In this document: piece after piece, positions 1-36,740 of the stretch
Layout: each line of letters opens with the position of its first letter
Numbering within the stretch: position 1 is the stretch's first letter
DNA from: Burkholderiales bacterium
GTDB lineage: Bacteria; Pseudomonadota; Gammaproteobacteria; Burkholderiales; Burkholderiaceae_C
DNA length: 36,740 bases
NCBI GenBank assembly: GCA_028869095.1
Contig: JAGWTE010000003.1
Coordinates: 1 to 36,740 of the forward strand
Reading direction: 5' to 3'
The notes under the pieces: generated by a model
Databases searched by the model: none
What the model was told of the DNA's origin: nothing
The model's input: the letters and a program-made list of their open reading frames with translations, nothing else
Position numbers and translations under genes: made by a program

Positions 1-477
1 GCCAGCCAGGACGCGCACCGTGCAGCCCGCGAGCTTGACTTGCGGGATGTCGGCGGCTGCCGTGTGCGAAAAGCTCGGTTCGGTTTCCTCCAACTCGCGC
101 GGCAAGGCCACCCACAACTGCAAACCATGCAGGGGGCGGGCCACATTGCGCAGGTCTTCTGGGGTGCGCTCTGAATGGACGATGCCACGCCCGGCCGTCA
201 TCCAGTTGATGGCGCCAGGTTCAATGCGTTGCACCGAGCCCAGGCTGTCGCGGTGCATCATCGCGCCTTCGAAAAGGTAGGTGACCGTGGCCAGCCCAAC
301 GTGCGGGTGAGGGCGGACATCGCTGTTGGCGCCTGGTTGTTGCACCAAGGGCCCAAAGTGGTCAAAGAAGATGAAGGGGCCGACCGATTGCCGGCGCGCC
401 GCTGGCAGCATTCGGCGCACCACAAAGCCACCGCCCAGGTCGCTGACGTGGCCGTTCAAGGTCATGGAGGTGGTCAT
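1..477 (-). CDS. Pirin family protein (partial, truncated by window start)
   Basis: Reverse-strand translation from ATG at 477 gives MTTSMTLNGHVSDLGGGFVVRRMLPA...VGPFIFFDHFGP...SDVRPHPHVGLATVTYLFEGAMMHRDSLGS, typical of pirin N-terminal cupins. Confidence 0.88.
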   Translation of the reverse strand, partial: MTTSMTLNGHVSDLGGGFVVRRMLPAARRQSVGPFIFFDHFGPLVQQPGANSDVRPHPHVGLATVTYLFEGAMMHRDSLGSVQRIEPGAINWMTAGRGIVHSERTPEDLRNVARPLHGLQLWVALPRELEETEPSFSHTAAADIPQVKLAGCTVRVLAG

Positions 478-552
478 GGTTTGTCTGCTCCCCAAGTGGC
501 TTGATCCTGTCACTGAATCCGTGCAGGATAGCCCGATAAAGGAGCGCATGCC

Positions 553-1110
553 ATGTCCACTAAAAATGTTGCCGTCGTTGTCGGAAGCCTTCGCAAAGAC
601 TCTCTCAATCGCAAGCTGGCACTGGTGATGCGCGAGATGGCTGCGCCTTCGCTGTCGCTCAATCTGGTTGAGATTGGCCACCTGCCGCTCTACAACCAGG
701 ACGATGACGAAGGGCCCCAGGTGCCTGAGGCTTGGACGACCTTTCGCCAGAGCATCAAGGCCAACGATGCCGTGCTGTTTGTGACGCCGGAATACAACCG
801 CTCGGTGCCCGCTGCGTTGAAGAACGCGATCGATGTGGGCTCTCGTCCTCATGGGCAAAGCGCGTGGGACAAGAAGCCCGCAGCCATCATCAGCGTCTCT
901 CCTGGGGCCATGGGTGGCTTTGGGGCGAACCACCATTTGCGCCAGTCGCTGGTGTTCCTCAACATGCCAACCTTGCAGCAGCCCGAGGCTTACCTGGGGC
1001 ATGCGGCGCAGCTGTTTGATGCCAGCGGCAAGCTGATCAACGACAGCACGCGCGAGTTTTTAAGCAAGTTTGCGCAGACCTTTGAAAGGTGGATTGCCAC
1101 CAACACCTGA
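553..1110 (+). CDS. NADPH-dependent FMN reductase (chromate/quinone reductase-like flavodoxin fold)
   Basis: ORF with GSLRKDSLNRKLA and FVTPEYNRSVPAALKNAIDVGSRP motifs; GGAG ribosome binding site at 541-544. Confidence 0.9.
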   Translation: MSTKNVAVVVGSLRKDSLNRKLALVMREMAAPSLSLNLVEIGHLPLYNQDDDEGPQVPEAWTTFRQSIKANDAVLFVTPEYNRSVPAALKNAIDVGSRPHGQSAWDKKPAAIISVSPGAMGGFGANHHLRQSLVFLNMPTLQQPEAYLGHAAQLFDASGKLINDSTREFLSKFAQTFERWIATNT

Positions 1111-1236
1111 CGGAGTGTGAACTCCTGCACGGAATGTTGGCCACGTGCGTGGGGCGTGTTTCGAACACCGGTAAACGCCCCGTTTTTCTGCGCTTGAAGT
1201 CGATCACTGGTCTCCTATCTTTGGGCTCGTCTCCGC

Positions 1237-1944
1237 TTGTCAAGGGTTGCCATGACAGGCGCCCGAGCCCCAAAGATGACCACTCATGCCCTCAGCTTTG
1301 CAGTACACGTTGCGACCTCCGAGTCCGATCTGATCGATGCCTGCCAAGTTCGCGAGAAAGCGTATGGCCATCATCTGGGGGATGCAGTCGCGAGTTTTTC
1401 AACGGTTGAAGCGGCCGATCGCGATCCGGAGACCGTGGTCCTGATCTGCCGGGACAAGCTCACTGGGGAAGCCATTGGCACCGCGCGCATCCAAAGCAAT
1501 GCCGCGCGTCCTTTGATGGTCGAGCGCAGCGTGATCCTGCCGCATCACATTGCCGCGCGCTCGCGGGCCGAGGTGACCCGTCTGGCTGTCTTGCCTGGTG
1601 CTGATGCGATGGCCAAGCTGTGTCTGATGAAAGCGATCTACCAGTACTGCGAAGCCGAAGGCATCGATTGGTTGGTGATCTGCGCACGCAGTGAGCCGCT
1701 GGCACGCAATTACCGCCGCCTGGGCTTCAAGGACTTTTTGGCGCCTGGCCACATGGTGCCCTTGGCTCATGCGGGGCACATTCCGCATCTGGTCTTCACG
1801 ATGGACATCGATGGCACGCGCAGCGAATGGCAGCGCGATGGTCACCGTTTGCAGTCGTTCATGTTTGAAACGACGCACCCGGACTTGCCGCGCTTTCAAC
1901 CGGCGCAACAGCGCTCGGCCTGGCGCCAACATCGGGTGGCGTGA
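1237..1944 (+). CDS. N-acyl amino acid synthase FeeM-like / GNAT-fold acyltransferase
   Basis: ORF with ...CQVREKAYGHHLG...TGEAIGTARIQSN...AEVTRLAVLPGADAMAKLCLMKAIYQYCEAEGIDWLVICARSEPLARNYRRLGF; resembles FeeM-type/autoinducer-synthase-like GNAT proteins. Start uncertain (possibly the internal ATG at 1276). Confidence 0.7.
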   Translation: MSRVAMTGARAPKMTTHALSFAVHVATSESDLIDACQVREKAYGHHLGDAVASFSTVEAADRDPETVVLICRDKLTGEAIGTARIQSNAARPLMVERSVILPHHIAARSRAEVTRLAVLPGADAMAKLCLMKAIYQYCEAEGIDWLVICARSEPLARNYRRLGFKDFLAPGHMVPLAHAGHIPHLVFTMDIDGTRSEWQRDGHRLQSFMFETTHPDLPRFQPAQQRSAWRQHRVA

Positions 1945-3799
1945 CGGCGCTGGAGGTCCAGCGCTGAAGCATCGCGGTCATCTCTTCGAGAGAGCAGGGC
2001 TTGGACAGAAAGTCGTCCATGCCGGCATCCAGACAGTCCTGTCGTTCGGCATCGCTGGCCGTGGCCGTCAAGGCGATGATGGGAATGTGGGTCAAGCCCA
2101 GCTTGGTTTCCTGTGCGCGGATCATCCGCGTGGCTTCGTAGCCATTCATCACGGGCATGTGGCAGTCCATCAGCACGATGTCGGGACGATTGGTCTCGCG
2201 TAGTGCGTGCCGAACCGCATCTCGACCATCTTTCACGCGCTCCGTATCGGTGCCAATGACATCCAGGTAATTGCTGGCCACCAAGGCGTTGACATCGTTG
2301 TCTTCCGCCATCAGCACCAGGCAGGGGCGAGTGGGGCTGGCCGAGGGTTGAGTTTGCGACCGGTTGGGCGTCAAGGTTCTGGCTTGATGGAGTGCGTGCT
2401 GTGGCGCATGGTTGGTGGTTTGGACACTGGGCAAGCGTGCCGTGAACACCATGGTGGAGCCCACGCCCTCTTGGCTGTCTGCCGTGATGTCGCCGCCCAT
2501 GGCTCGGGCGATGTCGCGTGCAATGGTCAGACCCAGGCCCACGCCTTCGGTCGAGCTGGCCGATGTGCCGGAGTCTGACTGCTGAAAGGCTTTGAAAATG
2601 TTGTCGATGTCCTGAGGTGCGATGCCGACGCCGGTGTCACGCACCTCTGCGCGGACCAGGCCACGCTCATCGTCGCGTTCAATGGTCAGCACAATGCCGC
2701 CGCATTGGGTGAATTTGATGGCGTTGCCCAGCAGGTTGTGCAAGACCTGTCGGAATCGAGCTGGGTCGCCCATGACCCAGCACTGGGCAGGCAGTTGATG
2801 GTGCACATCAAAAAACAGGCCTTTGTCTTCAGCCCGTACAGCGTAGACCCCGACCAGTTGCTCCACTTGGACGCGCAGGTCGTAGCGCTCATTGCGCAAA
2901 ATGAATTGCCCGGCTTCAATGCGAGAGATGTCCAGCAAGTCGTTGATGAGACCCAGCAGGTGGGTGCCTGACGATTGGATCAACTCGACCCGGCGAGCCA
3001 GCAAGGGCTCCTGCAGATCCATGTGCAGCAGGCGGGCCATGCCCAAAATGCCATGCAAGGGGGTGCGCAACTCATGGCTCATGTTGGCCAGGAACTGGGT
3101 TTTGACAGCGCTTTGTCGCATGGCAGTCTTGAGCGCTTCTTCTTTTTCTTTGGCCAAATCTTCCGCCTGAATGCGCAGCCGAATGGTTTCCCTCACCCGA
3201 CGCTCTGAACGAACCGCCGTGGCAACTTGCAGCCCCAGCAGCATCAACAGGCCCAGGCCACCTAATTGCCCCAAGGCTTCGCCTCTCATGAGCATGCCCA
3301 GGGCCGTGGGCGCGAGGATGGGGGTGGAATAGGCTGCGGTATACCGGGCGCTGGCTTGCAGGCCGAATGTGGCGACGCATGAGATGCAAGCCAGCGCCGC
3401 AATCACAAAAGAGGCCACGGGCCAGGGGGCGGAGATGGCGGTATACAAACCTGCCGCGCCCCAAATGGCGGCATCCACAATCAGCGCCGTCAGAGTCAGA
3501 TAGCCCCATCCGTGGTCTGTAGAGGGCGCCTGGCGGAACTGCCACCCTTGCATCCACCGGAACAAGGCAATGGCGAGCTTGGCAGCCAGCCAAGTGTCCA
3601 CCAGGGCAAAAGGAGCCACCACCCCTCGCAATGTCACGCCGAGGGCGAAGGCAAACGCGGTCGCGACAAACACCCCAAGGCGCGCATGCGACCAGATCAT
3701 GCGCAGCTGCTCGTCTGCAACGGCTTGATGGCCGCTCAGCGCTCCCCAGTTCATTGTTTGTCGAGATCGGTTCAGTAGGTTCTGCAGGGACTGAGCCAT
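1859..3799 (-). CDS. Hybrid sensor histidine kinase with C-terminal receiver domain
   Basis: Hydrophobic N-terminal region; H-box FLANMSHELRTPLHGILG; N box NLLGNAIKFT; G boxes DTGVGI, GVGLGLTIA; REC domain VLMAEDNDVNALVASNYL...VLMDCHMPVMNGYEATR...ALTATA...LSKP. Confidence 0.93.
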   Translation of the reverse strand: MAQSLQNLLNRSRQTMNWGALSGHQAVADEQLRMIWSHARLGVFVATAFAFALGVTLRGVVAPFALVDTWLAAKLAIALFRWMQGWQFRQAPSTDHGWGYLTLTALIVDAAIWGAAGLYTAISAPWPVASFVIAALACISCVATFGLQASARYTAAYSTPILAPTALGMLMRGEALGQLGGLGLLMLLGLQVATAVRSERRVRETIRLRIQAEDLAKEKEEALKTAMRQSAVKTQFLANMSHELRTPLHGILGMARLLHMDLQEPLLARRVELIQSSGTHLLGLINDLLDISRIEAGQFILRNERYDLRVQVEQLVGVYAVRAEDKGLFFDVHHQLPAQCWVMGDPARFRQVLHNLLGNAIKFTQCGGIVLTIERDDERGLVRAEVRDTGVGIAPQDIDNIFKAFQQSDSGTSASSTEGVGLGLTIARDIARAMGGDITADSQEGVGSTMVFTARLPSVQTTNHAPQHALHQARTLTPNRSQTQPSASPTRPCLVLMAEDNDVNALVASNYLDVIGTDTERVKDGRDAVRHALRETNRPDIVLMDCHMPVMNGYEATRMIRAQETKLGLTHIPIIALTATASDAERQDCLDAGMDDFLSKPCSLEEMTAMLQRWTSSAVTPPDVGARPSAVAPVESAASPGASFQT

Positions 3800-4060
3800 T
3801 ACTTGCAGTGTGCGTACTACCTAGATTGAGATACCGTACCCATTGAACTTGACACTCTGCGCCAAAAACTGCGCGAGGTCCAGCACCGAGCGTGCCTTGC
3901 TGTGCTTGAGGGGCCACATGACCGCCCCTGCGCCTGACCTCATGGCAAACGATGGCGCAGATCCCGCGATCTGCAATCCCTAACTTGTTGCCTCTGTTGT
4001 CATCCGTTTGAACGGCTGTCGCGTTGTAGGTGCATGTCCTTACCTGGATGTAGCAGGCTT

Positions 4061-4363
4061 ATGAACCGCCATACCGAACAACAGTTGTTGAATTTCTGCG
4101 TTGCCCAACATGGGCGCTTCAACCCAGATGCGTGGCGCAACCTCGAAGGCGTCGCCCCTGAGCAAAAAGCATGCGCCATGTTGTTGTTGGCCAATGCGCG
4201 TTGGTATGGCCGCTTGACTGAGTTGCGTGATCTGGTCAGCCAGTCCTTGCCAAATCAGGCAGGCCGACTCAGTGAGTTGTCTGCTCGTGCTGGCTTCAAT
4301 GGCGCGCTATTCGTTAAGCGTTTACAGGGCCTGTTGTGGTTGAGCACCGAGGCCAAGCGATAA
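4061..4363 (+). CDS. Hypothetical protein (small, no recognised domain)
   Basis: ORF 4034..4363; internal ATG at 4061 (MNRHTEQQLLNFCVAQHG...) is a more likely start than 4034. Confidence 0.5.
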   Translation: MNRHTEQQLLNFCVAQHGRFNPDAWRNLEGVAPEQKACAMLLLANARWYGRLTELRDLVSQSLPNQAGRLSELSARAGFNGALFVKRLQGLLWLSTEAKR

Positions 4364-4365
4364 GA

Positions 4366-4390
4366 GTTATCCCCGTCTCCTGTGGATAAC
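4366..4390. repeat. Dyad GTTATCC-N11-GGATAAC containing a DnaA-box match
   Basis: GTTATCC (4366-4372) and GGATAAC (4384-4390); TGTGGATAA at 4381-4389 is the reverse complement of TTATCCACA. Lies right after the 4061-4363 stop codon. Confidence 0.5.
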
Positions 4391-4439
4391 CTTGTTGGAA
4401 ACCGTGGGGGAAGTGTGGTCCCCCCAGGCAAAAGGCTTG

Positions 4440-4462
4440 TTGTGCTCTAAAATTGAGCACAA
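4440..4462. promoter_or_regulatory. Perfect dyad TTGTGCTC-N7-GAGCACAA, candidate operator or hairpin
   Basis: Direct reading: TTGTGCTC TAAAATT GAGCACAA, 8-bp perfect arms, AT-rich spacer, in the leader of the 4585 operon. Confidence 0.5.
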
Positions 4463-4584
4463 TCTACGCCATGCCGCCCAACCCGGCCGTTTGGACGACC
4501 GGGTCTTTCTATAGTGATGGTGTCCAAAACTATGGGTAAGCTTAGAAGCTTGGCTTTGGGCCTTGCCATGACCTTGAGGACACA

Positions 4585-5553
4585 TTGATCGATCGCCCCG
4601 TATTTTGGTTGACACTGCGTGCACTGGCCTTGAGCCTGCTGCTCGGCGTGTGGCCATTTGCTCGTGCGTCGGCCGACGACAGTCCGCGCAACATCGCGGT
4701 CATCTACCCTGACATTGGTGAGCCTTATCGCTCGGTGTTCTCCACCATCATCGATGGCATCGAGGATCAGACCAAAAGCCGCGTCACCCCGATTGCGGTC
4801 GGTGCCAATGCCAACCCACAGGACATCACAGGCGAATTGCGTCGTCGCGATGTGCGCGCGGTCATCGCCTTGGGCCGCAATGGCCTGAAGGTGGCTTCTT
4901 CTCTGGACCGGCAGTGGGGGGTGGTGGCCGGTGGCGTGTTGTCGGTTCCTGAATCACAGGCGCGCGATTTCTCCGTACACAGCCTGGCACCCGATCCGGC
5001 CCTGCTGTTGGCACGTTTGAAGGTCATCATGCCCGGCGCCAAACGGGTGATCGTGGTGTACGACCCCAAACAGAACGACTGGTTGATTCGCCTGGCTCAG
5101 GATGCCGCCAAAGCACAAGGCGTGGAGTTGGTGGCTTACGAGGCGCAAGACCTGAAGGCGGCAGTGCGTCAATACCGCGAAGCCATCCAGACAGCAGACC
5201 CCAAGAAAGATGTGCTGTGGCTGCCTCAGGATTCCACCACGGTTGACGAGAGCGTGGTGTTGCCCATGGTGCTGGAAGAGAGCTGGGCCCGTGGCCTGGC
5301 GGTGTTCTCCAGCAGCGTCAACCATGTCAAGCGCGGCGTGCTGTTCTCGCTGTATCCCGATAACGCCGAACTGGGGCGCGTGCTGGGCCGTGCGGCCTTG
5401 GTGTACGCCACCAACGGTGCCAGTGCGCCATTGCGCGGGGTGTCTCCCTTGAAAGAAGTATTGCTGGCCGTGAACACGCGGACAGCCAACCACCTGGGTC
5501 TGAATCTGGACGCCAGGCGGTTGAGATTTGACATGGTTTTTCCGGAGCCTTGA
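4585..5553 (+). CDS. ABC transporter substrate-binding protein-like periplasmic protein (PF04392-like)
   Basis: N-terminal signal-like segment (LTLRALALSLLLGVWPFARASA), then NIAVIYPDIGEPYRSVFSTIIDGIEDQTKSRV...GAKRVIVVYDPKQNDWLIRLAQDAAKAQGVELVAYEAQD...DVLWLPQDSTTVDE; apparent TTG start. Confidence 0.82.
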   Translation: MIDRPVFWLTLRALALSLLLGVWPFARASADDSPRNIAVIYPDIGEPYRSVFSTIIDGIEDQTKSRVTPIAVGANANPQDITGELRRRDVRAVIALGRNGLKVASSLDRQWGVVAGGVLSVPESQARDFSVHSLAPDPALLLARLKVIMPGAKRVIVVYDPKQNDWLIRLAQDAAKAQGVELVAYEAQDLKAAVRQYREAIQTADPKKDVLWLPQDSTTVDESVVLPMVLEESWARGLAVFSSSVNHVKRGVLFSLYPDNAELGRVLGRAALVYATNGASAPLRGVSPLKEVLLAVNTRTANHLGLNLDARRLRFDMVFPEP

Positions 5554-5558
5554 GAGAG

Positions 5559-7619
5559 ATGTTGGACCAAACTCAAAAAATGCTCCAGCGCCGACGCCGA
5601 GGCCTGCAAATGGGTCAGCAAATGACGTTTCGGCGGCAACTGAGCCTGGCGGTCGCCTTGGGCGTGCTCTGCCTGGCTTTGCTTTCCTCACTGACCAGTG
5701 CCTGGCAGGGCAATCAACAGATCTTTGACACCTTGAAGCAGCAAGGCTTGCGCGTGACCTCCAGCATGGCCGCGCAAAGCTCGCTGGCCTTGCTGGCTGG
5801 CGCACCAGAAAATGCCGCCAATGCCGTACAGGCTACCTTGTCCTTTCCTGATGTCTTGCGGGTCGAGCTCTGCAATGCCGACGGCGGTGTCCTGATGGCC
5901 CGTGGCACGGCTGGGGTGGAGGTGACGGGGTTGCCCATGCCGCGGCCTTTGCCTCATGAGGCTTTTTTAGAGCGCGAGACCGATGACACCTGGCAGTTCG
6001 TGGCCCCGGTGTGGACCAAGGCGGAGGCATCGCCCTTTGAAGTCGTGGCACCGAAAGAAACCTTTCTGGGCTACGTGCGCGTGGTGCACAGCAAAGCCAC
6101 CTTGCAGCGCATGGCCACGCACGTGTTCTTTGCCAACCTGCTGATCTCGTTCTTCTTTGCGACCGTGTTCTTGCTGGTGATTCGCTGGCTGGCGGTGCGT
6201 TTGACCCAGCCTTTGAAGGATCTGTCGGGCGTGATGGCGCGTGCCGAGCGCGGCGAGACCGACGTGCGTGCCGACGTCGAAGGCCCGCAAGACATCGCGG
6301 CCATGGCCCAGGCCTTCAACCGCATGATCTCGGCTCTGCAGGACCGCAGTGAAGAGTTGCAACGCCATCAGGAACACCTTGAAGACGTGGTGCGCGAGCG
6401 CACGGGTGAGTTGCGCGAGGCCAAGGATCGCGCCGAAGTGGCCAACCAGGCCAAGAGCACCTTCCTGGCCCGCATGAGCCACGAGTTGCGCACCCCCTTG
6501 AACGCCATCATGGGCTATGCGCAGTTGCTCAAAATCGGCGATGTGTTGACCGAGCGCCAGAATGTGGGGCTCAACACCATCTACAGCAGTGGCGAGCATT
6601 TGCTGCTTCTGATCAATGACATCCTGGACCTGTCCAGCATTGAGGCTGGCAAGTTCAAGCTGTTTGCAGCGCCGGTGTCATCTGTCGATTTTTTCAATGG
6701 CATTGCCGACATCATCCGGATCAAGTCGGAAGAAAAAGGCGTGCCGTTTCAGCTGCAGGTGTCAGCCGACGTGCCAGACACCCTGAAAGTGGACGAAAAG
6801 CGCTTGCGCCAGGTTTTGCTCAATTTGCTGAGCAACGCTGTCAAGTTCACGGCTCAGGGCCAGGTGCGTTTGAGCGTCACGGCCATGGGCAGCTCGCCGC
6901 GCCGAGGCCATCGCTTGCGCTTTGAGGTGCAAGACTCGGGTGTGGGCTTGGCCCCCGAAGACCAGGACCGCATTTTTGAGCCCTTCGAGCAGGCGGGCGA
7001 CAGCGCCAGCCGTTCAGCCGGCACAGGCCTGGGCTTGGCCATCACTCGGCAACTGGTGCGCATGATGGGGGGCGAGATCAAGCTGGAAAGTCAGTTGGGC
7101 AAGGGCAGCTTGTTCTGGTTTGATCTGTGGGTGGCCTCGACGGATACCGTGGCGGAAGCGCCCGAGCAGCCTGACGAATCCTTTGCCAAAGTGACCGGCT
7201 ACAGTGGGCCGCGTCGTCAGATTTTGGTGGTCGACGATGTGGCGGCCAATCGCGCCATGTTGAGCGATCTGCTGGGGCCGCTTGGCTTTGACATTCGCCA
7301 GGCTTGCGATGGCCTAGATGCCCTGGTGCAGGTGCGCAATGCCGAGCCGCATTTGATCTTGATGGATGTGGTCATGCCTGAAATGGACGGCTTGACGGCC
7401 ATCGAACACCTGCGACGGGACCAGGGGCCGACTCATCTGCCGGTGATTGCGTTGTCCGCCAATGCCTCTTTGGTGGACCGGGAAAAGGCCCTGGCTGCAG
7501 GCGCTGACGCGTTCCTGCCCAAACCGCTGGAGCATGATGCTCTGCTGACCCAGATCGGCCTGTGTCTGGGCTTGATCTGGGTGCGCGAAGAAGGTGGTGC
7601 CGACCATCGGTCGGCCTGA
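5559..7619 (+). CDS. Hybrid sensor histidine kinase: CHASE8-like periplasmic sensor, HAMP, HisKA, HATPase, REC
   Basis: TM + SMAAQSSLALLAGAPENAANAVQATLSFPDVLRVELCNADGGVLMARG (CHASE8-like), second TM, HAMP (LAVRLTQPLKDLSGVMARAERGE), FLARMSHELRTPLNAIMGYAQLL, NLLSNAVKFT, GTGLGLAIT, REC ILVVDDVAANRAML...LMDVVMPEMDG...FLPKP. ORF opens at a TTG at 5550 overlapping the upstream stop; ATG at 5559 chosen. Confidence 0.93.
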   Translation: MLDQTQKMLQRRRRGLQMGQQMTFRRQLSLAVALGVLCLALLSSLTSAWQGNQQIFDTLKQQGLRVTSSMAAQSSLALLAGAPENAANAVQATLSFPDVLRVELCNADGGVLMARGTAGVEVTGLPMPRPLPHEAFLERETDDTWQFVAPVWTKAEASPFEVVAPKETFLGYVRVVHSKATLQRMATHVFFANLLISFFFATVFLLVIRWLAVRLTQPLKDLSGVMARAERGETDVRADVEGPQDIAAMAQAFNRMISALQDRSEELQRHQEHLEDVVRERTGELREAKDRAEVANQAKSTFLARMSHELRTPLNAIMGYAQLLKIGDVLTERQNVGLNTIYSSGEHLLLLINDILDLSSIEAGKFKLFAAPVSSVDFFNGIADIIRIKSEEKGVPFQLQVSADVPDTLKVDEKRLRQVLLNLLSNAVKFTAQGQVRLSVTAMGSSPRRGHRLRFEVQDSGVGLAPEDQDRIFEPFEQAGDSASRSAGTGLGLAITRQLVRMMGGEIKLESQLGKGSLFWFDLWVASTDTVAEAPEQPDESFAKVTGYSGPRRQILVVDDVAANRAMLSDLLGPLGFDIRQACDGLDALVQVRNAEPHLILMDVVMPEMDGLTAIEHLRRDQGPTHLPVIALSANASLVDREKALAAGADAFLPKPLEHDALLTQIGLCLGLIWVREEGGADHRSA

Positions 7620-7634
7620 GTCACCGGGGGCTGT

Positions 7635-9779
7635 TCAGAAGGTGTAGGTGCCTTGTACGTAGAACGACCGGCCTGGCATCGGGTAGTCGTTGGGCAGCGA
7701 GATAAAGGGCTGGCCAGGGGACTGGTCAAACACCGATGGTTCGCGCACTTTGGCATCCAATGCATTGCGCACCGAGAAGCTGGTGTTCCACCCTTTGCCT
7801 TCGCGCTCTGAACGCACCGTCAAATCAACCGTGTTGTAGCCCGGCAGATTGGCGCGTGTGTCGGCGTGCACACGGGTCTGGTCGCTGATCCAGTTGACCT
7901 GGGTGTGCAGCGACCAGTTGGGCAGCATGCGCCAATCGGCCCGTGCGTACACCTGATGGTGGGGTGCATTGCCGGCATCGTGCTGGTTGGCGCCATCCTC
8001 CGTGAACTGATAGCTGCAGTTGCCCGAGATGCGCAGGGTTTTGTTGACCGTCCAACTGGACTCCAGCTCCAGCCCATCACCGGTCAGCCGGCCGGTGTTC
8101 TGGTATTGAAAACTGACCAGCTGGATGATGTCATCCATGCGGTAATGGAACACATTGGCCCCGATTTGCCACTGCGGGGCAGCCTGCCAGGACACGGCAG
8201 CTTCTACCGTTCGGGTCTTTTCTGGCTTGAGTTGGGCATTACCTTGCGCAACCGGGTTGTTGATGGCGTATAGCTCGGTGAACGACGGCGGGCGGAAGGC
8301 TGTGCCCGTCATCAACTTGGCCGTCACGTTGTAGGCAGCATCCCAAACCAAGGCCAGGCGCGGGTTGGTGGTGGTGCCAAAGTCGGAGTAATGATCGTGG
8401 CGCAAGCCTGCTGTCAGCGTCCAGTCTTTGGCCAGGCTCCACTCGTCTTGGCCGAAGACGTATTGCAGTTGACGCGAATGGGGGGTCAAAAAGGGCAGGG
8501 TGCCGCTGACATCGATGATGTCGGCGCGTGAGCCCGTGCCAATGGGGGTGAAGTCGGGATTGAAGTTCTTGGTTTCGCGGATCTTGTAGATTTGAGCCGA
8601 TTCTGCGCCCCAACCCAGGCGCGTGCGGTGTTGCTCAAACCCCGTGTAGGTGGCCGACGCGTTGAGGCGATGGTGGCGCTCCCATTTGTAGGGGTTGCCG
8701 ATCATGCCGTCGGTGAAGGTGGGGCCGCCAAAATTCATGCCTGCAGGGAACAGCGTCAGGTCAGACTTTTCGCTGTAGTGCATCGCACTGAGTTGGGCGG
8801 CGACCGCCCAGTTGGGCGCGATGTGGTCGTTCTCGTAACTCAGATCAGAGCTCAGGCTTTGCATGCGAGAGCTGCCTGTGGGGTCAAGCGCAGAGGCAAC
8901 GCCTGCGCCTGATCCGACGTTGTCGCGGTCACGTAGGCCCAGACGCCAACGCCATTTGTCCAGGCTCAGATCCAGCGAGCCATCGATGTTGTCACGCCCA
9001 TTGTTGACGGGGCCCGGTGCGTGCGAGGCGTGGGTGCCGAGCAGCGTATCCAAGCCCGTTTGTGTATCTGCCTGGATGGTGCTGTTGGCGCCAGCGGTCG
9101 AGCCCACTCGCACATAGCCTGCGACGGTAAAGGGCCCCCATTGGCCGCCATGCAAAGCCCAGGCATCGTTGGTGTGAAACGAGCCTGTGCGAGCACCGAC
9201 GGTGGTGCCGTTGATGTCGTTGGCGGTTTTGGTGATGATGTTGATCACCCCCGCTGCGGCGTCGGCTCCGTACAGGGCCGAGCCTGGTCCACGGATCACT
9301 TCAATGCGTGCGACGTTGTCAAGGGGCAGGCCCACCCAGCCATTGCCTCGGTTGCCGGTAAAAACCGAGGTCACGGGGATGCCGTTGATCAGCATCAGGA
9401 CTTGGGGGTTGTAGCCCACGTTCACCCCACGGAAGACGTAGCTGGGCGAGTAGACCTGTGAGGTGCGAGCCACGTGCACGCCTGGAATCGTCTCCATCAC
9501 CTCGTCCAGATCGGTCGCGCCCATGGCCTGGATGTCGGCGGCGGTGATGACCGTGGCCACCGAAGGGGCTCGGCTGACCGGTTGACGAGAGCCGGTGGCA
9601 ATGCTGACCATGGGTTGGTCGCCATAGGCTTGCGCCAACTCATCTTCTTCGTCGCTGGACGCATGGGCCGTGGTGACCAGGGCGGAGGCGCATGCCAGTG
9701 CACAGGTCACAGACGCCGCCACTGAGCGAGCATGACGTCGGTAGGCATGGCACGGAAAGGGGGGCGGATGTTGGATCAT
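7635..9779 (-). CDS. TonB-dependent outer-membrane receptor
   Basis: Signal peptide, plug domain (PSVATVITAADIQAMGATDLDEVMETIPGVHVARTS...RIEVIRGPGSALYGADAAAGVINIITK), C-terminal FYVQGTYTF. ATG at 9779 has an AAGGCG ribosome binding site. Confidence 0.94.
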   Translation of the reverse strand: MIQHPPPFPCHAYRRHARSVAASVTCALACASALVTTAHASSDEEDELAQAYGDQPMVSIATGSRQPVSRAPSVATVITAADIQAMGATDLDEVMETIPGVHVARTSQVYSPSYVFRGVNVGYNPQVLMLINGIPVTSVFTGNRGNGWVGLPLDNVARIEVIRGPGSALYGADAAAGVINIITKTANDINGTTVGARTGSFHTNDAWALHGGQWGPFTVAGYVRVGSTAGANSTIQADTQTGLDTLLGTHASHAPGPVNNGRDNIDGSLDLSLDKWRWRLGLRDRDNVGSGAGVASALDPTGSSRMQSLSSDLSYENDHIAPNWAVAAQLSAMHYSEKSDLTLFPAGMNFGGPTFTDGMIGNPYKWERHHRLNASATYTGFEQHRTRLGWGAESAQIYKIRETKNFNPDFTPIGTGSRADIIDVSGTLPFLTPHSRQLQYVFGQDEWSLAKDWTLTAGLRHDHYSDFGTTTNPRLALVWDAAYNVTAKLMTGTAFRPPSFTELYAINNPVAQGNAQLKPEKTRTVEAAVSWQAAPQWQIGANVFHYRMDDIIQLVSFQYQNTGRLTGDGLELESSWTVNKTLRISGNCSYQFTEDGANQHDAGNAPHHQVYARADWRMLPNWSLHTQVNWISDQTRVHADTRANLPGYNTVDLTVRSEREGKGWNTSFSVRNALDAKVREPSVFDQSPGQPFISLPNDYPMPGRSFYVQGTYTF

Positions 9780-9934
9780 GGTCGTCGCCTTCTTGTTGAT
9801 TTTGGTGGCCGGTTGTCCGAATATCTTTGATGACATTCTGGTCAATATTGGCCTTTAGGTCTCGGCTTATTTACCCGCATGTCGCCACAGGCGTTGGCTT
9901 ATCGTTACAGTAGCTGCAATAGGAAACAGGACCC

Positions 9935-10243
9935 ATGGGCTTTGCAGAAAAAACGGTAGCTGGCTTGATCGCGATCACGTGCATCGCGATGTTGTTGCGC
10001 ATGGCCTTGGGGGCCAGGAGACGCCAAAAGCTGGACAACGCTGTACTGAATTTCTGGCAGACAGCCAAACGACGCACGGCGCGCATGTATCGCCGTCAGG
10101 CCACCAAAAAGGAAGCGCGCAAAGCCACGCAAGAGATCTTGCAACGGATGCGCCAACCTGTCGAGCGCCATGGCAATGTGATCAGCCCCAAAGCCTTCAA
10201 GCGGCCGGACAAGCAGCCCGACCGCAACGACGGCGAGGTTTGA
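9935..10243 (+). CDS. Hypothetical protein with single N-terminal TM segment and basic cytoplasmic tail
   Basis: ORF MGFAEKTVAGLIAITCIAMLLRMALGARRRQKLDNAVLNFWQTAKRR...; AGGA-like ribosome binding site upstream. Confidence 0.65.
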   Translation: MGFAEKTVAGLIAITCIAMLLRMALGARRRQKLDNAVLNFWQTAKRRTARMYRRQATKKEARKATQEILQRMRQPVERHGNVISPKAFKRPDKQPDRNDGEV

Positions 10244-10257
10244 TCAGTCGGCTGGGA

Positions 10258-11499
10258 TCAGGCCCGGGCCAGTTTGGCGGCCGTGATGCCTTGGCCCACC
10301 AGCGTGGCAGAGGCAATGCCCAGCACCAGCACCAAAGCGGCACCGGCAAACACGCCTTGGGGTTGAGCGTGGTCCATCAGGCTGCCAAACACCGGGGCGG
10401 CCAAGGCAAAGCCCAGATCCAGGCCTGAGTACACTGTGCCGTAGACGCGACCCGTGGCCCCTGGAGGCGCGGCGCGTTTGATCAGCATGTCGCGCGAGGG
10501 ACCCGCCAAGCCGGTGCCAAAACCGGCCAGGGCCGTGATGGCCGCTGCAGCATAGCCGTTAAGGGCCCCTGTGGCGGTCAGCAGCAAGAGCATGGCAGCC
10601 AGGGACATGGCCATGGCGATGGTGCGCTCCAGTCGTTCAGCACGGCTGACCAGAAAGCCGCCAATGACCATGCCCATGGCGCCGCACAGCATGTAGCCGG
10701 TCACGACAAAGGCGGCAATGGAGGGGGGCACGTTGTACAGCTGGGTCAAGGCCGGGCTGGCAAAGCTTTGCATGGCGCACAGGGCTGCGGTGCTCCAAAA
10801 GAAGAACGAAAAGCACAGCCACACCGATGGCAACTTGAGGAAGGCCATGGGGTGCTCGGGTTGGCTGCCGGTTTGCGCTGGGTGGGCGCTGTGGCCCCAG
10901 CTGCCATGGCGGTCATCCAGGGCGTGGCGTTGGCTGATCAGGATCAGCAACACCACGGCACCCATCAAGGCCGAGCCCGCATAGGCCCAGCGCCAATGTC
11001 CCGCCGCAGCACTGATCCCGATCAGGAAGGGCGGGGCCACAGCCCAGCCCAGGTTGCCGCTGATGCCGTGGACCGAAAAAGCATGGCCCAGGCGGGACAC
11101 GGACACCCGCTTGTTGAGGATGGTGAAGTCAGCCGGGTGGAAGGGGGCGTTGCCCAGTCCCGCCAGCGCCGAGGCCAGGATCAGGCCGGCATAACCGTGT
11201 GCGTTCAACGCCGCGAGCGAAGCGGCGATGAAACAGAGCAGCGCGGAAAACAACACGGGGCGGGCCCCCACACGGTCCACCACAAAGCCCGCCATGGCTT
11301 GCCCCAGTCCTGAGATGACAAAGAACACGGACACCAGCAGGCCCAGTTGCGAATAGCTCAAACCAAAGTCCCGAATGAAGGCCGGGAACAGAGGTGCCAG
11401 CAGCATGTGGTGAAAGTGGGAGGTGCCGTGCGCCAGGCCAATGAGGCCGATGGTTTTGACGTCTTGCTGGGTGCTGGGGGTGGTGGGCGGGTTTTGCAT
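10258..11499 (-). CDS. MFS transporter
   Basis: Multi-TM ORF: GLIGLAHGTSHFHHMLLAPLFPAFIRDFGLSYSQLGLLVSVFFVISGLGQAMAGFVVDRVGARPVLFSALL...; likely start ATG at 11499 (MQNPPTTPSTQQ). Confidence 0.9.
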   Translation of the reverse strand: MQNPPTTPSTQQDVKTIGLIGLAHGTSHFHHMLLAPLFPAFIRDFGLSYSQLGLLVSVFFVISGLGQAMAGFVVDRVGARPVLFSALLCFIAASLAALNAHGYAGLILASALAGLGNAPFHPADFTILNKRVSVSRLGHAFSVHGISGNLGWAVAPPFLIGISAAAGHWRWAYAGSALMGAVVLLILISQRHALDDRHGSWGHSAHPAQTGSQPEHPMAFLKLPSVWLCFSFFFWSTAALCAMQSFASPALTQLYNVPPSIAAFVVTGYMLCGAMGMVIGGFLVSRAERLERTIAMAMSLAAMLLLLTATGALNGYAAAAITALAGFGTGLAGPSRDMLIKRAAPPGATGRVYGTVYSGLDLGFALAAPVFGSLMDHAQPQGVFAGAALVLVLGIASATLVGQGITAAKLARA

Positions 11500-11570
11500 C
11501 CCTGCACTGTATCGGCTAGTCAAAGTCCCAGTTCGGGATTGGGTGGTGGTGTATCCCGTGTACACAAGTT

Positions 11571-11592
11571 CACCCCGCGTTTGCGGGGGTGT
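11571..11592. repeat. GC-rich inverted repeat CACCCCGC-N4-GCGGGGGTG in the MFS/lipase divergent region
   Basis: caccccgcgtttgcgggggtgt; 5' arm CACCCCGC, 3' arm GCGGGG(G)TG. Confidence 0.45.
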
Positions 11593-11776
11593 CTTGCCAT
11601 TTGGCGTCAAAGATTTCCCGGAAAGAGTGAGTTCCCCCATGGGTGGGGCTTGACAAGGTGTGTACATCCCCAGGCAAACCCTGAAGGGCTTGACCTGAAT
11701 TACAAACATCCAACGTTCAGACAAAGTGAGAACAACATTGATCCGATTCCTTTTTGTTCTTTTTTTGGAGGTTTAC

Positions 11777-12718
11777 ATGCGCTTTGCAACTTCCCTGCGT
11801 CGCTTGATGGCGATGGTGACCATGGCTGCTGCGGCAGTGGTGGTGCCCGGTGTCGCTCAGGCAGGCACTTATGCTCAAACCAAATACCCGATCGTGCTGG
11901 TGCACGGCTTCCTGGGTTTCAACAGCGTGTTGGGCATCAACTACTTCTATGGCGTGCCCAGCCAGTTGCGTGCCGATGGTGCCAAGGTGTACATCGCCCA
12001 GGTCAATCCCGCTCAGACCAACGAATACCGTGGCGAGCAGTTGATTCAGCAACTCAAGCAATGGGCCGCTCGCGACGGCGTGACCAAGTTCAATTTGATC
12101 GCGCACAGCCAAGGCGGCCCGACTGCGCGTTATGCGGCAGCCGTGGTGCCAGGCATGGTGGCCAGCGTGGGCACGGTGTCGGCCACGCACTTTGGTAGCA
12201 AGACGGCAGACTTCTGGAATGCGAACATTGGCTCTAGCTGGACCAACTCCTTGGCCACCAGCCTTGCCACGATCTTGAACGTGATCTATGGCGGTTCGGG
12301 CACCTCGGTCGCAGCGACGGACATCAGTGCCGCCATGAGCTCCTTGTCGACCGCAGGTGCCGTGGCCTTCAACGCCAAGTACCCCCAAGGCGCCCCCACC
12401 AGCAGTTGTGGCCAAGGCCCAGCGAAGGGCAGCAATGGCGTGGCTTACTACTCCACGGGCGGAGCATCGGTTCTGACCAACGTGTTTGACATTTCTGATG
12501 CGGTCTTTTTGGTCACCTCCGCACCATTTGGCTCGACGGCCAACGATGGCCTGGTCAGCACCTGTTCATCGCACTGGGGCACCGTGTTGAAGGACAACTA
12601 CAGCTGGAACCACCTGGACGAAGTCAACCACTTGCTGGGCCTGCGCGGTTTGTTCTCGCCCGACCCCGTGTCCTTCTACAGTGGCCTGGCCAACCGTTTG
12701 AAGAACCAAGGTCTGTGA
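11777..12718 (+). CDS. Secreted triacylglycerol lipase (foldase-dependent, Pseudomonas/Burkholderia family I-like)
   Basis: Signal peptide MRFATSLRRLMAMVTMAAAAVVVPGVAQA; YPIVLVHGFLGF; nucleophile elbow AHSQGG; NDGLVSTCSSHWG; followed by a chaperone gene. GGAGG ribosome binding site. Confidence 0.93.
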   Translation: MRFATSLRRLMAMVTMAAAAVVVPGVAQAGTYAQTKYPIVLVHGFLGFNSVLGINYFYGVPSQLRADGAKVYIAQVNPAQTNEYRGEQLIQQLKQWAARDGVTKFNLIAHSQGGPTARYAAAVVPGMVASVGTVSATHFGSKTADFWNANIGSSWTNSLATSLATILNVIYGGSGTSVAATDISAAMSSLSTAGAVAFNAKYPQGAPTSSCGQGPAKGSNGVAYYSTGGASVLTNVFDISDAVFLVTSAPFGSTANDGLVSTCSSHWGTVLKDNYSWNHLDEVNHLLGLRGLFSPDPVSFYSGLANRLKNQGL

Positions 12719-12753
12719 TCTGGCTGTGCTGGTTTGTTGATGGGTAGTACCAC

Positions 12754-12776
12754 CCGGGTCGGCTATGCCGGCCCGG
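12754..12776 (+). repeat. Strong hairpin in the lipase/foldase intergenic region
   Basis: CCGGGTCGGC TAT GCCGGCCCGG: 10-bp stem (one G-U wobble), 3-nt loop, no downstream T tract. Confidence 0.65.
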
Positions 12777-12806
12777 ATGCGTTTGATGATGCTGGAGCGT
12801 AACAAG

Positions 12807-13754
12807 ATGAAGCTCAATCCCTCTAGGCGTTCCGGATGGGTCTGGCTGGCAGGTTTGTCTGTGGTGGTGGCCGGTGGCGCTTGGTTGGGGCCGCGCCTGA
12901 TCCAGGTCGACGGTGAAGGTGTGACCTTGGCAGCCCGTCATGGCTGGAGCTTGCTGGGGACGGCCAATGACGTCGACCCGGGGCGTCATGACGCCGAGGC
13001 CCATGCCGCCATGCGAAGCCTGAGCAGCATCCGCGCCGCGGTGTTGGGCGATGCCTTGTTGTCTCAAACCCAGGCTGCTGGCGATTGGGGGGTGGACGCG
13101 CAAGGGAAGCTGCATCCGGACCTGGCTTTGCGCAAGCGCTTTGAGCATTACTTGTTGGCCTTGGGCTCGGCCTCTGCGGCCGAGTTGCGCGCGCTGATCG
13201 AGGACGAGGCACGCAAAGCGCATGGCGACAAAGCCGCGGCCGAGATCATGTCCATCTACGACCAGTATTGGGCCTTGCGCAGCCATCAACCCTCGCAGCG
13301 ACTGGTGCTCAATGAGCGCGAGACCTGGGAGCCCGCCTTCCTGGAGTTGAAGGCGATGCGCCGCCAATACCTGGGGCCGGTGTGGGCTGAGGCGTTCTAC
13401 AAGGCCGAAGAAGACGAGTTTCTGAGCTTTGTGGCCCAGGCCGATGGCAAAGCCGGCCCTGACAAAAACGACGTGAACATGCCTGTGCCGCAAATGGGGC
13501 CGGGCAAGGATGCGAATGCCGTGCATGCCGAACGTGTGGCTCTGTATGGCGAAGCGGCGGCCCAGCGCCTGGCTCAGGCTGATGCCGAGTGGGCTGACTG
13601 GGAGCGCCGACTGGCTGGCGCCCGCGCCGAGTCCCAACGTGTTCAAAGCAGTCCAGAGTTGTCGGAGGTTCAGCGCCAACAGGCCATGGACCAATACATA
13701 CAGAGTCACTTCCCGCCTGATGAACGTGTCAGAGCGCGGGGTTTGCTCAACTGA
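12807..13754 (+). CDS. Lipase secretion chaperone (lipase-specific foldase)
   Basis: N-terminal TM anchor (GWVWLAGLSVVVAGGAWLGP), LRKRFEHYLLALGSASAAELRALIEDEA (foldase motif region), directly downstream of lipase. Start uncertain among several ATGs. Confidence 0.88.
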   Translation: MKLNPSRRSGWVWLAGLSVVVAGGAWLGPRLIQVDGEGVTLAARHGWSLLGTANDVDPGRHDAEAHAAMRSLSSIRAAVLGDALLSQTQAAGDWGVDAQGKLHPDLALRKRFEHYLLALGSASAAELRALIEDEARKAHGDKAAAEIMSIYDQYWALRSHQPSQRLVLNERETWEPAFLELKAMRRQYLGPVWAEAFYKAEEDEFLSFVAQADGKAGPDKNDVNMPVPQMGPGKDANAVHAERVALYGEAAAQRLAQADAEWADWERRLAGARAESQRVQSSPELSEVQRQQAMDQYIQSHFPPDERVRARGLLN

Positions 13755-13765
13755 AAGTTCACGCC

Positions 13766-14539
13766 ATGCTGGACGTCAACGTTCAACCTCGTTTGGTTTA
13801 TTCGGCCCAGGATGAAGGGCGAGAAGACGCGCCCTTGCAGATCATTGATCGGCTGCGAGAGTACCTGTTCAATGGGGACTTGGCCCCTGGGACGCGTTTG
13901 TCGGAGCCTTCTCTGGCCACGATGCTGGGCGTGTCGCGCACCCCCATTCGCGCCGCCTTGCAACGTTTGCAGATCGAAGGTTGGCTGGACAGCACGGCCA
14001 ATGGCGGTTATCGGGTTCGCCAGTTCTCGCGTGATGACGTGGCGTCTGCGCTGGCGGTGTTGGCCTCATTGGAGGGGTTGGCCGTGCGTCTGGCGGCAGA
14101 GCAGGGCGTGTCGGCTTCTTTGATGTCCCAGGCCCGTGAATTGCTGATCCGCATGGACATGCTGCTGGACGAAGAGGCCTGGTCTGCCGCCAGCTTTGAT
14201 CTGTTTGTGGCGCGCCACGGCGAGTTCCATCGTCTGCTGGTCAAGATGGCGAGTTGCCCTTTGATCGACAACACCTTGGAGCACGTGACGGCGCACCCGC
14301 TGGCAATTGCAGCCCATGTGTTTTTCAGCTCGGGCCGGGCCTATTCGGCAGCCCGGATGGGCTTGGTGTTTGCGCAAGAGCATCATCGCAATTTGCTGGA
14401 CGCGATCAAGCGTCAGCAGGGCTCTCGCGCTGAAGCCTTGGTACGTGAGCATGCTGCTTTGCTGGAGCGGCATTTGCTGGCCTCAGACCAGCGTGCCAGT
14501 GTGCCATTTTTGGCTCGCCCACGACAAGTAAAAGTGTAG
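13766..14539 (+). CDS. GntR family transcriptional regulator (FadR/FCD type)
   Basis: wHTH: LQIIDRLREYLFNGDLAPGTRLSEPSLATMLGVSRTPIRAALQRLQIEGWL; C-terminal helical FCD-like domain. Confidence 0.92.
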   Translation: MLDVNVQPRLVYSAQDEGREDAPLQIIDRLREYLFNGDLAPGTRLSEPSLATMLGVSRTPIRAALQRLQIEGWLDSTANGGYRVRQFSRDDVASALAVLASLEGLAVRLAAEQGVSASLMSQARELLIRMDMLLDEEAWSAASFDLFVARHGEFHRLLVKMASCPLIDNTLEHVTAHPLAIAAHVFFSSGRAYSAARMGLVFAQEHHRNLLDAIKRQQGSRAEALVREHAALLERHLLASDQRASVPFLARPRQVKV

Positions 14540-14558
14540 ATTTCACATTTTTACTTGT
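14524..14558. repeat. AT-rich inverted repeat spanning the GntR stop codon
   Basis: ACAAGTAAAAGTG-N7-CACATTTTTACTTGT: near-perfect arms (2-nt bulge); TAG stop at 14537-14539 is in the loop. Confidence 0.6.
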
Positions 14559-14626
14559 GCCCTCTGTTGCCTTTGTCTTGACCGGATTACCATGAGGCTA
14601 TCCCGTGGATTGAGGTTAAGAGGTCA

Positions 14627-16561
14627 ATGTCTTTCTTTCGTTTTGCCTGGCTGGTGTTGGCGCTGTGCGTGCCCGTCCTGGCGGGGGCTGCGCCTGACGC
14701 GCGCGTGATCGTCAAGCTGCGGGCTGACTCCAGTTTGTTATCTGATTCAGGGCATGCCACAGCGCAGTCCGTGAGTGTTTCTGGCACCCCAACTGAAGGC
14801 TCAGCCCGCATGCAGCGGTTGGGCGTAAAGATGGGGGTGCCCTTGGTTGACGGACGACAACTGGGTCCCCGTTTGCATGTGGCTCAGGCGGTGGGCATGA
14901 GCTCTGCCGCGCTGGCCGCGCAATTGGCCCGTCAGCCCGATGTGGAATATGCGGTGGTCGATCAATTGCGCCGCCGCAGCGCCATTCCCAATGACCCCTT
15001 GTTTGGCAGCTCAACCACCTTGGCTGTGGGCCAGTGGTATCTCAATGACCCAGCAGCTGATCCCACGACACCGGCTTCCATCAATGCCGTGGGGGCCTGG
15101 GATCTGACCTTTGGGTCCAGTTCGGTCACGGTGGCCGTGCTCGATACGGGTGCTCGCCTGGATCACAACGATTTCGTCGGCAAGTTTCTCAACGGCTACA
15201 ACATGATCGAGAACCCGGTGCGGGCGGGCAATGGCGTGGGACGTTCATCCGACCCGTCCGATCTGGGCGATTATTTGACACAGGCGGAGATCTCTGCCGA
15301 TTCGTCCAGCTATCCGCCAGGTCAATGTACAGAGGACTTGACCAGTTCCTGGCATGGCATGGAAGTGGCCGGGGTGGTGGGGGCCGCGACGAACAACGCC
15401 ATTGGCATGGCCAGTGTCGGGGGCAACACCACGGTCTTGCCGGTGCGGGTGCTGGGCAAATGCGGTGGATATGACTCGGACATCATTGCTGGCATGCGGT
15501 GGGCTGCCGGTTTGACGGTCTCAGGTATTTCGACGCTACCGACTCAAGCAGCGCGCGTGATCAATCTGAGCCTAGGGTCAGCAGGCGCTTGCTCCTCAGC
15601 CTATCAAGATGCGATCACGGAAGTGGTGGCTCATGGTGTGGTCGTCGTGGCGTCAGCGGGCAACGAGGCGAAAGCAGTCGATGCGCCGGGCAATTGCAAC
15701 GGAGTGATTGCTGTTGGGGCTTTGCGCCACGTGGGCACCAAAGCGGGCTATTCCGCCACAGGGCCTGAGATCACGATCAGCGCGCCCGGTGGCAATTGCG
15801 TCAACGAGACAGGGCCTTGTATCTATCCCATTTTGTCGGCGTCCAATTCGGGGACTCAGAAGCCGGTGGCGGACTCGGCTGGTGGCTCTAAATACGCAGG
15901 TGGTGCAGGCACCAGCTTTTCTGCCCCCATGGTCAGCGGTACCGTGGCTTTGATGCTGGCGGTGCGCCCAACTTTGACGCCGGATGCGATCCGGCGTATT
16001 TTGATGCGCTCGGCGCGGCCGTTTCCGACCTCAGGTGTGAGCACCGCCACCGCGGCCTGTCAGGCACCGGGTAGCGTCGCCCAAGGCGAGTGCTATTGCA
16101 CGACCTCGACCTGTGGGGCCGGGATGCTGGACGCCTCAGCGGCGGTAGCGCAAGCGGTCTCCGATGGTGTGGCGAGCGTGGCGGTGACACCGGCGCAGCC
16201 CACCGCCGCCGACACCATCGCGCTCAGTGGGGCGGCTTCTTTGCCCAGTGCGTTTGGCACCACCATCACCAACTACCACTGGGATCTGATCGATGGCGGT
16301 GGCATCGTGTCGTCCTTGGATGGCGACGTGAATTCGGTCTCCGTGACAGCCCATGCCAGCGGGGCGGGGCAGTTTCAAGTGCGGTTGACCGTCACGGACG
16401 ATGTCCATGTTACGGCGTCAACGACACAGGTTGTGCTTGTGGCGGCGGCGCCGTCCTCTGGGGGCGGTGGCGGCGGCGGTGCGCTGGACGGCGCAGCCTT
16501 GTTCATGGGGCTGATCTGGCTGGGCTGGCTTGGGCACAGTCGTGCAGCGCGGCCGCAGTGA
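14627..16561 (+). CDS. S8 family serine peptidase (subtilase) with PKD-like domain and GlyGly-CTERM-like C-terminus
   Basis: Signal peptide; catalytic D (VAVLDTGARLDHNDF), H (SSWHGMEVAGVVGA), S (GTSFSAPMVSGTVALM); C-terminus SSGGGGGGGALDGAALFMGLIWLGWLGHSRAARPQ (Gly run, hydrophobic segment, basic tail). Confidence 0.92.
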   Translation: MSFFRFAWLVLALCVPVLAGAAPDARVIVKLRADSSLLSDSGHATAQSVSVSGTPTEGSARMQRLGVKMGVPLVDGRQLGPRLHVAQAVGMSSAALAAQLARQPDVEYAVVDQLRRRSAIPNDPLFGSSTTLAVGQWYLNDPAADPTTPASINAVGAWDLTFGSSSVTVAVLDTGARLDHNDFVGKFLNGYNMIENPVRAGNGVGRSSDPSDLGDYLTQAEISADSSSYPPGQCTEDLTSSWHGMEVAGVVGAATNNAIGMASVGGNTTVLPVRVLGKCGGYDSDIIAGMRWAAGLTVSGISTLPTQAARVINLSLGSAGACSSAYQDAITEVVAHGVVVVASAGNEAKAVDAPGNCNGVIAVGALRHVGTKAGYSATGPEITISAPGGNCVNETGPCIYPILSASNSGTQKPVADSAGGSKYAGGAGTSFSAPMVSGTVALMLAVRPTLTPDAIRRILMRSARPFPTSGVSTATAACQAPGSVAQGECYCTTSTCGAGMLDASAAVAQAVSDGVASVAVTPAQPTAADTIALSGAASLPSAFGTTITNYHWDLIDGGGIVSSLDGDVNSVSVTAHASGAGQFQVRLTVTDDVHVTASTTQVVLVAAAPSSGGGGGGGALDGAALFMGLIWLGWLGHSRAARPQ

Positions 16562-16620
16562 ACAGGGGCGGACGCCCTTGCGAATGACCTCGATTTGATC
16601 TGACGCAGATGTCGTGAGGA

Positions 16621-16646
16621 AAGCCAGGAAGTGTCCTGGCTTTTTT
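16621..16646 (+). terminator. Rho-independent terminator after subtilase
   Basis: AAGCCAGGA AGTG TCCTGGCTT followed by TTTT; 9-bp stem, 4-nt loop. Confidence 0.88.
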
Positions 16647-16659
16647 CAAATCTTTGCTT

Positions 16660-16687
16660 GATAATGCGAACCATTGTCATTTGCATT
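16660..16687 (+). promoter_or_regulatory. Fur box
   Basis: GATAATGCGAACCATTGTC matches 15/19 of GATAATGATAATCATTATC; nested in extended palindrome AATGCGAACCATTGTCATTTGCATT. Confidence 0.85.
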
Positions 16688-16698
16688 AGATTTGTGCC

Positions 16699-17958
16699 AT
16701 GTTGGGTTCTGTCCGTTTGCCTCTGTCCATCGCCTGGTTGGCGTCTGTTCTGGTCTTGCAAGGATGTGGCGGCGGAGGGGGTTCGACCTCGACTGCGGTT
16801 GCCGGGGCGCCCGCCCAAGCACAGTCTTTGTCGGATGTGGCGGCACTGGGCAAGCTGATCTTCACGGACAAGAGCTTGTCAGCGTCCGGCGTGCAGTCTT
16901 GCGCCAGTTGCCATGACGCCAACCGCGCCCATGCCGCCCCTAACAATCTGTCGGTCCAATTGGGGGGCGTGACGGGGACGGATCAACACGGCACACGCGT
17001 GTCGCCATCCATGCGCTACCTGCGCTACAACACCGACTTCCATTTCGACTCAGAGGGCACGCCCACAGGGGGCTTCTTCTGGGATGGCCGGGCCAGCTCG
17101 CTGGCGGATCAGGCCAAGGGCCCCTTTGTGAACCCGCGCGAAATGGCCAACGCCTCGCATGCGGATGTTGTGTTCAAGCTGTCCCAAGCCAGCTATGCCA
17201 ATGAGTTCAAGCGTGTGTTCGGTGCGGGCATTTTTGCGGACACGGAGGGCACGTACGATCGCATTGCTTTGGCCTTGCAAGCCTTCCAGAAAGAGGATGC
17301 GCAGTTTGCACCCTTCACCAGCAAGTACGACGCCTTCTTGCGCGGGCAGACCAAACTGAGCGATCAGGAGTTGCGTGGTCTGGCGCTGTTCAACAGCCCG
17401 TCCAAAGGCAATTGCTCGGCCTGCCACCCCAGCGCGAAGGGCGCCGATGGCAGCTTCCCCTTGTTCACAGACTTTTCGTACGACGGCTTGGGCGTGCCTC
17501 GTAACTGGACGATCAGCGACAACGTCACCGACCTCAACTTCTTTGATCTCGGTTTGTGCAACAGCAGCAACCCGGTTGTCAAGGCGTTGAACGATGCACC
17601 TCGCCAGGCTGTGTGCGGCAAGTTCAAGGTGCCATCGCTGCGCAATGTGGCCTTGCGTGGCGCTTTCTTCCACAACGGCGTCTTCCATGACTTGACGACC
17701 GTGGTGACCTTTTACGCGCAGCGCGAAACCAACCCTGAGAAGTGGTATCTCGATGCCAGCGGGCTGGTTGACCGCGATGGCAGCGGCAACATCAACAAGT
17801 ACAACGACTTGCCGCCTGAATATCGAAATGCGGACCACGTGAACACAACCGAGGTTCCCTACAACCGCCAGCAGGGTGACGCACCTGCTTTGACCGACGC
17901 CGAGATCCAGGACCTGGTGGTCTTTCTGGGCACGCTCAGCGACGGCTGGACACAGTGA
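16699..17958 (+). CDS. Di-heme cytochrome c peroxidase/MauG-family lipoprotein
   Basis: Lipobox VLVLQGC; two CxxCH motifs (CASCH, CSACH); KFKVPSLRNVALRGAFFHNGVFHDL typical of the CCP/MauG family. Confidence 0.9.
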   Translation: MLGSVRLPLSIAWLASVLVLQGCGGGGGSTSTAVAGAPAQAQSLSDVAALGKLIFTDKSLSASGVQSCASCHDANRAHAAPNNLSVQLGGVTGTDQHGTRVSPSMRYLRYNTDFHFDSEGTPTGGFFWDGRASSLADQAKGPFVNPREMANASHADVVFKLSQASYANEFKRVFGAGIFADTEGTYDRIALALQAFQKEDAQFAPFTSKYDAFLRGQTKLSDQELRGLALFNSPSKGNCSACHPSAKGADGSFPLFTDFSYDGLGVPRNWTISDNVTDLNFFDLGLCNSSNPVVKALNDAPRQAVCGKFKVPSLRNVALRGAFFHNGVFHDLTTVVTFYAQRETNPEKWYLDASGLVDRDGSGNINKYNDLPPEYRNADHVNTTEVPYNRQQGDAPALTDAEIQDLVVFLGTLSDGWTQ

Positions 17959-17991
17959 TTCTTTGATTTCTTTATTTTGGATACCCTCATC

Positions 17992-19269
17992 ATGAAACAC
18001 ACGATCGCTTTGAGTTGCGTGGCCGCTGGCTGCGTCCTGATGTCTGCTCCCGTGGATGCCCAAGTGGCCGCGAAGTCGTCTGCGCCCACCTCTAACAAAG
18101 AGGCTGAACTGTCGTCTCGATTGGACCAGTTGAGCAGCGAGCTGGCTGCGGTCAAGGCACAACTGGCAGCGCAAAAGCCTGTGGCGAACGTGGCGCCTGC
18201 ATCTGAAGCCCCGGCCACAGAGTCCGCCACCGTGCTGACCAGCTATGGCGAAATGGGCGCTCGCTTTTACAACAAGGACACGGGCCGCAACAGCGCGGAC
18301 CTGACCCGCTTTGTGCTGGGCTTTCAACATCGCTTTGACAGCCAGACCAAGTTGGTGACCGAGCTGGAAGTCGAGCATGCCGTGTCCTCATCCAGCGGTA
18401 AAGGCGAAGTGGCGGTAGAACAGGCCTACATCGAGCGTCAGCTCAATGCCAACTGGGCTGCGCGCGCGGGCCTGTTTGTGATGCCCATGGGTTTGCTCAA
18501 CGAGAACCACGAGCCCACGGCCTATTACGGCGTGCAGCGCAACTTTGTCGAAACCGCCATCATCCCCAGCACCTGGCGTGAAGGTGGTGTGCAGTTCGTG
18601 GGCGACCTGGATCAGGGGCTGACGCTGCAGGCGGGCTTGAGCACCGGCTTTGATCTCAACAAATGGGATCCCAAAGACGCCGAAACGGTCGGATCCCCTC
18701 TGGGTGCTGTGCACCAGGAACTGTCGCAAGCCAAGTCGCATGACTGGGGCGGTTTTGCTGCCTTGAACTGGCGCGGTGTGCCAGGCTTGCAATTGGGCGG
18801 GGCCTTGTTCACAGGCCAAGGCAGCCAAGGCCAGACGGGCGTGTCCAAGATGGGTGTGACGCTGTGGGATCTGCATGCACGCTACACCCCTGGTGCCTGG
18901 GACTTGTCGGCGTTGTTTGCCCAGGGGCGCATTTCACACACGGCAGACTTCAACCAGACCCTGGTCGGCAACCCCTACCTGGTGCCTTCACGTTTCAGTG
19001 GTTGGTATACGCAAGCGGCCTACAAGCTGTGGTCGCGTGGTGACCTGGCTTTGTCGCCCTTTGTGCGTTGGGAGCAGTTCAACACCCGTGAAGCTTTTGC
19101 CGACATCGGTGCTGGTTTGACGCCTGAAGCGGCCAAGGCCGAACGCGTGATCACCGTCGGAGCCAACCTGGCGGTGGGCTCGGGCGTGGTGTTCAAGGCA
19201 GACATCCAGCGTTTCAAGAAAAACAGCGACGACAATCGCCTGAACCTGGGCTTGGGCTGGAGTTTCTGA
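17992..19269 (+). CDS. Porin-like outer membrane beta-barrel protein (phosphate-selective porin O/P-like)
   Basis: Signal peptide MKHTIALSCVAAGCVLMSAPVDAQ; coiled-coil-like N-terminus (SSRLDQLSSELAAVKAQLAAQ); repeated beta-strand character; C-terminal LNLGLGWSF. Confidence 0.8.
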   Translation: MKHTIALSCVAAGCVLMSAPVDAQVAAKSSAPTSNKEAELSSRLDQLSSELAAVKAQLAAQKPVANVAPASEAPATESATVLTSYGEMGARFYNKDTGRNSADLTRFVLGFQHRFDSQTKLVTELEVEHAVSSSSGKGEVAVEQAYIERQLNANWAARAGLFVMPMGLLNENHEPTAYYGVQRNFVETAIIPSTWREGGVQFVGDLDQGLTLQAGLSTGFDLNKWDPKDAETVGSPLGAVHQELSQAKSHDWGGFAALNWRGVPGLQLGGALFTGQGSQGQTGVSKMGVTLWDLHARYTPGAWDLSALFAQGRISHTADFNQTLVGNPYLVPSRFSGWYTQAAYKLWSRGDLALSPFVRWEQFNTREAFADIGAGLTPEAAKAERVITVGANLAVGSGVVFKADIQRFKKNSDDNRLNLGLGWSF

Positions 19270-19835
19270 TGCGTGTCGACATTCTCAAATCGACGGTTCT
19301 GGTGCCGCTGGCGGTGGGCGCTGTTGCGCCGACCGCAGCCTTCGCCGTGGACTACATGACGCCGCAACAAGCCCAGCAGGCCTTGTTCCCGTCAGCAGAT
19401 CGGTTTGAGGTGCGAGATGTGCGTCTGGATGCTGCCCAGTTGCAGGCGCTGCAACAACGCTATGGTGTCAGCGGGCGCTCGGTAAACTGGAAGGTGTCCG
19501 TGGCCCTGCAAGCAGGCAAGGTCCTGGGCTATGTGGTCGTGGACAACGTGGTGGGCAAGTTCGAGCTGATCACCTATGCCGTGGGCGTGCAAGCCGATGG
19601 CACGGTCAAGCAGGTCGAGATCCTGTCCTACCGCGAAAGCCACGGCGGCGAAATCCGCTTGCCCGCCTGGCGCCAGCAGTTCGTGGGCAAAGGGGCGCAA
19701 GCCCCCATCAAAACGGGCAATGACATCGCCAACATCAGCGGGGCAACCTTGTCTTGCGGCCATGTGACTGAAGGTATCAAGCGCATCGTGTCGCTCATCG
19801 ACTGGGCACGTGGCGCGGGCTTGCTGAGCAACTGA
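19269..19835 (+). CDS. FMN-binding domain protein (exported, candidate ApbE substrate)
   Basis: Signal peptide; GYVVVDNVVGKFELITYAVGVQADGTVKQVEILSYRESHGGEIRLPAWRQQF; flavinylation-like motif NISGATLSC; start overlaps upstream stop. Confidence 0.88.
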   Translation: MRVDILKSTVLVPLAVGAVAPTAAFAVDYMTPQQAQQALFPSADRFEVRDVRLDAAQLQALQQRYGVSGRSVNWKVSVALQAGKVLGYVVVDNVVGKFELITYAVGVQADGTVKQVEILSYRESHGGEIRLPAWRQQFVGKGAQAPIKTGNDIANISGATLSCGHVTEGIKRIVSLIDWARGAGLLSN

Positions 19836-20569
19836 TGACGGTGTTGCGGCGGGCCCAACCTTGGTTGGGGACTTTGGTTGAAATCGGTGTGCCCTTGGGG
19901 GGCTTGGAAATGGACTGGGTCAACCAGGCAGTGGCTGATGCCTTTGGCGTGGTGGGTCAGGTTCACCGTTTGATGTCGCGCTTTGATCCTGACAGCGATG
20001 TGTCCCGTTTTCATCGCGCAGCGGTCGGGCAGCCCGTTCGCATCAACCAGCACACCCGCCAGGTTTTGCTCTTGGCTCAGCAATTGCACCAGCAGACGCA
20101 AGGCTTGTTCGACATCGCACAAGGCAGTGGCGCCTGGACGCTCGATGCAGATGGTTATTGGGCCAAGCTGGGGGCTGAGGTGCAGATTGATCTGGGGGGC
20201 ATTGCCAAGGGCTACGCCGTGGATGTGGCCATCGGCGCTTTGGCCGCCCGTGAGGTGCGCACCGCCTGGGTCAATGCGGGCGGAGACATGCGGGTCATGG
20301 GGACGGCTGTGCCGGTTGACTTGCGTGATGAAGTGCAGGGTGGGGTGCAGCGTTGGGCTCAGGTCGAAGACGCCGCCGTGGCCACAAGCTACTTTGGTCC
20401 TGATGCGCGCTCGGCACTGCATGGGCAGGCGCAGGCCTTGCATGTGACGGTGGCGGCGCCCAGCTGCGCGGTGGCCGATGCGCTGACCAAGGTGGTGGCG
20501 CAAATGGGCCTGGATGCATCGCAGCCGTGTTTGCGTTTTTTTGAAGCCCAGGCTTGGGTTCATGCATGA
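19835..20569 (+). CDS. apbE: FAD:protein FMN transferase (ApbE family)
   Basis: QPWLGTLVEI...LMSRFDPDSDVSRFH...ADGYWAKLGAEVQIDLGGIAKGYAVDVA...AWVNAGGDMRVMG...PSCAVADALTKVV, canonical ApbE motifs. Confidence 0.94.
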   Translation: MTVLRRAQPWLGTLVEIGVPLGGLEMDWVNQAVADAFGVVGQVHRLMSRFDPDSDVSRFHRAAVGQPVRINQHTRQVLLLAQQLHQQTQGLFDIAQGSGAWTLDADGYWAKLGAEVQIDLGGIAKGYAVDVAIGALAAREVRTAWVNAGGDMRVMGTAVPVDLRDEVQGGVQRWAQVEDAAVATSYFGPDARSALHGQAQALHVTVAAPSCAVADALTKVVAQMGLDASQPCLRFFEAQAWVHA

Positions 20570-20576
20570 TTGAGGG

Positions 20577-21017
20577 ATGGCTTTTCATCCTCACAAACGA
20601 CACCCTCTGCGCCCCTGGCTGCGCAGGACCATTCATACGCTGATGTTGGCTTTGCTGCTTTCGGGCGGCTTGTGGATGTGTGTGCACTTTCTGGCTTGGC
20701 CAGCGGTGGCACAGGCCAGCATGGAGGGCTTGCCCAGTCCTTGGGAAGCCACTTTGATGAAGCTGCACGGCGGTGCCATGCTGGGCATGGTGTTCATCGT
20801 CGGGCGCTTGTCAGGCACGCATGTGCTGCTGGGCTGGCGCATCAAGCAACGCGTGTGGGACGGTGTGGCCTTGCTGGCCTTGATCGGCGCTCTGGCTGTG
20901 TCGGGCTATGTGCTGTATTACTGGGTGCCCGATACCTGGCGCGACACGCTGGGTTTGGTGCACGGCCTGACAGGCCTGCTGGCGGCGGTGGGGCTGTGGT
21001 ACCACCGCCGGCATTGA
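20577..21017 (+). CDS. Four-TM histidine-rich membrane protein (cytochrome b561/DUF4405-like)
   Basis: TM segments with candidate haem-ligand His: TIHTLMLALLLSGGLWMCVHFL; LMKLHGGAMLGMVFIVGRLSGTHVL; GVALLALIGALAVSGYVLYYW; LGLVHGLTGLLAAVGLWYHRRH. 7 bp after apbE. Confidence 0.7.
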   Translation: MAFHPHKRHPLRPWLRRTIHTLMLALLLSGGLWMCVHFLAWPAVAQASMEGLPSPWEATLMKLHGGAMLGMVFIVGRLSGTHVLLGWRIKQRVWDGVALLALIGALAVSGYVLYYWVPDTWRDTLGLVHGLTGLLAAVGLWYHRRH

Positions 21018-21038
21018 TGTCGAATCGTGCAGGCCGAC

Positions 21039-22079
21039 TCAAGGCCAGGGCGTCTGCTGGCTTTGTTCTTGTAACACCTCGATCTGCTGTCTGAGCAGAT
21101 CGGTTTGTTGCTGCCAATAGCTGCCCTGACCAAACCAGGGGAAGGCCGCCGGGAAGGCGGGGTCATGCCAGCGCTTGGCCAGCCAGGCACTGTGGTGGAT
21201 CATGCGCAGGGCGCGCAAGGCCTCAATCAACTTGAGCTCGCGCCAGTCAAAGTCCATGATGGACTCGTAGCCATCCAGCATGGCGTTGAGCTGACTTCGA
21301 CGTTGTTGCGGATCACCGCTGAGCAGCATCCAGAAGTCCTGCACCGCAGGGCCCATGCAGGCATCGTCCAGATCCACAAAGTGCGGACCATCGGGTGTCC
21401 ACAAGATGTTGCCGGTGTGGCAGTCGCCGTGCAGGCGTCGGTAGACCAGGCCGCTGACCCGATCAAAGGCGTCTTGGGCCAGATCCAGCACTTGATCGCA
21501 GGCCACTGACCAGTTGCGCAATTGATCGGGGGGCAGGGCCTCGTGCTCCAGCAACCACTGCCGCGCGCTGCGCCCCGTGTGGGCCACGCTCAAGCTGGTC
21601 CGGTATTGAAAGCTGCGTTGCGAGCCCACGCTGTGCAGGCGGCCCAGGAAGCGCCCGATCCAGGTCAGGACTTCAGGGTCTTCGAGCTCCGGGCTGCGGC
21701 CCCCTTTGCGCGGGCTGACGGCCACCCGGATGTGGTCCTGGCGACCCAAGGTGGGCGGGATGCCCAACAGTTTGGACTCGTCCTGGCAGCTCAGGATCAA
21801 GGGGGCGACAACCGGTACTTCGGCCTGTACCAACTCGTGCGCGAAGGCGTGTTCCTCCAGGATCTGATCGTCCGTCCAGCGGCCCGCGCGATAGAACTTG
21901 GCCACGGCCATGCCACCGTCTTCCAGTCCGACTTGAAAGACCCGGTTCTCGTACGAGTTCAATTGCAGCAGTCGGCCATCGCCCAGCACGCCAAAGTCCT
22001 GCAAGGTGTCGAGCACCTTGTCGGGGGTCAGGTCGGCAAAGGGGGTGTCTGGCTGGATGGGATCGTGCTCGGCGCTCAT
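21039..22079 (-). CDS. srkA: Serine/threonine protein kinase, stress response kinase A (YihE/RdoA) family
   Basis: MSAEHDPIQPDTPFADLTPDKVLDTLQDFGVLGDGRLLQLNSYENRVFQVGLEDG...VYRRLHGDCHTGNILWTPDGPHFVDLDDACMGPAVQDFWML. Confidence 0.92.
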   Translation of the reverse strand: MSAEHDPIQPDTPFADLTPDKVLDTLQDFGVLGDGRLLQLNSYENRVFQVGLEDGGMAVAKFYRAGRWTDDQILEEHAFAHELVQAEVPVVAPLILSCQDESKLLGIPPTLGRQDHIRVAVSPRKGGRSPELEDPEVLTWIGRFLGRLHSVGSQRSFQYRTSLSVAHTGRSARQWLLEHEALPPDQLRNWSVACDQVLDLAQDAFDRVSGLVYRRLHGDCHTGNILWTPDGPHFVDLDDACMGPAVQDFWMLLSGDPQQRRSQLNAMLDGYESIMDFDWRELKLIEALRALRMIHHSAWLAKRWHDPAFPAAFPWFGQGSYWQQQTDLLRQQIEVLQEQSQQTPWP

Positions 22080-22236
22080 GCGGCATCTTAGGCGATCCGC
22101 CATGAACGCGAGTCACAGAGGGGCAAGGGGCCCCGATGATCTGGCTGGATCAGCGCCCGGTCAGCATGGCTACCACGGCATCAGTTGCAGGGTTGATGTG
22201 CACCATGATGCGGGGTGGCGTGTGCGCACGGTGTGC

Positions 22237-23451
22237 TTATTCCAACTGACTGGCGGCCTGGAGGGCGCGCAAGATGGCACCGTTGATGTCAGAGAAGCTC
22301 ATCATCATGTGATCGGCCGCTTCCTTGATGTCATACATGGTGCTACCTTCAACGGCCTTGACCAGGTTGAAGTAGGGCTCATAGGGGCCGGAGTGATCAA
22401 CCAGCGCCTGGTAGACGCGCTCAGGGACCGGGATGGTTTTGAGCAGCGAGCTGAAGGGCTGGCGGAACATGCGGTCCAGCAAGGAAAACACGCCGCAGAT
22501 GAACAACTCGCTGCGTTGCTCGTCGTCGCCACTGAGCTTGCCCAATTCTTCCATCAACAGGCCCCGACGCACCGCCGCGAACATCACCGGGCGCATATTG
22601 GGGTCTTTGGATGCGGTGGCCAGCAGCAGTGCCAGCCAGCGCTTGAGGCGTTGGTAGCCCAGGATCATAATGGCGTGGCGGAAGGAGTTGATCTCCACCG
22701 ACAGACCAAAGGCGGGCGAGTTGATGTAGCGCATCAGCTTGTAGGCCAGGGCCGGATCGCGCTTGAGGGTGTTTTCAAGGTCTTCGATCTCGGCTTCTTT
22801 GTGAACTTGGTCGATCAGGTGCACGATCACCTGCAAGGCAGGTTGGTCGGCGGGGCGGGCCGACTCATCGATGATGTTGTCAATGGGCCAGCCCAACACG
22901 GCGGCTGCACCGCGCCGAAACGCGGTTTCCATATCGGTCACGTTGTTGATGCCGGCCTGCACGTGGGCGATGTTGCGAATGAACCCCTCACCGGCGGCCC
23001 CGGCGGCCGATGGGGTGCTGGTGGCCGGGTCATAGCGGCGGTCGTCTTCAAAATCGATGATCGCGTATTTGAAGCAGTCCAGCACTTCGCGTGGCAGCTC
23101 TTGGAGTGGGCGGCCTTTGAGCAACAAGGTGCTGCCGTTGGCGTGCAGGGTGCAAAGCGGGTCGACAAAGCTGGGGTCGCCAGCCATGAAGGCGGGTAAT
23201 TCGATGAGGATGTGGGTGCCGGGCTGAGCGTCGAGCATGTCGCGCAGCAAGCTTTCACTGACGATGTTCATCCACAGCTGACCGCCATCGGCTGGCCAGG
23301 TTTCGCTGATGGCTTCGAGCAGGTCGTTGGGCTGCAGCGCCGCGTTCTGCGACAGAGGGAAGATGCTCAGGCGTGTCGCGGTGACGTTGCGATTGCGATC
23401 GATGACGGGTGAGTATGCCAGGGCAAGTTGTCCGAGGATGGTGTGATCCAT
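22237..23451 (-). CDS. Degenerate EAL + HDOD domain signalling protein (YuxH-like)
   Basis: N-terminal EAL-like segment without EAL catalytic residues (THILIELPAF), HDOD region PALAYKLMRYINSPAFGLSVEINSFRHAIMILGYQRLKRWLALLLATAS. Confidence 0.85.
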   Translation of the reverse strand: MDHTILGQLALAYSPVIDRNRNVTATRLSIFPLSQNAALQPNDLLEAISETWPADGGQLWMNIVSESLLRDMLDAQPGTHILIELPAFMAGDPSFVDPLCTLHANGSTLLLKGRPLQELPREVLDCFKYAIIDFEDDRRYDPATSTPSAAGAAGEGFIRNIAHVQAGINNVTDMETAFRRGAAAVLGWPIDNIIDESARPADQPALQVIVHLIDQVHKEAEIEDLENTLKRDPALAYKLMRYINSPAFGLSVEINSFRHAIMILGYQRLKRWLALLLATASKDPNMRPVMFAAVRRGLLMEELGKLSGDDEQRSELFICGVFSLLDRMFRQPFSSLLKTIPVPERVYQALVDHSGPYEPYFNLVKAVEGSTMYDIKEAADHMMMSFSDINGAILRALQAASQLE

Positions 23452-23465
23452 TGTGGCTGCCTGAT

Positions 23466-24668
23466 TTATTGAGCGTTGATATATTGGAACAGAGACATTT
23501 TTTGCACCATCGAATAGCTTTGCAAGGCCGCTTGATAACCTGACTGCTTGGCCTGGAATGCTGATATCGCACTGGTCATGTCAAGGTCTTCGGCATTGGA
23601 TTGCGCAGTTTGAGCAGCGAGCTTGGATGAGCTAATGCGGTTTTCGATGCCAGCCATTGTGTTTAGCGATTCGCCAACAGCAGAGCGACCGCCTTGCACG
23701 GTGCTGAGGACGCTGTCCATGTCGCTGATGCCTTTGTTTACAGCTTGGGTGATTTGTCCATTGTTCAAACCGGTGGTATTCAAGGTTTTGATGGCACTGT
23801 CGAGCGCATCGAAGACGCTCAGGTTCTTTTGTGATGGATTGATGGTGAATTGGTCCGCGTTAGCAGGGACACCCTTGATCGTGAACGTCATGCCATCCAC
23901 AGTGATTGCCTGACCATCCTTATACGGGACAGGGCTGCCGCCGTTGATCGTATAGGTGGTGGTCCCAGCGCTGACTTGGAAGGCAATCGCATAAGGGGCT
24001 GACGACGTCCCGGTAAGGTAAGGATTTGTGCGAGGGTCTGACACGGATCCAGCAGTGATCCAGCTTGATCCGGTGTTGGTCGGACTGGCTGCTGTGACGA
24101 AAACACCATTACCTTGTGAGGCCTTCAGCCAGACGTTTTGCCCATCGACAGTCAGATTCATCGATTCACTGGCCGGCGCGCGCAACTCACCGCCCTGACC
24201 GATAAATTGAACACCGCCAGGCGCATCGACGAAGGGAGGGGTGGCCGATCCTTGGCCACCAAAGACAAATCCTCCGTTGCCGTCGGGGCGATTGGCGACG
24301 GACAACAACTGAGTGCGGATTTTCTGCAGTTTCTTGGCGATGCTTTGACGTTCATTGTCCGTGTAGGTGGCATTACCGGCAGAGATAAATGACTCGCGGG
24401 CCTGTTGAAGCAAATCAACTGCATCGCCCATGGATGATTCGGCAATTTGCATGACGTTGCGGCTCGCATTGAGGGCTCGCGTGTCGGCATCGGCCCGTCC
24501 AATCGAGGTCAGTGCACGTTCAGCTTGTGCCGCTGCAATCGGATCATCACTGGGGACGTTAACCTTTTTACCCGATGTCAGTTGACTCTGAGACTGCACG
24601 AGGTCGGTCTGGCGCTGTTGAAGTGATTCAATCGCTTGTTGGTAGGTGTGAGCTGTACTGATGCGCAT
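23466..24668 (-). CDS. flgL: Flagellar hook-associated protein 3
   Basis: MRISTAHTYQQAIESLQQRQTDLVQSQSQLTSGKKVNVPSDDPIAAAQAER; follows flgK. Confidence 0.96.
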   Translation of the reverse strand: MRISTAHTYQQAIESLQQRQTDLVQSQSQLTSGKKVNVPSDDPIAAAQAERALTSIGRADADTRALNASRNVMQIAESSMGDAVDLLQQARESFISAGNATYTDNERQSIAKKLQKIRTQLLSVANRPDGNGGFVFGGQGSATPPFVDAPGGVQFIGQGGELRAPASESMNLTVDGQNVWLKASQGNGVFVTAASPTNTGSSWITAGSVSDPRTNPYLTGTSSAPYAIAFQVSAGTTTYTINGGSPVPYKDGQAITVDGMTFTIKGVPANADQFTINPSQKNLSVFDALDSAIKTLNTTGLNNGQITQAVNKGISDMDSVLSTVQGGRSAVGESLNTMAGIENRISSSKLAAQTAQSNAEDLDMTSAISAFQAKQSGYQAALQSYSMVQKMSLFQYINAQ

Positions 24669-24683
24669 GGTTTCGCTCCTTCA

Positions 24684-26648
24684 TTACCCATTCATTGTGC
24701 TCAGCAGCGTGCTGAATACCGACTGCGCGACTTGCAGTACTTTGGCTGCAGCCTGATAGTTTTGCTGGAACTGGATCATTTTGGCGGCTTCTTCGTCAAG
24801 GTTCACGCCAGTTTTGTTTTGCAACAATGTTTGCGATGCGTTCGATTGTTTGCTGGAGATGTCCGCCGACGTCGTGGCACTCTGAACCGTGACGCCGACG
24901 TTGCCGATCAATTGAGAGTACGCCGTGGTGATGCTGGCGCCGGGAACCAGGACATCTGAGGCCGGGTTGAGCGGGTCTGTGACGATGCGTTGCCGTCCGA
25001 CGATGTCTTCGTCGCGAAGGCCCAGCAAGCTCAATGCATTGCCGTTATTGTTGCCAGGGAACTGTGTGGCGCTGACCTGTAGTTTGTCGTTCTTGGCAGG
25101 CACGCCGTTCAGTTTGAGCTGCCAGCCGTTATAGGAAATGGGCGTGCCGGCCTTCCATGTCCCTGTGATCGAGACACCTGCCGTAGCATCTGTCAGCGTG
25201 TAGTTGCCTGCGCTGTCTGTAAATTGAATACGAACATCGTTGTAAGGCGTCGTCGCTTTCGATGTCACCGATAAAGATGCCACCGAGACGGTCCCTGTGT
25301 TGGCGGAATCAACTGTCCCGGTTACAGGGGATGCCGCAGCAATTCCACTGGGCTTGTCCAACACTCGTGTCATGTTGATGGCGGCATTGCCCACAGGCTG
25401 CAATATGAACTGATCCCCCGATGGAATGGGGCCAGAAATGCCGATCTTCATGCCATCAACGACGGAGCCGTTAGTGATTTTGCTGAAAGCAGTGTTATCG
25501 CTTAGGCGGGTGAGCTTGTAGGTGCCTGGATTGCTTGGGTCATTTTCCAGTCTGTAGTCACTCGCCTGTAGCTCTCTGCCATCCGTGACAGTGACGCTAA
25601 CAGGGGGACTGGTCAAAGATGAGGCGTTGAATCGGGACGGCAATACAGTCGGGGCCCCGACACTAAAAATGTTGGCTCCGGCAGATGAGGGCGTGCCCAG
25701 ATCCAGACCAAACGATTGTTGTTGGTTGACGCGCCAGCTTAATGCCGCGGCCATTTGCCCTAACTGATTTTTGGCAGCAGGAATGTCCTGATCTTGCAGC
25801 TGTATCAGTCCCTTGAGGCTGCCGCCTGTGATGGTGCTGCCATACAGAGGTGTGGTGCCGTTTGGATTGATCATGGAGACGCGCCCCTGCGTGGCGTCGA
25901 ATTTGTCGACTTCCACGGTCAGTTTCTCCGCAGTGTTCCCCAACACCAGCCGTTGCCCCCCCCCCATGAAAATGCTGAGGGATCCGTCATCTGCTGAGAC
26001 GGTTGATACCTGGACCTTGGTATTGAGTTGCTTGACCAGTTCGTCTCGGGTGTCCAGCAGGTCGTTGGGTGGCTGGCCACTGCCTTGAGCCATAGCAATT
26101 TTCTGGTTGATATCCGCGATTTGTTTGGTGATGTCGTTGACTTGGCTGACCGTTGCCTTCATGTCAGACATGACGCCGGCTTGCATGGAGGTCAGTTGCC
26201 CGGCGGCGTTCTGCATTTGGCTGGCCAAGTCCTGCGAGCGAGCGAGCGCGACTTGTCGAGCAGAGAGGTCTTGCGGTTGGTTGGCGACGTCAACGAAGGA
26301 ATTGAGCATCTGGCTGGACGCATAGCCCACGCCTGCTGTACCGGTCTGGAAGACTTTTTCTAGCTGCTTGAGCGTGTTGAGCCGAGTTTGATCTGCGGAA
26401 GATGTCGCCAGGTTGCTGTTGGCTTCTCGAGTGAGAAACTGATCACTGGCGCGTGACACGGTTTGAATCCGGACGCCTCGACCAAAGAAACCGGCACCAG
26501 AAAATTGTCCGCCTTCAGTGGCCAGTTCAACTGATTGCACCGAATAGCCAGCGGTGTTGGCGTTGCTGATGTTGTGGCTGACCGTCTGAAGCATGGCCGT
26601 ATTGGCCAACATGGCCCGGGTGCTCAGCGCAAGAACGTTTGATCCCAT
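24684..26648 (-). CDS. flgK: Flagellar hook-associated protein 1
   Basis: MGSNVLALSTRAMLANTAMLQTVSHNISNANTAGYSVQSVELATEGGQF...GVNLDEEAAKMIQFQQNYQAAAKVLQVAQSVFSTLLSTMNG. Confidence 0.97.
   Translation of the reverse strand: MGSNVLALSTRAMLANTAMLQTVSHNISNANTAGYSVQSVELATEGGQFSGAGFFGRGVRIQTVSRASDQFLTREANSNLATSSADQTRLNTLKQLEKVFQTGTAGVGYASSQMLNSFVDVANQPQDLSARQVALARSQDLASQMQNAAGQLTSMQAGVMSDMKATVSQVNDITKQIADINQKIAMAQGSGQPPNDLLDTRDELVKQLNTKVQVSTVSADDGSLSIFMGGGQRLVLGNTAEKLTVEVDKFDATQGRVSMINPNGTTPLYGSTITGGSLKGLIQLQDQDIPAAKNQLGQMAAALSWRVNQQQSFGLDLGTPSSAGANIFSVGAPTVLPSRFNASSLTSPPVSVTVTDGRELQASDYRLENDPSNPGTYKLTRLSDNTAFSKITNGSVVDGMKIGISGPIPSGDQFILQPVGNAAINMTRVLDKPSGIAAASPVTGTVDSANTGTVSVASLSVTSKATTPYNDVRIQFTDSAGNYTLTDATAGVSITGTWKAGTPISYNGWQLKLNGVPAKNDKLQVSATQFPGNNNGNALSLLGLRDEDIVGRQRIVTDPLNPASDVLVPGASITTAYSQLIGNVGVTVQSATTSADISSKQSNASQTLLQNKTGVNLDEEAAKMIQFQQNYQAAAKVLQVAQSVFSTLLSTMNG
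25956..25965 (-). repeat. Homopolymeric C10 (G10 on coding strand) inside flgK
   Basis: ccgttgCCCCCCCCCCatg on plus strand; encodes ATG GGG GGG GGG CAA (MGGGQ) in flgK. Confidence 0.9.
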
Positions 26649-26668
26649 GGTGTACTCCGATCAGCCAT

Positions 26669-27589
26669 TCAAGTGACGGAACGTTGCAGACGCAGCGTGG
26701 TGTTGATCGTCTTGGTCAACTTGTCCGCGTATGCGGGGTCTGTGGCATAACCCGCCTTTTGCAGTCCCTTGGCATAGTCCTTCACCGAATCGGCCATCGC
26801 AACGGTTTGACTGTAGCGCGGGCTTTGGCTCAATAGGCGTGCATGGTCGGTGAAGGCTTCTGCATACGAGTCATAGGCGCGGAATTTGGCCGTGACTTTT
26901 TTGGCAACACCGTTGGTGTATTCGGTGGTTGTCACTTCTGCCACTTTGCCCTTCCAGTCTGCGCCGGCTTTGATGCCGAACAGGTTGTGGCTGGGGGTGC
27001 CGTCTTTCATCTTGATTTCATGTTTGCCCCAGCCCGACTCCAGGGCGGCTTGACCAATGATGTTGGACGCCGGAATGCCGGTGGCACGTTCAGCGGCTTG
27101 TGCAGCCCATTGGTGCTGGCGCACAAAACGCTCGGACGGCGACAGGTTCTTGTCGTCGAATTGCACTTGCGTGTTGGCGGTCACGTCTGAGGTGGTCGAT
27201 TTCAGCGAGGGCAGGGTGACGGTGCTGTTGAAGCTGCTGGCATCTGCCTGGGTGCCTGTCTGTTGTGCGGCCGACTGTGTCGCCACGCCCATCTGGCGTT
27301 CCAGCTGCTTGGCAATCTTGTCGCCCAAGCCGCCGGGGATGCCGGTCATCTGGTTGGCAAACTGGGTGTCCAGCATGCTGGTGCCCATCTCGGTGGCCTG
27401 GTTGTCCAGCATGCCGGTGCTCATGGTGGAGGCACGCATGCTTTTCATCAGCTCTTGCATGAACAGGCCTTCGAGCTGCTTTGCCGCTTCTTTGATGCCG
27501 GCTTTGGGGTCGGTGCCCGAGGAGGACTTCAAACGGTCCAAAGACCGCAAGTCCATGCTCAAGCTGTTGCTGGTTTGTGAGAGTCCCAT
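26669..27589 (-). CDS. flgJ: Flagellar rod assembly protein / peptidoglycan hydrolase
   Basis: MGLSQTSNSLSMDLRSLDRLKSSS...AAKQLEGLFMQELMKSMRAST (rod-binding) plus glucosaminidase domain NIIGQAALESGWGKHEIKMKDGTPSHNLFGIKAG; start overlaps flgI stop. Confidence 0.95.
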   Translation of the reverse strand: MGLSQTSNSLSMDLRSLDRLKSSSGTDPKAGIKEAAKQLEGLFMQELMKSMRASTMSTGMLDNQATEMGTSMLDTQFANQMTGIPGGLGDKIAKQLERQMGVATQSAAQQTGTQADASSFNSTVTLPSLKSTTSDVTANTQVQFDDKNLSPSERFVRQHQWAAQAAERATGIPASNIIGQAALESGWGKHEIKMKDGTPSHNLFGIKAGADWKGKVAEVTTTEYTNGVAKKVTAKFRAYDSYAEAFTDHARLLSQSPRYSQTVAMADSVKDYAKGLQKAGYATDPAYADKLTKTINTTLRLQRSVT

Positions 27590-28719
27590 CAGATCACCTC
27601 TAACTCCGCCTCTAGTGCGCCAGCAGCCTTCATGGCTTGCAAGATGGCCAGCAGATCTTGCGGGTTGGCACCCAGGGTGTTGAGGGCCTTGACCACGTCG
27701 GTGAGCTTGGTGCCCGCTGGCAGTTGGATCAAGGAGCCGGGTTCTTGATTGATTCGGATGTCGGTCTTTTGGGTCGACACGGTTTGCCCTTGCGACAGGG
27801 CGTTGGGCTGGCTGATGACCGGGGTGGAACTGATGGTCACCGACAGATTGCCATGGGCCACCGCGCAAGGGCCAATGGTCACGGCCTGGTTGACCACGAT
27901 GGAGCCGGTGCGGGCATTGATGATGACCTTGGCAGCTGGGACGGCACGGTCGATGGGCAGGTTCTCCAGATCTGCCATGAAGGCCACGCGCTCACCGGGT
28001 TGCACGGGCAGGCGGACAGAGATCGTGCGGCCGTTGATGGCCTCGGCCACGCCAGCGCCCTTGGCCTTGTTGATGGTGTCGGCCACCTCGCGTGCGGTGT
28101 TGAAATCGTCCGCTTGCAGATCCAACTGGGCCACAGCGTTTTGCAACCAGGGTGTGGGCACGCTGCGCTCCACCGTCGCGCCGCCAGGGATGCGGCCGGC
28201 ACTGAGGTGGTTGATCTGGACCTTGGAGCCGCCTGCAGCAGCACCTGCACCGCCCACGATCAGGTTGCCTTGGGCCATGGCATAAATCTGTCCGTCCATG
28301 CCTTTGAGAGGCGTTGCAATCAGGGTGCCGCCGCGCAGGGACTTGGCATTGGCCAAAGACGAGACGTTGATGTCCAGTTCTTGGCCAGGTTGCGCAAACG
28401 GAGGCAGGGTGGCGGTGACCAGGACTGCGGCCACGTTTTTGAGTTGCATGGTGGTGCCATTGGGTACGGTGATGCCCAACTGCTGCAACATGGCGTTCAA
28501 GCTTTGCGCTGTGAAGGGAGCCGAGGTGGTCTGGTCGCCTGTGCCATCCAGGCCCACGACCAGGCCATAGCCCATCAACTGGTTGGAGCGCACGCCTTGA
28601 ACGGCGGCGATTTCTTTCAGACGGACCGCTTTGGCTTCAATCGGCCACCACAGGGCTGCCGATGCGGCCATGAAGGCCATGGCGATGAGCCATTTGAGGA
28701 TGCGATCGGAGGTGTTCAT
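27589..28719 (-). CDS. flgI: Flagellar P-ring protein
   Basis: RLKEIAAVQGVRSNQLMGYGLVVGLDGTGDQTTSAPFTAQSLNAMLQQLGITVPNGT. Confidence 0.97.
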   Translation of the reverse strand: MNTSDRILKWLIAMAFMAASAALWWPIEAKAVRLKEIAAVQGVRSNQLMGYGLVVGLDGTGDQTTSAPFTAQSLNAMLQQLGITVPNGTTMQLKNVAAVLVTATLPPFAQPGQELDINVSSLANAKSLRGGTLIATPLKGMDGQIYAMAQGNLIVGGAGAAAGGSKVQINHLSAGRIPGGATVERSVPTPWLQNAVAQLDLQADDFNTAREVADTINKAKGAGVAEAINGRTISVRLPVQPGERVAFMADLENLPIDRAVPAAKVIINARTGSIVVNQAVTIGPCAVAHGNLSVTISSTPVISQPNALSQGQTVSTQKTDIRINQEPGSLIQLPAGTKLTDVVKALNTLGANPQDLLAILQAMKAAGALEAELEVI

Positions 28720-28761
28720 GGGGCCGACTCTTTTGAGGGTTCGGTCCCATTTTGAGCAACT

Positions 28762-29442
28762 TTAGAGCGGGAGAATGTTCAAAAAGAAGCGTGCTAGCCA
28801 GCCTATTCCTTGCGCTTCAGACTGGGCACCCCGTCCCTTTTGCTCGATCCGCACGTTGGCAATCTGGGTGGAGGCCACCGTGTTGCCCGGTTGGATCGTG
28901 GCCGGATCGATCTGGCCCGAGAACTTCAGGATGTCGACGTTCTTGGCCACGCCAATTTGCTTCTCACCGGAAATGATCAGGTGCCCGTTGGGCAGCACTT
29001 CCACCACCGTGCAAGTGACGATGCCGGAGAAATTGTTGCTGCTCTCGGTCGTGCCTTTGCCATCAAACGCATTGGCCGACTTGCCGTTGATATCGAGCTT
29101 GCCCAACTGGTCAGATCGGATCAGAGGAACTGCTGCAATGGATCCAGAGACGCTGCCAGTCTTGGAAATGGAGCTGGTTGTCTTTTGTTTGGCGGAAATC
29201 TTCTCGTCAATCGTCACGGTCACGATGTCACCCACCATCCGGGCTCGATAAGTCTCGTACAGCGGGCGGTAGCTGGCCGCTTGAAAGATGGCGCCGTTGT
29301 TGACGGGGACATAGCGAGCCGCCTCGGGCCGAGCCTGAGTGGGCTCAATCACATCCACGGTGGGGGCGGTCGCCATGCACCCGCTCAGGGCCAGCGCGGC
29401 CAAAGCGGCGGCGGCCAGGTGACTAGACGAGAAGAGCTTCAT
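28762..29442 (-). CDS. flgH: Flagellar L-ring lipoprotein
   Basis: Lipobox LALSGC; SLYETYRARMVGDIVTVTIDEKI-type region; LPNGHLIISGEKQIGVAKNVDILKFSGQIDPATIQPGNTVASTQIANVRIE. Confidence 0.97.
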   Translation of the reverse strand: MKLFSSSHLAAAALAALALSGCMATAPTVDVIEPTQARPEAARYVPVNNGAIFQAASYRPLYETYRARMVGDIVTVTIDEKISAKQKTTSSISKTGSVSGSIAAVPLIRSDQLGKLDINGKSANAFDGKGTTESSNNFSGIVTCTVVEVLPNGHLIISGEKQIGVAKNVDILKFSGQIDPATIQPGNTVASTQIANVRIEQKGRGAQSEAQGIGWLARFFLNILPL

Positions 29443-30224
29443 CACAGTTGTCCCAGGCGTTGCAGCATTTGATCCGAGGTCTGGATCGCCTTGGAGTTGA
29501 GCTCGTAGGCGCGCTGAGTCTGGATCATGGACACCAACTCTTCGACCACGTTCACGTTGGATGTTTCGACGAAGCCTTGCGATACCGTGCCCATGCTGTT
29601 AGTGCCGGGGGCAGCGGTTTGTGGTGTGCCGGACGAGGCCGTTTCGGCAAAGATATTCTGCCCCTTGGGATCCAGGCCGGGCGGGTTGATGAAGCTGGCC
29701 AATTGGATCTGCCCCAGATTCTGCGGTGTTGTCTGGCCGGGCAGCAAAGCGGTCACGGTGCCATCGTTGCCAATGGTCAGGCTGGTGGCATTGGCCGGCA
29801 CGGTGATGCCGGGCTGTACCAGGTAGCCGTTGTTGGTGACGATCTGGCCTTGACTGTCCAGTTTGAACGAACCATCGCGGGTATAGCCCGTGGTGCCATC
29901 GGGCATCTGTACCTGGAAAAAACCGTTGCCATTGATGGCGACGTCCAGATTGTTGCTGCTCGATTGCAAACTGCCTTGGGTGAACAGGCGCGAAGTGGCC
30001 ACCGGACGGACGCCCAGGCCCACTTGCAAGCCGGTCGGCAGTTGGGTCTGCTCGGAACTGTTGGCACCGCTTTGACGCAGGTTCTGGTACATCAGGTCTT
30101 CAAAGACCGCGTGCGAACGCTTGTACCCATTGGTGCCACTGTTGGCCAGGTTGTTGGAAATGTGATCCAGCTGGGTTTGCTGGGCTTCCATGCCGGACTT
30201 TGAGATCCACAGTGAACGCATCAT
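29442..30224 (-). CDS. flgG: Flagellar distal rod protein
   Basis: [51 protein letters not shown]...[32 protein letters not shown]. Confidence 0.97.
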
Positions 30225-30257
30225 GGCCGTTCTCCTTTGACTACAGGGCTAAATCGA

Positions 30258-30992
30258 TCAACCACCGCTGTTGGACAGCAGCTGGGTTGCGGCTTTTTCA
30301 TCCGCCTCGGCGGTTTGAAGCAGCTTCATCTGGGTTTCAAACTGGCGCGCAGCGGAGATCATCGCCACCATGTTTTCAATCGGGTTCACGTTCGATCCTT
30401 CGAGCGAACGGTCTTGCAAACGCGCATTGGGGTCCGCAGGCAAGTCGGTACCATCACCACTGCGAAACAGGCCGTCTTCTCCGCGGACCAGTTTGTCTTC
30501 GGGCGTCACCATCTTGAGCTTGCCCACCGTGGTGCTCTTGCCATTGGCCTGCCTGGCACTGACGGTACCGTCAGGTGCAATGCTGGGCTCTGTGTTGGCG
30601 GGCAGGCTGATCGGGCCACCGTCGCCCAGTACGGTCAAGCCGTTCTGGGTGACCAGCGTGCCTTCGGTGTTCACGGCCAGCGAGCCAAATCGCGTGTAAG
30701 CCTCGGTGCCATCCAGACCCTGAACGCCCAGCCAGGACTTGCCTTGCATGGCCACGTCCAGTGAACGGCCGGTGAAGTTGATGGGACCAGTGGCGTCGTC
30801 GTAGCCGACGGTAGTTTCCAGTGCATAGACGCGGGTACTGGCGCCATCGCCTCGCACCGGAACGGCTCGCACGGCCTGCAGCTCGGCTCGAAAACCGGTG
30901 GTGCTGACGTTGGCCAGATTGTGCGACAGCACATCCTGACGCTGCATATTGGTCTTGGCGCCAGCCATGCCCAAGTAAATCATGCGGTCCAT
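30258..30992 (-). CDS. flgF: Flagellar proximal rod protein
   Basis: MDRMIYLGMAGAKTNMQRQDVLSHNLANVSTTGFRAELQAVRAVPV. Confidence 0.96.
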   Translation of the reverse strand: MDRMIYLGMAGAKTNMQRQDVLSHNLANVSTTGFRAELQAVRAVPVRGDGASTRVYALETTVGYDDATGPINFTGRSLDVAMQGKSWLGVQGLDGTEAYTRFGSLAVNTEGTLVTQNGLTVLGDGGPISLPANTEPSIAPDGTVSARQANGKSTTVGKLKMVTPEDKLVRGEDGLFRSGDGTDLPADPNARLQDRSLEGSNVNPIENMVAMISAARQFETQMKLLQTAEADEKAATQLLSNSGG

Positions 30993-31004
30993 GTGTGACT
31001 CCTA

Positions 31005-32348
31005 TCAACGCATGTTCACCAGGGTCTGTAGCACCTGGTCTTCGGTCTTGATGGTTTGCGCGTTGGCTTGGTACATGCGCTGCGCCACCATCATGTTGAC
31101 CAATTCACCCGTCAGGTCGACGTTGGACTCTTCCAGTGCGCCGGCTTGCAGGGCGCCGATGTTGCCCGCACCAGGCGTACCTACGACCGGGTCACCCGAG
31201 GCAAACGTGCTTGACCATTCGTTACCACCTTGGGGCTGAAGCCCCTGGGGGTTGCGGAAGGTGGCGAGCTCGACTTGGCCAGCAGGCTTGGATTGCCCGT
31301 TGGAGTAGCGAGCCATCACGATGCCACTGGGGTCAACCGATATGCTGGACAACTGACCTGGGGCATAGCCAGTTTGAGCCAAATTGGTGATGCTGAATGC
31401 AGCGCCATATTCAGTCGTCTGGGACATGTCCATCTTGACGCCAGTGATGGGCTGGGTCAGCGCGCCACTGGCCATGGTCGAAGCCGGGATCGTGGGGAGC
31501 GTGAATATACCGTTGGAGACGGTGGATTTTACGGCGCCAGTGTTGTCGTAGGTCGATATGGTTCCTGCACTACCTGGGGCGCTGAGTCCGCTGGTGTTGG
31601 TGGCGGTGCCGCCTGATGCGGGGAATGTGAACGACGCCACGCGCATGGCTGTGGGTGGCGTGCCGCCATTATTCAGGACCGGGGTGCCGTTGGCCGTGGC
31701 ATACATGTCCCAGTTGTCCGCTGATGTCTTGACATAGTAGTAGTTCAAGCTGACGGCTTGTCCCTTTGTGTCATAGACTGTTTGCGAAGTGGAGAAGTTG
31801 TAGGTACGGGGGTCTGTGAAGTCCAGGGGGGTCTGGGTTGGAACGGCTTGACGTGAATCGAAGTTCATTTCCATGGTGATCTGATCGGTCGCGTGCGGTG
31901 CGATGCCGGAAGTCGGCAATTGCAGGGGGGAGGCTGTACCAGACACAATGGTGCCTCGCGTATCGGCCTGATAGCCCAGCAGCTTGTGACCTTGGTTATT
32001 GACGATGTAACCATTGCGGTCAATCTTGAACTGCCCGTTACGGGTGTACATCGTGGGCTTGCTGCCATCGGTCACTTGAAAGAAGCCATTGCCGTTGATG
32101 GCCATGTCCATCGGGCTGTTGGTGGTGGTGATGTTGCCCTGAGTGAACTGTTGAGATACCGACGCGACGGTGGCGCCAATCCCGACATTGTTTGAACCGG
32201 CGCCACTCAATGCAGAAGCGTACATGTCGGCAAACTCAGCACGCGACGACTTGGCGCCGTAGGTGCCCGCATTGGCCACGTTGTTGCCAATCACTTCGAG
32301 GTTGCGGGACGAGACGTTCAGACCGGAAAGACCTTGTTGGAAGCCCAT
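31005..32348 (-). CDS. flgE: Flagellar hook protein
   Basis: MGFQQGLSGLNVSSRNLEVIGNNVANAGTYGAKSSRAEFADMYA...LVNMMVAQRMYQANAQTIKTEDQVLQTLVNMR. Confidence 0.97.
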   Translation of the reverse strand: MGFQQGLSGLNVSSRNLEVIGNNVANAGTYGAKSSRAEFADMYASALSGAGSNNVGIGATVASVSQQFTQGNITTTNSPMDMAINGNGFFQVTDGSKPTMYTRNGQFKIDRNGYIVNNQGHKLLGYQADTRGTIVSGTASPLQLPTSGIAPHATDQITMEMNFDSRQAVPTQTPLDFTDPRTYNFSTSQTVYDTKGQAVSLNYYYVKTSADNWDMYATANGTPVLNNGGTPPTAMRVASFTFPASGGTATNTSGLSAPGSAGTISTYDNTGAVKSTVSNGIFTLPTIPASTMASGALTQPITGVKMDMSQTTEYGAAFSITNLAQTGYAPGQLSSISVDPSGIVMARYSNGQSKPAGQVELATFRNPQGLQPQGGNEWSSTFASGDPVVGTPGAGNIGALQAGALEESNVDLTGELVNMMVAQRMYQANAQTIKTEDQVLQTLVNMR

Positions 32349-32395
32349 GGTGTGATCCTTTCAATGTGAGGTAATGCTGGGTAATTGAGAGTTGA

Positions 32396-33073
32396 TCAAC
32401 CCACGGCTTTGATCTTGCTGTAGGCCAAGGTGCCGCTGTTGCGCAGTTCCAGATTGACGCCGCCAGTGCTGGTGTTGCTGACTGCATCGACTTGGTCCAG
32501 CATGAGCGACGTTGATGTGACAGCTGTGCTGCCATTGGTGGCTTTGACTTTGAAGGTGAAGGCCTGATTGGCATTGACGCCAGAAGGCGGCGTCCAGGTG
32601 AAATCCTGGCGTCCCGCGGCCAAGGTTCCTTTGTCGATGGTGTCGACGACCGTGCCATTCGCGGATAACACGTTAATGGAAACGCTTTTGGCATTGGCAT
32701 CAAGATCGAAGGCGCCACCAGCGGTTCCGGTGGTGCTGTCGACATTGAGTTGGTTGCCGTCGACCAGCACCTTGTGTCCGACTACGTTTGCAGCTTGCAG
32801 TAGCTGCATCTGTGAAAAGTTTGTACCTACCGATTGAACGGTGGTGTTGAGCTTGTCGATGCCGGTCACCGTGTTGATTTGCGCCATCTGGCTGGTGACC
32901 TGGGCGTTGTCCATCGGATTGAGCGGATCCTGATTTTTCATTTGGGTGACCAAAAGCTTGAGGAAGCGGTCAGCCGTGGCGTCCGTGGTGCTTTTGGCGC
33001 TGGAGTCCTTCTGGGTGGCCAGATAGGCGTCCAAACCCGAGGTGCCGGAGGTGGCGGAAGTGGTCGAAGTCAT
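32396..33073 (-). CDS. flgD: Flagellar hook assembly (capping) protein
   Basis: ADRFLKLLVTQMKNQDPLNPMDNAQVTSQMAQINTVTGIDKLNTT. Confidence 0.96.
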   Translation of the reverse strand: MTSTTSATSGTSGLDAYLATQKDSSAKSTTDATADRFLKLLVTQMKNQDPLNPMDNAQVTSQMAQINTVTGIDKLNTTVQSVGTNFSQMQLLQAANVVGHKVLVDGNQLNVDSTTGTAGGAFDLDANAKSVSINVLSANGTVVDTIDKGTLAAGRQDFTWTPPSGVNANQAFTFKVKATNGSTAVTSTSLMLDQVDAVSNTSTGGVNLELRNSGTLAYSKIKAVG

Positions 33074-33097
33074 GTCGAGGCCTTTTCGTTAGTGGGT

Positions 33098-33508
33098 TTA
33101 GCTGCCTTGACCCATTTGCAGGGTCTTGCTCAGCAGGCTCTTGGTCGTGTTCATGACCTCGATGTTGTTTTGATAGGAGCGGGAAGCGGAGATCATGTTG
33201 ACCATCTCTTCCACGGTGTTGACGTTGCTGTAGGTGACGTAGCCATCCGCATCAGCCTGCGGGTGCTTGGGGTCCAGCACGCGGCGGCCGGGGCTGTTGT
33301 CCTCGGTCACTTGGGACACGGTCACGCCAGCGGTGCCCACATCGCCCATGGGGGTGGTGCTGAACACCACCTGACGGGCCTTGTAGGGCGAGCGGTCGGG
33401 GCCGGCCACGGTGTCGGCGTTGGCCAGGTTGGAGGCCACCACGTTCAGGCGCTGAGACTGCGCACTGACCGCACTGCCAGAGACGTTGAAGATCTTGAAC
33501 ATCGACAT
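33098..33508 (-). CDS. flgC: Flagellar proximal rod protein
   Basis: MSMFKIFNVSGSAVSAQSQRLNVVASNLANADTVAGPDRSPYKARQVVF...NTVEEMVNMISASRSYQNNIEVMNTTKSLLSKTLQMGQ. Confidence 0.97.
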   Translation of the reverse strand: MSMFKIFNVSGSAVSAQSQRLNVVASNLANADTVAGPDRSPYKARQVVFSTTPMGDVGTAGVTVSQVTEDNSPGRRVLDPKHPQADADGYVTYSNVNTVEEMVNMISASRSYQNNIEVMNTTKSLLSKTLQMGQGS

Positions 33509-33519
33509 GGCGATCTCCT

Positions 33520-33960
33520 TTATTGACCCGTGATGGCCGTGTTGAGCGTGCGCACCTGCGAGTTGATGAAGCGCAGGGTGGCTTCATAGCGCACGGTGTT
33601 GTCGGCGAAGTTGGCGCGTTCGCGGTCCAGGTCCACCGTGTTGCTGTCCAGATTGGTTTGCGAGGCGCTGGCGTAACCCAGTTCAGGTTGACCACGGCTG
33701 CCAGCGGGGGTGCCATTGAGGCCCAGGTGGCCGGCGCTGGAGCCGGCCAGTTGCAAACGGGTGCTGCTGGCGAGGGACGATTCACCCACAGATTGCTGCC
33801 CCGTGGCCTGACGCAGGGCAGACGAGAAATCAAAGTCCTTGCTGACATAGCCAGGCGTGTCCGCGTTGGCGATGTTGCTGGCAATCAGGCGTTGGCGTTC
33901 CGAGCGCAACGAGAGCGCTTCGGACTGGAAGTTCAGGGTATCGGTCAATCTGTTCAACAT
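33520..33960 (-). CDS. flgB: Flagellar proximal rod protein
   Basis: MLNRLTDTLNFQSEALSLRSERQRLIASNIANADTPGYVSKDFDFSSAL. Confidence 0.96.
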   Translation of the reverse strand: MLNRLTDTLNFQSEALSLRSERQRLIASNIANADTPGYVSKDFDFSSALRQATGQQSVGESSLASSTRLQLAGSSAGHLGLNGTPAGSRGQPELGYASASQTNLDSNTVDLDRERANFADNTVRYEATLRFINSQVRTLNTAITGQ

Positions 33961-34088
33961 GGCGTTTCTCCACGCAGCTTGCTGGACATGTTGATCGTCT
34001 GGCGGGAAAACATGAGCCCGAATAAACGGGGTTTCCTGCCTCATTTCCCACCCTTGCGTGGCCGTCAGATCCGTAGAGTCAACTCACC

Positions 34089-34865
34089 ATGAAACCGACT
34101 CTCACCCCCCTTCAGACATCACGCGCAGACTGGCGTTCGGTGGCTTTGCTCCGGGCCTGGCTGTGGGCGGTGATGGCGTGTGTCACCTGCTTTGCCGGCT
34201 CTGCATGGGCTCAGGCAGATTCTTTACAGGCGACGATCGAAGAATTCGTGCGGCATCAGTCCAGCCCGGCGGCTGACGCGGCTGTGGCGGCTGAAGAGCA
34301 GCGCGCGCGCCGCGTCGAGGTCGAACTGGGCCAACTGGACCCGCGCCTGAAGCTGGCACCCTGTGACAAAGTGCGCGCTTACGTGCCCACTGGCTCGCCT
34401 TTGTGGGGCCGTAGCCGGGTGGGGCTGCGTTGCGAACAAGGGCCCACTCGTTGGAATATTTTCTGGCCGGTGACGGTCAAGGTGTACGGTCAAGCCCTGG
34501 TGGCTGCAGTGCCCCTGCGTCCCGGCGCCTTGGTCAACGCAGCTGATTTGCGCGTTGCCGAGGTCGACCTGGCCGCCAACCCTTCGCCCGCTGTGGTCAA
34601 TCTGACCGACATCGTGGGCCGTGCAGTGGCGCGCAATGTCGAGCCCGGTCAAAGCATCCGCCAGGAAGACATCAAACTGCGCCGCTGGTTCGCCGCCGGG
34701 GATCCGGTCCGGGTAGTGGTCAAGGGTTCCGGCTTCCAGATTTCATCAGAAGGAACGGCACTGACCCCGGGAGACGAGGGCCGATGCGCCCGAGTCCGCA
34801 CCGATAATGGCCGCGTTGTGTGCGCCCAGCCGGTAGGCGATCGACAGGTGGAGTTGGTCTTATGA
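34089..34865 (+). CDS. flgA: Flagellar P-ring assembly chaperone
   Basis: Signal peptide; divergent from flgB; LVNAADLRVAEVDLAANPSPAVVNLTDIVGRAVARNVEPGQSIRQEDIKLRRWFAAGDPVRVVVKGSGFQISSEGTAL (SAF domain). Confidence 0.95.
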   Translation: MKPTLTPLQTSRADWRSVALLRAWLWAVMACVTCFAGSAWAQADSLQATIEEFVRHQSSPAADAAVAAEEQRARRVEVELGQLDPRLKLAPCDKVRAYVPTGSPLWGRSRVGLRCEQGPTRWNIFWPVTVKVYGQALVAAVPLRPGALVNAADLRVAEVDLAANPSPAVVNLTDIVGRAVARNVEPGQSIRQEDIKLRRWFAAGDPVRVVVKGSGFQISSEGTALTPGDEGRCARVRTDNGRVVCAQPVGDRQVELVL

Positions 34866-34884
34866 AACACTTCTTGCCGATTGC

Positions 34885-34906
34885 ACCCCCTTATCCAAGG
34901 GGGTTT
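34885..34906 (+). terminator. Short hairpin downstream of flgA (weak terminator candidate)
   Basis: ACCCCCTT ATCC AAGGGGGT followed by TT only. Confidence 0.5.
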
Positions 34907-34919
34907 CGGCGTTTGGCAT

Positions 34920-34946
34920 TAAAGTCAGTGCAGGCCGCGTCGATAT
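34920..34946 (+). promoter_or_regulatory. Putative FliA (sigma28) promoter upstream of flgM
   Basis: TAAAGTCA-N11-GTCGATAT versus consensus TAAAGTTT-N11-GCCGATAA: correct spacing, 6/8 in each box. Confidence 0.65.
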
Positions 34947-34992
34947 CGCGGATGTGACCACTCGGAAACTGTCCGAGACAAAGGAGTACATC

Positions 34993-35298
34993 ATGAAGAT
35001 CGGCAACCCTATTGATAAAGCGACCGGCAGCTCGTCGAGCCACCGGACCGAGGGCGCCACCACCACATCCTCTGGCAAAACCTCGTCTTTGGACGGCGGT
35101 GTGTCCCAGAGCGCGAAAGTGTCCCTGTCCCCCATGGCCACCAGCCTGTTCTCAGGCAGTGACCCTGCTTTTGACGCGGGCAAGGTGGACAAGGTCAAGC
35201 AGTCCATTGACGACGGCACCTACAAGGTGGACCCCGAAGTCATCGCTGACAAGCTTATTTCCAACGCCAAGGATCTGCTCAAGCGCAGCAGCAACTGA
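34993..35298 (+). CDS. flgM: Anti-sigma28 factor
   Basis: MKIGNPIDKATGSSSS...VSLSPMATSLFSGSDPAFDAGKVDKVKQSIDDGTYKVDPEVIADKLISNAKDLL; downstream of flgA, upstream of flgN; GGAG ribosome binding site. Confidence 0.94.
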   Translation: MKIGNPIDKATGSSSSHRTEGATTTSSGKTSSLDGGVSQSAKVSLSPMATSLFSGSDPAFDAGKVDKVKQSIDDGTYKVDPEVIADKLISNAKDLLKRSSN

Positions 35299-35328
35299 TT
35301 CGTGTCGTAGTTGTGCATTCGTACCCAG

Positions 35329-35730
35329 ATGACTGAATCTGCTCGTCCTGATTCCGTGGCTCAAGCGCTCGATTTGTCTGCTCATGTGTCAGATATCGAG
35401 CAGTGTTTGAGTGCATTGGACGCCGCTTTGGTGTCCGGGGAATCTGCCGCCATCGAAGAGGTGGGGCAGCGGCTTCAACGTAGTCTGGCTGATTCGCTGG
35501 CGGCCTTTCGGCATGCCACGCATGAAGGCAAAACGCCTTTGAGCCCCGAGCTCAAGCAGCGGCTGATGCTGGCTCAATCTCGCATCACGGCCCAACAGGC
35601 CCTGGTTCACCGCTCAGGCGCAGCCATTGAGCGCACGCTCAACATCCTGCTGCCGCGTGAAGAGTCGCCGACCTACGGCGCGCCAGGTCAAGGTCCGGCC
35701 GGCAGGGTGGCCAACGCCTATAAGTCATGA
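35329..35730 (+). CDS. flgN: Flagellar export chaperone FlgN-like
   Basis: Small helical ORF immediately after flgM (MTESARPDSVAQALDLSAHVSDIEQCLSALDAALVSGESAAIEEVGQRLQRSLADSLAAF...INILLP-like C-terminus TLNILLPRE). Assignment relies strongly on position. Confidence 0.8.
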   Translation: MTESARPDSVAQALDLSAHVSDIEQCLSALDAALVSGESAAIEEVGQRLQRSLADSLAAFRHATHEGKTPLSPELKQRLMLAQSRITAQQALVHRSGAAIERTLNILLPREESPTYGAPGQGPAGRVANAYKS

Positions 35731-35743
35731 CACCTCAGGGCCT

Positions 35744-36740
35744 TTAGCCCCGTGCCATGCCTTCCGCCATCCCCTCCACCATGAGTTGCACGCGCTGACG
35801 TCCCTGGTATTCGTCCAGGCTGACGCGGAACGCCAATTGTGTTTTGGCGGGCAAGGGCTCGGTGCGTCCAAACCAGATGCCGTCGCGCACCTGACCTTGC
35901 ACCCGCAAGCTGAGCTTGAGGTGGCGCTCGCCCACCAGCCGTTGACCGATGACATCGACCTCGTCGCTGAACACGGGCGGCTCAAAACCGGGGCCCCACA
36001 CGGCGCTGTCCAGGGCCGCCACGGTGTCGGCGCTGAACCATTGCGCATCCAGCGGGCCATCGGTGCTGATCTGGCGCGCCAGCAAGCTGGGGTCCAGACA
36101 CTCGTCGGTCACCTGCTGAAGGGCGGCATCAAAGGTGTCGAAGTCTTCTTCGCCGATGGTGCAACCGGCGGCCATGGCGTGTCCGCCAAACTTTCTGAGC
36201 AGGCCTGGGTGGCGTTTGCTGACCAGGTCCAGCGCATCGCGCAGGTGAAAGCCCGGGATCGAGCGGCCTGATCCCTTGAGCAAGCCATCCTGCCCCAAGG
36301 CGAACACAAAGGTGGGGCGGTGCAGGCGGTCTTTCAGACGCGAGGCCACGATGCCCACCACGCCTTCGTGGAACTCGGGGTCAAAGATGGAGATGGCAGC
36401 GGGCGGTTCGCCCTCGGGCATCAGGGATTCGAGCAATTGCTCGGCCTGATCGCGCATGCCGCTTTCCAGCTCACGGCGTTCACGGTTGATCGCGTCAAGC
36501 TGTTTGGCCAGTTCGGTCGCACGGACGGGGTCATCGCAACTCAGGCATTCGATCCCCAAGCCCATCTCGGCCAGGCGGCCTGCGGCGTTCACACGGGGGC
36601 CCAGGGCAAAGCCAAAGTCCTGGCTGCTGGCCTTGGCCGGATCACGTCCAGCGGCTTGGAACAGGGCCGCGATACCCGCTTGCATGCGGCCACTGCGGAT
36701 GCGTTTGAGGCCCTGGCTGACCAGGCGGCGGTTGTTGGGG
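35744..36740 (-). CDS. recJ: Single-stranded-DNA-specific exonuclease RecJ (partial, C-terminal part; truncated at window end)
   Basis: Reverse-strand reading PNNRRLVSQGLKRIRSGRMQAGIAALFQAAGRDPAKASSQDFGFALGPRVNAAGRLAEMGLGIECL...GHAMAAGCTI. Confidence 0.95.
   Translation of the reverse strand, partial: PNNRRLVSQGLKRIRSGRMQAGIAALFQAAGRDPAKASSQDFGFALGPRVNAAGRLAEMGLGIECLSCDDPVRATELAKQLDAINRERRELESGMRDQAEQLLESLMPEGEPPAAISIFDPEFHEGVVGIVASRLKDRLHRPTFVFALGQDGLLKGSGRSIPGFHLRDALDLVSKRHPGLLRKFGGHAMAAGCTIGEEDFDTFDAALQQVTDECLDPSLLARQISTDGPLDAQWFSADTVAALDSAVWGPGFEPPVFSDEVDVIGQRLVGERHLKLSLRVQGQVRDGIWFGRTEPLPAKTQLAFRVSLDEYQGRQRVQLMVEGMAEGMARG

Follow-up and report, generated by a model that had tools for sequence, protein, structure and literature searches.

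Within a 36,740-nucleotide stretch of Burkholderiales DNA (hereafter the window), five tightly packed genes on the + strand encode, in order, a BthA/MauG-like di-haem peroxidase lipoprotein (16,699–17,958), a putative outer-membrane porin (17,992–19,269), an FMN-binding protein (19,269–19,835), an ApbE-family protein (19,835–20,569) and a four-helix inner-membrane protein predicted to hold two bis-His haems b (20,577–21,017). The peroxidase and porin genes are separated by a 33 bp gap, the porin–FMN and FMN–ApbE junctions are 1-bp overlaps, and a 7 bp gap precedes the membrane protein gene; the porin was read from the ATG at 17,992, a TTG at 17,977 being a possible alternative start. Ahead of the peroxidase start codon come the intrinsic terminator of the upstream S8 peptidase gene (16,615–16,648, + strand; a 15-pair stem and T-run) and then a Fur box (16,660–16,678, + strand; GATAATGCGAACCATTGTC; 15/19 versus the consensus). 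Coordinates, stem and box match all bore out the layout given in the preliminary description, of a Fur box behind a terminator leading five same-strand genes with these junctions. The S8 serine peptidase gene itself (14,627–16,561, + strand) encodes a glycine-rich C-terminal tail with a hydrophobic end that looks like a GlyGly-CTERM anchor, and the nearest relative likewise has such a gene ahead of the operon (L020:2120–4072).

Pfam profiles identified the peroxidase (CCP_MauG, 131.5 bits), the FMN-binding protein (FMN_bind, 40.7 bits) and ApbE (113.9 bits against a cut-off of 25.6). Matches of the porin to Porin_O_P (18.7 bits) and of the membrane protein to DUF4405 (13.0 bits; cut-off 26.7) fell below the Pfam thresholds, so these two identities rest on orthologues and models; an NCBIfam profile search returned sub-threshold matches only.

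Related loci were gathered with the FMN protein family as query and the best 80 were analysed. All five genes were present in the same order in 62 of these, with junctions that were mostly short or overlapping; the remaining loci mostly lacked an end gene, and some sat at a contig edge. The operon is present in many Burkholderiales, cultured strains included; Roseateles, Massilia and Azohydromonas are examples of cultured carriers of all five genes. Upstream of the peroxidase gene, 32 of 70 regions held a match of at least 13/19 to the Fur consensus, compared with about 1.9% of shuffled sequences and 0/316 internal operon controls; the loci are related and hence are not independent trials, but box sequence and distance vary among them while the match persists. 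The co-occurrence of the five families with a Fur box, sought in related genomes after the preliminary description, was thus found, and the shared order and recurring box show that the grouping is not due to chance.

The iron control that had been proposed for the five genes is likewise supported by this conservation upstream of orthologous operons. A strict consensus search (at most three mismatches) gave no match across the window, and footprinting in relatives was used in its place: in an alignment with the nearest relatives, the sequence ahead of the operon contains a conserved block at the Fur box, which reaches to about 16,687. A relaxed pattern modelled on the site itself matched exactly nowhere else in the assembly that holds the operon (2.7 Mb; 72% complete), and two further matches with two mismatches had no obvious iron gene beside them. 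One Fur protein is encoded in the assembly, which supplies, beside the conserved box, the second feature looked for in a Fur regulon member. The operon is most likely Fur-repressed, as predicted from the conserved box. Clusters with the FMN, ApbE and haem-b genes but no peroxidase gene are mostly without a Fur box, which indicates that this three-gene core is not always iron-regulated. Fur boxes also lie just before porin–FMN units in four loci (L171, L173, L174 and L176).

The AF2 model of the membrane protein is a four-helix bundle (pLDDT 90) in which His64, His82, His129 and His143, found in all 73 orthologues, are central. With the cytosolic ends assigned by charge (positive-inside topology), His64 and His129 lie nearer the periplasmic side and His82 and His143 nearer the cytosolic side, at levels in the membrane that would accommodate two haems; the putative ligand pairing follows from these helix positions. 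A helical bundle with four central, conserved His residues is a feature shared with DUF4405 cytochromes, for one of which haem b binding has been shown (PMC10979944/PMC11334425). At E ≤ 0.1, DUF4405 matched 24 of 38 orthologues and cytochrome b561 (Ni_hydr_CYTB) 20 of 38, both weakly, and the best Foldseek match, hydrogenase-1 cytochrome b, was suggestive only (E 0.18). The initial assignment as a small His-rich membrane protein with haem b is corrected to a likely two-haem conduit in which, from the model, two bis-His haems b would be stacked across the membrane. The extracytoplasmic flavin/haem electron path that had been suggested for this operon is supported, with a possible continuation to the di-haem lipoprotein.

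The FMN-binding protein has a signal peptide, as judged by inspection, and combines the FMN_bind domain with the [S/T]GA[S/T] motif expected of an ApbE substrate: residues I156, S157, G158, A159 and T160, which include the SGAT attachment motif (157–160), are invariant among its orthologues. We infer that FMN is covalently bound there. The adjacent ApbE is atypical. An export signal or lipobox is typical of bacterial ApbE, but neither was seen in 82 orthologues of the operon protein by hydropathy and inspection. Ser185 and Asp215 are kept, but a motif search found the catalytic-His segment in 0/82 orthologues, leaving the Ser-His-Asp set incomplete; when aligned to the profile, the region that carries the catalytic His of Vibrio cholerae ApbE (PMC12052999) lies within an insertion. 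Several canonical ApbE paralogues from the same genomes keep this segment. The preliminary description had the neighbouring ApbE flavinylate the exported protein by the conventional periplasmic route, and in this form the claim was not supported; with the export signal and catalytic-His segment missing, flavin attachment by this enzyme is only putative. The operon ApbE is nevertheless the only ApbE in 6 of 12 genomes searched, so in those genomes it must attach the flavin if FMN is covalent. Known cytosolic ApbEs act on cytosolic targets (PMC12052999). In an unlikely scheme, the operon ApbE would belong to a new subclass that acts in the cytosol without the catalytic His and flavinylates its Sec-exported target either ahead of export or in the course of it; this target would feed a periplasmic ferric reductase, and a BthA-like peroxidase coupled to that reductase would clear H2O2 where Fe2+ is formed. 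In a Herminiimonas MAG, FMN-binding and ApbE domains share one open frame (L108:8821–10368), a possible fusion on which we do not rely since the adjoining porin is frameshifted and an assembly error is possible.

The closest PDB match of the peroxidase was BthA of Burkholderia thailandensis (6nx0, E 1.9e-71), and its CCP_MauG fold, two CXXCH motifs and Tyr axial ligand are those of the BthA/MauG type. Kept in all 69 orthologues are the lipid-bearing Cys23, both CXXCH motifs, Tyr339, the peroxidatic residues Gln138 and Glu148, and Cys287 and Cys306. With BthA numbered by offset, checked on three landmarks, Tyr339 corresponds to Tyr463 of that two-c-haem protein and Cys287/Cys306 to its disulfide Cys415/Cys430. 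BthA differs in having Ser257 where the operon peroxidase has Trp128, in lying beside a phosphatase gene and not in such an operon (PMC6405878), and in that the operon peroxidase is a lipoprotein. We tested by tree whether operon peroxidases form a single clade and did not find one, at least two label changes being forced, so no single origin is claimed. A second BthA-like di-haem peroxidase is encoded in the same genome (L181:672–2054, in G000:C115) outside any such operon, with no FMN, ApbE or porin gene on its 4.1 kb contig.

The AF2 model of the porin (pLDDT 81) is an outer-membrane barrel of the OmpF/OprO type with an N-terminal helix, and Foldseek matched it to trimeric porins at E 2e-12, OprO among the matches. 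Invariant Glu, His and Trp residues are abundant in the porin. These residues would suit a MauG-like modifying enzyme, in which the di-haem protein oxidises residues of a partner such as the porin to build a metal-binding site and the flavin chain resets the enzyme, as would the Tyr ligand, shared with MauG and with BthA, both of which form bis-Fe(IV) (PMC6405878). We consider this very improbable: the position of the MauG inter-haem Trp (residue 128) is Trp in the window protein and in 43 of 69 orthologues, but Arg in 19 and His in 6 (25/69 in all), and porin–FMN units occur without a peroxidase.

The best indication of function comes from the flanking genes, as genes for Fe2+ import are found next to the operon or its relatives. 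Of the 80 loci, 12 had FeoB in the flanking sequence analysed, arranged in three ways: downstream of the haem-b gene on the same strand (L063, L074, L076, L077, L079, L080, L081, L088 and L093), with a FeoA gene in between where callable; divergent (L124); and upstream, in two Derxia loci (L062 and L082). In L079 and L093 only the FMN–ApbE–haem-b core precedes FeoB. Pfam confirmed FeoA in four and FeoB in four of the sampled loci. By an estimate from locus and genome sizes, a single-copy gene would be expected by chance in flanks of this size in well under 1% of loci. FeoB was also encoded in 11/11 genomes with the operon versus 137/250 genomes of the order, a weak comparison as the genomes are related. 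Diverged porin–FMN units share a locus with P19, cupredoxin, FTR1 and Fer4_5 genes in L032, L173 and, together with ApbE, L108, and in some diverged relatives a PepSY cytochrome stands where the operon has the four-helix protein. The five-gene block itself contains no P19, cupredoxin, FTR1 or ferredoxin gene; these accompany the diverged relatives only.

The FeoB and P19/FTR1 linkage and the Fur boxes are all explained by periplasmic Fe3+ reduction ahead of Fe2+ importers, and we favour, with a probability of roughly 0.58, a Fur-repressed periplasmic module for reductive iron uptake that feeds such importers. On iron starvation the operon would be switched on; the four-helix protein would move electrons, probably drawn from the quinol pool, along its stacked pair of haems b to the periplasmic face of the membrane and hand them to the exported FMN protein, which would reduce Fe3+, free or weakly chelated, that had entered via the porin. 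FeoB would then import the resulting Fe2+, a task that a P19/FTR1 (FtrABCD-like) system would perform in relatives. H2O2 is probably destroyed by the BthA-like lipoprotein at the site where Fe2+ is produced, which would limit Fenton damage; this lipoprotein may draw its electrons from the same FMN protein. The four invariant His count for this reading; the conservation in the main lineage of a peroxidase that plain iron reduction does not need counts against it, as do FeoB being unlinked in most loci and in the genome of the window (where it lies on G000:C142), the scarcity of Fur boxes before the peroxidase-less core, and an ApbE without standard features.

The main rival turns the same chain towards peroxide: under iron starvation, electrons would run from the haem-b protein via the FMN protein to the di-haem peroxidase and H2O2, replacing iron-rich catalases, with the porin incidental. 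The peroxidase gene comes first in the operon, Gln138 and Glu148 are kept throughout, and BthA, the closest relative of known structure, is efficient in H2O2 turnover (PMC6405878); many clusters, however, keep the FMN–ApbE–haem-b core without a peroxidase, and the linked genes are Fe2+ importers and not peroxide defence genes, so that we regard this chain as unlikely. Of the two roles offered in the preliminary description, the same linkage favours reductive iron acquisition over plain peroxide defence. Many core clusters carry a DUF6662 outer-membrane barrel, mostly without a Fur box (L139, L140, L145, L150, L153, L156, L167–L170 and others). They look like a second, differently regulated branch, and the core may therefore serve other ends elsewhere. 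They would fit a quinol-linked redox pathway that serves a different metal or some extracellular acceptor and in which Fur control is secondary, a reading that is quite improbable for the operon studied here since FeoAB and P19/FTR1 linkage and the conserved Fur box point to iron.

Reductive iron uptake through this operon would follow a known working principle. Flavin-based extracytosolic electron transfer has been described with DUF4405-type cytochromes, and linked to iron assimilation via PepSY, VIT1 and P19 (PMC8238504, PMC11334425). The flavinylation-associated DUF4405 systems likewise combine ApbE, a flavoprotein and a small membrane cytochrome rich in His, four of them conserved, but have six helices whereas the window protein has four and falls below the Pfam cut-off, and the partner here is an FMN_bind protein with a porin and peroxidase (PMC11334425). 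PepSY-like and P19-associated iron assimilation resembles the operon in placing FMN-bind or DUF2271 proteins in Fur-controlled or iron-transporter clusters, and relatives of the operon include porin–FMN–PepSY units with P19/FTR1; the window operon differs in having neither PepSY nor P19, and the text of that report mentions neither FeoB nor a di-haem peroxidase (PMC8238504). Diverged relatives also adjoin P19–cupredoxin–FTR1–Fer4_5 genes like those of the FtrABCD iron uptake system of Bordetella, Brucella and Burkholderia, but the five-gene block lacks all four Ftr genes (PMC5681537). In the literature searched we did not find the combination of such a flavin/haem-b core with a BthA-like peroxidase and a porin, the FeoAB linkage or the atypical ApbE. 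The earlier view of an undescribed system thus stands for the exact combination but not for its principle, and the operon would be a new variant of flavin-based extracytosolic iron-reduction systems.

If our reading is true, it would link a flavin/haem-b iron reductase to FeoB; where the Fe2+ taken up by FeoB comes from in aerobic bacteria is, to our knowledge, often not known. An ApbE branch that deviates from the accepted periplasmic, His-dependent mechanism would be exposed as well. The operon would also assign partners and a function to a di-haem peroxidase of the BthA type, a protein whose physiological role was left open by the authors of the BthA study (PMC6405878). In one related locus (L028:3417–3878, and at the same place in L129), the peroxidase gene is cut to its ends, with the middle deleted, while the porin, FMN, ApbE and haem-b genes remain, a natural loss of the peroxidase.
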